This document shows, in pieces, positions 1 through 64,000 of a stretch of 64,000 bases of DNA. Under the pieces are notes generated by a model that was not told the origin of the DNA, ran no database searches, and saw only the letters and a program-made list of their open reading frames with translations. A program made the translations under genes and the position numbers. Origin of the DNA: Acidobacteriota bacterium (lineage in GTDB: Bacteria > Acidobacteriota > Vicinamibacteria > Vicinamibacterales > UBA8438); NCBI GenBank assembly GCA_009838525.1, contig VXRJ01000036.1:1-64000 (forward strand), read 5' to 3'. Numbering within the stretch: the first letter of the stretch is position 1; each line of letters starts with the position of its first letter.

Positions 1-96
1 CCCCCCGCCCCCCCCCCCCCGGCCCCCCCCCGCCGCCCCCCGCCCCCCCCCCCCGGGCGGGCCCCCCCCCCGCCGCCCCCGGGGGGGGGGGGGGAC
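1..96. other. Low-complexity C/G homopolymer runs at contig start
   Basis: The first 94 or so bases contain only C and G in long runs, with no A or T. Nothing else in the window looks like this. The following gene is a normal coding sequence whose N-terminus should lie here, so I read the stretch as a sequencing or assembly artefact at a contig end that has overwritten real coding sequence. A genuine low-complexity tract is the less likely alternative. Confidence 0.75.
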
Positions 97-492
97 GGCG
101 GCGGTGAGACGGGCGGCCGCGCCGCCGCAACGGCGGCGGTCACCTTCAAGGGGCCGCCGCAACCGGATGTCATGAAGGTGCGCGAGGAGCGGGAAACCGC
201 GGTCGCCGACGGGGAGGAGATGCTGGCGGTCCTGGAAGCGGCAGGCTTCGAGGTGATCTGGCGCTACCAGAAGTACCGCCAGGAGTTCGATTGTGGCAGC
301 GCCGTTGTCGCGATCGACGAGACGCCCGCCGGCGTCTACGTGGAGCTCGAAGGCGACGAGGCGAGCGTCACGGCGCTGGCCCTCGCGTTGGGGCGGGACA
401 CGGAGGACTACATCAACGCCTCCTACCGCGGCCTCTGGGAAGACTATTGCGGCGCGCGCGGCCGTCCGGTCGACGACATGGTGTTCGACTGA
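97..492 (+). CDS. CYTH-domain protein, 5' truncated (class IV adenylate cyclase / thiamine-triphosphatase-like)
   Basis: This is the C-terminal part of a CYTH (triphosphate tunnel) protein. An ATG exists at 172, but the same frame is open upstream and reads TFKGPP followed by KVREERET, which are the conserved strand motifs of the family (basic residues that bind the triphosphate), so the real start lies further upstream. Later come the YQKYRQEF strand, AIDETPAGVYVELEG and the C-terminal SYRGLWEDY helix. The frame stays open to base 1, but the codons before about 97 fall in C/G homopolymer and are not credible. CYTH proteins cleave or bind organic triphosphates, and small bacterial ones are often annotated as class IV adenylate cyclase. 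The substrate cannot be told from this fragment. Confidence 0.8.
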   Translation, partial: GGGETGGRAAATAAVTFKGPPQPDVMKVREERETAVADGEEMLAVLEAAGFEVIWRYQKYRQEFDCGSAVVAIDETPAGVYVELEGDEASVTALALALGRDTEDYINASYRGLWEDYCGARGRPVDDMVFD

Positions 493-506
493 CGTCCTCG
501 GCAGCA

Positions 507-1499
507 ATGGCCTCCCCTCCCGCTCTCCCGCCCGCTCTCGTCCTGACCGCCGGGCTCGGGACGCGGCTGCAGCCCCTTACTTCCGTCCGTGCGAAGCCGG
601 CCGCGCCGGTCGCCGGGCGGGCGATCGTCCTGCGCATACTGGACGGACTCGCCCGCGCAGGGGTCACCGACGCGGTGCTCAATCTGCATCACCGGCCCGA
701 GACGATCACCGGCGCCGTCGGTTGCGGCGAAGCGTCCGGAATCCGCGTCCGGTATTCCTGGGAGCCACGGATTCTGGGGTCCGCGGGCGGGCCCCGGCAG
801 GCGCTGCCGCTGCTCGGCCCCCGGCTCCTCATCGTCAACGGCGACACGCTGGCCGACCTCGCGGCCGAGGCGCTTGCCGGTCTGGTCGCCGCGCACGCCC
901 GATCGGGCGCCGCCGTAACGCTGGCGGTGATGCCGCATCCCGATCCGGCGCGCTACGGCGGCGTGGTCTCGGACCACGACGACCGCGCCCTCGCCTTCAG
1001 CCGGGCCGGTGGTCCGCCGTCGGACCATTTCATCGGCGTCCAGGTGGCCGAGGCCTCGGTATTCGCCGACCTGCCGGCGGGGGTGCCGGCCGCGACAATC
1101 GGCGAGGTGTATGACCGGATGCTGTTGAACGGCGGCGGCCGCCCGACCGGCGCCATCCGGACGCACCGGGTGGAGGGGCGGTTTTTCGACGTCGGCACGC
1201 CGGCCGACTACCTCGCGGCGTCGCTCGCGCTCGCGCTCGCACTGGACGAACCCGCCGTCGCAGGCGCCGGATCTGTTGTCGATTCGTCGGCATCCTTGAC
1301 GCGCTGCGCCATCTGGGACCGCGTCACGATCGGCCCGGGATGCCGGCTGCACGAGTGCATCGTCGCCGACGACGTGTCGCTGCCGGACGGCGCCAATCTC
1401 GCGCGCCGCGTCGTGGTGACCTCGGCGGCGGCCCGTGCGTCCGGAAGGCACGACGGACAACCCATCGGCGACGCGGTTGCCTTCCCGATCGATGCCTGA
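507..1499 (+). CDS. Sugar-1-phosphate nucleotidylyltransferase, MurU-like
   Basis: 330-residue nucleotidyltransferase. The nucleotide-binding signature TAGLGTRLQPLT is at residues 14-25, the metal-binding NGD at 111-113, and the sugar-site FFDVGTPADYL near 230. The start at 507 puts the signature right at the N-terminus; longer in-frame starts run back through the CYTH gene. It overlaps the following kinase gene by 8 bases. A nucleotidylyltransferase overlapping an AmgK-like kinase is the arrangement of the Pseudomonas MurU/AmgK pair, which turns N-acetylmuramate into UDP-MurNAc and bypasses fosfomycin-sensitive MurA. This protein carries about 90 extra C-terminal residues resembling left-handed beta-helix repeats, absent from the short Pseudomonas MurU as I recall it. 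Mannose-1-phosphate guanylyltransferase or glucose-1-phosphate transferase activity is the alternative. Confidence 0.75.
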   Translation: MASPPALPPALVLTAGLGTRLQPLTSVRAKPAAPVAGRAIVLRILDGLARAGVTDAVLNLHHRPETITGAVGCGEASGIRVRYSWEPRILGSAGGPRQALPLLGPRLLIVNGDTLADLAAEALAGLVAAHARSGAAVTLAVMPHPDPARYGGVVSDHDDRALAFSRAGGPPSDHFIGVQVAEASVFADLPAGVPAATIGEVYDRMLLNGGGRPTGAIRTHRVEGRFFDVGTPADYLAASLALALALDEPAVAGAGSVVDSSASLTRCAIWDRVTIGPGCRLHECIVADDVSLPDGANLARRVVVTSAAARASGRHDGQPIGDAVAFPIDA

Positions 1500-2538
1500 G
1501 ACGACGTCAGCGGGACCCGGCGCTCCGCCCGCCTGGGCCGATGTGGAAGCGCGGGCGCGAACCTGGATCGCCCGCGCCGGCCTGCCGGCCGCCACAACGG
1601 TGACTCGACTCGCGGGGGACGCCTCCGACCGGTGCTTCGTCCGCATCGCGCCACCCGATGGGACGACGCGCATCCTGGTGGTCCACGCCGGGCCCATCCG
1701 CCCCGCCGAGCTGCCGCTCGTGACCGTCGCGGCGCTGTTGCGTGAGGTGCCGGTTCCGGTCCCGGACACGCTGGGAGCCGACGCCGAACTGGGCATCGTC
1801 GTTCTCGAGGACCTCGGCGATGCGACGCTCGAAGCGGCGCTCGCCGCGGCGTCGTCCGACAGGCGTGACGCGTGGTACCGGGATGCGGTCGATCTCGTCG
1901 TGGCGCTGCAACAGGGAGGGCCGCGGATTCGCCGGCCCGACGCGCTTCCTTTCCGTCTGGCCTTCGATATCGAGAAGCTCACCTGGGAGCTGCAGTTCTT
2001 CCGGGAGCACTACCTCGACGGGTACCGGCGGCTCGCGCTGGCGCCGGCGCTGCGTGACGCGCTCGCCGGGGAATTCCGGACGCTCGCGGAACAGATGGCG
2101 GCCGAGCCGCGGGTCCTCTGCCACCGCGACTTTCACAGCCGCAACCTGATGCTCCACGCGGACCGCCTCTACGTGATCGACTTCCAGGATGCGCGCATGG
2201 GGCCCGACACCTACGACCTGGTTTCACTCCTGCGCGACGCGTACGTGGAGCTCGACGGCGCGGTGATCGATCGCTGTCTGGATCACTACCGGCAGTCGAT
2301 GGGCGTGACCGACGGCGCCGCGCTGCGCCGGCGCTTCATCCGGACCACCGTGCAGCGCAGCCTCAAGGCGCTCGGCACGTTCGGCTACCAGATAACCGTC
2401 CGCCACAACGACCGATACGCCGGCGCCGCCCATCGCGCACTCCACTACGCACGGGGAGCACTGGAACTCGATCCCGACCGGCAACGCCTTCGTGACCTGC
2501 TCGTGCCGCTCCTCGACGGGGACGCCGGGGTCGCCTGA
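1492..2538 (+). CDS. amgK: Phosphotransferase-family sugar kinase, AmgK-like
   Basis: 348-residue aminoglycoside-phosphotransferase-fold kinase. The catalytic loop HRDFHSRN is at residues 211-218 (D213 catalytic) and the metal-binding IDFQDA at 229-234, followed by GPDTYDLVSLLRDAYV. The FQDA...YDLVSLLRD wording is characteristic of AmgK (N-acetylmuramate / N-acetylglucosamine anomeric kinase) rather than of antibiotic kinases. The ATG at 1492 overlaps the end of the upstream gene, indicating translational coupling. Inferred role: phosphorylate C1 of MurNAc or GlcNAc released by wall turnover, handing it to the upstream nucleotidylyltransferase. Family membership is clear; the exact sugar is inferred from context. 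Confidence 0.78.
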   Translation: MPETTSAGPGAPPAWADVEARARTWIARAGLPAATTVTRLAGDASDRCFVRIAPPDGTTRILVVHAGPIRPAELPLVTVAALLREVPVPVPDTLGADAELGIVVLEDLGDATLEAALAAASSDRRDAWYRDAVDLVVALQQGGPRIRRPDALPFRLAFDIEKLTWELQFFREHYLDGYRRLALAPALRDALAGEFRTLAEQMAAEPRVLCHRDFHSRNLMLHADRLYVIDFQDARMGPDTYDLVSLLRDAYVELDGAVIDRCLDHYRQSMGVTDGAALRRRFIRTTVQRSLKALGTFGYQITVRHNDRYAGAAHRALHYARGALELDPDRQRLRDLLVPLLDGDAGVA

Positions 2539-2539
2539 T

Positions 2540-2568
2540 TTGACCATGGTCATGACCATGGTTACAAT
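2540..2568 (+). promoter_or_regulatory. Sigma-70-type promoter of the toxin-antitoxin pair
   Basis: TTGACC at 2540-2545 and TACAAT at 2563-2568 are separated by 17 bases, close to the ideal housekeeping promoter. The expected transcript start is near 2575, about 35 bases before the antitoxin ATG. The whole spacer is filled by the two palindromic repeats annotated next, so bound repressor would block polymerase directly. Confidence 0.7.
2541..2564. promoter_or_regulatory. Tandem 12-bp palindromic operator
   Basis: Two adjacent copies of a 12-base palindrome: TGACCATGGTCA (2541-2552, perfect) directly followed by TGACCATGGTTA (2553-2564, one mismatch). Phd/YefM-type antitoxins bind paired palindromes over their own promoter as dimers, and these lie exactly between the -35 and -10 boxes. 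Operator function is inferred from geometry and family knowledge. Confidence 0.65.
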
Positions 2569-2609
2569 GGGACCGCGGCAACGGAACGGGAGCCGAACGG
2601 TTCAAGACC

Positions 2610-2879
2610 ATGTCTGACGCCAAGACGGTCGGCACGCAAACGATCAAGGCATCCGAATTCAAGGCCCGGTGCCTGAAGCTGATGGACGAGGTGGCGGCTT
2701 CCGGCCAGGAGATCGTCATCTCCAAGAACGGTCGGCCGGTGGCGCGACTGGCGCCCTACCGCACAAGACCGAGGAGTTTGTTCGGCATCGACAAGGGGAA
2801 GATCGCGATTCTTGGCGACATCATCGAGCCGCTGGATGTCGAGTGGGAGGCCGTCACTTACGGGGATGCTGACGGATGA
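2610..2879 (+). CDS. Type II antitoxin, Phd/YefM family
   Basis: 89-residue antitoxin. The N-terminal Phd fold shows IKASEFKARCLKLMDEVA, then EIVISKNGRPVARLAPY, the standard family pattern for DNA binding and dimerisation. The C-terminal 30 residues (FGIDKGKIAILGDI onwards) would be the flexible toxin-neutralising segment. Its TGA overlaps the toxin ATG by 4 bases (ATGA at 2876-2879), so the toxin is translated by coupling. It likely represses its own promoter through the upstream tandem palindrome, more strongly when bound to toxin (conditional cooperativity, known for the family). Confidence 0.88.
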   Translation: MSDAKTVGTQTIKASEFKARCLKLMDEVAASGQEIVISKNGRPVARLAPYRTRPRSLFGIDKGKIAILGDIIEPLDVEWEAVTYGDADG

Positions 2880-3274
2880 TTCTCCTCGATACGCATGTCA
2901 TGCTGTGGATGCGGGTCGGTGAACGACGGTTGGGGCCCATTGCCCGGCGCGCGATCGATCGGGCCTGGAAGAACGGCGAACTTGCCGTCTCCGCGATCTC
3001 GTTCTGGGAAGTAGCGTTGCTTCGGGAAAGGGGCAGAATCCGACTCCCTGGAGACGTCGGTCCGTGGCGCCGGGAACAACTGCAACAGGGAATGATCGAA
3101 ATCCCGGTGGATGGAGAACTCGGCATCCGCGCCGTCAGTCTGCCCGATTTCCATGCCGACCCGGCCGACCGCCTGATTGTGGCTACGGCGCTGGATGGCC
3201 ACCGGCTGGTGACCGCCGACGAGCGCATCCTCGGCTGGTCCGGACGTCTCGACCGCCTGGCGGCAACCGAATGA
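2876..3274 (+). CDS. VapC-type PIN-domain toxin ribonuclease
   Basis: 132-residue PIN protein of the subgroup that pairs with Phd-type antitoxins. The acidic metal-binding set is complete: D5 in LLDTH, E45 in SFWEV, D98 in DPADRL and D115 in TADERI, so it is probably catalytically intact. PIN toxins are Mg-dependent RNases that usually cut tRNA or rRNA and stop growth when the labile antitoxin is lost. The start overlaps the antitoxin stop by 4 bases. The RNA target cannot be predicted from sequence. Confidence 0.88.
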   Translation: MILLDTHVMLWMRVGERRLGPIARRAIDRAWKNGELAVSAISFWEVALLRERGRIRLPGDVGPWRREQLQQGMIEIPVDGELGIRAVSLPDFHADPADRLIVATALDGHRLVTADERILGWSGRLDRLAATE

Positions 3275-3338
3275 GGAGCCGCGTTCTGCGGGCGTGCGGC
3301 GACCTCGGCTCCGAGTACACTGAGTTCACCCGACACCC

Positions 3339-4640
3339 ATGAGCGCCACCACTACCACCATCGCCTGCATCGCCGATCACGTCAGCGACACGGTGACCCT
3401 GCGAGGCTGGCTGCAGAGCCGCCGGTCGAGCGGCAGAATCCACTTCCTCACCGTGCGCGACGGCACCGGTCTGGTGCAGGCGGTGATGTCGAAGCGGGCG
3501 GTCGGCGACGAGACCTTCCAGCAGGCGGACCACCTGGGGCAGGAAACGTCGATCGTCGTGACCGGTGTCGTGCGGAAGGACGACCGTGCCCCCGGCGGCT
3601 ACGAGCTCGACGTCACGGGGCTCGACGTCGTCGGCCGGTCGTCCGACTATCCCATTACACCGAAGGAGCACGGCGTCGACTACCTGCTCGACCGGCGGCA
3701 TCTCTGGATCCGGAGCCGGCGGCAGGCGGCAATCCTCCGAGTGCGGCACGAAGTGATCGACGCGATTCGCGACTATCTCAACACCCAGGGCTTCGTGCTG
3801 ACGGACACGCCGATCTTCACCCCCGCCGCGTGCGAAGGGACGACGACGCTCTTCCCCGTGCAGTACTTCGAGGATCGGACCGCGTACCTGACGCAGAGCG
3901 GCCAGCTCTACGTCGAGGCAACGGCGATGGCGCTCGGCAAGGTGTACTGCTTCGGTCCGACCTTCCGCGCCGAGAAATCGAAGACCCGGCGGCACCTGAC
4001 GGAGTTCTGGATGGTGGAGCCGGAGATGGCCTACGCCACGCTGGACGACGCCACGGACCTGGCCGAGGCGCTGGTGGCGGCGGTGGTGGCGCGGGTGCTC
4101 GACCAGCGCCGCGCGGAACTTGACATCCTCGAACGCGACACCGCAGCGCTCGAACGCGTCCGCACGCCATTCCCCCGCATCTCGTACGACGAGGCGGTCG
4201 CCATTCTGAAGGGACGCGGACTCCCGTTCGAGTGGGGAGGCGACTTCGGCGGACCGGACGAAACGGCGCTTGCCGAGCACTTCGATCAGCCCGTCGCCAT
4301 CCAGCGGTTCCCGAGCGCAATCAAGGCGTTCTACATGAAGCCCGATCCCGGCCGCCCGGAGCTCTCTCTCTCCGTTGACCTGCTCGCGCCGGAGGGCTAC
4401 GGCGAAATCGTCGGCGGCGGCGAGCGCCTCGACGATCTCGACCTGCTGCTCGAGCGCATCCGCGCGCACGATCTGCCCCAAGAGTCGTTCGAGTGGTACC
4501 TCGACCTGCGCCGTTACGGCACCGTCCCGCACGCCGGCTTCGGCATGGGGATTGAACGGATGGTCGCCTGGATCTGCGGGATCGAGCACGTCCGGGAGAC
4601 AATTCCGTTCCCGCGGATGCTCTACCGGCTGACTCCGTAG
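3339..4640 (+). CDS. asnS: Asparaginyl-tRNA synthetase
   Basis: 433-residue class IIb synthetase that charges tRNA-Asn. The N-terminal OB-fold anticodon-binding domain spans residues 1 to about 105 ([23 protein letters not shown]). The catalytic domain has class II motif 2 ([21 protein letters not shown]) and motif 3 near the C-terminus ([15 protein letters not shown]). The ending [14 protein letters not shown] is typical of AsnRS and separates it from bacterial AspRS, which is longer. The start at 3339 gives the normal length. A TACACT box at 3316-3321 is a weak -10 candidate without a convincing -35. Confidence 0.95.
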
Positions 4641-4737
4641 CAGCCGGTGCTGAGAACCCCGCCGCGGCCTGCCAGGAGTCCGTTTTTCGCGGCTTGGAAC
4701 GGCGCGAACTGACCCCGCGTACGGGCGCCCGCGCCGG

Positions 4738-4767
4738 TTGCAGCCCCGCTTTGGAGCGTGCTATAGT
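4738..4767 (+). promoter_or_regulatory. Predicted promoter of the rimP-nusA-infB operon
   Basis: TTGCAG at 4738-4743 and TATAGT at 4762-4767 with an 18-base spacer. The predicted transcript start near 4774 lies just upstream of the terminator-like hairpin at 4796-4822, which would put that hairpin in the 5' leader of the operon rather than only at the end of asnS. Confidence 0.55.
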
Positions 4768-4795
4768 CACTGATTGTACGCAGCGAAGTCCCTCC

Positions 4796-4829
4796 AAGAA
4801 GTGGGCGTTTCGCCCACTTCTTTTCGTTT
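4796..4829 (+). terminator. Terminator-like hairpin in the rimP leader (possible attenuator)
   Basis: A 12-base-pair perfect stem (4796-4807 with 4811-4822) closed by a TTT loop and followed by a T-rich tract (TTTTCGTTT). The stem core is GTGGGC/GCCCAC. It could end asnS transcripts, but it sits downstream of the predicted rimP promoter and 56 bases before the rimP start, which fits an attenuator. From memory, a GTGGGC hairpin upstream of rimP is common in other bacteria. An SD-like GGAGGT at 4845-4849 lies about 30 bases before the rimP ATG. Confidence 0.7.
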
Positions 4830-4878
4830 GGGGAGCTTTGCACGGAGGTAACAGCGGTTCGGGAGACGAAGCACGGCG

Positions 4879-5466
4879 ATGACCCGCGAGGATCGGGTGG
4901 CGCGCGTGCGGACGGTGGCGGCGAGAATCGCCCGGGACTTCGGGCTGGAGTTGTTCGATGTCCAGTTCCGGCGTGAGGCAATCGGCTGGGTGCTGCGGAT
5001 CATGATTGATCGGGTGCCACAGGAGGCAGGCGAGACAGCCGACGCCCCGAAACGGGCAGGAGGCGGAGCGACGGACAGCGCGGCGGAAGGTGTGACCGTG
5101 GACGATTGCCAGCGCGTGAGCCGCGACCTGAGCGTTGTGCTCGATGCGGAGTTCACGTTCGATCAGGCGTACACGCTGGAGGTGTCGTCGCCGGGTCTGG
5201 ATCGCCCGTTACGGCACGTGGCCGACTGCCGGCGGTTTCGGGGCCGGCTGGCGCGGTTCGTGACATCGGAGTCGGTGCAGGGTCAGCGGTTCGTTCTGGG
5301 CCGAATCGCTGGCATCGAAACGGTTGACAATGCCGCAACGGAGGATGGAACGGGAGACGGAGACGCGCCTGGGCCGGAGCCTCGCGTGGTAGTAAGCGCC
5401 GGCAGGCGAACCTACCGAATTCCGTGGTCGCTCGTGACGCGTGCCCGGCTGGAAGTGGACGTGTAA
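4879..5466 (+). CDS. rimP: Ribosome maturation factor RimP
   Basis: 195-residue 30S maturation factor that helps S12 and neighbours assemble onto 16S rRNA. The N-terminal domain has the paired LELFDVQFRREAIGWVLRIMID and the conserved VTVDDCQRVSRDLSVVLD, then YTLEVSSPGLDRPL; the C-terminal SH3-like domain follows. It is longer than the usual ~150 residues because of an acidic/glycine-rich loop around residues 47-72 and another around 150-170. First gene of the operon; the nusA ATG is 13 bases after its stop. Confidence 0.93.
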   Translation: MTREDRVARVRTVAARIARDFGLELFDVQFRREAIGWVLRIMIDRVPQEAGETADAPKRAGGGATDSAAEGVTVDDCQRVSRDLSVVLDAEFTFDQAYTLEVSSPGLDRPLRHVADCRRFRGRLARFVTSESVQGQRFVLGRIAGIETVDNAATEDGTGDGDAPGPEPRVVVSAGRRTYRIPWSLVTRARLEVDV

Positions 5467-5479
5467 CGGGAACCGCACG

Positions 5480-6784
5480 ATGAGCACATTGAACCGGCAG
5501 ATGATCGAGGCGGCCGCGAAGGAGAAAGGGGTCGAACCCGACGTGATCATCGCGGCCATCGAGGACGCCCTGCTTACCGCGTCGCGCCGCCACTTCGACG
5601 AGAACCAGGTCTTGCGCACCCGGTTCAACCCGGAGACGGGGGTGGTCGAGCTCTTCTCCGTGCGCCGCATCGTCGACACCGTCGAAGACGCCGTGAACGA
5701 GATCTCGCTTGCCGAGGCGCAGGATCTGTACGGCGAGGAAGCGGAAGTCGACATGGAGATCGAGTTCCCGGAACCGACCGACGTCCTCGGGCGCATTGCC
5801 GCGTCGACGGCCAAGCAGGTGCTGACGCAGAAGGTACGGGACGCTGAGCGGGACAACATCTACGACGAGTACCACGACCAGGTGGGGGAAGTGATCGGCG
5901 GCGTCGTCAAGCGGTTCGAGAACGGCGACATCGTCGTCGAGGCGGGAAGGCTGGAGGCGCTGCTTCCGCGCAGAGAGCAGTCACGCGCGGAGAACTACAG
6001 CGTCGGCGACCGAATCCGCGCTGTCATTCGCGAGGTGAACAAGAACGCGAAGGGGCCGCAGGTCATTCTGTCGCGGACCGATCCGGCCCTGCTCGTGCAG
6101 TTGTTCCGGCAGGAAGTGCCGGAGATCTACGACGGCATCGTCAACATCATGGGCGCCGTCCGCGAGGCGGGCGAGCGGGCGAAGGTGGCGGTCCACACGA
6201 CGGAACGGGACATCGACGCGGTCGGCGCGTGCGTCGGCATGAAGGGAACGCGGGTGCAGGGAATCATCCGCGAACTGCGTGGCGAGAAGATCGACATCGT
6301 CGAATGGTCGGACGACCCCGCCACGTTCGTCACCAACGCCCTCAGTCCGGCGCGGACCCAGCGCGTGAGCGTGGTCGCGGGCGCGGACCCGGCCATCGAA
6401 GTGCTGGTGGACGAGAGCCAGACCTCGCTCGCGATTGGCCGGAAGGGACAGAACGTCCGGCTCGCCGCCCGGCTGACCGGTTGGCGCATCGATATCAAGA
6501 GCGAGAGTCAGAAGCGGCAGGAAGTGGAAGCGCGATTCGATGATCTCGAGGAGGGTGAGGCGGCGCTCACGCTTCCGGGGTTGACCGAGGCCCAGTTGAT
6601 CGCGTTGAGCGAAGCGGGGCTGGACACCGCCGAGCGCCTGCTGGAGGTCGAAATCTCCACCCTGGCTGACGTGGCGGGCGTGGACAACGCGACGGCGACC
6701 GCGCTCCGGACCGCCGTGCGGGAGCAGGTTGACGCCGCGGAGCGGGCGGCGGCGGAAGCCGTAGGTGATAGCGGAGCCGAGTAG
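5480..6784 (+). CDS. nusA: Transcription termination/antitermination factor NusA
   Basis: 434-residue RNA-polymerase-associated factor controlling pausing, termination and antitermination. Domain order: N-terminal polymerase-binding domain (1-125), S1 domain with VVKRFENGDIVVEAGRLEALLP (about 140-200), two KH domains including VGACVGMKGTRVQGI and LAIGRKGQNVRLAARLTGW (about 205-345), and one C-terminal helix-hairpin-helix region (LPGLTEAQLIALSEAGL and ADVAGVD). It lacks the duplicated acidic repeats of E. coli NusA, as in most non-proteobacteria. I chose the ATG at 5480; longer in-frame starts run into rimP. Confidence 0.95.
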   Translation: MSTLNRQMIEAAAKEKGVEPDVIIAAIEDALLTASRRHFDENQVLRTRFNPETGVVELFSVRRIVDTVEDAVNEISLAEAQDLYGEEAEVDMEIEFPEPTDVLGRIAASTAKQVLTQKVRDAERDNIYDEYHDQVGEVIGGVVKRFENGDIVVEAGRLEALLPRREQSRAENYSVGDRIRAVIREVNKNAKGPQVILSRTDPALLVQLFRQEVPEIYDGIVNIMGAVREAGERAKVAVHTTERDIDAVGACVGMKGTRVQGIIRELRGEKIDIVEWSDDPATFVTNALSPARTQRVSVVAGADPAIEVLVDESQTSLAIGRKGQNVRLAARLTGWRIDIKSESQKRQEVEARFDDLEEGEAALTLPGLTEAQLIALSEAGLDTAERLLEVEISTLADVAGVDNATATALRTAVREQVDAAERAAAEAVGDSGAE

Positions 6785-6820
6785 AGAACCACGACAGCGA
6801 ACTGATATCCGGAAATCTCC

Positions 6821-9751
6821 ATGATTCGACTCTTCCTCATCGCGCGGGAACTGGGCATCGAGACCCAGGAAGTGGTCGAGTTGCTCCGCGAGCTCGGCAT
6901 CGAGGCGAAGAGCGCATCGAGCACGGTGGAAGAGATCGTCGCTACGCAGTTCTGCAAGCGCATCGCCAGAGAACGGAACGTCGCCCTGCCGGACGGCCCG
7001 CTCTTTCAACAGAAGCCGGCGACGAAAGGCAGGAAGGGGGCCAAAGGCAAGGCGGAGCCGGCGCCCGCCCCGAGACCTGCCCTCGGCAAGCCGCGGCTGG
7101 TCAAGGTACCCAAGCCCAAGCCGGTTGAGGAAGAGACGCCAGCCGAGGATGTAGCCGCAGCCCAACCGTCGGAAGCGGCCTCGACGGCGCCCGCGGAGGC
7201 AGAGGCTCCGCCTGCCGTAGCGCCGAAGAAAACCCCTCCGAAGAAGCACTTCGCGGCCGGTGGACGCCTGCGGCTGCAGGTGGAAACCGACGCTGAGCCG
7301 ACTCCGGTCCGGCCCGAGAAGATCGTCCCCGCCGCCACGGCTCCGGAACCCGCACCGGCGACCGAGGCGGACGGGCAACCGGCGCCGCCGGCCGCAGCCG
7401 CCGCGCCGCCCGCAACCGCTACGCCGCCCGCCGCCGCTCCACCGGCCGGTGCGCCACCTGCCGCCGCGGCGAGCACACCAGCCTCCGAGGCTCCCGTCGC
7501 CGCGTCGCCGGCCTCCGAGGCCGCAACGCCAGCCGCCGCGGCGAGTCCACCGGAGGCCGTTCCGGCGGTTTCCGAACCCCCTGCGGCCCCGCCGGCGGCG
7601 GTCGCGCCACCGGCGATCGCGCCACCGGCTGCCGCCGCTGCCGCATCGGCGGCCCCGGCGGCTCGCGTGGCGGCCGGAAGAGCACCGCTCGCGCAGCCGG
7701 CCCGCCCCACCGGCCGCGCCGTACCCCCGAAGCTCCGCCTGCGGGTGGAGGAACCGAGACGGGTCGCGCGACCCCCGGTGCAGCCGAGCGCCGCCCCGGC
7801 CGGGACGGCGCGCACGATTCCGGCCCAGCCGGTCAGGCCGCCGGCAGTTCGACCTCTGCCGCCCCGGCCGGCGGTCGGCGGTTATCGTCCGCCACCCCGG
7901 CCGCATCATCGTCCGGGCGGACGCCGCTCGCAGTACCGGCGTGCGCGCGCCGCCTCGACGCCGGCCGCGCCGGCGCCGCCGCCCCCCGTCACCCGCACCA
8001 TCACCGTCACCGAGGGCATGACGGTGAAGGACCTGGCCGAGCGCCTGGAGGTGACACCCAAGGACATCCTCAAGAAGCTGATCGAGCGGCGCGTGATGAT
8101 GACCATCAACACGACGCTCGACGAGGAAACGGCGACGACGATCGCTCGCGAGTTCGGGGCGGACGTCACGATGCGCACCTTCGAGGAAGAGATGGGTGTG
8201 ATCGAAGCCGAGGAGGCGAACCCGGAGGATCTGGTGACCCGCGCACCGGTCGTCACCGTCATGGGACACGTCGACCACGGCAAGACGACGCTGCTCGACG
8301 CCATCCGGGAAACGAAGGTGGCGGAAGGGGAAGCGGGCGGCATCACGCAGCACATCGGCGCCTACGCGGTCGAGATCAACAAGCGGCGCATCGTCTTCCT
8401 CGATACGCCGGGTCACGAGGCGTTTACGCTGATGCGGGCACGCGGCGCGCAGGTGACCGACATCGTCGTTCTGGTCGTGGCGGCTGACGACGGCGTGATG
8501 CCGCAGACCCAGGAGGCGATCGATCACGCGAGAGCCGCCGAGGTGCCGATCATCGTCGCCATCAACAAGATCGACAAGTCGGACGCCAACCCGGACCGCG
8601 TCAAGCAGGAGCTGGCGGAGCGTGACCTGGCGCCGGAGGACTGGGGCGGGACCACGGTGACCGTCCCGGTATCCGCGAAGAAGAAACAGAACCTGGATGG
8701 CCTGCTCGAGATGATCCTGCTCGTGACCGAGCTGGAGGAGACCAAGGCGAACCCGAAGCGGACCGCCACCGGCACCGTGCTGGAGGCGAAGGTGGACCGG
8801 GGCCGTGGTCCGGTCGCCACCGTTCTGGTCCAGGACGGCACGCTCAGCGTCGGCGACAACTTCATCGCCGGCATCGTCGTCGGCAAGGTGCGCGCGCTGC
8901 ATGACGATCTGGGCCAGACGACCCGTGAGGTCGGGCCTTCCAGCCCGGTGGAGGTGCTGGGGCTGACGGCGCTCCCGCAGCCGGGCGACGCGTTCCAGGC
9001 GGTCGCCGACGCGGCCAAGGCACGGCAGATCGCGCTCCTCCGCCAGACGCACGCCAAGGAAAAGGCGCTCGGCGGACGGGGCCAGCGGCTGACGCTCGAG
9101 TCGTTGCAGCAACAGCTCGAAGCGGGCACCGCCAAGGAGCTCCCCATCGTCATCAAGGCCGACGTGCAGGGGTCGGCCGAAGTGCTGGCCGACTCGCTCG
9201 GCAAGCTCGGCGACGAACGAGTGAAGACGCGCGTCATCCACACCGGCGTCGGGGCGATCAGCGAGTCGGACGTCCTGCTCGCCTCCACATCGAACGCCGT
9301 CATCGTCGGCTTCAATGTCCGGCCGGACCGGAACGCGACCACGGCGGTGGAACGCGAAGGGGTCGACCTGCGGCTCCACTCCGTCATCTACGACGTGACG
9401 GACGAGTTGAAGAAGGCGCTGGCCGGCATGCTGGAGCCGACAACCAAGGAAACCCAGCTCGGCGCCGCGGAAGTGCGGCAGACCTTCAAGGTTCCCAAGT
9501 TCGGCACCGCGGCAGGCTGCCTGGTAACGGACGGCATGATCACGCGGTCGGGCGATGCCCAGGCCCGGCTGGTCCGGGACGGCGTGGTCGTGTACGAGGG
9601 CAGGATCGGATCCCTGCGGCGATTCAAGGACGACGTCAACGAGGTCAAGAACGGCCTCGAGTGCGGCATCGCGTTCGAGAAGTACGCTGACGTGAAGGTG
9701 GGCGACGTAATCGAATCGTTCACCGTCGAGAAGGTGGCCGCCACCGTCTGA
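6821..9751 (+). CDS. infB: Translation initiation factor IF-2
   Basis: 976-residue GTPase that brings fMet-tRNA to the 30S subunit and drives subunit joining. An N-terminal IF2N-like helical domain (1-65) is followed by an unusually long Ala/Pro-rich linker (about 65-385), then a second IF2N domain ([17 protein letters not shown]). The G domain has G1 [10 protein letters not shown]3 DTPGHEAF and G4 NKID, all intact. Domains II-IV follow, ending with the fMet-tRNA-binding C2 domain. The linker is poorly conserved and probably disordered. infB is followed within 2 bases by rbfA. Confidence 0.96.
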
Positions 9752-9753
9752 CC

Positions 9754-10146
9754 GTGGCGCACGGTACGCGGACGCTGCGCGTCGCCGAGCGCGTGCGAGA
9801 GGAACTGAGCACGCTGCTCACCCGATCCGTCCGCGACCCCGGCGTGGCGGGCGTCATCATCACCCTGGTCCGCATGACTCCCGACCTGCAGATCGCCCGT
9901 GTGTATTACACGGTCGCGGACAGCGCCGACCGCCGCGACGTCGCACGCGGGCTCAGGCGGGCGCGACCGTTTCTCCGCCGTGCGGTGAGTGAACGGCTGC
10001 AACTCCGCCGCGCGCCCGACCTGCAGTTCCTGCACGACAACTCGGCGGAACAGCAGGACCGGATTGCGCGCATCTTCGACGATCTGGAGCGCGAGCGCGA
10101 CGCGGCTCCATCCGACACCGGCGACGACAAGACCGATGGCTCCTGA
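9754..10146 (+). CDS. rbfA: 30S ribosome-binding factor RbfA
   Basis: 130-residue KH-fold protein needed for 16S 5'-end processing and 30S maturation. Shows the family pattern RVAERVREELSTLL, DPGVAGVIITLVRMTPDLQIARVYYTV and LRRAPDLQFLHD. It uses a GTG start 2 bases after the infB stop and overlaps the following DHH gene by 11 bases, consistent with a tightly coupled operon. Confidence 0.93.
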   Translation: MAHGTRTLRVAERVREELSTLLTRSVRDPGVAGVIITLVRMTPDLQIARVYYTVADSADRRDVARGLRRARPFLRRAVSERLQLRRAPDLQFLHDNSAEQQDRIARIFDDLERERDAAPSDTGDDKTDGS

Positions 10147-11125
10147 TCCGCTGACGCAGATGGTCGATGCCGTCCGGGCGGGCCGGCGCTTCGTGCTCTC
10201 GTCGCACGCCCGGCCCGACGGCGATTCCATTGGCTCGCAGCTCGCGCTGGCGCATGCCCTCGACACGCTCGGCAAGACGGTCCGGATCGTCAACCACGAC
10301 CCGCCTCCGGCGTATCTCGCGACCCTGCCGGGGGCCGACCGGATCGAGGTGACCGACGCGCTGCCGGAACCGTCGGGCCGATTCGACGCCGCCGTGATCC
10401 TCGAGTGCGGAACGCTCGATCGGACCGAGGTGGCCGGATTGGGTCGGCAGCCCGTGCTGAACATCGATCACCACGTCGGCAACACGGGTTACGGCGCCGT
10501 GAACTGGTTCGACCCGAGCGCCGCCGCCTGCGCCGAACTGGTGCATGACCTGATCGCCAGGCTCGAGGTCGGGTTGACGCCTCCGATTGGCGCCGCCCTC
10601 TACACCGGCATCCTGACCGATACGGGCGGCTTCCGCCATGGGAACATGACGGCCCGGACGTTCGACATCTGCCGGCGGGTTGCCGCGTGCGGAGTCGATG
10701 TCGCGCGGGTCGCGGCGGAGGTGTACCAGAGCAGCACGCTCGGCAAGGTTCGCCTGACCGGACGCCTGCTCGACACGATGCGCCTGGAGGGCGATGGCCG
10801 CTTGGCCCTGCTGGTCCTGGACGACGCGTTGATCCGCGAGACCGGCTGTCCACCCGACGACCTGGACGGGGTGATCAACATGCCGCTCGCGGCGCGGGCT
10901 ATCCAGGCCGTGATCATGGTCAAGACGCTCGACGGGGTCACCCGCCTCAGTTTCCGTTCGAAGGGACCGGTCGATGTCCGGTCCGTTGCCGCGGCGTTCG
11001 GCGGCGGCGGACACCGGAACGCGGCCGGCTGCACGCTGGAGGCCCCGGCCATCGAGACGCCGATTGCCGTCGCGCGCACAGTCGCGGCCATCGACGCGGC
11101 CGCCACGACCGGATCGGACGCATGA
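10136..11125 (+). CDS. DHH-family phosphoesterase, NrnA-like (oligoribonuclease / pAp phosphatase)
   Basis: 329-residue DHH/DHHA1 protein. N-terminal metal site SSHARPDGDS (H24, D28, D30), the DHH signature at 111-113 (NIDHHVGN), and the C-terminal DHHA1 substrate motif GGGGHRNAAG. NrnA enzymes degrade nanoRNAs and 3'-phosphoadenosine 5'-phosphate; rbfA-nrnA-truB is a frequent gene order. Motif II reads LECGTLDR near residue 90, where many family members have an aspartate at the glutamate position, so metal coordination may differ slightly. It overlaps rbfA upstream and truB downstream. Confidence 0.86.
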   Translation: MAPDPLTQMVDAVRAGRRFVLSSHARPDGDSIGSQLALAHALDTLGKTVRIVNHDPPPAYLATLPGADRIEVTDALPEPSGRFDAAVILECGTLDRTEVAGLGRQPVLNIDHHVGNTGYGAVNWFDPSAAACAELVHDLIARLEVGLTPPIGAALYTGILTDTGGFRHGNMTARTFDICRRVAACGVDVARVAAEVYQSSTLGKVRLTGRLLDTMRLEGDGRLALLVLDDALIRETGCPPDDLDGVINMPLAARAIQAVIMVKTLDGVTRLSFRSKGPVDVRSVAAAFGGGGHRNAAGCTLEAPAIETPIAVARTVAAIDAAATTGSDA

Positions 11126-12075
11126 CCGGCCCGCAGGGCCAGGCGCTCGACGGCGTCCTGGTAATCGACAAGCCGACGGGGTTGACGTCGCACGATGTCG
11201 TCGCGCGCGTCCGCCGCGCCGCCCGCATCCGGCGCGTCGGGCATCTCGGCACCCTGGACCCGATGGCGACGGGCGTGTTGCCGCTGGTCGTCGGCAAGGC
11301 GACGCGGCTCGCCTCTCTCCTTTCGCCGGGACGCAAGACCTACGACGGGTTGATACGGCTGGGTGTCGCAACCGACACCTACGACATGACCGGCGCCGTC
11401 ACCGACGACCGTCGCGAAGGGATGGCGGCAGGCGATCCTCCGCCTCCCTCGGAGGACGCCGTCGCCCGCGCCGCCGAGGCGTTCAACGGCACGTTTCTGC
11501 AGTGTCCGCCGCCCTATTCGGCGAAGCGGATCAAGGGCGTGCGCGCCTACCGGCTCGCCCGGCGGAACCGGCCCGTCGCGCCCGATCCGGTCGAAGTGAC
11601 GGTCCACGCGCTCGACATCCTCGCCGTGACGCCGACGCAGGTCCGGTGCCGGGTCACCTGCGATCCCGGTTTCTACATGCGGGCGCTCGCCCATGATCTG
11701 GGCGCCGCGCTCGGCTGCGGCGCCTGCCTGGAGGCCCTCCGGCGCGAGCGCAACGGAACGTTCGACCTGGACAACGCGATACCCCTGGATCAACTCGATC
11801 GGCCGGATGCGGACGTCGCCGGGCGGCTGATCCCCATCGGGGACCTGTTGCCGGAGGCGCCGCGCCTGACCCTGACTCCGCACGGAGTAACCCGGGCCCG
11901 GCACGGCAATGATCTGACGGCGGCCGATGTCGTCTCGTCCGATCGGGCCTGGACCGACACTCCGCTGCCCGAGGGGAAGGCGCTGGCGCGGCTGTATGAC
12001 GCGGACGGGAGGTTCCTGGCGATCGCGCGGAGCGACGCGGCACGCATTTTGCACCCGACGATCGTTGTAGTGTAG
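11122..12075 (+). CDS. truB: tRNA pseudouridine(55) synthase TruB
   Basis: 317-residue enzyme that isomerises U55 in the T-loop of tRNAs. N-terminal GVLVIDKPTGLTSHDVV and RVGHLGTLDPMATGVLP with catalytic D46, then the family's YDGLIRLGVATDTYD, QCPPPYSAKRIKGVRAYRLAR and FYMRALAHDLG. The C-terminal PUA-like region covers roughly 225-317. The ATG overlaps the TGA of the DHH gene (ATGA). Confidence 0.94.
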   Translation: MTGPQGQALDGVLVIDKPTGLTSHDVVARVRRAARIRRVGHLGTLDPMATGVLPLVVGKATRLASLLSPGRKTYDGLIRLGVATDTYDMTGAVTDDRREGMAAGDPPPPSEDAVARAAEAFNGTFLQCPPPYSAKRIKGVRAYRLARRNRPVAPDPVEVTVHALDILAVTPTQVRCRVTCDPGFYMRALAHDLGAALGCGACLEALRRERNGTFDLDNAIPLDQLDRPDADVAGRLIPIGDLLPEAPRLTLTPHGVTRARHGNDLTAADVVSSDRAWTDTPLPEGKALARLYDADGRFLAIARSDAARILHPTIVVV

Positions 12076-12078
12076 GAT
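12049..12078 (+). promoter_or_regulatory. Possible promoter of rpsO-pnp
   Basis: TTGCAC at 12049-12054 and TAGGAT at 12073-12078 with an 18-base spacer, at the very end of truB and 65 bases before the rpsO start. The same TAGGAT -10 with an 18-base spacer occurs upstream of the arginine decarboxylase gene, which gives it a little more weight. Confidence 0.4.
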
Positions 12079-12142
12079 CCGCTGATCGAACAGAGGACAA
12101 AAACCAGAGAGACGGACCACAGAGCGAGGAAGTCGAAACGAC

Positions 12143-12412
12143 GTGGCGCTGGCGAAGGATCGGAAGACGGAGTTGATCGGCTCGTATCGGCTGCACGACA
12201 GTGACACCGGGTCTCCCCAGGTGCAGATTGCCATCTTGAGCGAGCGGATCGGCTACTTGACCGAGCACTTCAAGACACACGCGAAGGATCACCATTCGCG
12301 CCGCGGCCTGCTGCAGATGGTCGGCCGCCGCCGCCGCCTTCTCGACTATCTCAAGGGGAAGGATTCCGAGAGCTACTCCGCGCTGATCAAGCGCCTCGGC
12401 ATCCGCAAGTAG
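12143..12412 (+). CDS. rpsO: 30S ribosomal protein S15
   Basis: 89-residue primary 16S-binding protein of the platform. Complete family pattern: [37 protein letters not shown] and the [21 protein letters not shown] ending. A GTG start gives the standard length. Followed by pnp, the conserved rpsO-pnp order. Confidence 0.96.
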
Positions 12413-12422
12413 GCAACCACCG

Positions 12423-12478
12423 GGTCTCGATCGAGACCGCTTCCCCGCCTGCGCTCCGCGATTCCGGGCGCGAATCGC
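12423..12478 (+). terminator. Two hairpins between rpsO and pnp (terminator or RNase-processing site)
   Basis: A perfect 16-base palindrome GGTCTCGATCGAGACC (12423-12438) starts 10 bases after the rpsO stop. A second stem-loop follows (GCGATTC 12458-12464 paired with GAATCGC 12472-12478). Neither has a T-tract. In E. coli the rpsO-pnp spacer carries a terminator and an RNase III site through which PNPase autoregulates; these structures occupy the same place, so a processing role is plausible. Confidence 0.5.
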
Positions 12479-12558
12479 CAGCCCGCCTCATCACCGAACT
12501 GACAACCCGCTCGAACCTGACGGCTGCGACCGTTTCAACAGACAGAGGAGCAGAGTAC

Positions 12559-14802
<2,244 letters not shown>

Positions 14803-14805
14803 GCT

Positions 14806-15948
14806 TCAGTCTTCGGAAGGGCGCGCGGCAGCCATCCTTGCGCCAAGCGGGGGATGCGAATAGAACAGCCACTCCACGAGGCGCGACGGACGTTCTTCGG
14901 CAAGGTGCTGCGCGGCCAGGCGGCGGAGGCCGGACAGGAACGCGTCGCGGTTGCCGGTCATCCGAATCGCGTAGCGGTCGGCGCGCCGCTCGTGCCAGCG
15001 AGACAAGCCGCGGGTCAGCGGCGACGCGCCCACCAGGACCACCCCTACCATCAACGCCATCAACGGTAGCCCCGCCGGGTCGCCCAACCCCGGCAGGCCG
15101 ACCGCGGCGCCGGGTCCCGCGAGCGCCAGATGGGCCGCCAGGCAGGCCGCGGTCACGACGACGGCATCCAGCGCGATCGACTGCAGGAGGTCACGGTGCG
15201 CGTGGTGCGCCAGTTCATGCGCCACGACCACTTCGATCTCCGCGTCGCTGTAGTCCTGGAGCAGCGTGTCGGACACCAGGATGCGCCGCGACGGGCCGAC
15301 GCCCACGACGGCGGCGTTCGCCGTGTCGCTCCGGCCGCCGATCCGCCATTCACGGATGTCGATGCCGGGAGCGCCGGCTCGCGCCGCAAGCAACTCGAGG
15401 CGCTCCCGCAAGGGGACCCGTTGCAGCGGCGCGGTCTCGAACAACCAGCGGGCAAGCAGACGTGGCGCCAGCATCGCTCGCCCCACCGCCGCCAGCAGGA
15501 AACCGGCGCCTGCCAACCACCACCACTCGTCAGGACGGTACGCGATCAGCAGGAACACGGCGCCCGTGGCCACGGTCCACCAGACGATCCGGCGGGCCGA
15601 AGCATGCAGGAGATGCCCGCGCAGCCAGTCTCGTAACCGTTCGCGCGACAGGCCGTAGCGGTGCTCGAGCATGAACTCCACGCGCCAGGCAAACGGAAGC
15701 GCCGCCGCTTCCGCGGCGGCGCAGAGCAGGACCGCGGCCAGGGTCGCCGCGACCACCGTGGAGAGGGCCTCGGCCGCCGGCTCGGCGGCGAGCGACACCG
15801 GAAGGAGCTGCCTCAGTGCCGGTGCGAGGCCGCGCGGCGGAAACTCAAGCGCGATGGCTCCGAGCAACACACCGGTCCGGGCGGCCACCGCCAACGCGCG
15901 CGCGCGGCGCACCTGGCGTTGGTAGCGGGCGGCCTTGTTCTCATTCAC
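14806..15948 (-). CDS. M48 family (Ste24/HtpX-like) integral membrane metalloprotease
   Basis: 380-residue zinc protease. The HELAHH motif at 244-249 provides H244, E245 and H248, and E320 in WHERRAD provides the third zinc ligand; the C-terminal FYSHPPLGARM is the usual M48 ending. Several hydrophobic segments (about 20-35, 60-80, 120-155, 258-275, 285-310) make it a membrane protein with the active site near the membrane. Family members degrade misfolded membrane proteins or process prenylated or pheromone precursors in eukaryotes; the bacterial substrate here is unknown. It lies 3 bases downstream of the smc stop and is probably co-transcribed with it. Confidence 0.88.
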   Translation of the reverse strand: MNENKAARYQRQVRRARALAVAARTGVLLGAIALEFPPRGLAPALRQLLPVSLAAEPAAEALSTVVAATLAAVLLCAAAEAAALPFAWRVEFMLEHRYGLSRERLRDWLRGHLLHASARRIVWWTVATGAVFLLIAYRPDEWWWLAGAGFLLAAVGRAMLAPRLLARWLFETAPLQRVPLRERLELLAARAGAPGIDIREWRIGGRSDTANAAVVGVGPSRRILVSDTLLQDYSDAEIEVVVAHELAHHAHRDLLQSIALDAVVVTAACLAAHLALAGPGAAVGLPGLGDPAGLPLMALMVGVVLVGASPLTRGLSRWHERRADRYAIRMTGNRDAFLSGLRRLAAQHLAEERPSRLVEWLFYSHPPLGARMAAARPSED

Positions 15949-15951
15949 GCG

Positions 15952-18900
15952 TCACGGGATCTTGACGGAGATCAGCTTCGATACGCCGGGCTCTTCCATC
16001 GTGACACCGTAGAGCCGGTCGGCGATCTCCATCGTCTTCCGGTTGTGCGTTACCAGAACGAACTGCGTCCGATCCAGCAACCCACGAAGCATCTCGACGA
16101 ACCGACCGATGTTGGCGTCGTCGAGCGGCGCATCGATCTCGTCGAGCAGGCAGAAGGGACTGGGGCGGTACCGGAAGATGGCGAACATCAACGCCATCGC
16201 CGTGAGCGCCTTCTCGCCCCCCGACAGCAATTGGATACTCTGGAGCCGCTTCCCCGGAGGCTGGGCGATGATGTCGATGCCGCTCTCCAGCAGGTCGGTC
16301 TCGTCGAGCAGCACCAGCCCTGCCCGTCCCCCGCCAAACAACGTCTGGAAGGTCTCCTGAAAGTAGTCGTTGACGGCGGTAAACGCCTCCCGGAACCGCT
16401 CGCGCGTCGTGGCGTCGATACGCGCGATCGCAGCACCGGTGGCCTCTATGGAATCGAGCAGGTCCTGACGCTGCCCGGTCAGGAAAGCATGCCGTTCCTC
16501 CAGCTCGTCGAACTGGTCGATCGCCATCATGTTGACCGGGCCGAGACGATCGATCTTGTCGCGGAGCACATCGACCATTCGATCCGCGTCGATCGCGTCG
16601 GCCGGCGGGCTGGCCGCATCCGCGTCTGCACCGTCAGCCGCCAGGCCAGCCGCATCCGCGTCTGCACCGTCAGCCGCCGAGCCAGCGGCATCCGCGCCGG
16701 GCGCGGCGCCGGCAGGGACGTCTTCCTCACCACCGTCCGCGTCGTCGCCACTCTCGGAGGACGTCGGGACGGAGCGGAGAAGCGCACGATCCGGCTCGAT
16801 CGGACCTTCGGCCTCCATTCGGACGACTTCGGCCACCACGTCTGGCAGCGCCGCCTGGAGCGCCTCCCGGCACGCTTCCGCGAGGTGCGACACATCGGCG
16901 TCCACCGTTGCACGCGCCACCTCCAGGCGGGAGACCGTGGCCCGCGCCGCATCGAGATCCGATCGCGCCTGCTTGACCTCCTCTTCGCAACTCGCAATCC
17001 TCGCATGCTGATCGTTCGTGCGCGCATCAAGGCGCACGATTTCCCGGCGCAGGTCGTCGAGCGCACGAACGTCGGCATCGCGCTCGTCCTTCGCCCGGCG
17101 CACACCCGCAAGCAACCGGCGCCGATCGTCGTGCGCCTGCACGTTCGCGGCCTTTCTCGCCTCGATCTGCTGGCGCAGATCCTGCAGTCGATCCTCCAGG
17201 CGGCGGACATCGGCGACCAGAGCCTCGGCCCGTTCGGCCAGTGCGGCATGTTCCGCCTTCTCGTCAGTCGCGCGCCCGGTGAGCGCGTCCATCGTCTCGC
17301 GCGCCTCGAGCAGGCCGGCCTGCGCCGCCATGAAGCGCTCGTCGGCCGACTGCTGCTCCGCCTGGAGCCGGCGGATTGACTCTCGCGCTTCCGATTCCTT
17401 CCCTTCCAGGCCGCTCCGTTCCTCCATCACGTGGCGGCGGTCGGTGTCGATGACCTGCTGCCTCGTCGCCAACTGCGCCTGCTCATCTTCGAGGCGCTCG
17501 ACCTGCATCCTGCAGCCGACCATTTCCTTCTCGAGCGCATGCCGATCGTCCTGCGCTTCCGTCAGCGCCTCACTCAGCCGGACCGCGTCCGCTTCCGACG
17601 CCGTCAATTCCTCCGCGATCCGATCCAGCGCTGCCCCGGCAGTCCGCAACTGGCCGCGCAACTCCTTGATCTCCCGCCGCGCGGTCAACAGGTTGCTGGC
17701 GCCTGAAGGGCCGCCTCCCTCGAGCCGCTCGGCGCCCCGGGCGACGAAGCCATCCGGCGTGACGATCGGATCGCCGGTGCATGCCGCGGCCGTGGTGGCC
17801 TCTTCGAGCGACGCGGCAAGCCAACGGCGGGCGAGCAGGCGCCGCACCACCGGGGCGCCCGGACCCGTCACCGTCACGAGCTCCGTCAGCGGACGGAGGG
17901 ACGAGTGCGGGGGCGCGGGCGAGGCCGCCTCATCGCACTCGGACGCCGGCCGCGCCGGTTCGTCAGCGTCGGCGGGTCCGGCGATGAGAAAGCCGCAACG
18001 GCCCGCCTGCCGCGACTCAGCCAGAGCGACACCCGCCAGCGCCGCCTCGCGCGACGGCACGATGACGAACTGCAGCAAGGCGGCCAGTGATGCCTCGACC
18101 GCACGCTCGTGGGCCTCGGCCACTTCCAGGTGATCCGCCACCGAACCGTGGTGCTCGATGTTCCCGTTCCCTGTCAGTACTGCGCGGGCGCCGTCGCCGT
18201 AGCCGGCCCGCGCCGCGTCGAGCTGCACCAGCGACTCCAGCCGCGCCCGCACCGCCGCGATCTCCCGCTCCCGCACGCGCTGGTCAGCGCTGGCTTTGTC
18301 GACGCGCCGGCGAGCCGAAGCGAGCGCCGTGTCCACCTCCAGGCAGCGGGCGCGCGCCGCATCGAGGCGTCCCTGCACCTCGGCAACGGTCGCGTCCGCC
18401 GCGGTCCGCTGCTCCGTCGCGCGCGCGGTCTGGCTGGCGATATCCGTCCCCTCGGCGTCCAGCCTGGCCAGCGCTTCGGCGATCCGCGTGTAGCCCGCGG
18501 ACGCTTGATCCACAACGTTCTGGAGTACGGTGGCGGCGCTGCCGGCAGCGAACATCTCGCTGCGTGCGGCCTCCACGTCGCTCTCGTGCTTATCGATGGT
18601 CCGCTGGGTCTGGGCCAGTGCCTTCTCCGCGTCACGTAGCCGCTCCAGCGCCGCGTCGCGATCCGTCACTGCGCGCCCGCGTGCCTCGCGCTGCGTCAGC
18701 AGCTCTGTCTCGACCGGTCCGAGCCTCTCCTCCAGGGTGGCGAGCGCCGTCTTCCCATCGGCCAGCTCTGTCTCGAGTTCGGCCGCGCGCCGCCCATCGA
18801 ACTCGATCTGATGCTGGCGCCGGTCGATGGCAAGCTCCCGCTGGTGCGCGGTCTCGCGAACCGTGGTCGCCGCCTGCTCCGCCTCGACCAGTTCGAGCCC

Positions 18901-19809
18901 CAGCTTCTCGCGCCGGTTCTCCCTCTCGGCGAGCCGGGCCTTGGCGGCCTCCACCTGAAGCGTCGCCTCCTCCAGGCGGCGCGACGCTTCATCGACGGCG
19001 CGCTGAAGCGTCCGGCTCCGCCGGGCGAACGAAACCTTTTGCCAGCGGCGCAATTCCTCGCGCAGCCGGCGATAGCGGCGCGCCTTCGCCGCCTGCCGCT
19101 TGAGTGTCACCCGCTGCTTCTCGACTTCGAAGACGATGTCGTCGACACGGGTCAGGTTCTGATGCGCCGCTTCCAGCTTCAACTCCGCCGAACGGCGGCG
19201 TGACTTGTACTTGGTAACGCCGGCCGCCTCTTCGAGAAGCTGTCGCCGCTCGGTAGGCCGCGCGCCCAGGATCTGGCCGATCCGCCCCTGCTCTATCACC
19301 GAATACGCCTTGACTCCGACTCCGGAGTCCATCAGCAGGTCCTGGACGTCGCGCAGCCGGCAGACGCGGCCATCGATGAGGTACTCACTCTCGCCGGAGC
19401 GGTACAGCCGGCGCCCCACTTCGACGTCGCGCGTGATGAACGGGCCTTCCTCTTCCTCGAAGTCGAGTTCGAAACCGGCCAGCGAGTGCCCGTTACCGGT
19501 CTTCCTGGGCGTCGGTGGGGTCGATCCTGCGGCGGCGAGGGCCGCGGTGACGTTGGCGAGCTGAATCCTCACCTCCGCGGCGGCGGTCGGACGACGCCCG
19601 TCGCTGCCGCTGAAAATGACGTCCTCCATCCGCTCACCCCGAAGACTGCGCGCGCTCTGCTCGCCCAGCACCCAGGTGATGGCGTCGATGACGTTGCTTT
19701 TTCCGCAGCCGTTGGGGCCGACGATGGCGGTTACACCGTCGTCAAAGATCAGCGCCGAGCGTTCGGGGAAACTCTTGAACCCGTCGATTTCGAGCTGGGC
19801 CAGACGCAT
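15952..19809 (-). CDS. smc: Chromosome segregation protein SMC
   Basis: 1285-residue SMC ATPase that compacts and segregates the chromosome with ScpA/ScpB. Walker A GPNGCGKSN at 31-39, Q-loop LGEQSARSLRGERMEDVIFSG, long coiled coils either side of a hinge (about 520-665), and C-terminal signature LLSGGEKALTAMAL with Walker B CLLDEIDAPLDDAN. The start at 19809 places MRLAQLEIDGFKSF at the N-terminus; an in-frame extension of 34 residues is low-complexity and unlikely. Between the second coil and the C-terminal head is an Ala/Asp/Gly-rich insertion of roughly 70 residues (about 1035-1105) with tandem repeats, unusual at this place. Confidence 0.95.
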   Translation of the reverse strand: MRLAQLEIDGFKSFPERSALIFDDGVTAIVGPNGCGKSNVIDAITWVLGEQSARSLRGERMEDVIFSGSDGRRPTAAAEVRIQLANVTAALAAAGSTPPTPRKTGNGHSLAGFELDFEEEEGPFITRDVEVGRRLYRSGESEYLIDGRVCRLRDVQDLLMDSGVGVKAYSVIEQGRIGQILGARPTERRQLLEEAAGVTKYKSRRRSAELKLEAAHQNLTRVDDIVFEVEKQRVTLKRQAAKARRYRRLREELRRWQKVSFARRSRTLQRAVDEASRRLEEATLQVEAAKARLAERENRREKLGLELVEAEQAATTVRETAHQRELAIDRRQHQIEFDGRRAAELETELADGKTALATLEERLGPVETELLTQREARGRAVTDRDAALERLRDAEKALAQTQRTIDKHESDVEAARSEMFAAGSAATVLQNVVDQASAGYTRIAEALARLDAEGTDIASQTARATEQRTAADATVAEVQGRLDAARARCLEVDTALASARRRVDKASADQRVREREIAAVRARLESLVQLDAARAGYGDGARAVLTGNGNIEHHGSVADHLEVAEAHERAVEASLAALLQFVIVPSREAALAGVALAESRQAGRCGFLIAGPADADEPARPASECDEAASPAPPHSSLRPLTELVTVTGPGAPVVRRLLARRWLAASLEEATTAAACTGDPIVTPDGFVARGAERLEGGGPSGASNLLTARREIKELRGQLRTAGAALDRIAEELTASEADAVRLSEALTEAQDDRHALEKEMVGCRMQVERLEDEQAQLATRQQVIDTDRRHVMEERSGLEGKESEARESIRRLQAEQQSADERFMAAQAGLLEARETMDALTGRATDEKAEHAALAERAEALVADVRRLEDRLQDLRQQIEARKAANVQAHDDRRRLLAGVRRAKDERDADVRALDDLRREIVRLDARTNDQHARIASCEEEVKQARSDLDAARATVSRLEVARATVDADVSHLAEACREALQAALPDVVAEVVRMEAEGPIEPDRALLRSVPTSSESGDDADGGEEDVPAGAAPGADAAGSAADGADADAAGLAADGADADAASPPADAIDADRMVDVLRDKIDRLGPVNMMAIDQFDELEERHAFLTGQRQDLLDSIEATGAAIARIDATTRERFREAFTAVNDYFQETFQTLFGGGRAGLVLLDETDLLESGIDIIAQPPGKRLQSIQLLSGGEKALTAMALMFAIFRYRPSPFCLLDEIDAPLDDANIGRFVEMLRGLLDRTQFVLVTHNRKTMEIADRLYGVTMEEPGVSKLISVKIP
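16614..16685 (-). repeat. Two tandem 36-bp repeats inside smc
   Basis: Copies at 16614-16649 and 16650-16685 are almost identical, followed by a degenerate third start at 16686. Each encodes 12 residues of the pattern GADADAAGLAAD. The repeat keeps the frame and expands a flexible linker before the SMC C-terminal head, consistent with recent slippage or unequal crossing-over. Confidence 0.85.
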
Positions 19810-19849
19810 CACGAGTGACGGAACGGCGGCGGGTGCATCACCGCTTGCA

Positions 19850-21469
19850 TCACTGGGCGGCGACGGCTGTCGCGGCGTCGCCGAGTAGGAGGAGAGCCTC
19901 CGCCTCGTCAAACAGGGTCAGCGCGTACTGCGCCTGGGGGTCGTAGTCGAACAGGCGCCGGCGCGCCTCCATCTCGCCGAACAGGTCGGTATCGATCTCG
20001 TAGTGGATCATGGCGCGGATGAAGTCGAGATCCGCCGCAAACGCTTCCTCGTCGACCGTCAGGCCGCGCTCCTCGACATGCGCCTTGAAGTCGGCCAGCA
20101 TCGCGTCGTCAATGACGAAGCCGCGGTCGACCACCACGCGATCCGCCCCTTCCAGACTGACCCTGGTGTCGCCCGCGGCGGAGAAACGCTGGGCGAAGCT
20201 GACGAAATCGCGCCGCGCCGAGAGCAGGCGGCCGAACCGCGACGGGTCGAAGCCGGCAATCGGCCCGGTCAGGAAGTGGTCCGGCTCCACCCCGCCGCCG
20301 CTGTACACCTCGCGCCCGGCATCCGTCAGCTTCCGATCCGCCGGGATGCGATTCGGCGCCTCGGGCTCACGCAGTGAATAGGTAAGGTACTCGTCGAAGG
20401 CGGCGTCCCACGGGCGCTGCAGCATTCGGCCGCTCGGGGTGAAGTAGCGCGCCGTCGTCAGCGCCAGCCCCGCGCCGTGGCTGACTCGGAAGATCGACTG
20501 CACCAGCGCCTTGCCGAATGTCGTCTCACCCACCACCAGGCCGCGGTCGTGATCCTGAACCGCGCCGGCCACGATCTCCGACGCGCTGGCGCTGTTCCGG
20601 TTTACGAGCACGATGAGGGGCTGGTCGGTGTACTCCCCGGCTTCGCGTGCGAAGTAGTCCTGATCGGAGTTGGCGACCCGGCCGCGCGTATAGACGATCA
20701 TGTCGCCGTTGGGCAGGAACTGGTTCGACACTTCGATCGCCTGATCCAGCGGACCTCCCGGATTGCCGCGCAGGTCCAGCATCAGCCGGGCGAAGCCCTC
20801 GGCGCGGAGCGACGCCAGGGCGCGGGTCAACTCCTCGTTGCTGGTCTCGGCGAAGTCGCCCAGGCGGACGTAGGCGGTCACGTCGTCCACCATGAACGCC
20901 GCCTCGACCGTCGCGATGTTGATCTCGTCGCGCTCGACCGCGAGGTCGATGAGATCGTCGTAGCCCGGCCGCTCGATGGAGATGTTGACCGACGTGCCGC
21001 GCGGTCCGCGCAGGCGACCCACCGCCTGATCGCTGCTCATTCCGATCGCGTTGTCCCCCTCGATACGGGCGATCACGTCGCCGCGGCGGAGCCCGGCCCG
21101 GTAAGCGGGCGATCCCTCGAAAAGGCTCTGTATGGTGATTCGCCCGTTGATGACGTTGATGGAAATGCCGAGCCCGTAGTAGCGGCCCTCCTGGCGCTCG
21201 CGCAGCCTGGCGTAAGAGCGGGCATCCATGTAACTCGAGTGGGGATCGAGCGTCTGCAGCATGCCCCCGACGGCGCGCGAGACGAGCTGCTCGACTTCCA
21301 CGTCGTCGACGTAGTTCGCTTCGATCAGGGCAATGGCCGACGCGAACGCGTCGAACTGCCGCGCCATCTCGTCCTGACGGGCGAGCGCCTGCCCCCCGAA
21401 CAACCCGCCGAGGATGGCGAGCATGACTACAGCCACCACGCCAGTCGTAAGGGATGCCGCGGTCCGCAT
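19850..21469 (-). CDS. S41 family carboxy-terminal processing peptidase (Ctp/Prc-like)
   Basis: 539-residue periplasmic serine protease. An N-terminal signal or anchor helix (about 8-30) is followed by a PDZ domain (about 98-180; YYGLGISINVINGRI, AYRAGLRRGDVIARI) and the S41 catalytic domain with S295 in NRNSASASE and general base K320 in GETTFGK. The ~150-residue C-terminal extension beyond the protease fold ends in an alanine-rich helix. I chose the ATG at 21469 because the hydrophobic segment then lies at the N-terminus. A -10-like TAGCAT sits 11 bases before this ATG, implying a very short 5' leader. Substrates are unknown; family members trim protein C-termini in the envelope. Confidence 0.9.
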   Translation of the reverse strand: MRTAASLTTGVVAVVMLAILGGLFGGQALARQDEMARQFDAFASAIALIEANYVDDVEVEQLVSRAVGGMLQTLDPHSSYMDARSYARLRERQEGRYYGLGISINVINGRITIQSLFEGSPAYRAGLRRGDVIARIEGDNAIGMSSDQAVGRLRGPRGTSVNISIERPGYDDLIDLAVERDEINIATVEAAFMVDDVTAYVRLGDFAETSNEELTRALASLRAEGFARLMLDLRGNPGGPLDQAIEVSNQFLPNGDMIVYTRGRVANSDQDYFAREAGEYTDQPLIVLVNRNSASASEIVAGAVQDHDRGLVVGETTFGKALVQSIFRVSHGAGLALTTARYFTPSGRMLQRPWDAAFDEYLTYSLREPEAPNRIPADRKLTDAGREVYSGGGVEPDHFLTGPIAGFDPSRFGRLLSARRDFVSFAQRFSAAGDTRVSLEGADRVVVDRGFVIDDAMLADFKAHVEERGLTVDEEAFAADLDFIRAMIHYEIDTDLFGEMEARRRLFDYDPQAQYALTLFDEAEALLLLGDAATAVAAQ

Positions 21470-21480
21470 GGGCTGATGCG

Positions 21481-21509
21481 ATGCTACCAGAGCCGCCCGA
21501 ATCCCGCAA
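21481..21509 (-). promoter_or_regulatory. Promoter of the S41 protease gene
   Basis: On the minus strand TTGCGG (21509-21504) and TAGCAT (21486-21481) have a 17-base spacer. The predicted start near 21474 lies only about 5 bases upstream of the ATG, so the message would be nearly leaderless. Confidence 0.55.
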
Positions 21510-21543
21510 CGGCGGCGGCGATCCGGAGGCCGCCGATGGCGCC

Positions 21544-21573
21544 TTGACCCTCCTCCGGGCCGGTTCATATACT
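21544..21573 (+). promoter_or_regulatory. Promoter of tatA-tatC
   Basis: TTGACC at 21544-21549 and TATACT at 21568-21573 with an 18-base spacer, a near-consensus housekeeping promoter. It faces away from the S41 protease promoter. The predicted transcript start near 21580 leaves a leader of about 54 bases before tatA, with AAGGAG as ribosome-binding site. Confidence 0.65.
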
Positions 21574-21633
21574 CGTCAAGAGCCGTCGTACGACAGGTTT
21601 GCCTGCCCAATTGACGGCCAAGGAGCAGCAGAC

Positions 21634-22011
21634 ATGGGGCCCATCGGCGTCTGGGAGATGGTCATCATCCTCGTGGTGGCGCTGATCGTCTTCGGTCCGC
21701 GCAAGCTGCCGGAACTGGGCCGTTCGCTCGGCAAGAGCCTCGGCGAGTTCAGGCGGGCGTCCAACGAGTTGCGCAACACGCTCGACGAGGAGATCCGGGT
21801 CGAGGAGCGCCAGAAGCCGAAGACCGGCACAGCGCCCCAACCCAAGGCTGTGGGCGCAGGTCCCTCCACGCCGGCGTCCGACGCCCAGTCGGTGCCCGCA
21901 CAGACGTCGGCCACCGCGAAGGCAGCCACCACCTCGGGGCCGGTAGCGGCCGCCACCGCCACGGCGGCAGCCGCCGACGTTCACCCGACCGAGCCCGACG
22001 TGGGCACGTAG
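21634..22011 (+). CDS. tatA: Sec-independent translocase subunit TatA (TatA/B family)
   Basis: 125-residue pore-forming Tat component. N-terminal membrane helix (about 8-24) is followed by the FGPRKLPELGRSLGKSLGEFRRA hinge and amphipathic helix that define TatA/TatB; the rest is a charged then Ala/Thr-rich tail, probably disordered. The ATG at 21634 is preceded by AAGGAG. tatC follows after 10 bases. Only one TatA/B-type gene is present here, so it may serve both roles, or a tatB may lie elsewhere. Confidence 0.92.
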   Translation: MGPIGVWEMVIILVVALIVFGPRKLPELGRSLGKSLGEFRRASNELRNTLDEEIRVEERQKPKTGTAPQPKAVGAGPSTPASDAQSVPAQTSATAKAATTSGPVAAATATAAAADVHPTEPDVGT

Positions 22012-22021
22012 CAGCCACGCG

Positions 22022-23002
22022 ATGGCTGACGTTCCGACGCCCAGGCAACCCGCAACTGATCCGCCCGATCTGCCCGATCCGGCGGAGCCGTCCGCCGCCT
22101 CGCCCGCTCCGCCCGCTCCGCCCGCGGCCACCGAAACGGCCGTCGCCGAACCGCCCGCGCCACCCTCCCCGCCGGCGCCGGCCGATCCCGGCGCGCCGCC
22201 GCCGGGAGAGCCGCCGGAGCCGGAAACCGACGAGGAGGGCGGCGACGGCGACGGCACGGGCGGCAAGATGTCGTTCCTCGATCATCTGGACGAGCTGCGC
22301 CGCCGCCTGATTCGGTCGTTCATCGCCCTGGGCGTCGGCCTGTTGATCTGCCTCGGCTTCATCGAGCCCATCTTCGACTTCATCATGGAACCGCTCGCCG
22401 AGGTGCTTCCGGAAGGCGGAAGACTCATCTACACCGATGCGACGGAGGCGTTCTTCCTTCGCCTGAAGATGGCGGCGCTGGCCGGCCTCGTACTCGCCAC
22501 GCCCGTCGTGATGACGCAATTCTGGCTGTTCGTCGCCCCGGGGCTTTACGCGCACGAGAAGAAGTTCGCCATTCCCTTCATCGCGCTCGCCTCGATCTTC
22601 TTCATCGGGGGCGTGGTCTTTGGCCACTACGTCCTTTTCCCGGTCGCCTGGGGCTTCTTCGCCAGCTTCGGCGCCGCGGACGAGTACGTGGAGTTCACGC
22701 CGCGGCTTCAACCGGGCTTCGCGCTGTACGTGCGCCTGGTGCTCGCGTGCGGCGTGGTCTTTCAGATGCCGACGGTGGTGTTCTTTCTCGCCCGGATGGG
22801 TGTGGCGTCGCCGAAGTTCCTGCTGCGGAACTTCAAGTACGCGGTCCTGGTGATCTTCATCGTGGCAGCGGTTATCACGCCGACCCCCGACCCGGTAACC
22901 ATGACCTTCATGGCCGGGCCGATGCTCGCGCTCTACCTGCTGAGCATCGGCATCGCCTGGGTCTTCCGGAAGCGGGGATCGGATACGGAAGAGAACGACT
23001 GA
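22022..23002 (+). CDS. tatC: Sec-independent translocase subunit TatC
   Basis: 326-residue membrane protein that recognises twin-arginine signal peptides and forms the Tat core. Residues 1-80 are a Pro/Ala/Glu-rich extension not found in typical TatC. The conserved part begins at SFLDHLDELRRRLIRSF, then a second-loop segment ending FWLFVAPGLYAHEKK and six membrane helices, with the FLARMGVASPKFLLRNFKYAVL motif and AVITPTPDPVT before the last two helices. Co-transcribed with tatA. Confidence 0.94.
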   Translation: MADVPTPRQPATDPPDLPDPAEPSAASPAPPAPPAATETAVAEPPAPPSPPAPADPGAPPPGEPPEPETDEEGGDGDGTGGKMSFLDHLDELRRRLIRSFIALGVGLLICLGFIEPIFDFIMEPLAEVLPEGGRLIYTDATEAFFLRLKMAALAGLVLATPVVMTQFWLFVAPGLYAHEKKFAIPFIALASIFFIGGVVFGHYVLFPVAWGFFASFGAADEYVEFTPRLQPGFALYVRLVLACGVVFQMPTVVFFLARMGVASPKFLLRNFKYAVLVIFIVAAVITPTPDPVTMTFMAGPMLALYLLSIGIAWVFRKRGSDTEEND

Positions 23003-23018
23003 CGAGCGGCAAGCCGCG

Positions 23019-23047
23019 TTGACTTGCCACAAACACGGCCATAGAAT
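23019..23047 (+). promoter_or_regulatory. Promoter of the OmpA-family gene
   Basis: TTGACT (23019-23024) and TAGAAT (23042-23047) with an exact 17-base spacer, located 17 bases after the tatC stop. The predicted start near 23054 gives a leader of about 43 bases. Confidence 0.7.
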
Positions 23048-23096
23048 CGGGTGAAATACGCCCCGGTGGGGTGTACCAACACGTGGGGGCAACTTG

Positions 23097-24770
23097 GTGA
23101 CACACCTGCGGAAGCACTATTCAGGTCAAGGGCGTTTCTGGTTCCGTGCGGCAGCCGCGGCTGCCGCACTGGTTCTTCTTGCCGGCCCCGCCGCCGCGCA
23201 GGAGGAAGAGAACACGCGGCCCGCGGGCGTCACCTTCCTGGGTGATACGGGTCTCTGGTTCGTTCCGACCGCCGAGGTGCTGGCCGCGGGCACCGTCTCG
23301 GCTTCCGCCCAGCACGCGACGTTGAACCGCGAGGCGGGCTTCACCGCCATCCAGGCGAGCGGCGGCACCTTCGCGGTCGGCGCCGGCGGGAGGGCGGAGA
23401 TCTTCGCGTCGATTCCGCTGATCATGCGCCTGGACCGCGATATCCGTCCTCTCTTTCGGTCCGGGAACGCCGGCAGCCTTGATCTGGACTATCCGTTGGC
23501 CACGCGGGAGTTCAGCGGCAGCGCCATGGGCGACATCGTCGTCGGCGTGAAGGTGAACCTGTTGTCGGAGCGGACACAGGCTCCGGCCGCCGTGGCGTTT
23601 CGCGGCTGGACGCGGCTGCCGACCGGCAGCGAGGCCTCCGGCACGTCCGGCGGAGCGCCGGGTGGCGGCGTTGGCCTCGTAGTGAGCAAGGCCGCGCAGA
23701 ACGCCGAAGTCGCGTTGCATGGGGACTTCCAGTTCCGCGGCAACCCCGACAACCTCACCGTCCCGAACGGATTCCGGTTCGGCGCGGGTGTGGGCGCGCC
23801 GATCGCCGGACCGGTTCGCGTCTTTGGCGAGCTGCTCGCGTCCGCTCCGCTGGGTGACGAGATCACGGTGCGTTCGCCGCTGATGGCGCGCGACAGAAGC
23901 ATGAGCGGCCTGTCCCTTCCAGCTACCTCGCCCCTCGACCTTGTCGCCGGAGTGCAGGTGCAGGGGCGCGGCATCGCGTTCGGGGGCGGCATCACCTGGG
24001 CGCTGCGCCACGCGTCGCGATCCATGGTTGATCAGTCGCTGCCGCAGGCCGACCGGATGGGCGTGATCATGCGCCTCACCTATCACCCGGGCGTTCGCGT
24101 CTACACGCCGCCGCCACCACCGCCGCCGCCGCCGGAGCCGAACCGGCCTCCCACCGTCTCGGTGTCGTGCGACCCGTGTGAAGTGATGGTCAACGAGAAC
24201 GTCAATTTGCGGGCGGATGCTTCCGACCCGGACGGCGACGCGCTCACCTACCGGTGGAATGCGCCGGCCGGCCAGTTCACCGGCGGCGCCGACCGCGCCA
24301 CGACAACCTGGCAGGCGCCGGACAACGCCGGGCCGGTCCCGGTCAGCGTGACGGTCAGCGACGGCAACGGCGGCTCCGCCTCCGACACCGCGAACATCAC
24401 GGTGAACGCGCCGCCGCCGCCGCAGCGCGACTGGATGTTCGAGGACGTCCACTTCGACTTCGACCGGTACTCGCTCCGGCCGGTGGCGCTGGAAGTGTTG
24501 AACGAAGTCGTCGAAGCGATGATGGAGGATCCGAACTTCACCATCCAGATCGAAGGCCACACCTGCAACATCGGCACCAACGAGTACAACCTGGCGCTCG
24601 GCGACCGGCGAGCCGATGCGGTGGAGTCGTACCTGACCAGCCGCGGCATCGACGCGAGCCGGTTGCAGACGATCACCTACGGTGAAGAGCGGCCGGCCCA
24701 CGACAACGCGCGTGAAGAGACGCGACGGCTGAATCGGCGCGCCGCCCTCGTGGTTCGCCTCGTGCAGTAG
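23097..24770 (+). CDS. OmpA-family outer-membrane protein with Ig/PKD-like domain
   Basis: About 557 residues. A signal peptide (hydrophobic core AAAAAALVLLAG, cleavage likely near residue 34) precedes a ~300-residue region that looks like an outer-membrane beta-barrel. A proline-rich hinge leads to an Ig/PKD-like domain (NRPPTVSVSCDPC to SASDTANITV) and the OmpA peptidoglycan-binding domain (VHFDFDRYSLRP, IQIEGHTCNIGTNEYNLALGDRRADAV, TYGEERP, NRRAALVV). It probably tethers the outer membrane to peptidoglycan. A GTG at 23097 has better spacing to the GGGGG ribosome-binding site than the TTG at 23094; either is possible. Own promoter upstream. Confidence 0.85.
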   Translation: MTHLRKHYSGQGRFWFRAAAAAAALVLLAGPAAAQEEENTRPAGVTFLGDTGLWFVPTAEVLAAGTVSASAQHATLNREAGFTAIQASGGTFAVGAGGRAEIFASIPLIMRLDRDIRPLFRSGNAGSLDLDYPLATREFSGSAMGDIVVGVKVNLLSERTQAPAAVAFRGWTRLPTGSEASGTSGGAPGGGVGLVVSKAAQNAEVALHGDFQFRGNPDNLTVPNGFRFGAGVGAPIAGPVRVFGELLASAPLGDEITVRSPLMARDRSMSGLSLPATSPLDLVAGVQVQGRGIAFGGGITWALRHASRSMVDQSLPQADRMGVIMRLTYHPGVRVYTPPPPPPPPPEPNRPPTVSVSCDPCEVMVNENVNLRADASDPDGDALTYRWNAPAGQFTGGADRATTTWQAPDNAGPVPVSVTVSDGNGGSASDTANITVNAPPPPQRDWMFEDVHFDFDRYSLRPVALEVLNEVVEAMMEDPNFTIQIEGHTCNIGTNEYNLALGDRRADAVESYLTSRGIDASRLQTITYGEERPAHDNAREETRRLNRRAALVVRLVQ

Positions 24771-24777
24771 CGGGCGA

Positions 24778-24804
24778 CGGGCCGGGGGTTGCCCCTCCGG
24801 CCCG
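24778..24804. terminator. Bidirectional hairpin between convergent OmpA-family and proS genes
   Basis: CGGGCCGG (24778-24785) pairs with CCGGCCCG (24797-24804), with an inner GGG/CCC extension and TTG loop. It lies between two convergent stops and has no T-tract, so it would act as a stable mRNA 3' end or weak intrinsic terminator. Confidence 0.55.
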
Positions 24805-24814
24805 CTGGTGATCC

Positions 24815-26266
24815 TCAGTAGGCCTTCGCGAACCAGGCGTCGGTGACGCCGGGTTTCCGGCACCGGACACAGGTGCCCGACACCTTGACCGGCTCCAGCG
24901 GCAGGTTGCGGATCGTTGCCTGCGTGTCGGTCTTGATCCGCGCCTCGCAGTCCGCGTCACCGCACCAGGGGGCAACCACGAAACCGGGGCGCCCTTCGAA
25001 CAACTGCTGGAACTCCGCACGGGAGGAGGTGCGGACGGTGTGGGCTTCGCGGAACGCCGCCGCGCGCGAGAACAGCTCGGCCTGCACCGTCTCGAGCAGA
25101 TCGGAAACGTGCTCGCCGATCCCCTGCATCGGCACTGAGGTCTTCTCCCGCGTGTCGCGGCGAGCCACCACCACCTGCGACTGCTCGACGTCGCGCGGGC
25201 CGATTTCGACGCGCAGCGGCACCCCGCGCATTTCCCATTCCGAGAACTTCCAGCCGGGCTTGTGCTCCTCCCGGTCGTCGACCACAACACGAATCCCCTC
25301 TTCGCGCAGTGCGGCGGCTATCCGGTCGACGGACGGCAGCACCGTCTCCTTCCAGTTGCCGCGCGGGATCGGAACGATGACTACCTGGTGCGGCGCGATC
25401 CGCGGCGGCAGGATCAACCCGCTGTCGTCCCCGTGGGTCATGATGACGCCGCCTATCAGCCGCGTTGTCATGCCCCATGACGTCTGCCAGACGTATTGCA
25501 CCGACTTGTCGCGCGCCTGAAACGTGATGTCGAACACCTTGGCGAAGTTCTGCCCCAGGTTGTGCGACGTCCCCGCCTGAAGCGCCCGGCCGTCGCCCAT
25601 CAGCGCCTCGACCGAGTAGGTGTGCACGGCGCCGGCGAACTTCTCGCTTTCCGTCTTCCGCCCGTCCATCACCGGCATGGCGAGCTCCGTCTCGAGAAAC
25701 TCCTTGTAGACACCCAGCATCCGGCGCGCTTCCTCCTCGGCCTCGGCCGCGGTCTCGTGCGCGGTGTGTCCCTCCTGCCACAGGAATTCGGTAGTCCGCA
25801 GGAACAGGCGCGTCACCTTCTCCCACCGGACCGCGTTCGACCACTGGTTGATCAGGATCGGCAGGTCGCGCCACGACTGCACCCACTTCGCGTACATCGT
25901 GCCGATGATTGCCTCCGACGTGGGACGGACGACCAGGCGCTCGTCGAGGGGCTCGTTCCCTCCCTGCGTTACCCACGCCACTTCCGGGGCGAACCCCTCC
26001 ACGTGGGCCGCCTCCTTGCGAAGCAGGCTCTCCGGAATGAACAGCGGGAAGTACGCGTTGACATGGCCGGTCGCCTTGAAGCGACGGTCGAGGGCCGCCT
26101 GCAGCAGTTCCCAGATGGCGTAGCCGTACGGCCGGATCACCATGTTCCCCTTGACCGGCGAGTAGTCGGCCAGTTCAGCGCGGCGGATCACGTCGGTGTA
26201 CCAGCGGGAGAAATCCTCCGACCGGGGCGTGATCTCGGTGACGAATGCCTGTCCCTTTGGCGCCAT
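24815..26266 (-). CDS. proS: Prolyl-tRNA synthetase, Thermus/archaeal type
   Basis: 483-residue class II synthetase lacking the ~180-residue editing insertion of the long bacterial form. Motif 1 region LADYSPVKGNMVIRPYGYAIW, motif 2 region FLRTTEFLWQEGHTAHET, anticodon-binding domain, then a C-terminal zinc-type domain with cysteines in WCGDADC and CVRCRKP. The protein ends in tyrosine (AKAY); in the Thermus enzyme the C-terminal tyrosine carboxylate reaches the active site. Divergent from aroB. Confidence 0.94.
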   Translation of the reverse strand: MAPKGQAFVTEITPRSEDFSRWYTDVIRRAELADYSPVKGNMVIRPYGYAIWELLQAALDRRFKATGHVNAYFPLFIPESLLRKEAAHVEGFAPEVAWVTQGGNEPLDERLVVRPTSEAIIGTMYAKWVQSWRDLPILINQWSNAVRWEKVTRLFLRTTEFLWQEGHTAHETAAEAEEEARRMLGVYKEFLETELAMPVMDGRKTESEKFAGAVHTYSVEALMGDGRALQAGTSHNLGQNFAKVFDITFQARDKSVQYVWQTSWGMTTRLIGGVIMTHGDDSGLILPPRIAPHQVVIVPIPRGNWKETVLPSVDRIAAALREEGIRVVVDDREEHKPGWKFSEWEMRGVPLRVEIGPRDVEQSQVVVARRDTREKTSVPMQGIGEHVSDLLETVQAELFSRAAAFREAHTVRTSSRAEFQQLFEGRPGFVVAPWCGDADCEARIKTDTQATIRNLPLEPVKVSGTCVRCRKPGVTDAWFAKAY

Positions 26267-26335
26267 CTGGGTCTTGTCCTCGTCGGTCTGGTCCGTGGTT
26301 CCGTCCGTCCCGGCTGGCGGGACCGATCAGTGTAG

Positions 26336-26353
26336 ATCGTTCCGCGGAACGAT
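26336..26353. promoter_or_regulatory. Perfect 18-bp palindrome between proS and aroB
   Basis: ATCGTTCCGCGGAACGAT is a perfect inverted repeat with no spacer, midway between the divergent proS and aroB starts. A -10-like TATCCT for aroB begins 8 bases beyond one end (26361-26366), and a minus-strand TACACT (26334-26329) lies just beyond the other end; neither has a good -35, so the palindrome covers both -35 regions. A dimeric regulator site is the natural reading, unproven. Confidence 0.5.
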
Positions 26354-26375
26354 GGCGGGGTATCCTAACCGCGCC

Positions 26376-27461
26376 ATGCGCGAGGTAGTGATTCGGGTCG
26401 GCACGGCGTCACGCGCCTACCGGATTCGCGTCGGTGCGGGTTCGGTGGAACATCTGAACCGCTGGATCACCGAGGCCGGCGGCGACGGCCCGCGGTTCGT
26501 CGTCTCGAGTCCAACCGTCTGGCGGGCGCACGGCGAGAGGATCAGCGCCGCCCTCCCCCTCGCCGGACACTGCCTCATGCCGGACGGGGAGCGGGCGAAG
26601 ACGGTCCGGACGGTCGGGCTCATCCACGATGCGCTGGCGCAGGCGGCCGCCGACCGATCCGTCACCATCGTCGCCGTCGGCGGCGGTGTCGTCGGAGATG
26701 TCGCGGGCTTTGCCGCCGCCACCTGGCTTCGCGGCGTCCGCCTCGTGCATGTGCCGACGACATTGCTGGCGCAGGTGGATTCTTCCATCGGCGGCAAGGT
26801 GGGAGTCAACCATCCGCTCGGCAAGAACCTCATCGGCGCTTTCCACCAGCCAATCACGGTTGTGATCGACCCGCTGCTGCTCGACACGCTGCCGCGCCGC
26901 GAGTTCCGCGCCGGGCTGTACGAGGTGATCAAGTACGGCGTGATCGCCGACACCCGTCTGTTCCGGCGGCTCGAGCGGGACCTCGACGCCATCGTCCACC
27001 GCCACACCAGCGCGATCGTCCCGGTCATCACCGCGTCATGCCGAGTGAAGGCCCGGGTGGTCGCCAAGGACGAACGCGAGGCGGGCCTGCGGCGCATCCT
27101 GAACTTCGGCCATACGGCAGGGCATGCCATCGAGGCGGTGACGCGGTACCGGCGTTTCCGGCACGGCGAAGCAGTCGGCTACGGCATGCTGGCAGCCGCC
27201 GACCTGGCCGTCCGCCGCGCATCGCTCCCGGAGGCGGATCGCGCGGCGCTTGCCACCCTGATCGCGAGACTCGGGCCGTTGCCGGCGATCGGCGATCTCT
27301 CGGCGCAGAAGCTGGTCGAATCGATGCGGCGCGACAAGAAGGTCATCGGCGGCCGGCTGCACGTGGTTCTGCCCACCCAGCTCGGAGCGACGGAGATCGT
27401 CAACGACGTCACCGAGGCCCAGTTCCGTCGTTCGCTCCAGGCGATTGGAACCGCGGCCTGA
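26376..27461 (+). CDS. aroB: 3-dehydroquinate synthase
   Basis: 361-residue enzyme of the shikimate pathway that cyclises DAHP to 3-dehydroquinate using NAD and a divalent metal. NAD/substrate motifs AVGGGVVGDVAGFAAATWLRG and PTTLLAQVDSSIGGKVGVNHPLGKN are intact, with metal-ligand segment NFGHTAGHAIEAV and HGEAVGYGM. I chose the ATG at 26376 over the in-frame ATG at 26352, which overlaps the palindrome. A TATCCT box ends 9 bases before 26376, so the transcript may be leaderless. Confidence 0.94.
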   Translation: MREVVIRVGTASRAYRIRVGAGSVEHLNRWITEAGGDGPRFVVSSPTVWRAHGERISAALPLAGHCLMPDGERAKTVRTVGLIHDALAQAAADRSVTIVAVGGGVVGDVAGFAAATWLRGVRLVHVPTTLLAQVDSSIGGKVGVNHPLGKNLIGAFHQPITVVIDPLLLDTLPRREFRAGLYEVIKYGVIADTRLFRRLERDLDAIVHRHTSAIVPVITASCRVKARVVAKDEREAGLRRILNFGHTAGHAIEAVTRYRRFRHGEAVGYGMLAAADLAVRRASLPEADRAALATLIARLGPLPAIGDLSAQKLVESMRRDKKVIGGRLHVVLPTQLGATEIVNDVTEAQFRRSLQAIGTAA

Positions 27462-27498
27462 TAGCGCCCGCCCGCACCAACCAGCAAGCACCAGTCAA

Positions 27499-27516
27499 CG
27501 CGCCCGGCAGGGCGCG
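27499..27516. terminator. Hairpin between convergent aroB and pilX-like genes
   Basis: CGCGCCC (27499-27505), loop GGCA, GGGCGCG (27510-27516). It has no T-tract and sits 37 bases after the aroB stop and 3 bases beyond the pilX-like stop. The same GGCA loop on a GC-only stem recurs at 44245-44264. Confidence 0.45.
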
Positions 27517-27518
27517 CG

Positions 27519-28160
27519 TCAGCGGACGACGCGTTGGGAAATCAGCCGTGACCGCACGACCGGCGGCGCGGGCGGTGGCGGTGTCAGCACCTGGCGCACC
27601 AGCGTCGCCTGCAGCGCCCGGCTGGCCCCGCGCGGACCGTACGCCGCGGCATGCAACACCAACGTGCCGTTGCTGTCGACCAGCGGGGCGCCATCGGCAT
27701 CCGTGGGGTCATCCGCCGCCCAGACCGCCACCAGCCAGGGCCCGAATCCGGGTGGCAGACCGACCCACGAGGCGAGATCGCCGTGCGCGAGAAGCGTCCA
27801 CGCGAGGCCACGGCCTGCGTCATCCCCGCCCGCGCCGCGTGCGCGAAGCAACCCGGCGACCGCCGCCAGATCCACCGTCCGGCCATCCGGCATCGTCGGC
27901 GCCAGCGACGCTCCCCAGTGAGCCGACCGAAACGACCCGTCCAGGACGACACTCCAGTCGGGAAGCCCGCCCAGTTCCGCCGCGGCAAGCGCAGCCGCCG
28001 CCTCCGCGGCGTACAGCCCTTCGACCGAGCGGCGGTGGTTCGCCGCCACCTCCGTTTCGATGGTCGACAGCGGGACCAGCGCGGCGGTGAGCGCCACGAG
28101 CAGCAGTCCCAGCAGCAGCGCGACCACCAGCGCCGCGCCTCGCTCGCCGTGGCTTGCCAT
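27519..28160 (-). CDS. PilX-like minor pilus assembly protein
   Basis: 213 residues. The N-terminus (GERGAALVVALLLGLLLVALTAAL) has the G-then-A-A-L-V pattern and hydrophobic helix of PilX N-terminal domain proteins, lacking the glutamate at mature position 5 as PilX proteins often do. The next segment (STIETEVAANHRRSVEGLYAAEAAA) is also PilX-like. The C-terminal half has no recognisable domain and ends in a proline-rich, basic tail. Last gene of the pilus run; its ATG is 1 base after the PilW-like stop. Probable role: minor pilin priming pilus assembly. Confidence 0.72.
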   Translation of the reverse strand: MASHGERGAALVVALLLGLLLVALTAALVPLSTIETEVAANHRRSVEGLYAAEAAAALAAAELGGLPDWSVVLDGSFRSAHWGASLAPTMPDGRTVDLAAVAGLLRARGAGGDDAGRGLAWTLLAHGDLASWVGLPPGFGPWLVAVWAADDPTDADGAPLVDSNGTLVLHAAAYGPRGASRALQATLVRQVLTPPPPAPPVVRSRLISQRVVR

Positions 28161-28161
28161 A

Positions 28162-29220
28162 TCACCAGGACGTGAGACTGCGCGGCGTCACGTCGAGTGT
28201 CGCCCCGACGTCACGGATACCCGTCGATCGGCGCGGCCCGAGGGTGCCTGGCGGCGCCCGCCGCCACGCGTCATCCACGACGCGAAGCGTGACCTCGACA
28301 CGGATACGCCGAATCCGGAACTGATCGACATCGAGCGCCGCGCCGGCGCCGCACCACGGGCCGTCCGCCAGTTCGGCCAGATCGATCGGCGCGGCCCGGG
28401 ATGTCGGAGGCGCTCCGGCGGCTACCGCAGCGGCAAGGCAGGGCGCCATCAGGGCGACCGGAACGGGCGCCGGCGAGCCGGGCGGAACCACCAGCGGCCC
28501 CGCCGGCAGCGTCGTGGACGGCGGCGGCGCCGGCTGATCCGCGCCGTAATACCGGACGCCGAAACGGGCCACGCCCTCGATCGCGGGCCGGTCGGCGCCA
28601 GCGCCGTTGTGGACGCGGATCTGCTGGCGGCCCGCGTCATGGTAGTAGCCGCGGACACGCACCGGCGCGATTCGCGAACCGACCGCGAACGTTCCCCCGG
28701 CTGGACCGCCTCCGACGTGGATCAGCTCGACGGTGGCCCCGGAACGACCCGTGATGCGGTACAGACCGGCCCGACCGGTGTCGTCGTAGACGATTGCCAA
28801 CCCACCGCCATCCCGGGTCAGGCCGCACGGAACAGACCGGCAGGCAGTGTCCTGCGTCACCGTGACGCTCCCGCCGGCGCCGGGCAGCGGCGCCGCCAGG
28901 CGCGCGCCCGACGCATTGGAACGCGCGTAGACGACGGAAAGGCGGTCCGCGCCCACCGCTCCGGTGGCCCCTTCACCCCGGAGTACCGGCGCAACCGCCG
29001 GCATTACGTGCGCCACCGTGCCAAGCATTCCCGGGTGCGGGCCACTACCGGCGGCGAGCAGATCCCGGTGCAGTTCCGCCAGGGCCGCCCGCTGCCGCTG
29101 ATGCAGGTCGACGGCGTGCGTCTGCACGGCAAGGACCCCGCCCGAAGGATCGAGCAGGGTGGCGACCACGCCCAGCAATCCCAGGACGATGCCGGTGGAG
29201 ACGAGCAGTTCGACGAGCAT
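28162..29220 (-). CDS. PilW-like minor pilin, lacking a visible prepilin leader
   Basis: 352 residues starting MLVELLVSTGIVLGLLGVVATLL, i.e. at position 2 of a normal mature pilin (xxLVE with the position-5 glutamate present). The in-frame codons upstream give SEDA instead of a leader ending in glycine, and no ATG, GTG or TTG is available to supply one, so the prepilin peptidase site is missing as written. A GTG 11 bases upstream is out of frame by one base, suggesting a single-base indel in the genome or in the assembly. The rest resembles PilW, with a Cys pair (TACRSVPC) and a long proline-rich loop. Stop of the PilV-like gene lies 7 bases upstream. Confidence 0.68.
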   Translation of the reverse strand: MLVELLVSTGIVLGLLGVVATLLDPSGGVLAVQTHAVDLHQRQRAALAELHRDLLAAGSGPHPGMLGTVAHVMPAVAPVLRGEGATGAVGADRLSVVYARSNASGARLAAPLPGAGGSVTVTQDTACRSVPCGLTRDGGGLAIVYDDTGRAGLYRITGRSGATVELIHVGGGPAGGTFAVGSRIAPVRVRGYYHDAGRQQIRVHNGAGADRPAIEGVARFGVRYYGADQPAPPPSTTLPAGPLVVPPGSPAPVPVALMAPCLAAAVAAGAPPTSRAAPIDLAELADGPWCGAGAALDVDQFRIRRIRVEVTLRVVDDAWRRAPPGTLGPRRSTGIRDVGATLDVTPRSLTSW

Positions 29221-29227
29221 CGCGTCC

Positions 29228-29773
29228 TCACTGGCGAACGCGCACCGTGACCAGCCAGGTGACACCCGGGTCCCCGGACCGCACTGCCATGGGGCCCGCA
29301 CCGCCCCGCGGGCCTGCCGCGACCACCGCCACCTGCAGGAGCAGTACGTCCGGGCCGGACAGGGGAACCGGCGAGACCGACCAATGACGGACGAAGGCGG
29401 TCCCGGCGGGGGGAACGGATCCGGTGCCGATCCAGGCGCCGTCGCGGTCGAGGTAGTCGATGTAGCCGGCTGCCGCCGCACCGATGGGCGGTGAGGGCAG
29501 CAGCCCCTGACCGGTCGGCGCGGGCGGATCGACGGCCAGGTCGGTGACGACGTCCGAGACCGGCCGCAGCGTTGCGTCGTAGGTCCACGCCAGCGAGGCG
29601 AGCTGCTCCAGCTTCTGCGCGGCGAGAAAGAGCGCCATCCCCTGGGCGGCGTCCCTCCGGACGGAAGCGGCGCTCATCACCGCCACCTGGGCGACACCCG
29701 CCGCGACCGTGATGACCACCGCCGACGCTATCAGCGCTTCGACCAGCGCGTGACCCGCCTCCTCGCCCCGCAT
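29228..29773 (-). CDS. PilV-like minor pilin / type IV prepilin
   Basis: 181 residues. The leader MRGEEAG is followed by HALVEALIASAVVITVAAG: a glycine at -1, L3, V4 and the conserved E5, so a normal prepilin peptidase substrate. RRDAAQGMALFLAAQKLEQL resembles the PilV alpha-1 C-terminal segment. I use the ATG at 29773; a GTG at 29782 would add three residues. No cysteines. Follows the prepilin peptidase gene after 47 bases and precedes the PilW-like gene. Confidence 0.75.
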   Translation of the reverse strand: MRGEEAGHALVEALIASAVVITVAAGVAQVAVMSAASVRRDAAQGMALFLAAQKLEQLASLAWTYDATLRPVSDVVTDLAVDPPAPTGQGLLPSPPIGAAAAGYIDYLDRDGAWIGTGSVPPAGTAFVRHWSVSPVPLSGPDVLLLQVAVVAAGPRGGAGPMAVRSGDPGVTWLVTVRVRQ

Positions 29774-29820
29774 GCGAACCACGGGTGCAAGCCGCGTGCC
29801 ATCCCGACGGCGCCGACGTC

Positions 29821-30591
29821 TCAGTAGAACGCGAGATACCAGGCGAGGACGCGATCACCAACGGCCATCGCGATGATCGCGGCAACCGCGAGAAACGACC
29901 CGAACGGCAGCTCGGTCCGTGGTCCGGCCCGTCCGGCGGCAATCAGCGCCAGACCGACCGCGGCGCCGAGAAGGAACGCGAACACCGCGCTGACCAGCAT
30001 CAGGCGCCAGCCCAGGAACGCGCCTACGAGACCAAGCATCTTGGCGTCGCCGTAGGCCAGTCCTTCGTGCCCCCGGATCCGCCAGTACAGCTCACGGATC
30101 GCCAACAGCAGCAGCAGGCCGCCGAGTGCGCCGATCAACGCGTCGATCCAGCCGGGGGGTAGCCAGATCGCCGCAACGAGGCCGACGACGGCGCCGCGAA
30201 TCGTGATCACGTCCGGCAACAGGCGGTGACGGAGGTCGGTGACGAACAGCACGACCAGCATGCTGGTAAAGACCAGACGCGACGCCAGCGGCGGCCCGAA
30301 ACCGGCGAGCGCGTACTGAAGCAGGAAGAGAAGCGGCGTGGCGATCTCCACGGCGGGGTACATCGCGCTGATTCGGGCTCCACAGTCGCGGCAGCGGCCG
30401 CCCAGCACGAGGTAGCTGATGACCGGAACGTTGTCGCGCCACCGGACGATGTGCCCGCAGGTGGGGCAGTGCGAGCGCGGCGTGATGACGGAACCGCCCT
30501 CTGGCAGGCGCCGGATGCAGACGGTCAGGAAGCTGCCGGCCGCCAGTCCCCCCAGGACCAGCAGCGGAACGGCAAGCGGAGCCGGGAGCAC
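29821..30591 (-). CDS. pilD: Type IV prepilin peptidase / N-methyltransferase
   Basis: 256-residue membrane aspartyl protease that removes prepilin leaders and methylates the new N-terminus. The N-terminal cytoplasmic domain has the CPTCGH ... CRDCG zinc tetracysteine and the methylase-type GSFLTVCIRRLP start. Catalytic aspartates are in VTDLRHRLLPD and AYGDAKML (GxGD-type). Around seven hydrophobic segments. A GTG start at 30591 lies 1 base beyond the TAG of the VKOR-DsbA gene, so the two are translationally linked. Confidence 0.9.
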   Translation of the reverse strand: MLPAPLAVPLLVLGGLAAGSFLTVCIRRLPEGGSVITPRSHCPTCGHIVRWRDNVPVISYLVLGGRCRDCGARISAMYPAVEIATPLLFLLQYALAGFGPPLASRLVFTSMLVVLFVTDLRHRLLPDVITIRGAVVGLVAAIWLPPGWIDALIGALGGLLLLLAIRELYWRIRGHEGLAYGDAKMLGLVGAFLGWRLMLVSAVFAFLLGAAVGLALIAAGRAGPRTELPFGSFLAVAAIIAMAVGDRVLAWYLAFY

Positions 30592-30592
30592 G

Positions 30593-31879
30593 CTACTCGT
30601 CGGCCGCGGCGCGCTCCAACTCGTACGCGATCGCCGCGTCGAAGAAGCGAGGGGCCAGCATCCCGCCGATGACGACGCCGTTGACGACGTACGTCGGCGT
30701 CGCTTCCACCGGCAGCGCCACGCCCACCGCGATGTCTGCCCGAACCGCGTCGACGGTCTCGTCGTACGCGGCGTCGTAGGCCGCCTGATCGATCCCGGCG
30801 ATATCCGCAACCGCCTCCGTCACCGCCGCTCGCGTCAGGCCGGGCTGGTTGTTGTAGAGCCAGTCTTCCATCTCGGAACGGAGATCCTCTCCCCGCGCAG
30901 CCGCGATGCGGACAGCAACCGCCGCCGCACAGGCGCCGTCGTGCTGCCCGAACGGCGCCTCGTCGTTGCACGACGGATCGAGCGGAAAGTCGAGAACCAC
31001 CTGCACCACCCGTCCCGGGTCGGACGAGGCATATTTCGCGAAGACCGGTCCGTACAGCCGGTGCGCATTGGCGCAGGCGGGACACTGGTAGTCATTGAAT
31101 TTCAGCACGACGACGTCCGCGCCCTCCGCCGCCGCGGCCGACGCCGGCGGCAGGTCCATCTCCACCCGCGGTTCGGCCGACCAGTAACGTTCGAACTCGC
31201 TCTGCTGGTCCTCCTCCGAGAGGGTGGGTGGGGCCGGATCCGCCGCCGGAGCGCCCGCGCCCGCATCCTCGACGGGCAGCTCCGCCAGCGCCGCCATGGC
31301 ATCGGCCTGCGACAGGCTGTTGAACCAGAGAGTCGATCCCACCGAGCCGGCGACAAAGGCTACGGCGACCGCCCGGCCCATCGGACTCCGCGCCAGCAGC
31401 CGCAGGTCACCCGCCGCCACCCCGATCAGCTTCAGGGCGGGGGTCGCCGGCGCGCTGCCGGCGAGCACGAAGACGCCGATCACGCTGACGTAGACCGCGA
31501 CGCAGAAGAGACAGACCATACCCAGGAGGAAGAACGACGCATAGGCGAGGTACATCGCGACGGCCAGTCCGGCCGTCGACCAGGTGAGCAGGTAGCCCGC
31601 CACGTTCTCCGCCGATTCCGCGGGCGCGCGTCCGCCCGCCCAGGCGAGCAGTAGTGTGCCGGTGAACCAGATGACGCCCCCGAGGGCGACGGGGACACCG
31701 AGGAAGCTCCCGTACCGGCTCTCGTAGACCTGCGAGCAACTGACCGTGGCGTTGACATCGCAGACGCTGACGTAGAACGGATCGAGGAGGATCTGCAGAT
31801 GCACCCAGGTGGAAGCCAGCGACGCCCCCAATCCCGCAAACGCAAAAAGCAACAGCCCGGTTCGCGCGCGTCCGGTCAT
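30593..31879 (-). CDS. VKOR-DsbA fusion (disulfide-bond-forming membrane oxidoreductase)
   Basis: 428 residues combining both halves of a disulfide-forming system. Residues 1-185 are a VKOR membrane domain with loop cysteines C40 and C48 and the quinone-site CLFC motif (C123, C126). After a linker (about 195-235) comes a DsbA-like thioredoxin domain with CPAC (C266, C269) and the cis-proline motif EATPTYVVNG. VKOR re-oxidises the thioredoxin partner using quinone, and the thioredoxin domain oxidises periplasmic substrates. GGAGGT before the ATG at 31879 decides this start over a longer one. It lies between pilA and the prepilin peptidase; pilA has two cysteines and the PilW-like protein several, so pilins are likely clients (inference). 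Confidence 0.88.
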   Translation of the reverse strand: MTGRARTGLLLFAFAGLGASLASTWVHLQILLDPFYVSVCDVNATVSCSQVYESRYGSFLGVPVALGGVIWFTGTLLLAWAGGRAPAESAENVAGYLLTWSTAGLAVAMYLAYASFFLLGMVCLFCVAVYVSVIGVFVLAGSAPATPALKLIGVAAGDLRLLARSPMGRAVAVAFVAGSVGSTLWFNSLSQADAMAALAELPVEDAGAGAPAADPAPPTLSEEDQQSEFERYWSAEPRVEMDLPPASAAAAEGADVVVLKFNDYQCPACANAHRLYGPVFAKYASSDPGRVVQVVLDFPLDPSCNDEAPFGQHDGACAAAVAVRIAAARGEDLRSEMEDWLYNNQPGLTRAAVTEAVADIAGIDQAAYDAAYDETVDAVRADIAVGVALPVEATPTYVVNGVVIGGMLAPRFFDAAIAYELERAAADE

Positions 31880-32002
31880 GTCAACCTCCGTTGCGCATCC
31901 CCCAGCGGCCGTCGCCAACCCCTGCCGACAGGCGTGCGCCGCCGGTCGCTGTCACTCGTTGTCACCAGGAACCGCAACCCGGATTGCGCCGCCGGCGATG
32001 CG

Positions 32003-32548
32003 CTACTGAATCGGCACGGCGCCGGCCGGCGCGCCGTTCTGCGTCACTGCCACCGTCGCGTTCGCCTGGTAGATCGTCCCGCCCTGATTCGTTCCGAAGA
32101 ACCGGACGCCGCCGCCGGGGTTGGGATCGGCGCCGACGAAGTAGGTGGAGACGACCGCCGCGCCGTTGCAGGACACCGGGGCGCCGACGGCGGCCGCGCC
32201 CGCCGTCATCGCGACCGTGTAGCCACTCTTGACCGACGGATCGACTGACAGGTCGGTGCCGATGAAACCGTCTCCGCCGCCGACCGTCGGCGGGGTTGCC
32301 AGATTCGCGAGCGTCGGCGCGTAGAAGCCATTGCCGCAACTGGCCGCGTACGTCGACTGCGCGCTGTTGATGGCCCGAAGCGAACCGATTGCGGACGCCT
32401 CGTTCCCCGCCATGCGGGCCCGCAGCAGTCCCGGAGCCGCGATAGCGGCTATGATGCCGATAATCGCGACCACGATCAGCAGCTCGATCAGCGTAAAGCC
32501 CCGCTCGCGGTCCGTGGTTCGTTCAGCACGCCATCGCTTTCCGGTCAT
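32003..32548 (-). CDS. pilA: Major type IV pilin PilA
   Basis: 181-residue prepilin. A 17-residue basic leader ending in glycine is followed by FTLIELLIVVAIIGIIAAIA, with F at +1 and E at +5, then NEASAIGSLRAINSAQSTYAASC. Two cysteines (SCGNG and VSCNG) could form the pilin disulfide. SD GGGAGG is 5-6 bases before the ATG. A sigma-54-type promoter lies 70-85 bases upstream. pilB/T/C are upstream on the same strand and the folding and processing genes follow. Confidence 0.92.
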   Translation of the reverse strand: MTGKRWRAERTTDRERGFTLIELLIVVAIIGIIAAIAAPGLLRARMAGNEASAIGSLRAINSAQSTYAASCGNGFYAPTLANLATPPTVGGGDGFIGTDLSVDPSVKSGYTVAMTAGAAAVGAPVSCNGAAVVSTYFVGADPNPGGGVRFFGTNQGGTIYQANATVAVTQNGAPAGAVPIQ

Positions 32549-32616
32549 CTAGAGCCTCCCTGGCGAGGGATCCGGCCGGTTCTCCGCGCCGCCACCGTCC
32601 CTCTGCCGGACATGGA

Positions 32617-32633
32617 AGCAATCGGTACGCCAA
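32617..32633 (-). promoter_or_regulatory. Sigma-54-type promoter of pilA
   Basis: On the minus strand TTGGCGTACCGATTGCT has the diagnostic -24 GG and -12 GC with exactly 10 bases between, matching TTGGCAC-N5-TTGCT except for two bases in the -24 element. Predicted transcript start near 32607, about 59 bases before the pilA ATG. Sigma-54/PilR control of pilA is known in Pseudomonas and Myxococcus. No enhancer-binding regulator gene is in the window. Confidence 0.6.
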
Positions 32634-32734
32634 CTATACCCCGATGCGCCCCAGGGCGCGCTCTCGCACCAGCGGAACTTCCAACGCGTCCCCCCCGGCG
32701 GGCGCGCCCGCCAGAGCGTTCGGGCGCGGGCCTG

Positions 32735-33799
32735 CTAGCCCGCCAGGCGGCTGATCAGGTCGAAGACCGGCAGGTACATGGCGATGACGATGCCGCCGAC
32801 AATCGCGCCCAGCAGAGCTATCAGCACCGGCTCGAGAAGTGCGGTGAAGCCGGCGACGGCGCGATCCACTTCAGCCTCATAGAAGTCCGCCACCTTCGAC
32901 AGAAGCGCGTCGAGGGATCCCGTTGCCTCGCCCACGCCCACCATCTGCGTCACCATGGGTGGGAAAACGCCGGTGCTCCGGAGCGGCGCGGCTACCGACG
33001 AGCCCTGCTCTATCGCACTGCGGGTCGCCCTCACAGCGTCCGCAACCACCGCGTTGCCCGAAGTGCCCGCGGTGATCGTGAGGCCATCCAGTATCGGGAC
33101 GCCGGCGCCAAGGAGGGTCGCGAGCGTCCGGCAAAAGCGTGCGACTACCAGTTTGCGGAGGAGCGGACCGATCACCGGCAGGCGCAAACGGACCCCATCG
33201 AGCGCGCGGCGGCCACGGGGCGTGGCGTACCAGCGCCGGCCGATCCAGGCAGTTCCGCCGGCGACGATCATCAGAACGGGGGCGGCCACCGGAAGTGAAT
33301 CGCTGGCCGCGATGACGACGCGGGTGGGGAGCGGCAGGACCGCACCCAATCCGTCGAAGAGCTCGGCGAACGTCGGAATGACCTTCCAGAGGATGACGCC
33401 CACCACGACCGCAGCGATCAGCAAGACCGCGACCGGGTACATCATCGCTGCGCGCACCTGCCCGCGGAGGGCAACCGATTTCTCCGCGCAGTCCGCCAGG
33501 CGGCCCAGCATGGTGTGAAGGACTCCGCCGGCTTCTCCGGCCGCCGCCATGCCGACGTACAGCTCATCGAAGACCCGGGGGCGGGCGGCGAGCGCCGCGG
33601 CAAACGACGCGCCGCTCTCGATGTCGTCGCGGAGGGCAAGGAGGGTCTCGGCCAGGAGCGGATCGCGTTCCTCCGAGCCCAGAAGGTCCAGGCACTGCGC
33701 TAGCGGCACACCGGCGCCCAGCATGACGGCGAGCTGCCGGGTGGCGATAGCCAGATTCTTCGTCGAAACCGTCCGCCGCCGCGGCCACGGGAGCGTCAT
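32735..33799 (-). CDS. pilC: Type IV pilus inner-membrane platform protein PilC
   Basis: 354-residue type II secretion F-domain protein. Two repeated F domains are visible (LAVMLGAGVPLAQCLDLLG and LATLLGAGVPILDGLTITAG), each followed by membrane helices, ending in the VIAMYLPVFDLISRLAG signature. Start ATG at 33799 overlaps the pilT stop by 4 bases. Residues before it in the open frame are low-complexity and overlap pilT, so I reject them. It is shorter than the usual ~400 residues, with the N-terminal region trimmed. Confidence 0.9.
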   Translation of the reverse strand: MTLPWPRRRTVSTKNLAIATRQLAVMLGAGVPLAQCLDLLGSEERDPLLAETLLALRDDIESGASFAAALAARPRVFDELYVGMAAAGEAGGVLHTMLGRLADCAEKSVALRGQVRAAMMYPVAVLLIAAVVVGVILWKVIPTFAELFDGLGAVLPLPTRVVIAASDSLPVAAPVLMIVAGGTAWIGRRWYATPRGRRALDGVRLRLPVIGPLLRKLVVARFCRTLATLLGAGVPILDGLTITAGTSGNAVVADAVRATRSAIEQGSSVAAPLRSTGVFPPMVTQMVGVGEATGSLDALLSKVADFYEAEVDRAVAGFTALLEPVLIALLGAIVGGIVIAMYLPVFDLISRLAG

Positions 33800-34911
33800 T
33801 GCGGGTGCCCGCGACCACGCCCCCGATCGAGCGCCCGATCGAGCAGGGCGATCAGTTCGTTGCGGTTCGGCGCCTGGGTCAGCGCCGTTTTGCGAGTGAT
33901 CGCGCCTCGGTGGCAATGCGACGCCAGCGCCTGCGTCATCGTCTGCATGCCGACCGACGCGCCGGCCGCCTGCATCGTGGAGTATGCCTGGTGCAGCCGG
34001 TCTTCCCGAATCAGGTTCCTGATCGCCGGTGTCGCTATCAGCACCTCCGCCGCGCAGACGCGCACGCCGCCGTCCGCAGCCGGAACCAGACGCTGGCAGA
34101 CCACGCCTTCGAGCACCTGGCAGAGCTGCGTCCGGACCAGATTCTGCCGGTGGGCCGGGTAGAGATCGATGATCCGGCTGACCGCCTGCACCGCCGAGCT
34201 GGTGTGCAGCGTGGCCAGCGTGAGGTGGCCCGTCTCGGCCAGACGGAGCGCCGCCTCGGATGTTTCCAGGTCACGCATCTCGCCGATCAGGACGACGTCC
34301 GGATCCTCGCGGAGAGCGGCGCGCAGGGCCGACGCGAAGCTGGCCGTGTCGGCGTGCACTTCGCGTTGATTCACCACCGATCGGCGGTGCGGGTGGACGT
34401 ACTCGATGGGATCCTCGATCGTCAGGACATGCGCCGGCCGCGTCCGGTTGATCCGGTCGATCATCGCGGCAAGCGTGCTCGTCTTTCCGCTGCCGGTCGG
34501 CCCGGTCACCAGCACGAGGCCATGCGGCCGGTCGGACAGGTCCACGACCGCCGAAGGAAGGCCGAGCATCGCGAAGTCCGGAATCCGATCCGGGATCAGC
34601 CGGTAGACACCCGCCGCGTGGCCACGCTGGCGGTAGACGTTCACGCGAACCCGCGGGCCGTCCTCGGCCCCCGAGCCTCCGCCGAAGGCGTAGTCGAGTT
34701 CCGAGGTCGTCTCGAACACTTGCCGCTGCGCCTGGGTCAATCCGCTGTAGATCAACCGCTTCACATCATCGGGACTCAGGGAGCTCAGGTCGTCCTGGGG
34801 ACAAAGATCGCCCCGCACCCGGATCCGGGGCGGCGTCCCCGCGGTCAGGTGCAGGTCCGAGCCGTCCTGTTCCGCGGCGCGCCGCAACAACCCGGTGAGT
34901 GTCGCCGGCAT
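33796..34911 (-). CDS. pilT: Pilus retraction ATPase PilT
   Basis: 371-residue hexameric ATPase that powers pilus disassembly and twitching. N-terminal SDLHLTAGTPPRIRVRG, Walker A GPTGSGKTST, Asp box IEDPIEY, Walker B region DPDVVLIGEMRD, His box GHLTLATLHTSSA, and AIRNLIREDRLHQ. The PilT-type signatures (GEMRD, LATLHTS) separate it from the extension ATPase next door. It starts 11 bases after the pilB stop and overlaps pilC. Confidence 0.93.
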   Translation of the reverse strand: MPATLTGLLRRAAEQDGSDLHLTAGTPPRIRVRGDLCPQDDLSSLSPDDVKRLIYSGLTQAQRQVFETTSELDYAFGGGSGAEDGPRVRVNVYRQRGHAAGVYRLIPDRIPDFAMLGLPSAVVDLSDRPHGLVLVTGPTGSGKTSTLAAMIDRINRTRPAHVLTIEDPIEYVHPHRRSVVNQREVHADTASFASALRAALREDPDVVLIGEMRDLETSEAALRLAETGHLTLATLHTSSAVQAVSRIIDLYPAHRQNLVRTQLCQVLEGVVCQRLVPAADGGVRVCAAEVLIATPAIRNLIREDRLHQAYSTMQAAGASVGMQTMTQALASHCHRGAITRKTALTQAPNRNELIALLDRALDRGRGRGHPQ

Positions 34912-34922
34912 GACGTTTCCAG

Positions 34923-36524
34923 CTACACCAGCGTCTCGCGCCGAACTTCCTCGATCGTCGTGACGCCGGCCGCGATCTTTCGGAGGCCACTTTCACGGAG
35001 CGTCACCATCCCGTCGGCCACCGCCGCCTCGCGCAGCGCGCGCGCCGGAGCCCCCGCAAGTATCAGCTCCCGCACCGCAGGGTTCAGCTCCATCACCTCG
35101 TACAGCCCGACCCGTCCCTGATAGCCGGTTCGGCCGCAGGCATCGCATCCCTTGCCGGCTCGCGGCACGACGCTGGCCGCCCTCCCGCGGTCGAAGCCGA
35201 GGTCGGCAAGGGCGGAAGGGCTGACCGGAGCCGGAGCCGCACATCCCTCGCAGATGCGGCGGACGAGTCGCTGCGCGCAGATCAGGTGGACGGACGCGGC
35301 AACGAGGAACGGTTCGATCCCCATGTCCAGCAGCCTGTAGACCGCGCCCGGGGCGTCGTTGGTATGAAGGGTCGACAGCACCAGGTGGCCGGTCAGCGCC
35401 GCCTTCACCGCGATGGCGGCGGTCTCGACGTCACGGATTTCTCCCACCAGGATCACGTTCGGGTCCTGCCGGAGAAACGCCCGCAGCGCGGCCGCGAAGC
35501 TGAGGCCGATCCCGTCGCGCACGAGCACCTGGTTGACGCCGTTCAGGTTGAACTCGACCGGATCCTCGGCGGTCATGATGTTCACGCCGGGAGTGTTGAG
35601 CCGCGCGATTGCGGAATAGAGCGTGCTGGTCTTGCCGCTGCCGGTCGGTCCGGTCGCCAGCACCATCCCCCAGGGCTTCCGGATGCTCGCCTCGAATCGG
35701 CGGAGCGACGCGGCGTCGAACCCCAGTTGCGTCATGTCACGCTTTAGCCGCGCCCGGTCGAGAACGCGGAGCACGATCGTCTCGCCGAAGAGCGTCGGCA
35801 GGCTGGAGACGCGGAGGTCGATCGTGCGTGGAGCGCCGTCGTCCGCGTCGCGATGGCGAAGCCGGATCCGGCCATCCTGCGGCAGCCGCTTCTCCGCGAT
35901 GTCGAGCTTCGCCATCACTTTGAGGCGGGAAGTGATGGCGTCCCGCAGACTGACGTCCGGCGCCATCACCGGCTGCAGGACGCCGTCGATCCGGAACCGG
36001 ACGCGGAACTCGCCATCGTACGGCTCGACGTGGATGTCGCTCGCGCCTCGATCGATCGCCGAGTCGATCAACTCCTGCACCAGGCGGACAGCCGGCGGTT
36101 GCTCCCCGTTTGCCGGAGCTGCCGGGATTCCCGTCGCGCTGTCGGGCGCCGCCTCCCGACCGGTCTCGCGAGGTGGGACGGACGGGCGGTAGTACCGGGC
36201 GAGCGCCGCCTCCACCGCCGGCCGCGAGGCCACGACCGGCGCGACACGGCAGCCGGTCAGGAAGGCGAGATCGTCGAGCGCCGCGACGTCCCTCGGATTG
36301 GACATCGCCACCGTCAGGGTGGAGCCGGCCCGATGAATCGGCACCACCTGGTACTGTCGCGCGGCATCGGCCGGGATCAGGCGAACGACCTCCGGCTCGA
36401 TGTCGAAGCGCGCGAGATCGATCGACGGCACACCGTGGCGCGCGCTCAATGCGAGCGTCGGGTCGCCATCGCCTGCCGCCGCCGGGACGGGTTGCTCGGA
36501 CAAGGAACTGCGAGGAGCCTTCAA
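34923..36524 (-). CDS. pilB: Pilus extension ATPase PilB
   Basis: 533-residue GspE/PilB ATPase. N-terminal MshEN-type domain (about 30-110), then SDIHVEPYDGEFRVRFRIDGVL, Walker A GPTGSGKTST, Walker B region DPNVILVGEIRD, His box GHLVLSTLHTNDAPGA, and the zinc tetracysteine CEGC ... CDACG that marks PilB rather than PilT. The only in-frame start is a TTG at 36524 with no obvious SD; an in-frame stop lies a short way upstream. A good promoter is centred about 45 bases upstream. Confidence 0.92.
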   Translation of the reverse strand: MKAPRSSLSEQPVPAAAGDGDPTLALSARHGVPSIDLARFDIEPEVVRLIPADAARQYQVVPIHRAGSTLTVAMSNPRDVAALDDLAFLTGCRVAPVVASRPAVEAALARYYRPSVPPRETGREAAPDSATGIPAAPANGEQPPAVRLVQELIDSAIDRGASDIHVEPYDGEFRVRFRIDGVLQPVMAPDVSLRDAITSRLKVMAKLDIAEKRLPQDGRIRLRHRDADDGAPRTIDLRVSSLPTLFGETIVLRVLDRARLKRDMTQLGFDAASLRRFEASIRKPWGMVLATGPTGSGKTSTLYSAIARLNTPGVNIMTAEDPVEFNLNGVNQVLVRDGIGLSFAAALRAFLRQDPNVILVGEIRDVETAAIAVKAALTGHLVLSTLHTNDAPGAVYRLLDMGIEPFLVAASVHLICAQRLVRRICEGCAAPAPVSPSALADLGFDRGRAASVVPRAGKGCDACGRTGYQGRVGLYEVMELNPAVRELILAGAPARALREAAVADGMVTLRESGLRKIAAGVTTIEEVRRETLV

Positions 36525-36553
36525 GGTGGGGGTTTGAAGGCAGCAGCTTCTTC

Positions 36554-36582
36554 AGCGTAGCTGGTTGCCGGCTTGCGATCAA
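36554..36582 (-). promoter_or_regulatory. Promoter of pilB-pilT-pilC
   Basis: Minus-strand TTGATC (36582-36577) and TACGCT (36559-36554) with a 17-base spacer. The predicted start near 36547 gives a leader of about 23 bases before the TTG start of pilB. This is a sigma-70 type promoter, unlike pilA. Confidence 0.5.
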
Positions 36583-36594
36583 CTATGCCGGCCT

Positions 36595-36630
36595 GGAGGC
36601 CGGCGCACCAAAGGAGGCCGGCGCACCAAG
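36595..36630. repeat. Two tandem 18-bp repeats upstream of pilB
   Basis: GGAGGCCGGCGCACCAAA (36595-36612) is followed by a copy differing only in its last base (36613-36630) in the spacer between pilB and the arginine decarboxylase gene. The unit holds the palindromic GCCGGC, and a GCCGGCCTGGAGGCCGGC inverted repeat lies at its edge. Function unknown. Confidence 0.8.
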
Positions 36631-36643
36631 GGGGGCAGGCGTT

Positions 36644-37195
36644 TCAGCCGACGACCACGGCAGCGGCAACGACCGTGGTCCAGAGCCTCTCCCGGTTGCC
36701 GACCGCGGTCTGGGTGATGTTCCGCGTCCGGACGATCTCGTCGGACAGGCGCCACACTTCCTTGTTCTCGTCCCAGCTCTTCTCCGGATCGAACTTCAAC
36801 CCGAGGGTGGTGGCGAGCATCTCCGCGGCCAGGTCCTCGGCGTAGTCGCCCGCCTGGGTCGCGTCCTCCCCGTAGCTGTGATGTTCCGCCAGGTAGCCGT
36901 ACAGTTTCCGGTCGCGCGGAATCGCCACGCCGATCGTCGCCGCGATCCGCCGGTGCGGCTCGCGAGTTGCCGCTTCCGACATCACGACGAACGTGACCTG
37001 TCCCGGGTGCAGCCGCTTGATTCCCTCGGCGCGCGAGATGATCTTGCAGCCGGGCGGAAAGATGCTGGAAACCCGCACCAGATTGCAGGCCGCGATCCCC
37101 GCCGCCCGGAGCGCCGCCTCGAACGACGTGAGCTTCTCCCGGTGAATGCCCACCCCTCTGGTGAAGAAGAGCTCCCGTGGAACGAAACTCAGCAT
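36644..37195 (-). CDS. Pyruvoyl-dependent arginine decarboxylase
   Basis: 183-residue self-processing enzyme converting arginine to agmatine, the first step of a polyamine route. The autocleavage serines are S43-S44 in VRVSSIFPPGCK; cleavage between them makes the pyruvoyl group. Other conserved stretches are PRELFFTRGVG, SYGEDATQAGDYAEDLAAEM and NITQTAVG. The ATG at 37195 starts right at the family N-terminus; a GTG at 37207 adds four residues. Strong minus-strand promoter upstream. The family is known from archaea, Chlamydia and several bacterial phyla. Confidence 0.92.
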   Translation of the reverse strand: MLSFVPRELFFTRGVGIHREKLTSFEAALRAAGIAACNLVRVSSIFPPGCKIISRAEGIKRLHPGQVTFVVMSEAATREPHRRIAATIGVAIPRDRKLYGYLAEHHSYGEDATQAGDYAEDLAAEMLATTLGLKFDPEKSWDENKEVWRLSDEIVRTRNITQTAVGNRERLWTTVVAAAVVVG

Positions 37196-37240
37196 TGCTC
37201 CCTTCACCTGCCGCCAGATCCCCCGGCCGAAAAACCACGC

Positions 37241-37270
37241 ATCCTAAGGCCGCGCGCGAGAGCGCGTCAA
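37241..37270 (-). promoter_or_regulatory. Promoter of the arginine decarboxylase gene
   Basis: Minus-strand TTGACG (37270-37265) and TAGGAT (37246-37241) with an 18-base spacer. The predicted transcript start near 37234 gives a leader of about 39 bases. Confidence 0.6.
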
Positions 37271-37322
37271 GGGAACGGCGTTATAGTGAAGTTGACGGCG
37301 CAATCGCGGAGGGAGCCGGGGA

Positions 37323-38033
37323 ATGGCGAACGGAAGCGCGCGGCTCGGGCTGGGAGCGCGGTTCTTCGGCGTGGTCTTCTCACCCCAGGCCACGTTCGAG
37401 CGGGTGGCTGCCGATCCCCGGTGGCTGGGGATGCTCGTACTGACCGTCGTGTTGTTCGCGGCGATGGTCGCCACGCTCATGAGCACCGACGTCATGCAGC
37501 GCGCCATCCTCGATCAGCAGAGCGAGGCGATGGCATCGTTCGGCGTCGAGATGACCGACGAGATGTATACGCAGATGGAAGAGCAAATGGGGATGACGCC
37601 TATCTACACGGCGGTCTCCACCCTGGTCTTCGTACCGATTGGTTGCCTGATCCTGGCGGGCGTGCTGTATGCCGCGGGCTACGGCCTGTTCGGCCCGCGC
37701 GCCACCTTCGAGCAGATGTTCGCCGTCGTTGCCCACGCAGGAGTCATCTTCGTCGTTACGCAGTTGTTCGTAGCACCGCTCAACTATTTCCGCGAGGCGG
37801 CCGACTCCCCGACCACGCTCGCGGCGTTCGCGCCGATGCTGGAAACGGGAACGTTCGCTGTCAACCTGCTGAGCGCGATAGACCTGATCCACGTCTGGTG
37901 GCTGATGGTGCTCGCCATCGGTCTCGGCGTCGTGTGGCAGCGGCAGGTCGCGGGCATCGTGACGACGCTGTACGCGCTGCAGATGGCGATCGCGTTCGTC
38001 GTGGCGATAGTCCGGACCACCATAGGGTTCTGA
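37323..38033 (+). CDS. YIP1-family membrane protein
   Basis: 236 residues with about five hydrophobic helices (roughly 35-55, 95-115, 130-150, 175-200, 210-230). The N-terminal FFGVVFSPQATFERVAADPRWLGMLVLTVVL pattern is the bacterial YIP1 family start (Pro after the first helix, then Phe-x-x-Ile/Val). Function of bacterial members is unknown. GGAGGGAG sits before the ATG. It is divergent from the decarboxylase gene and 130 bases before the adaptor gene, with which it may form a transcription unit. Confidence 0.75.
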   Translation: MANGSARLGLGARFFGVVFSPQATFERVAADPRWLGMLVLTVVLFAAMVATLMSTDVMQRAILDQQSEAMASFGVEMTDEMYTQMEEQMGMTPIYTAVSTLVFVPIGCLILAGVLYAAGYGLFGPRATFEQMFAVVAHAGVIFVVTQLFVAPLNYFREAADSPTTLAAFAPMLETGTFAVNLLSAIDLIHVWWLMVLAIGLGVVWQRQVAGIVTTLYALQMAIAFVVAIVRTTIGF

Positions 38034-38163
38034 GGATGCGCGGTCCGGAAGGGCGCGCGGGAGGGCCGCCGGGAACAACCCGCCGGAAACTGCGTATCTT
38101 CAGAGTGGAATCCGAACTGCCCGGATGGTGTACGGCGTTAGGCAGTACAATGGTCTGTTTGGA

Positions 38164-39519
38164 ATGACGACGAAACGCCTTGTGATCGGGATCGTGATCG
38201 TGGTGCTCGCCGCCGCGCTCGTTGCCGTCAACCTGTGGTACCGGCGGAGCAACGCGGCGGAAGTTGACATCGAGATGATCGAGCGGCGCAACCTGATCGC
38301 CATCGTCTCGGCGCCGGGAACGATCCAGCCTCAGTTGCTGGTGGAGATGTCGGCCAGCACGATGGGGCGAGTCACTCGCCTCGCCGTCGACGAGGGGGAT
38401 CCGGTCGATGCCGGCCAGTTCCTGCTGGAGATCGATCCCGAGAACCTCCAGGCGCTCGTCGACCGGGGCGAGGCGTCTCTGGAAGCGACCCGCGCGGCGT
38501 ACCGGCAGGCGCAGGTGGCGGTGGAGACCGCGACCGTCAATCTGGAGTTGGCTCGCGAGAATCTGGATCGGCAGGCGGACCTGTGGGAACTCCGGCTGGT
38601 CGCGCGCGAGGTATACGAACAGACGGAGGCGGACGTCCAGGTGCGCGAGACGGAGCTCCGCCAGCGCGAAGTGGAAGTCGAAGCGGCGATGGAACGGATC
38701 CGGCAGGAGGAGGCCGCGCTCGACAGCGCGCGCTACGACCTGACCCAGGTGACGATCACCTCACCCATCAACGGCATCGTGACCCGCCGGAACATCGACG
38801 AGGGCGAGACGGTCGTGATCGGCACGATGAACAATCCGGGCACCGTGCTGCTCGAGATCGCCGACTTCTCGGTGCTGGAGGCGGAGATCGAAGTGGACGA
38901 GACCGATATCCCCGCCATCGAGCTGGGCCAGCGGGCCGAAATCACGATCGACGCCCTGCCCGACAAGATCTGGACCGGCACGGTGACCGAGATTGGCAAC
39001 AGTCCCATTCAGCAGGCTGGCGGCGCCACCACGCAGGAAGCGACCAACTTCCTCGTCGTGGTGACCCTCGACGAGATCATCCCCAACGTCCGGCCCGGGT
39101 TCACCTGCACGGCGGAGATCACCACGGCAACCCGCCAGGCCGCGATAGCCGTACCGATTCAGGCGACGACGGTGCGGGAGATGGACATCGATTCGGACGG
39201 CAACATCATCCGGCAGATGGACGGCGAGGACGACCGGAACCGCGGCGGCGTCCCGTTCCGTCTGGCCGGCGATGGCGCGAGCGCGCCCGGGGTTGCCGAT
39301 GCGGCGGCGGCCGACACCGAGGAACTCGAGGGGGTCTTCGCCGTCCGGCAGGGGCGCGCCATGTTCATCCCGGTCCAGACCGGTATCGCCGGCGACCGTT
39401 ACTTCGAGGCGTTGAGCGGCCTCGCCGAGGGAGACGAGGTGATCACCGGACCGTTCGAGGTGGTTCGCAACCTGGAAGACGGCGATCCGGTGGCACCGAA
39501 TGACCCTGACGCTGGTTAG
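38164..39519 (+). CDS. Membrane-fusion (periplasmic adaptor) protein, MacA/HlyD family
   Basis: 451 residues. An N-terminal membrane anchor (about 5-23), a biotinyl-lipoyl hairpin (VTRLAVDEGDPVDAGQFLLEID), an alpha-helical hairpin (about 90-190) and beta-barrel domain (VTRRNIDEGETV, LEIADFSVLEAEIEVDETDI) followed by a membrane-proximal domain. It would bridge an inner-membrane transporter to an outer-membrane channel. The ATG at 38164 sets the anchor at the N-terminus. The first permease gene begins within its last 20 bases. MacA-like by neighbourhood. Confidence 0.88.
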   Translation: MTTKRLVIGIVIVVLAAALVAVNLWYRRSNAAEVDIEMIERRNLIAIVSAPGTIQPQLLVEMSASTMGRVTRLAVDEGDPVDAGQFLLEIDPENLQALVDRGEASLEATRAAYRQAQVAVETATVNLELARENLDRQADLWELRLVAREVYEQTEADVQVRETELRQREVEVEAAMERIRQEEAALDSARYDLTQVTITSPINGIVTRRNIDEGETVVIGTMNNPGTVLLEIADFSVLEAEIEVDETDIPAIELGQRAEITIDALPDKIWTGTVTEIGNSPIQQAGGATTQEATNFLVVVTLDEIIPNVRPGFTCTAEITTATRQAAIAVPIQATTVREMDIDSDGNIIRQMDGEDDRNRGGVPFRLAGDGASAPGVADAAAADTEELEGVFAVRQGRAMFIPVQTGIAGDRYFEALSGLAEGDEVITGPFEVVRNLEDGDPVAPNDPDAG

Positions 39520-40732
39520 CGAGATGATCCGAATCGCGCTCAGCGCGATTTGGGCCAACAAGCTCCGCTCCTTCCTGACGATTCTCGGCAACATCGTCGC
39601 CATCTCGTCCATCATCACCCTCGTCTCGCTCATCCAGGGGATCACGGAAGAGGTGACCGACGTCATCCTGACGGAGGTGGGGGCGGACGCCTTCATGGTT
39701 GACCGGCGCGGCATCATCCGGAGCCAGGAGCAGTTCGAGCGGGCCCGGAACAACCCGCTCATCACGATGGACGACGCGGACGCGATCCGCCGCTTCGCCG
39801 AGAATGTCACCGCCGTCATGGTCCAGGCCCAGCGGAGCGGCGAGGTGCGCTACCGCCACCGGCTGCTCGAACAGGTCTCCATTCAGGGCGTGACGGAAGA
39901 TTTCACCAGTTTTTCGACCTTCAACGCCGAGGAAGGGCGCCTGATGACGCCGTCCGAGGTGCAGCGCAGGCGCAACGTGACGGTCCTCGGCGCGGAAACG
40001 GCGGAACGGCTTTTCGAGACGCTCGACCCCATCGACCGGGAGGTCCGGATTCAGGGGGTGCCGTTTCGCGTCGTCGGGGTCAGCCGCCCGGTCGGCTCGA
40101 CGTTCGGCGTCTCGCAGGACGAGTACGCCATCATTCCCCTGGGAGCGTTCAGGCGCCTCTTCGGCACCAGGTCGTCACTCGGCATTCGCGTGCAGCCGGC
40201 CGATCCCAACCGGATCGACACGGCCATCGGCGAGACGACGGTCGCGCTTCGGATCGAGCGGCGGCTCCGGCCCGACGAGGAAGACAATTTCGGGATCTTC
40301 ACCTCCGAGACCGCGCTCGGCCTCTTTCAGCAGGCAACCACGGGTATCTTCTCGGTGCTCGTGGGGGTCGTCGGCCTCGCCATGGTGGTCGCCGGCATCG
40401 TCATCATGAACATCATGCTGATGGCAGTCTCGGAACGGACCAAGGAGATAGGCCTCCGGAAGGCCCTCGGGGCGCGCCGGCGCGACATCATGTGGCAGAT
40501 GCTGTCCGAGTCGGTCGTGCTCGCCCTCGCCGGCGGCATCGCGGGCACCGCCCTCGGCGCCGTCGCGGCGGTGGCGATCGACCGGTTCGCCCCGGTTCCC
40601 GCCACCGTGCACCTGTGGTCGGTGCTGTTGGCAATCACGCTGACCGGCCTGGTGGGGCTCTTCTTCGGGATGTACCCCGCCGCGCGCGCCGCCGCCCTCG
40701 ATCCGATCGACGCCCTCGGCCGCTCCGACTGA
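39500..40732 (+). CDS. MacB/FtsX-type ABC transporter permease (1)
   Basis: 410 residues. N-terminal helix IRIALSAIWANKLRSFLTILGNIVAISSIITLVS, a ~230-residue periplasmic MacB_PCD domain, then three C-terminal FtsX helices with the MNIMLMAVSERTKEIGLRKALGARRRDI coupling motif and AARAAALDPIDAL ending. No nucleotide-binding domain is fused. It overlaps the adaptor gene by 20 bases; an internal ATG at 39524, just after the adaptor stop, is an equally plausible start. Probably forms a heterodimer with the next permease. Confidence 0.88.
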   Translation: MTLTLVSEMIRIALSAIWANKLRSFLTILGNIVAISSIITLVSLIQGITEEVTDVILTEVGADAFMVDRRGIIRSQEQFERARNNPLITMDDADAIRRFAENVTAVMVQAQRSGEVRYRHRLLEQVSIQGVTEDFTSFSTFNAEEGRLMTPSEVQRRRNVTVLGAETAERLFETLDPIDREVRIQGVPFRVVGVSRPVGSTFGVSQDEYAIIPLGAFRRLFGTRSSLGIRVQPADPNRIDTAIGETTVALRIERRLRPDEEDNFGIFTSETALGLFQQATTGIFSVLVGVVGLAMVVAGIVIMNIMLMAVSERTKEIGLRKALGARRRDIMWQMLSESVVLALAGGIAGTALGAVAAVAIDRFAPVPATVHLWSVLLAITLTGLVGLFFGMYPAARAAALDPIDALGRSD

Positions 40733-40757
40733 CGGCGCGGCGCACCAGAGAACCACG

Positions 40758-42044
40758 ATGCGCACTTCACTCATCAACGAGATCGTGTTGATGGCGATCG
40801 GCACGATCCGGACACAGAAGATGCGCTCCGGGCTCACCATTCTCGGCATCGTCATCGGCATCACGTCGATGGTCGGCATGACATCCCTCATTCTCGGCTT
40901 CGACGAGACGCTGCGCGACAGCATTCGCGAGCTGGGCCCCGACACCATCTTCGTGGCGCAGTTTTCCGGCTTGAGCGTGATGTCCGGCGCCGATTTCCAG
41001 GTACTGCTGGACCGGCCGACATTGACCCTGGACGATGCCCGCGCCATCGAACGCCAGGCGGCCGATACGGTCGCCCGCGCCACCGTTTCGGTAGGCGAGG
41101 GCGGGCCGGGGTCGGTCCGCTCGCGCGTCTCGTACGACGGGGAGCAGACGCTTCCCCTGTCGATCATTGGCACGACGCACGACTATCCGAGCGTCTTCAG
41201 CCTGACGATGGACACCGGGCGCTTTTTCACCGAGGGGGAAGTGAGCCACCGGCGCCGCGTGGTCGTCCTGGGCCAAGGGCCGTACGAAGCGCTCTTTCCC
41301 AACGTCGACCCGCTCGGCAAGACGGTCCGGATTGAGAGCCAGCCCTACACCGTGGTCGGCGTCCTCGGCCCCCGCGCGAGCTTCGGCGGGATGGACGCGG
41401 GCCAGGACGACCTTGCCATCATTCCGTACAGCGCCTACCAGCAGCAGTATGGCCTGCGACTCGAGCGCTCGCGGCGCGGCCGGTTGCAGAACATGCTGAT
41501 CGCGGTGGTGCCGCGCGACGGCGTAGCCCGCGACACGGCAATGCGCGACGTGACCGAGGTGATGCGGATCCGGCACGGCCTGCGTCTGGACGAGCCGAAC
41601 GACTTCGATCTCATCACGCAGGATGCCGCCCTTCGGCTCTGGGAGCAGGTGAGCAGCGCCGTCTTTCTGGCGCTCGTTTCCATCTCGTCGATCGCCCTGA
41701 TGGTGGGCGGGATCGGCGTGATGGCGATCATGACGATCTCGGTCAAGGAGCGGACCCGCGAGATCGGCACGCGGAAGGCGATTGGCGCCCGGCGCCGGGA
41801 GATCCTCTGGCAGTTCCTGCTCGAGGCGGTGTTCCTGACCGCGATCGGCGGCGTGCTGGGCATCTTCTTCGGCAGCAGCATCGGGGTTGGCGTGAACGTC
41901 GCGACCGGCTTTCCCGTCGCCCTGCCCTGGTGGTCGTTCGCCCTGGGGATCAGCTTCTCGGCGACCGTGGGGATCGTCTTCGGCATCGTGCCGGCGATTC
42001 GGGCCTCCGGTCTCGACCCGATCGAGGCGCTCCGCTACGAGTAG
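40758..42044 (+). CDS. MacB/FtsX-type ABC transporter permease (2)
   Basis: 428 residues of the same architecture as the preceding gene: N-terminal LMAIGTIRTQKMRSGLTILGIVIGITSMVGM, periplasmic MacB_PCD domain, then FtsX helices with MAIMTISVKERTREIGTRKAIGARRREI and the ending RASGLDPIEALRYE. It starts 25 bases after the first permease. No ATPase gene follows; the next gene is a translation-factor-like GTPase. The ATP-binding partner must be encoded elsewhere. Confidence 0.88.
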   Translation: MRTSLINEIVLMAIGTIRTQKMRSGLTILGIVIGITSMVGMTSLILGFDETLRDSIRELGPDTIFVAQFSGLSVMSGADFQVLLDRPTLTLDDARAIERQAADTVARATVSVGEGGPGSVRSRVSYDGEQTLPLSIIGTTHDYPSVFSLTMDTGRFFTEGEVSHRRRVVVLGQGPYEALFPNVDPLGKTVRIESQPYTVVGVLGPRASFGGMDAGQDDLAIIPYSAYQQQYGLRLERSRRGRLQNMLIAVVPRDGVARDTAMRDVTEVMRIRHGLRLDEPNDFDLITQDAALRLWEQVSSAVFLALVSISSIALMVGGIGVMAIMTISVKERTREIGTRKAIGARRREILWQFLLEAVFLTAIGGVLGIFFGSSIGVGVNVATGFPVALPWWSFALGISFSATVGIVFGIVPAIRASGLDPIEALRYE

Positions 42045-42129
42045 CCGTCCGGACGCCCCACAAGGCCCCCTTCACCGGAAAATCGGGTACGATCACCGTT
42101 TTGCCCGGCAGGCAGGAGGAATACCAGCG

Positions 42130-44232
42130 ATGAAGGTCTACGGCGGATCGGACATCCGCAACGTCGCCGTGACGGGGCACAGCGGCTCCGGCAAGACGCA
42201 GCTCATCTCGGCGATGCTGTTCGATGCGAAGGCGGTCAACCGCCTCGGCACGGTCGACGAGGGCAATACGGTCACCGACTTCGACGAAGAGGAAGTGGCC
42301 CGCAAGCACACGCTCTCGTCCGCCACCGCGTTCGTCGAGTGGCACGGAACGAAAATCAACCTCATTGATACCCCTGGAATCGGCAACTTCCTGAGCGACA
42401 CGCGCGCTGCACTCCGCGTGGCGGACGCCGCCGTAGTCGTCGTGGACGCCGTGGCGGGCGTGGAAGTGCAGACCGAGAAGGTCTGGTCCATTGCCGCGGA
42501 GCTCGATCTCCCCTGCCTCGTGGTGCTCAACCTGCTCGACCGCGAACGCGCCAGCCTGGACCGGGCTCTCGAATCGCTCCACGAGTCGTTCGGTCGCGAG
42601 GTGGTGCCGGTGCAGTTGCCGGTCGGCTCGGAAAAGGACTTCCGCGGCGTCGTGGACCTGATCCGGATGCGCGCCTGCACCTTCACGCCGGAAGGCAACG
42701 GCGTCGCGTCGGAGGCGGACGTCCCGGCCGAAATGACCGACGCCGCGGAAAGCGCCCGCGAGGCGCTCATCGAGATGGTGGCCGAGGCGGACGAAGCGCT
42801 GATGGAGAAGTTCTTCGAGGAGGGAACGCTGGAGCAGGCCGATCTCGAGGCGGGCTTGCGCGACGCGGCCCGGACCCGCCGGATCTTCCCGCTGGTCTGC
42901 ACCTCCGCGCAGGCGAACATCGGTGTTCCGCTCCTCCTCGACGCGATCAAGGGCTACGCGCCACCGGCGAGCGAGCATCCCCTGCCGGCCGAGCCGGCGG
43001 AAGAGGGAGGCGACCCGGCCGACTACGACACGAGCGACGACGCTCCTCCCGCCCTGTTCGTCTGGAAGACGGTCGCGGACCGGCACGCGGGACGCATCAC
43101 GCTGTTCCGGGTGGCGGCCGGGACGATCAAGGCCGACTCCGCCATTCACAACGTCACGCAGGACGCATCCGAACGGCTCGGCGCGGTCGGCGTGCGCCAG
43201 GGCGCGACGCAGACCGGAGTGCCGGAACTCCGGGCCGGCGACCTCGGCGCGGTGGCCAAGCTGAAGTCGACGAAGACGAGCGACACGCTGGCCGTCAAGG
43301 GGAGCCCCGTGAGGTTCCGGCCGATCGCGTTTGCCGATCCGGTCCTTTCCTACGCCATCGAGCCGAAGAGCCGGGGCGACGAGGAGAAGATCAGCGGCGC
43401 CCTGCAGCGGCTGCACGAGGAGGATCCGACCATCCGCTTCACGCGCGACCCGCAAACGCGCCAGTTGCTGCTGGCCGGGCAGGGGCAGCTGCACATCGAG
43501 GTGACCGTCGCCAAGCTGAAGAGCCGTTTCGGCGTCGAGGTCAACGTCAAGCTGCCGCGGATCCCCTACCGGGAGACGATCACGGCGGCGACCGACGCCC
43601 ACGGCCGCCACAAGAAGCAGTCGGGGGGCCATGGCCAGTTCGGTGACTGCAAGATCAAGGTGGAGCCCCTGCCGCGCGGTGAGGACTTCGTGTTCGTCGA
43701 CGAGATCTTCGGCGGCTCGATCCCGCAGCAGTTCCGTCCGGCCGTCGAGAAGGGAATCCAGGAAGCTCGCGGAAGAGGCTACCTCGCCGGCTACCCGATG
43801 GTCGACTTCAAGGTGACCCTGACCGACGGGCAGTTCCACTCGGTCGACTCCAACGAGATGTCGTTCAAGATGGCGGGCCGCCTCGCCTTCCGCGATGCGA
43901 TGGAACGCGCGAGGCCGACGCTGCTCGAGCCGGTGATGAACGTCGAGGTCTACGCGCCGAACGACTTCGCCGGCGACCTGATGGGCGACCTGAACGGCCG
44001 GCGCGGCCGAATCGGCGGAATGGAAACCCGGGGCTCCTCAACCCTCATCAAGGCGCAGGTGCCGATGGCCGAGATGCTCACCTACGAGCAACAACTCACG
44101 TCCGCCACCGGCGGCCGAGGCAGCTACCACATGGAGTTCTCGCACTACGAAGAAGTGCCGGCCCATCTGCACGCCAAGATCGTCGCCGACGCGAAGGCGG
44201 CGGACGGCGACGACTCCGGAGCCGAAGACTAG
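42130..44232 (+). CDS. Elongation factor G-like protein with degenerate GTPase motifs
   Basis: 700 residues colinear with EF-G through domains I-V, but distinct from the fusA in this window. G1 is GHSGSGKT (16-23). G3 reads DTPGI (80-84), with isoleucine at the catalytic histidine position of EF-G. G4 is NLLD (134-137), without the lysine of NKxD. Domains II-V (RFRPIAFADPVLSYAIEPKS, GQGQLHIEV, GGHGQFGDCKI, MGDLNGRRGRIGGME) are well kept. This fits the broad EF-G-like/FusA2 group, whose role is unsettled (alternative translocase or ribosome-rescue/recycling factor). Hydrolysis may be slow or altered. SD AGGAGGA precedes the ATG by about 8 bases. Confidence 0.85.
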   Translation: MKVYGGSDIRNVAVTGHSGSGKTQLISAMLFDAKAVNRLGTVDEGNTVTDFDEEEVARKHTLSSATAFVEWHGTKINLIDTPGIGNFLSDTRAALRVADAAVVVVDAVAGVEVQTEKVWSIAAELDLPCLVVLNLLDRERASLDRALESLHESFGREVVPVQLPVGSEKDFRGVVDLIRMRACTFTPEGNGVASEADVPAEMTDAAESAREALIEMVAEADEALMEKFFEEGTLEQADLEAGLRDAARTRRIFPLVCTSAQANIGVPLLLDAIKGYAPPASEHPLPAEPAEEGGDPADYDTSDDAPPALFVWKTVADRHAGRITLFRVAAGTIKADSAIHNVTQDASERLGAVGVRQGATQTGVPELRAGDLGAVAKLKSTKTSDTLAVKGSPVRFRPIAFADPVLSYAIEPKSRGDEEKISGALQRLHEEDPTIRFTRDPQTRQLLLAGQGQLHIEVTVAKLKSRFGVEVNVKLPRIPYRETITAATDAHGRHKKQSGGHGQFGDCKIKVEPLPRGEDFVFVDEIFGGSIPQQFRPAVEKGIQEARGRGYLAGYPMVDFKVTLTDGQFHSVDSNEMSFKMAGRLAFRDAMERARPTLLEPVMNVEVYAPNDFAGDLMGDLNGRRGRIGGMETRGSSTLIKAQVPMAEMLTYEQQLTSATGGRGSYHMEFSHYEEVPAHLHAKIVADAKAADGDDSGAED

Positions 44233-44244
44233 AACCAGGAGCTT

Positions 44245-44264
44245 GCGCGCCGGGCACGGCGCGC
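44245..44264. terminator. Hairpin between convergent EF-G-like and rplQ genes
   Basis: GCGCGCCG (44245-44252), loop GGCA, CGGCGCGC (44257-44264), a perfect 8-bp stem ending at the rplQ stop codon and 12 bases after the EF-G-like stop. No T-tract. It resembles the 27499-27516 hairpin, which has the same loop. Confidence 0.55.
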
Positions 44265-44836
44265 TAGATCTTCTTGCGGGTCCGCTTGGTGTGGGTCTTG
44301 GCCCCGCCGTCGGCTGCGCCCGGCCCGGCCCCTCCCGCTTCCGGGCCACGGAAACGGCGCGCGACGCGACGCAGGCGCCCGCCGCCCTCCTCGGACGACG
44401 CGGCTTCCTTCTTCTGATCGTCTGCCTTCGGCTCGTCCTGCTCCGGGTCGTACTCGCTCCCAATCAACTCGATCTGCGCCAGTTCGGCATCGTCTCCCAC
44501 GCGGCGGCCGACACGCATCACGCGCGTGTAGCCGCCGGGGCGCTCGGCGAAGCGGGGCGCGAGCGTCTCGAACAGCTTGCCCGCCACCGCCAGGTCCGCG
44601 ACATCGCGCCGGACCAGGCGCCGGGCATGAACCGCGCGGGGCGTGTCCGCACCGTCGGCCAGCCCCCGCTTCGCCACCGTGATCAACCGCTCGACGAAGG
44701 GCCGCAACTCCTTTGCCTTGGCCACCGTCGTGGTGATCCGCTCGTGGCGCAGCAGCGCCGTCGCCTGGTTGCGAAGCAGCGCAATCCGGTGCTCCGTCAC
44801 CCGGCCCAGTTTCCGGTGTGCGACGCGATGACGCAT
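44264..44836 (-). CDS. rplQ: 50S ribosomal protein L17
   Basis: 190 residues. The L17 core ([68 protein letters not shown]) spans about 1-125. The remaining ~65 residues are an acidic then strongly basic Gly/Lys/Arg-rich tail (ending HTKRTRKKI) that is absent from E. coli L17. Last gene of the ribosomal block; the start lies 38 bases after the rpoA stop. Confidence 0.95.
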
Positions 44837-44874
44837 GGTCTGCTGGCTCCTGCTCCTGTCGTTCCGAACGCCGC

Positions 44875-45858
44875 CTACGCCGAAGCGGCCGCAGCCGGCT
44901 CGTCGAGTGTCATCCCGAGCTCGAGGCCCATGGTGGCCAGAATGTCGACGATCTCCGAGAGCGACTTCTGGCCGAAGTTCTTGGTCGCCAGCAGCTCCGC
45001 CTCCGTCTTGACGACCAGTTGGCGAACTGTCTGGATGTTGGCGTTCCGGAGGCAATTGTATGACCGCGCGGACAGTTCCAGCTCCTCGACGCTCTTGCCC
45101 AGATGCTCGTTCTCGGCCGGCGCCGGGTTTCCGGCTGCCTCCGCCGCCTCTTCGTCGCCCACGGCGGGCTGGTTGTCCTGGTCGATGAAGATGTCGAGGT
45201 GGTCCTTTACGAGGGTTGCGCCGAACGACACGGCGTCGCGGGCGCTGACCGTGCCATCCGTCCAGACCTTGAGGGTCAGCTTGTCGTAGTCCGTCGTCTG
45301 TCCGAGACGCGCCGCCTCCACCACGTAGTTGACCTTCTTGATCGGCGAGTGCACCGAATCGACGGGAATCCAGCCGATTCCGAGGTCTTCGTCCAGATTC
45401 CGCTCCGCGGAGACATAGCCCCGGCCCCGCTTGATGCGCAACTCCATGTTGAGCGAACCGCCACGCTCCACCGTGGCTATGTGGATCTCCTTGTCGAGGA
45501 CCTCCACGTCCTGATCGGTCCGGATATCACCCGCCGTCAGCTTGCCGGGACCGGTAGCGCTCAGGGTCACCGTCTTCACGCTCTCCGAGTGCAGCTTGAT
45601 CGGTACCTGCTTCAGGTTGAGGATGATGTCGGTCGCATCCTCCACCACTCCCCTGATCGGCGAAAACTCGTGGAGCACACCGTCGATCTTCACCGCGGTC
45701 ACCGCGGCGCCCTCGATCGACGAGAGCAGCACGCGCCGGAGGGCGTTGCCGATGGTGGTCCCGAACCCACGCTCGAACGGCTGGGCATGAAACTCCCCGT
45801 ACTGCCCGGTGTCTTCGTCGCACGCCAGAGCCTTGGGCCTCTGAAAATCCTTCCACAT
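44875..45858 (-). CDS. rpoA: DNA-directed RNA polymerase subunit alpha
   Basis: 327-residue subunit that nucleates polymerase assembly. The N-terminal dimerisation domain has [38 protein letters not shown]; the C-terminal domain (about 245-315; [31 protein letters not shown]) binds UP elements and activators. Standard length and placement between rpsD and rplQ. Confidence 0.97.
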
Positions 45859-45889
45859 TGGGGTGCAGTCCTTTCAGGCGTGACGCCCG

Positions 45890-46519
45890 TTACTTCGAGT
45901 ACAGCTCAACGATCAACTGCTCCTGAACCGGCAGGTTCAGTTGCTCACGCGTCGGAACCGCCGCGAGGCGCCCCGACGTGCCATCGGCGTCCAGCTCGAG
46001 CCATTCCGGAATGCCGCGGCCCTTCACTTCTTCCTGCGCATAGGCGATCGCCACGTTCTTGCCGCTCGACGGCTTGATCCGCACCGTGTCGCCCACGCGC
46101 AGGCCGTACGACGGAATGTCCGCCCGGCGGTCGTTCACCAGGAAGTGCCCGTGCCGGACCAACTGGCGCGCCTGCGGACGCGAAACCGCGAATCCGAGCC
46201 GGTACACGACGTTGTCGAGACGGCTCTCGAGCAGTTGCAGCAGCGTTTCGCCGGTGATGCCCCGCCGGCGGTCCGCTTCATGGAAGTAGCGCCGGAACTG
46301 CCGTTCGAGCACGCCGTATATCCGCTTGACGCGCTGCTTCTCCCGAAGCTGCAGCCCGTAGCCCTGCAGCTTCGCCTTCCGTCCCTTGCCATGGTGGCCG
46401 GGCGGAACGTTGCGCCGCTCGATGGCGCACTTCTGCTGGTAGCAGCGCTCCCCTTTCAGGAACAGCTTCATTCCTTCGCGCCGGCACAACCGGCAGACGG
46501 AACCGACATAGCGTGCCAT
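45890..46519 (-). CDS. rpsD: 30S ribosomal protein S4
   Basis: 209-residue primary 16S rRNA-binding protein. It is the zinc-binding (C+) form: C9, C12, C26 and C31 match the Thermus S4 zinc ligands. The S4 RNA-binding domain ([31 protein letters not shown]) spans about 98-160. In other bacteria S4 is the repressor of the alpha operon; I see no obvious leader structure here. Confidence 0.97.
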
Positions 46520-46551
46520 GTGTTCCGGACCTCCTTAGTTCCCTCGTCGAT

Positions 46552-46989
46552 TCACACGCGCCGCCGCTTCGGCGGACGGCACCCGTTGTGCGGGATCGGG
46601 GTAACGTCGCGGATCGACTTCACCTCGAGTCCCGCCGCCTGCTGGAGCGCCCGAATGGCGGACTCGCGTCCCGCCCCGGGGCCCTTCACCAGCACGTCCA
46701 CCGTCCGTACTCCGAACGCCTTCGCCGAATGCCCCGCGGTTGTCGCGGCCTGGGTCGCGGCGAACGGCGTCCCCTTCCGCGACCCCTTGAACCCGATGCC
46801 ACCGGCGCTCGACCACGACAACGTTGCCCCGTCGGCGTCGGTGATCGTGATGATCGTGTTGTTGAAGGAGGCCTGGATATGCGCCACCGCATGCGGCACA
46901 ACCCGCTTCTCGCCCCGCTTCTTGAAAACCTTCTTCCGCTTCTTTGGACGTCCGGCCTTCTGTGAACCGGAACTGTCGGATTTGGCCAT
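46552..46989 (-). CDS. rpsK: 30S ribosomal protein S11
   Basis: 145 residues. The core [43 protein letters not shown] is typical, as is the C-terminal [21 protein letters not shown]. The N-terminal ~20 residues ([19 protein letters not shown]) are a basic extension longer than in E. coli. Starts 3 bases after the rpsM stop. Confidence 0.97.
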
Positions 46990-46992
46990 CGT

Positions 46993-47367
46993 CTACGTCT
47001 TCTTCTTCTTGGCGACCGCGCCGCGCTTCGGGCCCTTTCGGGTCCGTGCGTTCGTGTTAGTCCGCTGGCCGCGCACCGGCAGGTTGCGCCGGTGGCGCAG
47101 TCCACGGTAGCAGCCAATCTCCAGCAGGCGCTTGATGTTCAGCGAGACCTCCTTCCGGAGGTCGCCTTCCACGCGACCTGCGCCCTCCATCGCGCGGGTG
47201 ATTCTCCGCACGTCGTCCTCGGTCAGGTCCTTCACCCGAACATCGGGGCTGACGCTCGCCACCGAGAGAATATCGGTCGAGCGTTTCGGTCCGATTCCGT
47301 AGATGTAGGTGAGCCCCACCTCAATCCGCTTCGACTGCGGCAGGTCGACTCCGACAATTCGTGCCAT
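46993..47367 (-). CDS. rpsM: 30S ribosomal protein S13
   Basis: 124-residue head protein contacting the P-site tRNA and the 50S subunit. [26 protein letters not shown] at the N-terminus, the H2TH-like middle, and [30 protein letters not shown] at the basic C-terminus are all standard. Confidence 0.97.
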
Positions 47368-47388
47368 AGACCCTCTCCTCCGCCTCGC

Positions 47389-47502
47389 CTAGCCCTGCCG
47401 CTGCTTGTGCTTCGGGTTGGTGCAGATGACCCGTACCACGCCGCGGCGGCGGATGATCTTGCACTTGCTGCACATGCGCCGAACCGATGCTCTCACCTTC
47501 AT
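47389..47502 (-). CDS. rpmJ: 50S ribosomal protein L36
   Basis: 37-residue zinc-binding protein: [20 protein letters not shown], then a C-terminal [11 protein letters not shown]. Zinc ligands C11, C14, C27 and H32 are all present, so this is the C+ form. It lies directly between map and rpsM, where infA is usually found beside it; no infA is present. Confidence 0.96.
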
Positions 47503-47523
47503 CGGATCTCCTCGTTTCCCCAA

Positions 47524-48342
47524 TCAGACACCGTCGACGGCGGGGCTTGCCGCGCCGGCCACGCTGTCCGCCTTCCCGGCCGCGCTGGATGCCGCCAGCG
47601 GGCGGCTCAGCACCATCGGTCCCTCGTCCGTGATCGCCACGGTGTGCTCGAAGTGGGCCGCCGTGCTGCCGTCCCGGGTGACCGCGGTCCAGCCGTCGTT
47701 CAGCACCCGCACGTCGGGATTGCCCATCGCCACCATCGGCTCGATGGCCAGCACCATGCCGACGGCGAGCCGCGGGCCTCGGCCCGGCCTTCCGTAGTTC
47801 GGCACCTGCGGCTCCTCGTGCAGGCTTCGGCCGATGCCATGCCCCACGAACTCCCGTACGACCGAGTAACCGTGCGATTCGACATGCTGCTGCACCGCAT
47901 GGCCCAGATCCGACACCCGGCCGCCCGGCCGCGCGTGATCGATGGCCTGGTGCAGCGATTCCTCGGTCACCCGCAACAGGTTGCCAATCGAGCCGTCGAT
48001 GGCGCCGACCGGGACGGTGACCGCCGCGTCGCCGTAGTAGTCCTCGAGCACGACTCCGAGATCGATCGACACCACGTCACCGTCGCGGAGCTGCCGGCCC
48101 GACGGGATGCCGTGGACAACCTCGTCGTTGATCGACGTGCATAGCGTCGCCGGATACCCGTGATAGCCCTTGAAGGCGGGTACCGCCCCGGCCGCGTGCA
48201 CGCGTTCCTCCGCGATCTCATCCAGTTCCCGCGTCGTAACGCCATCGGCGACGATGGTCCGCAGCTCGCCCAGGATGTCGGCCACGAGCGCGTTCGCCAG
48301 CCGCATGCGCTGCACCTCCGCGGGCGTCTTGCAGGCAATCAT
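47524..48342 (-). CDS. map: Methionine aminopeptidase, type I
   Basis: 272-residue metalloenzyme that removes N-terminal Met from new proteins. Metal ligands lie in SIDLGVVLEDYYGDAAVTVPVG (two Asp), GHGIGRSLHEEP (His), AIEPMVAMG (Glu) and the final FEHTVAITDEGP (Glu). Start at 48342 gives the family N-terminus MIACKTPAEVQRMRLAN. A ~25-residue Ala-rich tail follows the catalytic domain. 13 bases after adk. Confidence 0.95.
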   Translation of the reverse strand: MIACKTPAEVQRMRLANALVADILGELRTIVADGVTTRELDEIAEERVHAAGAVPAFKGYHGYPATLCTSINDEVVHGIPSGRQLRDGDVVSIDLGVVLEDYYGDAAVTVPVGAIDGSIGNLLRVTEESLHQAIDHARPGGRVSDLGHAVQQHVESHGYSVVREFVGHGIGRSLHEEPQVPNYGRPGRGPRLAVGMVLAIEPMVAMGNPDVRVLNDGWTAVTRDGSTAAHFEHTVAITDEGPMVLSRPLAASSAAGKADSVAGAASPAVDGV

Positions 48343-48355
48343 CGCGTTGTCGTCC

Positions 48356-49033
48356 CTAGGCGCTCCGCCGCACCGGCGAGAGCGCCTCCACCGCGTCGGC
48401 GGTCGCTGCCGCCACATTGTCGGGGGGCTGCGTTCCATCCACGGCGCGGAACGTCGTCCGGCCGCCGTAATAGTCCAACAGCGGCTGCGTGCTCCGGCGG
48501 TACACCTGGAGCCGCTCGCGCACGACCGGCTCCCGGTCGTCGTTGCGCTGGTGGAGCACGCCGCCGCACTCCTCGCAGACGACCGGAGGATCGCCTTCCG
48601 CCGCGCCTACGATCAGCCCGCAACTGGTGCACAGCCGCCGCTTCGACAACCGCCGGATCAGTTCCGGATCCGGCACTGCCAGGTCAATCACCACCAGCGG
48701 GTCGCGGCCATCCAGCAACCCGTCAAGCGCCTCGGCCTGCGGCAGGGTTCGCGGAAAGCCGTCGAGGACGAAGCCGCGCGCCGCGTCCGGCCGGGCGATC
48801 CGTTCCTGGACGATGCCAATCATGATCTCGTCATTCACCAGCCGGCCGCCGTCGATGACCGCCTGCGCCCTCCGGCCCAGCTCCGTGCCGGCCCGCACCG
48901 CTTCGCGCAGCATGTTGCCGGTCGAGATATGGGGAATCCCCCACGCGGCGGCGAGACGGATCGCCTGCGTTCCCTTGCCGGCGCCGGGCGGCCCCAGCAG
49001 CACCAGGTTGAGCTGCGCTGCAAGATTGTCCAT
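48356..49033 (-). CDS. adk: Adenylate kinase
   Basis: 225-residue enzyme interconverting 2 ADP with ATP and AMP. P-loop [10 protein letters not shown] (14-23), AMP-site [12 protein letters not shown] and FVLDGFPRT, and a long LID domain carrying zinc-type cysteines (CTSCG ... CEECGG). Sits in the secY-adk-map order; starts 12 bases after secY. Confidence 0.96.
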
Positions 49034-49045
49034 CGGCCCATCCCG

Positions 49046-50434
49046 TCAGGCGCGACGTCCCCGTATCCGCGTCTTCTTCATGAAGCCGTCGTAGTGCCGC
49101 ATGATCAACTGCGACTCCACCTGCTGCACCGTGTCCATGGAAACGCCGACGATGATGAGCAGCGACGTGCCGCCGAAATAGAACGTCACGCCCAGCCCGT
49201 TCGTGATGAAGCCGGGCAGCATCACGTCGAGCTGATCCCCGATGAACGGAACGGCGTCCGCCCGGAAGCCGGTGATCATCAGGTCCGGCATTACGGCCAC
49301 CAGGGCCAGGTAGATCGAGCCGACGAACGTGATCCGGGTCAGGATGGTGTCGATGTACTCGGCGGTGCGCTTCCCGGGGCGGATGCCCGGGATGAACCCG
49401 CCATGCTTCCGCATGTTCTCCGCCACATCGTCCGGATTGAAGATGATCGCCGTGTAGAAGTAGGCGAAGAAGATGATGCCGGCGACGAACAGCAGATAGT
49501 ACCCCGGCATCCCGTTCATCAATTGATCGGTTATCTGCTGGAGCCAGCCGCCGACCGGAAACGCGGTGGCCGCGGTCGCCGGGAACGCCAGGATCGACGA
49601 GGCGAAGATCACCGGGATGACTCCGCCCGTGTTGACCTTCAGCGGGATGTGGGTGCTGGTTCCCCCGTACATGCGGCGGCCCACGACCCGTCTGGCGTAC
49701 TGCACCGTCACGCGCCGGTGCCCCCGCTCGATGAAGACCACGGCGCCGATCACCACCACCATCACGATGACCAGCGTGATGAGCGTGAACAGCCCGATCG
49801 CTCCGCTGCGCATCTGTTCGAGCGTCGTCAGCACCGCGGTGGGGAGACCGACGACGATCCCGGCGAAGATGATGAGCGACATGCCGTTGCCGATTCCGCG
49901 CTCGGTGATCTGCTCGCCCAGCCACATGATGAAGGCGGTGCCGGTGGTCAGCGTCAACACCGTCATCAGGCGGAAGGACCAGCCCGGCTCGTAGACCAGC
50001 GGCAGTCCGCCGGCGATATTGGTCTGGCGCTCCAGGAAAATGGCGATTGCCATCGACTGGATGACGCAGAGCACGATGGTGCCGTACCGCGTGTACTGGG
50101 TGATCTTGCGCCGGCCCAGCTCGCCTTCCTTCGACAGGCGCTCGAGATAGGGCCAGACCACGGTGAGCAACTGCAGGATGATCGAGGCGCTGATGTACGG
50201 CATGATGCCGAGCGCGAAGATCGTCGCCTGCGCGAGGTTGCCTCCCGAGAACATGTTGTAGAGGCCGAACATGGTGTTGCCCGCCTGTTCGACCAGGATC
50301 TGAAGCGCCTCGGTGTTGACGCCGGGCGTCGGAATGACGCTGCCGACGCGATACACGGCGAGAACGCCCAGCGTGAAGAGCACACGCTTGCGCAGGTCCG
50401 GAATCGCGAAGACGTTCTTCAGGCTGTCGATCAT
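49046..50434 (-). CDS. secY: Preprotein translocase subunit SecY
   Basis: 462-residue channel of the Sec translocon with ten membrane helices. Family signatures [18 protein letters not shown] (helix 1 region), [31 protein letters not shown] and [29 protein letters not shown] are intact. The ATG overlaps the rplO stop by 4 bases. Confidence 0.97.
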
Positions 50435-50934
50435 TCCGCGACCTTCTGCTTCGTCTTCATCCGGGGCGCGTCCGGCGCCAGCTCCGTTCGCCCGCCGGCG
50501 GCGGCGATCGCCGCGCTCGCCTTGGCGCTGAAACGGTGCGCGGTCACGGTGAGCGCCTTGGTCAGCTCTCCGCGCGCCAGCACCTTGACGAACGCCCGCT
50601 TGCCGACAAGACCCGCCGCGCGCAGGGCGTCAGGCGTCACTTCCGCGCCCGCTTCAAACCGCGCTTCCAGCGTGTCCAGATTCACCACGTCGTAGGCGAT
50701 GCGGAACGGGTTGTGGAAGCCCCGCTTCGGCAGGCGCCGATGGATCGGCATCTGCCCGCCCTCGAAGCCGCGCTTGCGCGAGTAGCCCGACCGCGACTGC
50801 TGGCCCTTGTGTCCCCGGCCGGCCGTCACGCCGGTGCCGGAGCCCTCTCCCCGGCCGACGCGCTTCCTGCTCCGCTTCGCGCCGGCGGGCGGCCGCAGGT
50901 TGCTCAGATTGTTCGATCGGTCGGACGTCGCCAT
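50431..50934 (-). CDS. rplO: 50S ribosomal protein L15
   Basis: 167 residues: [37 protein letters not shown] at the N-terminus, then [15 protein letters not shown], and a C-terminal globular part with [21 protein letters not shown] short extra C-terminal tail ([14 protein letters not shown]) is present. Overlaps secY; starts 4 bases after rpmD. Confidence 0.96.
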
Positions 50935-50938
50935 GGTT

Positions 50939-51157
50939 CTACCGTTCCGTTGTCTCCGTCGTCGTCACGAGGTGCCGCACGGCGCGGATCATCCCCCGCA
51001 CCGACGGATTGTCCACCACGTCCACCGAGTGTCCGATCCGGCGGAGACCCAGACCGCGGACGATCTTCTCGTGGCGCTCCTCGTATCCGATCCAGCTCTT
51101 GACGAGCGTCACCCGCACGCGCGGCGCCGTCTCGTTCCGCTTTGCCGACGGCCTCAT
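50939..51157 (-). CDS. rpmD: 50S ribosomal protein L30
   Basis: 72 residues with the L30 fold pattern [32 protein letters not shown] and [15 protein letters not shown]. The N-terminal 12 residues are a short charged extension. Start codon overlaps the rpsE stop by 4 bases. Confidence 0.95.
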
Positions 51158-52008
51158 CCCTCGGTGCCCTTCCCGGCTTCCGCCGGCGAATCGGCCTCGG
51201 CTTCCGCCTTGGATTCCGGCTCGGACGCAGCCGCGTCCGCGGGTTCCCCGTCGGACTCCGCAACGGCTTCGGGCGCCGGGGCTTCCGCCGGCTCCGCAGC
51301 CGCTTCGGCTTGTGCAGCAGCTTCGGGCGCCGGAGCGTCCGCTGGCTCCGCAGCCGCCGGTTCAGGCGGGGCCGGTGCCGCCGCCGGTTCAGGTTCGGGC
51401 TCGGCCGGCGTCTCGGCCGCCGCCGTGGCCGCGGCCACGGCCGCATCCGCCGCCGCCTCCACGTCCACCACAGCCCGGTGCGTGACGCGTGTCGCCTCCG
51501 CCTCCAGTTGCTCGAGCGACCGCCCGCGCAGGCGCGCCACCTTCACGGGGTCCTTCAGGCCCGCCAGTCCCGCGAATGTCGCCCGGACCACGTTCTGCGG
51601 GTTGTCCGACCCGAGAGACTTCGTGAGGATGTCGTGCACGCCGGCCAGCTCCACCACAGCGCGGACCGCGCCGCCGGCAATGATGCCGGTTCCTTCCGGG
51701 GCCGGCTTCAACAGGACGCGCCCGGCGCCGAAGCGGCCCAGAATCGGGTGAGGAATCGATGTCGCCTGCAGCGGAACCCGGATCAATGCCTTCTTCGCCG
51801 CCTCGATCCCCTTCTTGATCGCCGACGGAACCTCCTTCGCCTTGCCGACCGCGTAGCCGCAGTGCCCGGCGCCGTCTCCCACCACCACGAGGGCGCTGAA
51901 GCTGAGGTTCTTTCCCCCCTTCACCACCTTCGTGACGCGGTTGATGGAGACGACCGAGTCCTTCAGGTCGAGCGTGGTCGGATCGATCTTGACGTGTTCG
52001 TCGCCCAT
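51154..52008 (-). CDS. rpsE: 30S ribosomal protein S5 with long acidic C-terminal extension
   Basis: 284 residues, against about 165 in E. coli. The double-stranded-RNA-binding N-terminal domain ([28 protein letters not shown]) and C-terminal domain ([32 protein letters not shown]) are normal. From about residue 178 the protein is Ala/Pro/Glu-rich with near-repeats ([17 protein letters not shown]), encoded by a 37-base repeat present at 51267-51303 and 51321-51357. S5 lies at the mRNA entry site, so a long disordered acidic tail there is notable. Confidence 0.95.
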
Positions 52009-52015
52009 GGGTCTC

Positions 52016-52390
52016 CTAAAACTCCAGCCCGCCCTTGCGGGCTGCGTCGGCCACCGCCCGAACGCGGCCGTGGTACAGGAATCCGCCGCGGTCGAACACC
52101 ACGCGGGTCACCCCCTCCTTGCGCGCCCGCTCCGCGATCGCCGTTCCGACGATGTCCGCTCCCGCCTTGTTGCCGCCGCGAGCGCCGTTCGTGAACTGCT
52201 TCCGGATCCCCGGTTCGGTGCTCGAGGCCGCGGCAAGCGTCCGGCCCGACAGATCGTCGATGACCTGCGCGGAGATGTGCGCCAGGCTGCGGTTCACGGC
52301 GAGACGGGGCCGCTCGGGGGTCCCGTTGATTCGCTGACGCTGGCGCAACCGCAGCCGGGTCCGCCGATCTTTTCTCGTCTTGACTCGCAT
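52016..52390 (-). CDS. rplR: 50S ribosomal protein L18
   Basis: 124-residue 5S-rRNA-binding protein: [37 protein letters not shown] and the ending [28 protein letters not shown]. The ATG at 52390 matches the family start; an in-frame upstream start overlaps the gene spacer. Confidence 0.96.
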
Positions 52391-52423
52391 CGCGTGTCGC
52401 TCTTGTACAGCTCCCGACGCCAC

Positions 52424-52960
52424 CTAGGCGCCGGTCTTGCCCACCTTCTTCTTCAGCACTTCACCGGTGTAGCGGATCCCCTTCTGCTTGTAGGGGTCCG
52501 GCTTCCGCAACGCCCGGATGTCCGCCGCCACCTGCCCTACCCGCTGGCGATCGATGCCGCTCACCGTGATGTGCGTTTGCTTCTCAATCGCCACGTCGAT
52601 CCCTTCCGGAACATCGAAGTGGATCGGATGCGAGTACCCCAACTGGAACACGACCTGCCGGCCCGAAGCCTCGGCGCGATAACCGATGCCGACGATGTCG
52701 AGCTCCTTCTTGAACCCCACCGCCACGCCCTGCACCGCGTTCGCCACCAGGCTGCGCGCAAGGCCCCGGAACTTCTGGAGGGCCGGAGCGTCGCTGAGCG
52801 GCTGCGCCAGCAGCACGCCATCCGCCTGCTCGATGCGGACGCCGGGAGGCAATGCCTGCGTCATCGCCCCCTTCGGTCCCTTCACCTCGACGGCGTCGTC
52901 GCGGATCGACACGTTCACGCCCCCGGGGAGCGGGATCGGACGCTTGCCTACCCGCGACAT
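52424..52960 (-). CDS. rplF: 50S ribosomal protein L6
   Basis: 178 residues with the usual two-domain repeat: [29 protein letters not shown], and the C-terminal signature [24 protein letters not shown]. Standard length; follows rpsH by 9 bases. Confidence 0.97.
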
Positions 52961-52969
52961 GCCGGCCTC

Positions 52970-53380
52970 CTACCAGACATTGCACAGCACCTCGCCGCCG
53001 ACGCCCGCCTTGGCGGCGTCCCGGCCCGTCATCACGCCGCGCGACGTCGTCAGGATGCTCGTCCCGAGACCGGCCAGCACCGGCGGCGCCTTGTCGCGGC
53101 CGTAGTACACGCGGCGCCCGGGGCGGCTCACGCGCTGGAGGCCGGTCAGGACCCGCTCGCCGTGCGGGCCGTACTTCAGGTACAGCCGCAACGTGGGCAA
53201 CGGATGGGTACCCCGCGGGTTCTTCAACTCGATCTGACGGAATCCGGAGATGTATCCCTCACTCTCGAGGATCCGCGCGATGTCCGCCTTCAGGCGCGAA
53301 GCGGGAACGTCCACCCGCGGCCGGCGACTCCGCGTCGCATTCCGCACGCGCGTCAACATGTCGGCAATCTGATCGGCCAT
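52970..53380 (-). CDS. rpsH: 30S ribosomal protein S8
   Basis: 136 residues: [38 protein letters not shown] and the C-terminal [36 protein letters not shown]8 is the translational repressor of the spc operon in E. coli. No clear repressor site is visible here. Confidence 0.97.
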
Positions 53381-53411
53381 GTTCTACCAGTGACTCCTCG
53401 GAACTGCCCGG

Positions 53412-53597
53412 TTACCAACTGCTCTTGGTCACGCCCGCGATCTCGCCCTGCAGCGCCAGCTCGCGGAAGCAGAGCCGGCACAGCTGGAACTTCCGGAGGT
53501 ACCCGCGGGGCCGGCCGCAGACCTTGCAGCGGTTGCGCAGCCGCACCTTGAACTTCGGGGGTTTCCGTTCCTTCGCGATCTTCGCGAGCGTGGCCAT
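53412..53597 (-). CDS. rpsN: 30S ribosomal protein S14, short zinc-binding type
   Basis: 61 residues, the short C+ form (RpsZ/type Z). Zinc cysteines C24 and C27 (CKVC) and C40 and C43 (CRLC), with the KSSW ending. Located between rplE and rpsH as usual. Confidence 0.97.
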
Positions 53598-53625
53598 AAG
53601 TGCTCCTCGTCCCTGCCTCGGGCTC

Positions 53626-54168
53626 CTAGTTCCGCCTGAACGGCATCCCCAACAACTGCAGCAACCGGCGACCCTCCTCGTCGGTCGTCGCCGTCGTCAC
53701 CATGCAGACGTTCATTCCTCGCGCGTGGTCGACCTGCATGTAGTCGATCTCCAGGAAGATCAACTGATCCTTCAGCCCGAGCGTGTAGTTGCCGCGGCCA
53801 TCGAAACCATTGGGCGACACGCCCCGGAAGTCCCGGACGCGCGGCAACGCGATCGACACGAGCCGGTCGAGGAACTCGTACATGCGCGGGCCACGCAGCG
53901 TCACCATGGCGCCGATGGGCATTCCCTGGCGCACCTTGAACTGCGCCACAGACTTCCGCGCCCGCCGAACCACCGACTTCTGCCCGGTGATGAGGGCCAG
54001 CTCCCGCGATCCGACGTCAATCAGCTTCGCGTTCTGGGTCGCCCCACCGAGGCCCATGTTGACCACGATGCGCTCCAGCTTCGGCACCGCCATCACGTTG
54101 GTGTAGCCGAACTCCTTTGTGAGAGCCGGCACCACCTCCGCCTGGTAACGTTCGCGCAAACGGCTCAT
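53626..54168 (-). CDS. rplE: 50S ribosomal protein L5
   Basis: 180-residue 5S-binding protein: [37 protein letters not shown] and the C-terminal [30 protein letters not shown]. The ATG overlaps the rplX stop (4 bases). Confidence 0.97.
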
Positions 54169-54497
54169 TTGTCCACGGCTCCGTCACACTTGCGGCAGAC
54201 CCGCACCTTGCGGCCATCGCCCAGAATCTGACGACCGATCCGCGCCGGCGCGCCGCATTCCGGGCAGACGATCTGCACGTTCGAGGCGTGCACCGACGCT
54301 TCGCGCTCCACGATGCCGCCCTTCACGTTGGCCCGCGGGTTCGGGCGCGTGTGCCGCTTGATGAAGTTCACCCCTTCGACCACCACGCGGTTGCGCTTCG
54401 GGAATACCTTCAGCACGCGCCCCTTCTTGCCACGGTCCTTGCCCGCGACGACAATCACGCTGTCGTTCTTCCGGACCGGTGTGCGCAGATGCGACAT
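54165..54497 (-). CDS. rplX: 50S ribosomal protein L24
   Basis: 110-residue assembly-initiating protein with KOW motif ([34 protein letters not shown]). The C-terminal [11 protein letters not shown] ... CRKCDG tetracysteine suggests a bound zinc. Confidence 0.96.
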
Positions 54498-54512
54498 CGT
54501 TGGTTCCTCGAC

Positions 54513-54881
54513 CTACAGCACTTCCGGCGCGAGCGAGACGATCTTCATGAACTTCCGCTCACGCAACTCCCGCGCCACCGGCCCGAACACGCGCGTCCCG
54601 ACCGGTTCGTTCTGATCGTTGATGAGCACCGCCGCGTTCCGATCGAACCGGATGTAGGTGCCGTCGCGGCGGCGCTGCTCCTTGTGCGTCCGGACGATGA
54701 CCGCCTTGACCACCTGTCCCTTCTTGACGGTTGCGTCGGGCGCGGCTTCCTTGACGGAAGCGGTCACAACGTCGCCAAGTCTCGCGTAGCGGCCGGTCGC
54801 TCCGCCCAGCGCGTTGATCACGGCGATCCGCCGCGCCCCGGAGTTGTCCGCGACATCGAGCACGGACTGCATCTGGATCAT
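54513..54881 (-). CDS. rplN: 50S ribosomal protein L14
   Basis: 122-residue protein of the conserved length: [27 protein letters not shown] and the C-terminal [24 protein letters not shown]. It binds 23S rRNA near the L7/L12 side and contacts 16S rRNA. Confidence 0.97.
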
Positions 54882-54894
54882 CGTTCTGGCGCTC

Positions 54895-55149
54895 CTACAC
54901 CGTCTCCGCGCGCTCGATGACGCGGGTCACGACAAACCGCTTCCGGCGGCTCAACGGACGCGATTCCACCATGGCCACGCGGTCGCCAACCTGGGCGGCG
55001 TTCTCCTCGTCGTGCGCCATGAAGGTCTGCGTGCGCCGGCGTATCTTCTGGTAAACGTCGTGACTCACCCGGCGTTCCACCGCCACGGTGACCCCCTTGT
55101 CCATCTTGTCCCGGACCACTACGCCAACCACTTCGCGCTGCTTGCCCAT
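54895..55149 (-). CDS. rpsQ: 30S ribosomal protein S17
   Basis: 84 residues from the ATG at 55149 ([29 protein letters not shown]). The family motif KFMAHDE-like segment appears as [37 protein letters not shown] at 55164, 6 bases after the rpmC stop, would add five residues and cannot be excluded. Confidence 0.95.
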
Positions 55150-55170
55150 CGTTCGCTCACTCACCCGACG

Positions 55171-55413
55171 CTAATCGGTGGACGCCCCCTCCGGGGAAGC
55201 TTCATTACCCCCCGCCGGCGTTTCCTGGGACCCCCGCTCGCGCAGCACGGTCAGGCCGCGCGCCCGGTCCCGCCGGAGGCTCCGCACCTTGTTCGCGGCG
55301 TCGACCGATCCCATCGACTTCTGCAGCCTGGCGCGGAACACCTGATCATCCAGGTCGCGGACCCGCTGCGCTATATCCTGGGTTCCCAGCTCCCGGAACT
55401 CGGACGCCTTCAT
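55171..55413 (-). CDS. rpmC: 50S ribosomal protein L29
   Basis: 80 residues: MKASEFRELGTQDIAQRVRDLDDQVFRARLQKSMGSVDAANKVRSLRRDRAR is the two-helix L29 core. The last 25 residues (SQETPAGGNEASPEGASTD) are an acidic, Gly/Ser-rich extension, in keeping with other tails in this operon. Confidence 0.95.
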   Translation of the reverse strand: MKASEFRELGTQDIAQRVRDLDDQVFRARLQKSMGSVDAANKVRSLRRDRARGLTVLRERGSQETPAGGNEASPEGASTD

Positions 55414-55417
55414 CGCA

Positions 55418-55840
55418 CTAGTTCTCCGACTGACCGAACCGCGCCGTGAAGCGCGCGTGGATGGGCAGCTTGGCGGCGGCCAGCTCCATCGCCCGCTTCG
55501 CGTCGGCGGCGCTGACCCCCTCCATCTCGAAGAGGATCCGGCCGGGGCGGACCACCGCCACCCACTGCTCCGGCGCGCCCTTGCCCTTGCCCATCCGCGT
55601 CTCCTGCGGCTTCTTCGTGATCGGCTTGTCCGGGAAGACGCGGACCCAGATCTTGCCGCCGCGCTTGACGAACCGGGTCATCGCGACCCGGGCCGCCTCG
55701 ATCTGCCGATCCGTAATCCAGCACGCCTCCATCGCCCGGAGACCGTAGTCGCCGAACGCCACGGTCGAGCCGCGCCACGCCTTGCCCGCCATCCGTCCGC
55801 GGTGCTGTTTCCGGTGCTTGACCTTCTTCGGCTGCAACAT
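55418..55840 (-). CDS. rplP: 50S ribosomal protein L16
   Basis: 140 residues: [36 protein letters not shown], then [56 protein letters not shown]16 helps form the A-site tRNA and peptidyl-transferase region. Standard length. Confidence 0.97.
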
Positions 55841-55864
55841 GGCGTGATTCCTGCCGTCGGTTCC

Positions 55865-56548
55865 CTACACGCGCGCGGTCCGCCGGCGCGGCATGCGGTA
55901 TTCCTCCTCGCGGCCCACGAGCGGCTCGAGGCGCTCGCCCTTGTAGAGCCACACCTTGACGCCGATGACGCCGTAGGTCGTCCGGGCCTGGCCGAAGCCG
56001 TAGTCGATGTTGGCGCGGAGCGTCTGGAGCGGAAGCTGCCCGTGCAGGTACCACTCGGAACGCGCGATCTCGGCGCCGTTCAGCCGGCCGCCCACCCGCA
56101 CCTTGATGCCGCGTGCGCCGAACCGGAGCGCCGCCTCCACCGCCTTGCGCATCGCGCGGCGGAAGGCGACCCGCTTCTCTAGCTGCAGCGCCACGTTCTC
56201 CGCGATCAACTGCGCTTCGAGCTCCGGCTTCTGGATCTCCTGGATGTTGATGAAGACCTCGCGGTTGGTCCGCTTCTGGATCTCCGTCTTCAGCTTGTCG
56301 ACCTCGGTGCCCTTCCGGCCGATGATGATGCCGGGACGCGACGTGTGAATGTCCAGCTTCAGCTTGTTCGCGGCCCGCTCGATCTCGATCTTCGAGACGC
56401 CGGCATGCGAGAAGCGCTGCTTCAGCTCGCGCTTCAGCGCAAGATCCTCGTGCAGCCACTTCGCGTAGTCGCGACCCGCGTACCAACGCGATTGCCACGT
56501 CTTGTTGAAGCCGAGCCGGAACCCGTACGGATGAACCTTCTGCCCCAT
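55865..56548 (-). CDS. rpsC: 30S ribosomal protein S3
   Basis: 227-residue head protein at the mRNA entry channel. [24 protein letters not shown] start, KH domain ([23 protein letters not shown]), and the C-terminal domain with [41 protein letters not shown]. The ATG at 56548 matches the family start. Confidence 0.97.
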
Positions 56549-56559
56549 ATTCAGACTTC

Positions 56560-56952
56560 CTAGCTTTCCGTGTCCTTCTCGGTCGGAGCGGTCACCGCCG
56601 CCGTCGGCTTCACCGGCCGCTCCTCCACCATGATCGTCAGATGCGCGGTCCGTTTCTGAATGCGGAACGCGCGCCCCATCGGCTGCGGCCGGATCCGCTT
56701 GAGCGACGGCCCGCCGTCGGCATGGCACTCGCGCACGAACAGGCGATCCGGCTCGCCGGCTCCCTCCTGCTGCTGTGCGTTCGCGACCGCCGAACGGAGC
56801 ACCTTCTCCACGTCCTTCGCGACGCCCTTGCTCGTATAGCGAAGCGTCGCCATCGCACGGTCGACGTCCAGTCCCCGGATGAGGTCAAGCACGAGGCGCG
56901 CCTTCTGCGGCGACGTCCGGACGTAGCGCGCGGTGGCGCGGCCGGAAATCAC
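56560..56952 (-). CDS. rplV: 50S ribosomal protein L22
   Basis: 130 residues: [23 protein letters not shown] and the beta-hairpin-to-end segment [29 protein letters not shown]; the hairpin lines the exit tunnel. A GTG start overlaps the rpsS stop by 4 bases. An extra Thr/Ala/Glu C-terminal tail of about 17 residues follows. Confidence 0.96.
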
Positions 56953-57242
56953 CGTCCCCCTCTCATCGACGCCGACTTCTCGCTCTTCGTGGGATGCCCC
57001 CGGAAGAGCCGCGTCGGCGCGAACTCACCGAACTTGTGACCCACCATGTTCTCGGTGACGTAAACCGGCACGAACTTCTTGCCGTTGTGTACCGCCACGG
57101 TGTGGCCCACCATCTCCGGAACGATCGTCGACCGGCGCGACCAGGTCTTGATCACCCGCTTCTCGCCCGCCCGATTCATCACCTCGATCTTCTCGAGGAG
57201 GGGAAGATCGACGAACGGTCCTTTCCTCAACGAACGGCTCAT
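56949..57242 (-). CDS. rpsS: 30S ribosomal protein S19
   Basis: 97 residues: [23 protein letters not shown] and the RNA-binding [46 protein letters not shown] segment. Start ATG at 57242; upstream in-frame residues belong to the rplB overlap and are rejected. Confidence 0.97.
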
Positions 57243-57255
57243 GTCTGGTCCCTGC

Positions 57256-58098
57256 CTACCGCTTCTTCTTGCGCGAAACGATGAACTTGTCGCTCGGCTT
57301 CTTCTTGCGGGTCTTGAATCCCTTCGCCGGCATGCCCCACGGGGATACCGGGTGCCGTCCGCCCGCCGCGTGGCCCTCGCCGCCACCGAGCGGATGGTCG
57401 ACCGGATTCATCGAGTTGCCGCAGACATGCGGCCGGCGACCGCGCCAACGCTGCCGACCCGCCTTACCGATCCGGACATTCTCGTGCTGAACGTTCCCCA
57501 CCTGGCCCACCGTGGCGCGACAGTCCGGCTGCACGAGGCGGGTTTCCCCCGACGGCAGGCGCAGGGTGACGTACTTGCCGTCCTTCGCCACCACCTGAAC
57601 CGACGCGCCAGCGCTGCGAGCCATCTGCCCGCCCTTGCCCGGCCGCAACTCGACGTTGTGCACCTGGGTGCCGAGCGGGACGTTCTTGAGGGGCAACGCG
57701 TTGCCGGGGACGATGTCCACCTGGTCGCCCGAAACCACCGTGTCGCCCACCTTCACACCGAGCGGATGCAGGATGTAGCGTTTCTCGCCGTCCGTGTAGA
57801 CGACCAGCGCGATACGGGCCGACCGGTTCGGGTCGTACTCGATCGTCGCGACGCGGCCCGCCACGCCCTGGTTGTCGCGCCCCACCTTGTCCCGCTTGAA
57901 GTCGATCACGCGATAGGTTCGCTTGTGGCCACCGCCCCGCCACCAGATCGTGATGGCGCCGGTGTTGTTTCTGCCACCCGACTTCTTCAGCGGACGCAGC
58001 AACGGCCGGTGCGGCTTCGTCGTCGTGATCTCGTCGAACGTCTGGACGCTCTGGAAGCGCCGTCCCGACGAGGTGGGCTTGTGCTTGCGAATCGCCAT
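57256..58098 (-). CDS. rplB: 50S ribosomal protein L2
   Basis: 280-residue primary 23S-binding protein needed for peptidyl transferase. Shows [30 protein letters not shown] and the C-terminal [26 protein letters not shown] with the conserved histidine. Standard length. Confidence 0.97.
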
Positions 58099-58128
58099 CG
58101 TCTGTATCTGTTTCCGTTCCCCGCCGCG

Positions 58129-58434
58129 CTATGCGCCCTCGAGGAACTCCGGCACCGGCTCGCCCGGCCGCAGCCGAACGTAAGCCTTCTTCCAGTCGGG
58201 CCGGCGACCGACGAACCGGCCCTGCCGCTTTTCCTTGCCGTGCGCAATCGCGGTCCGCACGCTGGCCACCTTCGAGCCCAGCAGGTCTTCGACCGCCTGC
58301 CTGATATCCACCTTGGTCGCCCCGAGGGCCACCTCGAACGCGAGCACCTGTCCCGCCTCGCGCGATCCCGTCTCGCGCAGGACGGTGGTCTTTTCCGTCA
58401 CGATGGCCCGTCGGATCACGTCGGTGCGTTTCAT
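58129..58434 (-). CDS. rplW: 50S ribosomal protein L23
   Basis: 101 residues: DVIRRAIVTEKTTVLRETG, FEVALGATKVDIRQAVEDLLGSKVASVRT, and a C-terminal GRRPDWKKAYVRLRPGEPVPE. L23 sits at the tunnel exit and docks SRP and trigger factor. Its ATG overlaps the rplD stop by 4 bases. Confidence 0.96.
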   Translation of the reverse strand: MKRTDVIRRAIVTEKTTVLRETGSREAGQVLAFEVALGATKVDIRQAVEDLLGSKVASVRTAIAHGKEKRQGRFVGRRPDWKKAYVRLRPGEPVPEFLEGA

Positions 58435-59147
58435 GACGGTGAGTCCTCCGTGCCGGCCGACTCCTCGGAGTCGGTCGACTCCGCCGACTCTTCAGCGTCG
58501 GCCTCCGCACGCGCCAGCGGCCCCGAGCCGGTCACCGCGCGCGCCAGGTGCTCCATCGCCGCCCTGCTGATGACCACGTGCTCCGCGTCGATCAGGTCCC
58601 GTGGGGTGACCAGGCTCGACACGGTCACCGCCACCCCCGGCAGGTTGCCCATCGCGCGGTCCAGCGTCTCGTTCGCCGTCACGTCGACGAGCAGCGCCTT
58701 GCCCGGCACGTCCAGGGCTTCGAGCAGCTCGTTGCCGAGCCGGGTCCGCGGTTCGACCAGCTCGAACGCCGAGATCACGATCACCGCTCCATCGGCCAGC
58801 TTCGACTGCAACGCGGCGCGCAACGCGGCGCGAGCCACCTTCCGAGGCAACCGGTAACTGTAGTCGCGCGGCTGGGGACCGAAAACGACCCCGCCGGTCC
58901 GCCAGATCGGATTGCGCGCCGAACCGACCCGCGCGCGGCCGGTCCCCTTCTGCCGCCACGGCTTCCGACCCGTGCCGCTCACGCGAGCGCGCGTCTTGGT
59001 GGCGTGGGTGCCGCGGCGCTGCCCCGCCTGCTCGTGCACCACGGCCTCCCAGACCAGCCCCATGGCCGGCGCGCCGCCGAAAACGTCGTCGCTCAACTCG
59101 AGCGAGTCGACCTTCTCGTTCTGCCCGTTCACGACGTCGAGAGTCAT
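58431..59147 (-). CDS. rplD: 50S ribosomal protein L4
   Basis: 238 residues: [63 protein letters not shown] is the tunnel-loop region. The C-terminal ~25 residues are an acidic Ser/Glu/Asp tail beyond the normal end. In E. coli L4 represses the S10 operon. Overlaps rplC and rplW by 4 bases each. Confidence 0.96.
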
Positions 59148-59833
59148 CGCCTCGCCTTCTTCTTCGCACCGCCGGCGTCGGCCGGAACGGCCGGCTCGCG
59201 ACGCGGCGCCACCGCCTTGCGGATCATCACGCAGGCGCCCGGCGCACCCGGCACGGCGCCGTTCACCACCAGCCGGTTCTGTTCCGCGTCCACGTCGACC
59301 ACTCGCAGGTTACGGACCGTGGTCCGGTCGCCGCCCATGCGGCCCGGGGCCCGCATTCCCTTGAGGACCCGCGACGGGTACGACGACTGGCCGATCGATC
59401 CGGGCGCGCGGTGGAACATCGACCCGTGCGTCGCGCGCCCGCCGCCGAAACCATGCCGCTTGATCACGCCCTGGAACCCGCGGCCCCGGCTCACGGCGGT
59501 GACGTCCACCTGGTCGCCTGTCGCGAAGAGGGACACGTCCACCTGATCGCCCTCGCTGGGGGGATCGTCGTCGCCGCTGAGCGGCACCTCGCGGCGGATG
59601 CGCGTCGGCGGCACGTTCGCCTTCGCGTACAGGCCGGCTACCGGCTTCGTCACCCGGGCCGGGTGTTCCTCGACCAGCCCGAGCTGTACCGAGTCGTAGC
59701 CGTCCCGCTCCGTCTCCTTGCGGCGGATGACGACGCACGGCCCCGCCTTCAGCACGGTGACCGGCTGCGCCGCGCCGTCGGCGGCGAACACCTGCGTCAT
59801 CCCGATCTTCCGTCCGATGATCCCGGTCACCAT
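59144..59833 (-). CDS. rplC: 50S ribosomal protein L3
   Basis: 229 residues: [19 protein letters not shown], and the peptidyl-transferase-reaching loop with [58 protein letters not shown] short Lys/Ala-rich tail ends the protein. Standard otherwise. Confidence 0.97.
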
Positions 59834-59865
59834 CTGTCTGGCTCGCTATCCCTGGCCCGACATCC

Positions 59866-60192
59866 TCATTCCCGGCTGTCGGCCCGAATCTCCACATCCA
59901 CGCCGGCCGGCAGGTCGAGCTTCATCAATGCGTCCACCGTCTGCGACGTCGGCTCGAATATGTCGATCAAGCGCTTGTGCGTCCGGATCTCGAACTGCTC
60001 CCGCGACTTCTTGTCGACATGGGGAGAGCGCAGCACCGTCCACTTCCGGATGGAGGTCGGCAGAGGGATCGGACCCGCCAGCCGCGCGCCGGTCCGCTTC
60101 GCGGTGTCGACGATCTCGGTCGTCGACTGGTCGAGCAGGCGGTGGTCGTAGGCCATGAGCCGGATCCGGATCTTGTCGCTGAAGTTCGCCAT
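59866..60192 (-). CDS. rpsJ: 30S ribosomal protein S10
   Basis: 108 residues: [42 protein letters not shown] and [19 protein letters not shown]. Also the NusE antitermination partner of NusB. It lies only 12 bases after fusA; tuf, which often lies between them, is missing. Confidence 0.97.
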
Positions 60193-60204
60193 CGGTAGTA
60201 CCCG

Positions 60205-62319
<2,115 letters not shown>

Positions 62320-62381
62320 GTTCCGTTCCGTTCGTCCCGCAGTACGCGGAGTGGACTGCGACGCCACCACGTTGCCCATTC

Positions 62382-62855
62382 CTACCACCGGTAGTGGGCG
62401 AACGCCTTGTTCGCCTCCGCCATCCGATGCGTATCCTCTCGCTTCTTGACCGACCCGCCGCGCAGGTTGGCCGCATCGATCAGTTCGTTCGCCAACTTCT
62501 CCCGCATCGTCTTGCCGTCGCCGCGATCCCGCGCGTACGACGTCAGCCAGCGGATGCTGAGGGACAGCCGGCGGTTCTGCGACACCTCGACCGGAACCTG
62601 GTAGTTCGAGCCGCCCACCCGCCGCGACTTCACTTCCAGGCTCGGCTTCACGTTGTCGACGGCCTTGCGGAAAACCTTGATGGGCTCGTCTCCGGTCCGC
62701 TCGCGGATGATGTCGAGGCTGCCGTAGACGATGCCTTCCGCGACGCTCCGCTTGCCGCTCTTCATGATCATCCGGACGAACTTCGTCACCAGCGTGCTGT
62801 CGTACACGGGATCCGGCGGCACTTCGCGCTTCGGAACGTCGCGTCTGCGTGGCAT
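62382..62855 (-). CDS. rpsG: 30S ribosomal protein S7
   Basis: 157 residues: [40 protein letters not shown] and the C-terminal [25 protein letters not shown], the usual S7 end. S7 is the translational regulator of the str operon in E. coli. Follows rpsL after 52 bases. Confidence 0.97.
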
Positions 62856-62907
62856 CGGTCTTTCCTGGCTTTCTCCGGACTGGATCCTGCGGCCGCTTCC
62901 TCTGCGC

Positions 62908-63282
62908 CTACGCCTTCGGCCGCTTCGCGCCGTACTTCGACCGGCTCTGCTTGCGCCCGGCCACCCCGACGGTGTCGAGGGTGCCGCGCACCACGTGATA
63001 GCGGACGCCCGGCAGGTCCTTCACCCGGCCGCCCCGTATCAGAGCCAGCGAGTGCTCCTGCAGGTTGTGCCCCTCGCCCGGGATGTAGCTGGTCACCTCG
63101 ATGCTGTTGGTCAGCCGGACCCGCGCCACCTTGCGGAGCGCCGAGTTCGGCTTCTTCGGCGTCTGCGTGAACACCCGGACGCAGACCCCGCGCTTCTGCG
63201 GGCAACTCTGCAGCGCGGGACTCTTGGTCTTGTTGATGACCCGCTGGCGTCCCTTGCGCACCAGTTGACTGATCGTCGGCAC
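62908..63282 (-). CDS. rpsL: 30S ribosomal protein S12
   Basis: 124 residues from a GTG start at 63282: [58 protein letters not shown] and [34 protein letters not shown]. The streptomycin-target PNSALRK segment is wild-type. GGGAG lies about 7 bases before the GTG. Own promoter predicted 195 bases upstream. Confidence 0.97.
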
Positions 63283-63437
63283 GTCTGCTCCCTCGCCCGG
63301 CGCGCCACCACCCACATGGGAGGATTCGGCGGCGCGGCCGATCCGCGACCCGTCTGTGGTCGGGGCCTGGAAGCGGCAACCGCCTGGCACCCCGACCGGT
63401 TGACCCTATGACTCTTGCTCGTCGTGCAGGACGGATC

Positions 63438-63463
63438 GGATCCAGATAGGGTATCCCGGATCC
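63438..63463 (-). repeat. Inverted repeat in the rpsL leader
   Basis: Two GGATCC hexamers (63438-63443 and 63458-63463) bracket an imperfect inverted repeat, ATCCAGATA/TATCCCGGAT, inside the predicted ~190-base leader of the str operon. It could fold as a hairpin in the leader RNA. A GTG-rich TTGTGT/TATCTG pair with a 16-base spacer nearby is a second, weaker promoter candidate. Function unknown. Confidence 0.4.
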
Positions 63464-63477
63464 GACACAAACGGTGG

Positions 63478-63507
63478 ATTGTACCACCAGCACGCCGCCC
63501 CAGGCAA
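63478..63507 (-). promoter_or_regulatory. Promoter of the str/S10/spc/alpha block
   Basis: Minus-strand TTGCCT (63507-63502) and TACAAT (63483-63478) with an 18-base spacer, in the 257-base gap between rpoC and rpsL. The predicted start near 63471 leaves a leader of about 189 bases before rpsL, long enough for leader regulation. The block could also be read through from rpoBC. Confidence 0.55.
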
Positions 63508-63539
63508 GGTGGACCCGCGGGCGGGGCCGAACCCCGGAA

Positions 63540-64000
<461 letters not shown>

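Follow-up and report, generated by a model that had tools for sequence, protein, structure and literature searches.

A rimP-leader terminator hairpin phased with an extended −10 promoter ahead of nusA in an Acidobacteriota genome, a candidate NusA-responsive attenuator

The leader of the rimP-nusA operon in the window analysed here (the whole stretch of 64,000 nucleotides) contains an extended −10 promoter and, a short distance downstream, a perfect hairpin with a T-tract. The anatomy of this element, its conservation among relatives, its phasing with the promoter and its residence with rimP are established. Judged by its sequence, the element appears to be the published rimP-leader, and the idea that NusA feeds back on its own operon, which the initial annotation had put forward for this locus, appears to be right, although not new, having been published in 2010.

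Promoter, hairpin and operon

The promoter TTGCAG-18-TATAGT proposed in the initial annotation is present in full, with the −35-like hexamer separated by an 18-nt spacer from TATAGT at 4762–4767 (Table 1). The annotation had overlooked a TG at 4759–4760, which makes the downstream box the extended −10 element TGCTATAGT and may compensate for a −35 hexamer that matches three of six consensus bases. A generic promoter scan of the window did not list this promoter. Transcription is predicted to start near 4774.

The 12-bp stem with a T-tract that had been described ahead of rimP was found as a perfect hairpin, AAGAAGTGGGCG-TTT-CGCCCACTTCTT followed by TTCGTTTGGGG, in which seven of the 12 pairs are G-C and the loop is three bases long; it ends 56 nt before the rimP ATG. 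The earlier estimate of about 20 bases between promoter and hairpin agrees with the ~22 nt counted from the inferred start, the distance from the −10 box being 28 nt. Folding of these first ~22 nt alone gave no stable structure, and the window leader had a fold z of −1.97, with six of 200 shuffles equally stable. A terminator scan covering 12 kb of the window returned six terminator-like sites against 4.4 (sd 2.0) in shuffles, a count that, for the window considered on its own, exceeds chance only slightly and does not stand above the shuffles. The rimP-leader hairpin is the longest and first-listed of the six, and the scan listed no second terminator-like site between the upstream gene and rimP. 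Elsewhere in the same genome, the bare stem occurs at one further place, with no T-tract on either strand.

The four genes downstream are presumably co-transcribed, and the NusA encoded here has the usual domain set. Upstream of the leader lies a class II tRNA synthetase gene (Pfam), which we take to be asnS; it ends at 4640 on the same strand, ~160 nt before the hairpin. Further upstream, at 2610–3274, two adjoining short ORFs resemble by eye an antitoxin and PIN-domain toxin pair.

Table 1 Features of the rimP-nusA leader and operon, in window coordinates.
Feature	Position	Strand	Remarks
−35-like hexamer TTGCAG	4738–4743	+	3/6 consensus positions; TTGC recurs in relatives
Extended −10 element TGCTATAGT	4759–4767	+	TGNTANNNT in 67/72 loci, window included
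Predicted first ~22 nt of transcript	4774–4795	+	Start inferred ~7 nt past the −10 box
rimP-leader terminator hairpin (putative)	4796–4822	+	12 bp, loop TTT; core GTGGG:CCCAC at 4801–4805 and 4813–4817
Two-part T-tract TTCTTTTCGTTT, then GGGG	4818–4833	+	First 5 bases double as outer stem; TTT and GGG at same offsets in relatives
rimP	4879–5466	+	Pfam RimP_N, 2.7e-21
nusA	5480–6784	+	Pfam: N-terminal, S1 and KH domains
infB	6821–9751	+	Pfam
rbfA	9754–10146	+	Pfam

Conservation of the hairpin and its promoter

A search with the NusA of the window provided the best 80 of 447 relatives, 66 of these 80 loci being titled acidobacterial, which together with the window made 81 loci. The motif GTGGG...CC(C/G)(A/G)C with a T-rich tail, a pattern that demands GTGGG, was present in 72 of the 81 including the window, and near variants occur in L016, L068 and L072; in L016 letters are changed on both arms and pairing is retained. 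Four of the 79 loci judged (L054, L067, L069 and L078) lack the hairpin motif; L031, with just 50 nt of sequence ahead of the gene, and L076, in which no rimP was found, were left out of the judgement. The hairpin therefore occurs clearly beyond chance and is conserved in relatives, one of the two points on which the initial annotation had let its reading stand or fall. Because the constancy of GTGGG is partly built into the selection pattern, the count was repeated with a motif-free hairpin scan, which placed GTGGG within the top hairpin at 73 of the 77 loci that have one; L073 is a miss solely because a second hairpin outranks it.

The 72 loci hold 68 distinct hairpins. Core positions 1, 3, 4 and 5 are G-C in all 68, and position 2 is T-A in 64 and T-G in four, whereas the spacing between GTGGG and CCCAC ranges from 4 to 9 bases. 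Since the core is almost invariant, it yields nearly no covariation signal. The alignment of rimP upstream regions suggested in the initial annotation did reveal one covarying outer pair: pair 2 is A-T in 34 hairpins, G-T in 16, G-C in nine and T-A in two, so that 61 of 68 are paired against 53.0 in shuffles, with none of 2000 shuffles reaching 61. Outer pairs 3–7 show no pairing above shuffles among the same 68 hairpins. These patterns support the stem as an RNA structure, with a core that seems to be held by letter, beyond pairing, and a role of the same core letters at the DNA level is possible.

The tail is likewise patterned, with T at positions 1, 4 and 5 in all 72 loci, T at positions 9–11 in 64, 70 and 65 of them, and G at positions 14–16 in 49, 60 and 48. 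The leaders of L037, L047, L051, L053, L055 and L061 also contain a small hairpin of the form CTGG-loop-CCAG, whose loop is A-rich and which extends into the base of the terminator stem.

Long-range pairing in the leader was considered as well. A helix enclosing the hairpin, in which the leader would pair with the GGG block downstream, is plausible in single folds and was rejected, as true leader-downstream pairs were no better than swapped ones (z 0.04 for tail bases 8–26 in 51 non-redundant loci; z −0.25 in 68 loci). Clade-wide, the leader alone has a mean fold z of −0.75 against +0.18 for a control sequence; the leader of the window is without such stability.

The promoter, which lies upstream of the hairpin and downstream of asnS, is conserved too. 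Of 72 loci, 67 have TGNTANNNT no more than 65 nt ahead of the hairpin, compared with 3.5 in shuffles (maximum 10), and TTGC stands at a spacer of 16–19 nt in 25 of 66 loci, compared with 1.1. The −10 box precedes GTGGG by 28–38 nt in 63 of the 67 loci (33 nt in the window) and by 9–10 nt in the remaining four, all of which are titled Rokuibacteriota or Rokubacteria. A spacing of 8–10 nt is found at L116 and L122–L131 and at L074, L077, L079 and L080. In a set of 12 Rokubacteria-type loci, which may overlap further with the earlier four beyond L116 being the genome of L074, the extended −10 is present in all 12, at 8–10 nt from GTGGG in 11 and at 16 nt in one. At a distance of 8–10 nt, the predicted RNA begins at the hairpin's own A-run. 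Outside the 12, L119 and L120 have no extended −10 within the 50 nt inspected. The extended −10 appears in one of 28 loci from other Acidobacteriota and in three of 15 and three of five loci from two other phyla; the phasing of promoter and hairpin is thus a lineage feature and not a universal one.

The hairpin resides with rimP irrespective of the presence of asnS upstream. In the phylum of the window, a stricter pattern, GTGGGCN{2,7}GCCCACTTTT, matches at least 94 of 297 genomes, against 10 for the backward control; this is a lower bound, as the window's own copy escapes the pattern through one C in its T-tract (TTCTT). Among the matches fetched, rimP and nusA lie directly downstream at 28 of 30 loci (the exceptions being L085 and L088). 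In Candidatus Rokuibacteriota, the phylum of L074, the pattern is found in 14 of 40 genomes and rimP and nusA follow the hairpin in all 14, with the searched T-tract facing rimP in 12; in the other two, L119 and L120, the full TTTT pattern matched on the opposite strand. Looser motifs occur in 8 of 61 genomes in the phylum of L081 and 22 of 59 in that of L073; of the loci fetched, 5 of 10 and 15 of 20, respectively, have rimP downstream; for the looser GTGGG motif in these two phyla together, this makes 20 of 30.

Two variants of the surroundings were seen along the way. In one Acidobacteriota family (L101, L103, L105 and L107–L113, with the hairpin around locus position 1501), conservation extends over a longer stretch of the rimP leader: a 7-bp helix encloses an inner hairpin, CCGTGA...CACCGG, immediately ahead of the terminator, and among ten aligned sequences two of the 22 predicted pairs show changes on both sides that preserve pairing. 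In L177 (1408–1482) and L178 (1398–1473), the GTGGG of the hairpin at position 1501 is preceded by a tRNA-Gly (CCC) gene, the gap being 18 and 27 nt, respectively, an arrangement similar to that of metY before rimP in E. coli.

Identity of the element and regulation by NusA

The rimP-leader was described by Naville & Gautheret in 2010 (PMC2965389) as a GGGc...gCCC terminator with a U-stretch, located 4–130 nt before rimP-nusA-infB, and was called by its discoverers the most ubiquitous attenuator. The window has each of these features: the stem GTGGGCG-TTT-CGCCCAC at 4801–4817, the T-rich TTCTTTTCGTTT directly past it, a distance of 56 nt to the rimP of a rimP-nusA-infB cluster and specificity for rimP, as seen in 28 of 30 fetched phylum matches. 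The likeness extends to terminator type, position and the proposed regulator, since the passages of PMC2965389 on this motif argue from its high conservation and the lack of a visible antiterminator for a motif-recognising protein, with NusA the best candidate. The same passages report no larger conserved elements in the general rimP-leader, and section 7 of that paper does not mention an Acidobacteriota-type genome, an extended −10 with short, fixed spacing to the hairpin or a second TTT and GGG after the T-tract, all of which are found here.

The covariance search proposed in the initial annotation came out differently. RF01770, the gammaproteobacterial rimP leader, has the same operon position, but the model did not match the window at its gathering score or at E values up to 10 and was absent from the seven relatives scanned, whereas the E. 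coli control scored 102 bits. An Rfam scan of the window gave no relevant match. The hairpin before rimP in E. coli K-12, GGGC-TTTA-GGCCC with a T-tract, is nevertheless similar to that of the window.

For B. subtilis, the primary paper on NusA autoregulation is reportedly Mondal 2016. In the account given by a 2025 review (PMC12288461), B. subtilis NusA is autoregulated through NusA-stimulated intrinsic termination in the 5' leader of its operon, the same arrangement that is proposed here. The B. subtilis leader is given as about 180 nt in PMC2965389, compared with ~22 nt to the hairpin and ~105 nt to rimP here, counted from the inferred start. E. coli NusA is said in PMC6511841 to help to regulate its own operon, with terminators t1 and t2 located before rimP. 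Premature termination ahead of rimP-nusA, as the initial annotation had it, remains the best reading of the window, given a conserved hairpin with a conserved promoter upstream of it.

NusA helps terminator hairpins to form in the RNA exit channel. In the mechanism that we propose, RNA polymerase would start at the extended −10 promoter near 4774 and transcribe ~22 nt; the GTGGGC hairpin and U-tract would then be made, and a fraction of complexes would release an RNA of ~50 nt, while the remaining complexes would read through into rimP-nusA-infB-rbfA. More NusA would give more termination near 4824–4832 and less nusA transcription. The leader is short, ~22 nt with no stable fold, and can hardly accommodate an aptamer or a leader peptide; the likely regulator is therefore a factor that acts on the polymerase during elongation. 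We consider it probable that NusA raises termination at this rimP-leader attenuator and so limits transcription of nusA; termination by the hairpin and its dependence on NusA in this organism are both presumed in this.

The strongest competitor, which we regard as unlikely though worth keeping in view, is a premature terminator without regulation, letting a constant fraction of polymerases through, or a hairpin whose main role is to protect the 5' end of the mRNA. It would account for the fact that no sensor or antiterminator was found, leader-downstream pairing being alike in true and swapped pairs, and for the placement of the hairpin in Rokubacteria-type genomes, where it forms the predicted 5' end. 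A mere stem, however, would not require a core this invariant or a T-tract that is constant on just one side, and the review passage in PMC12288461 reports autoregulation of B. subtilis NusA by leader termination.

The near-perfect palindrome with its constant arms adjoins a promoter and, in Rokubacteria-type genomes, extends over the predicted start, with a pattern that reads on both strands in 12 of 14 matching genomes. A DNA operator bound by a dimeric regulator could look like this, yet the arms lie anywhere between 4 and 9 bases apart, the clade of the window has its constant T-tract on the 3' side only, and both arms are altered in L016 and still pair; we therefore hold an operator to be very improbable. 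Least credible of all is an ordinary end-of-gene terminator of asnS, for although that gene ends close by on the same strand, a conserved promoter stands between the two and the hairpin accompanies rimP in 57 of 69 judged loci that have no asnS within 700 nt upstream, with only 12 of the 69 having one (three further loci were too short).

A terminator-poor genome sample

Canonical intrinsic terminators are not in excess over shuffles in 338.5 kb of the window's own genome. Under a strict rule (a perfect stem of at least 7 bp, five G-C pairs and five T in seven), both strands of 338,502 bases, a non-random sample consisting of the window, included for its hairpin, and 20 contig-start stretches (L143–L162), hold two sites, one of which is the rimP-leader hairpin, and three block shuffles gave 2, 0 and 0. 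The same rule found 16 sites in 100,000 bases of E. coli, with 0, 2 and 1 in shuffles; given the different G+C content of E. coli, the comparison with shuffles is the fairer one. Three looser settings gave 2 sites against 4–6 in shuffles, 15 against 14–17 and 82 against 88–104 in the window's own genome, and 21 against 0–3, 32 against 6–12 and 53 against 14–28 in E. coli. Terminators without a good T-tract escape the rule. A near-identical rule applied to both strands of the 81 loci gave 74 sites, of which 68 are rimP-like.

A rho gene is present, above its family cut-off, and Rho may carry most of the termination in this genome. A literature search found no paper combining intrinsic terminators, Acidobacteria and Rho-dependent termination. 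What seems new beyond the 2010 description are the core statistics for Acidobacteriota, the phased extended −10, the fusion of promoter and terminator in Rokubacteria-type genomes and the contrast with a terminator-poor sample.

The known attenuator is thus extended to an Acidobacteriota-type genome with its anatomy quantified, and the fixed short spacing of promoter and hairpin leaves scant space for a sensor of the classical type and makes a direct test of NusA simple. Tentatively, and as a possibility rather than an expectation, terminator-poor lineages may keep one strong, promoter-phased terminator in the nusA leader as a dedicated gauge of NusA-assisted termination, promoter and terminator being fused in Rokubacteria-type genomes so that the first ~27 nt of the transcript would be the terminator. 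The retention of this terminator amid a terminator-poor genome sample is telling, and a terminator both rare and conserved, standing before nusA, would be fitting for a NusA gauge.
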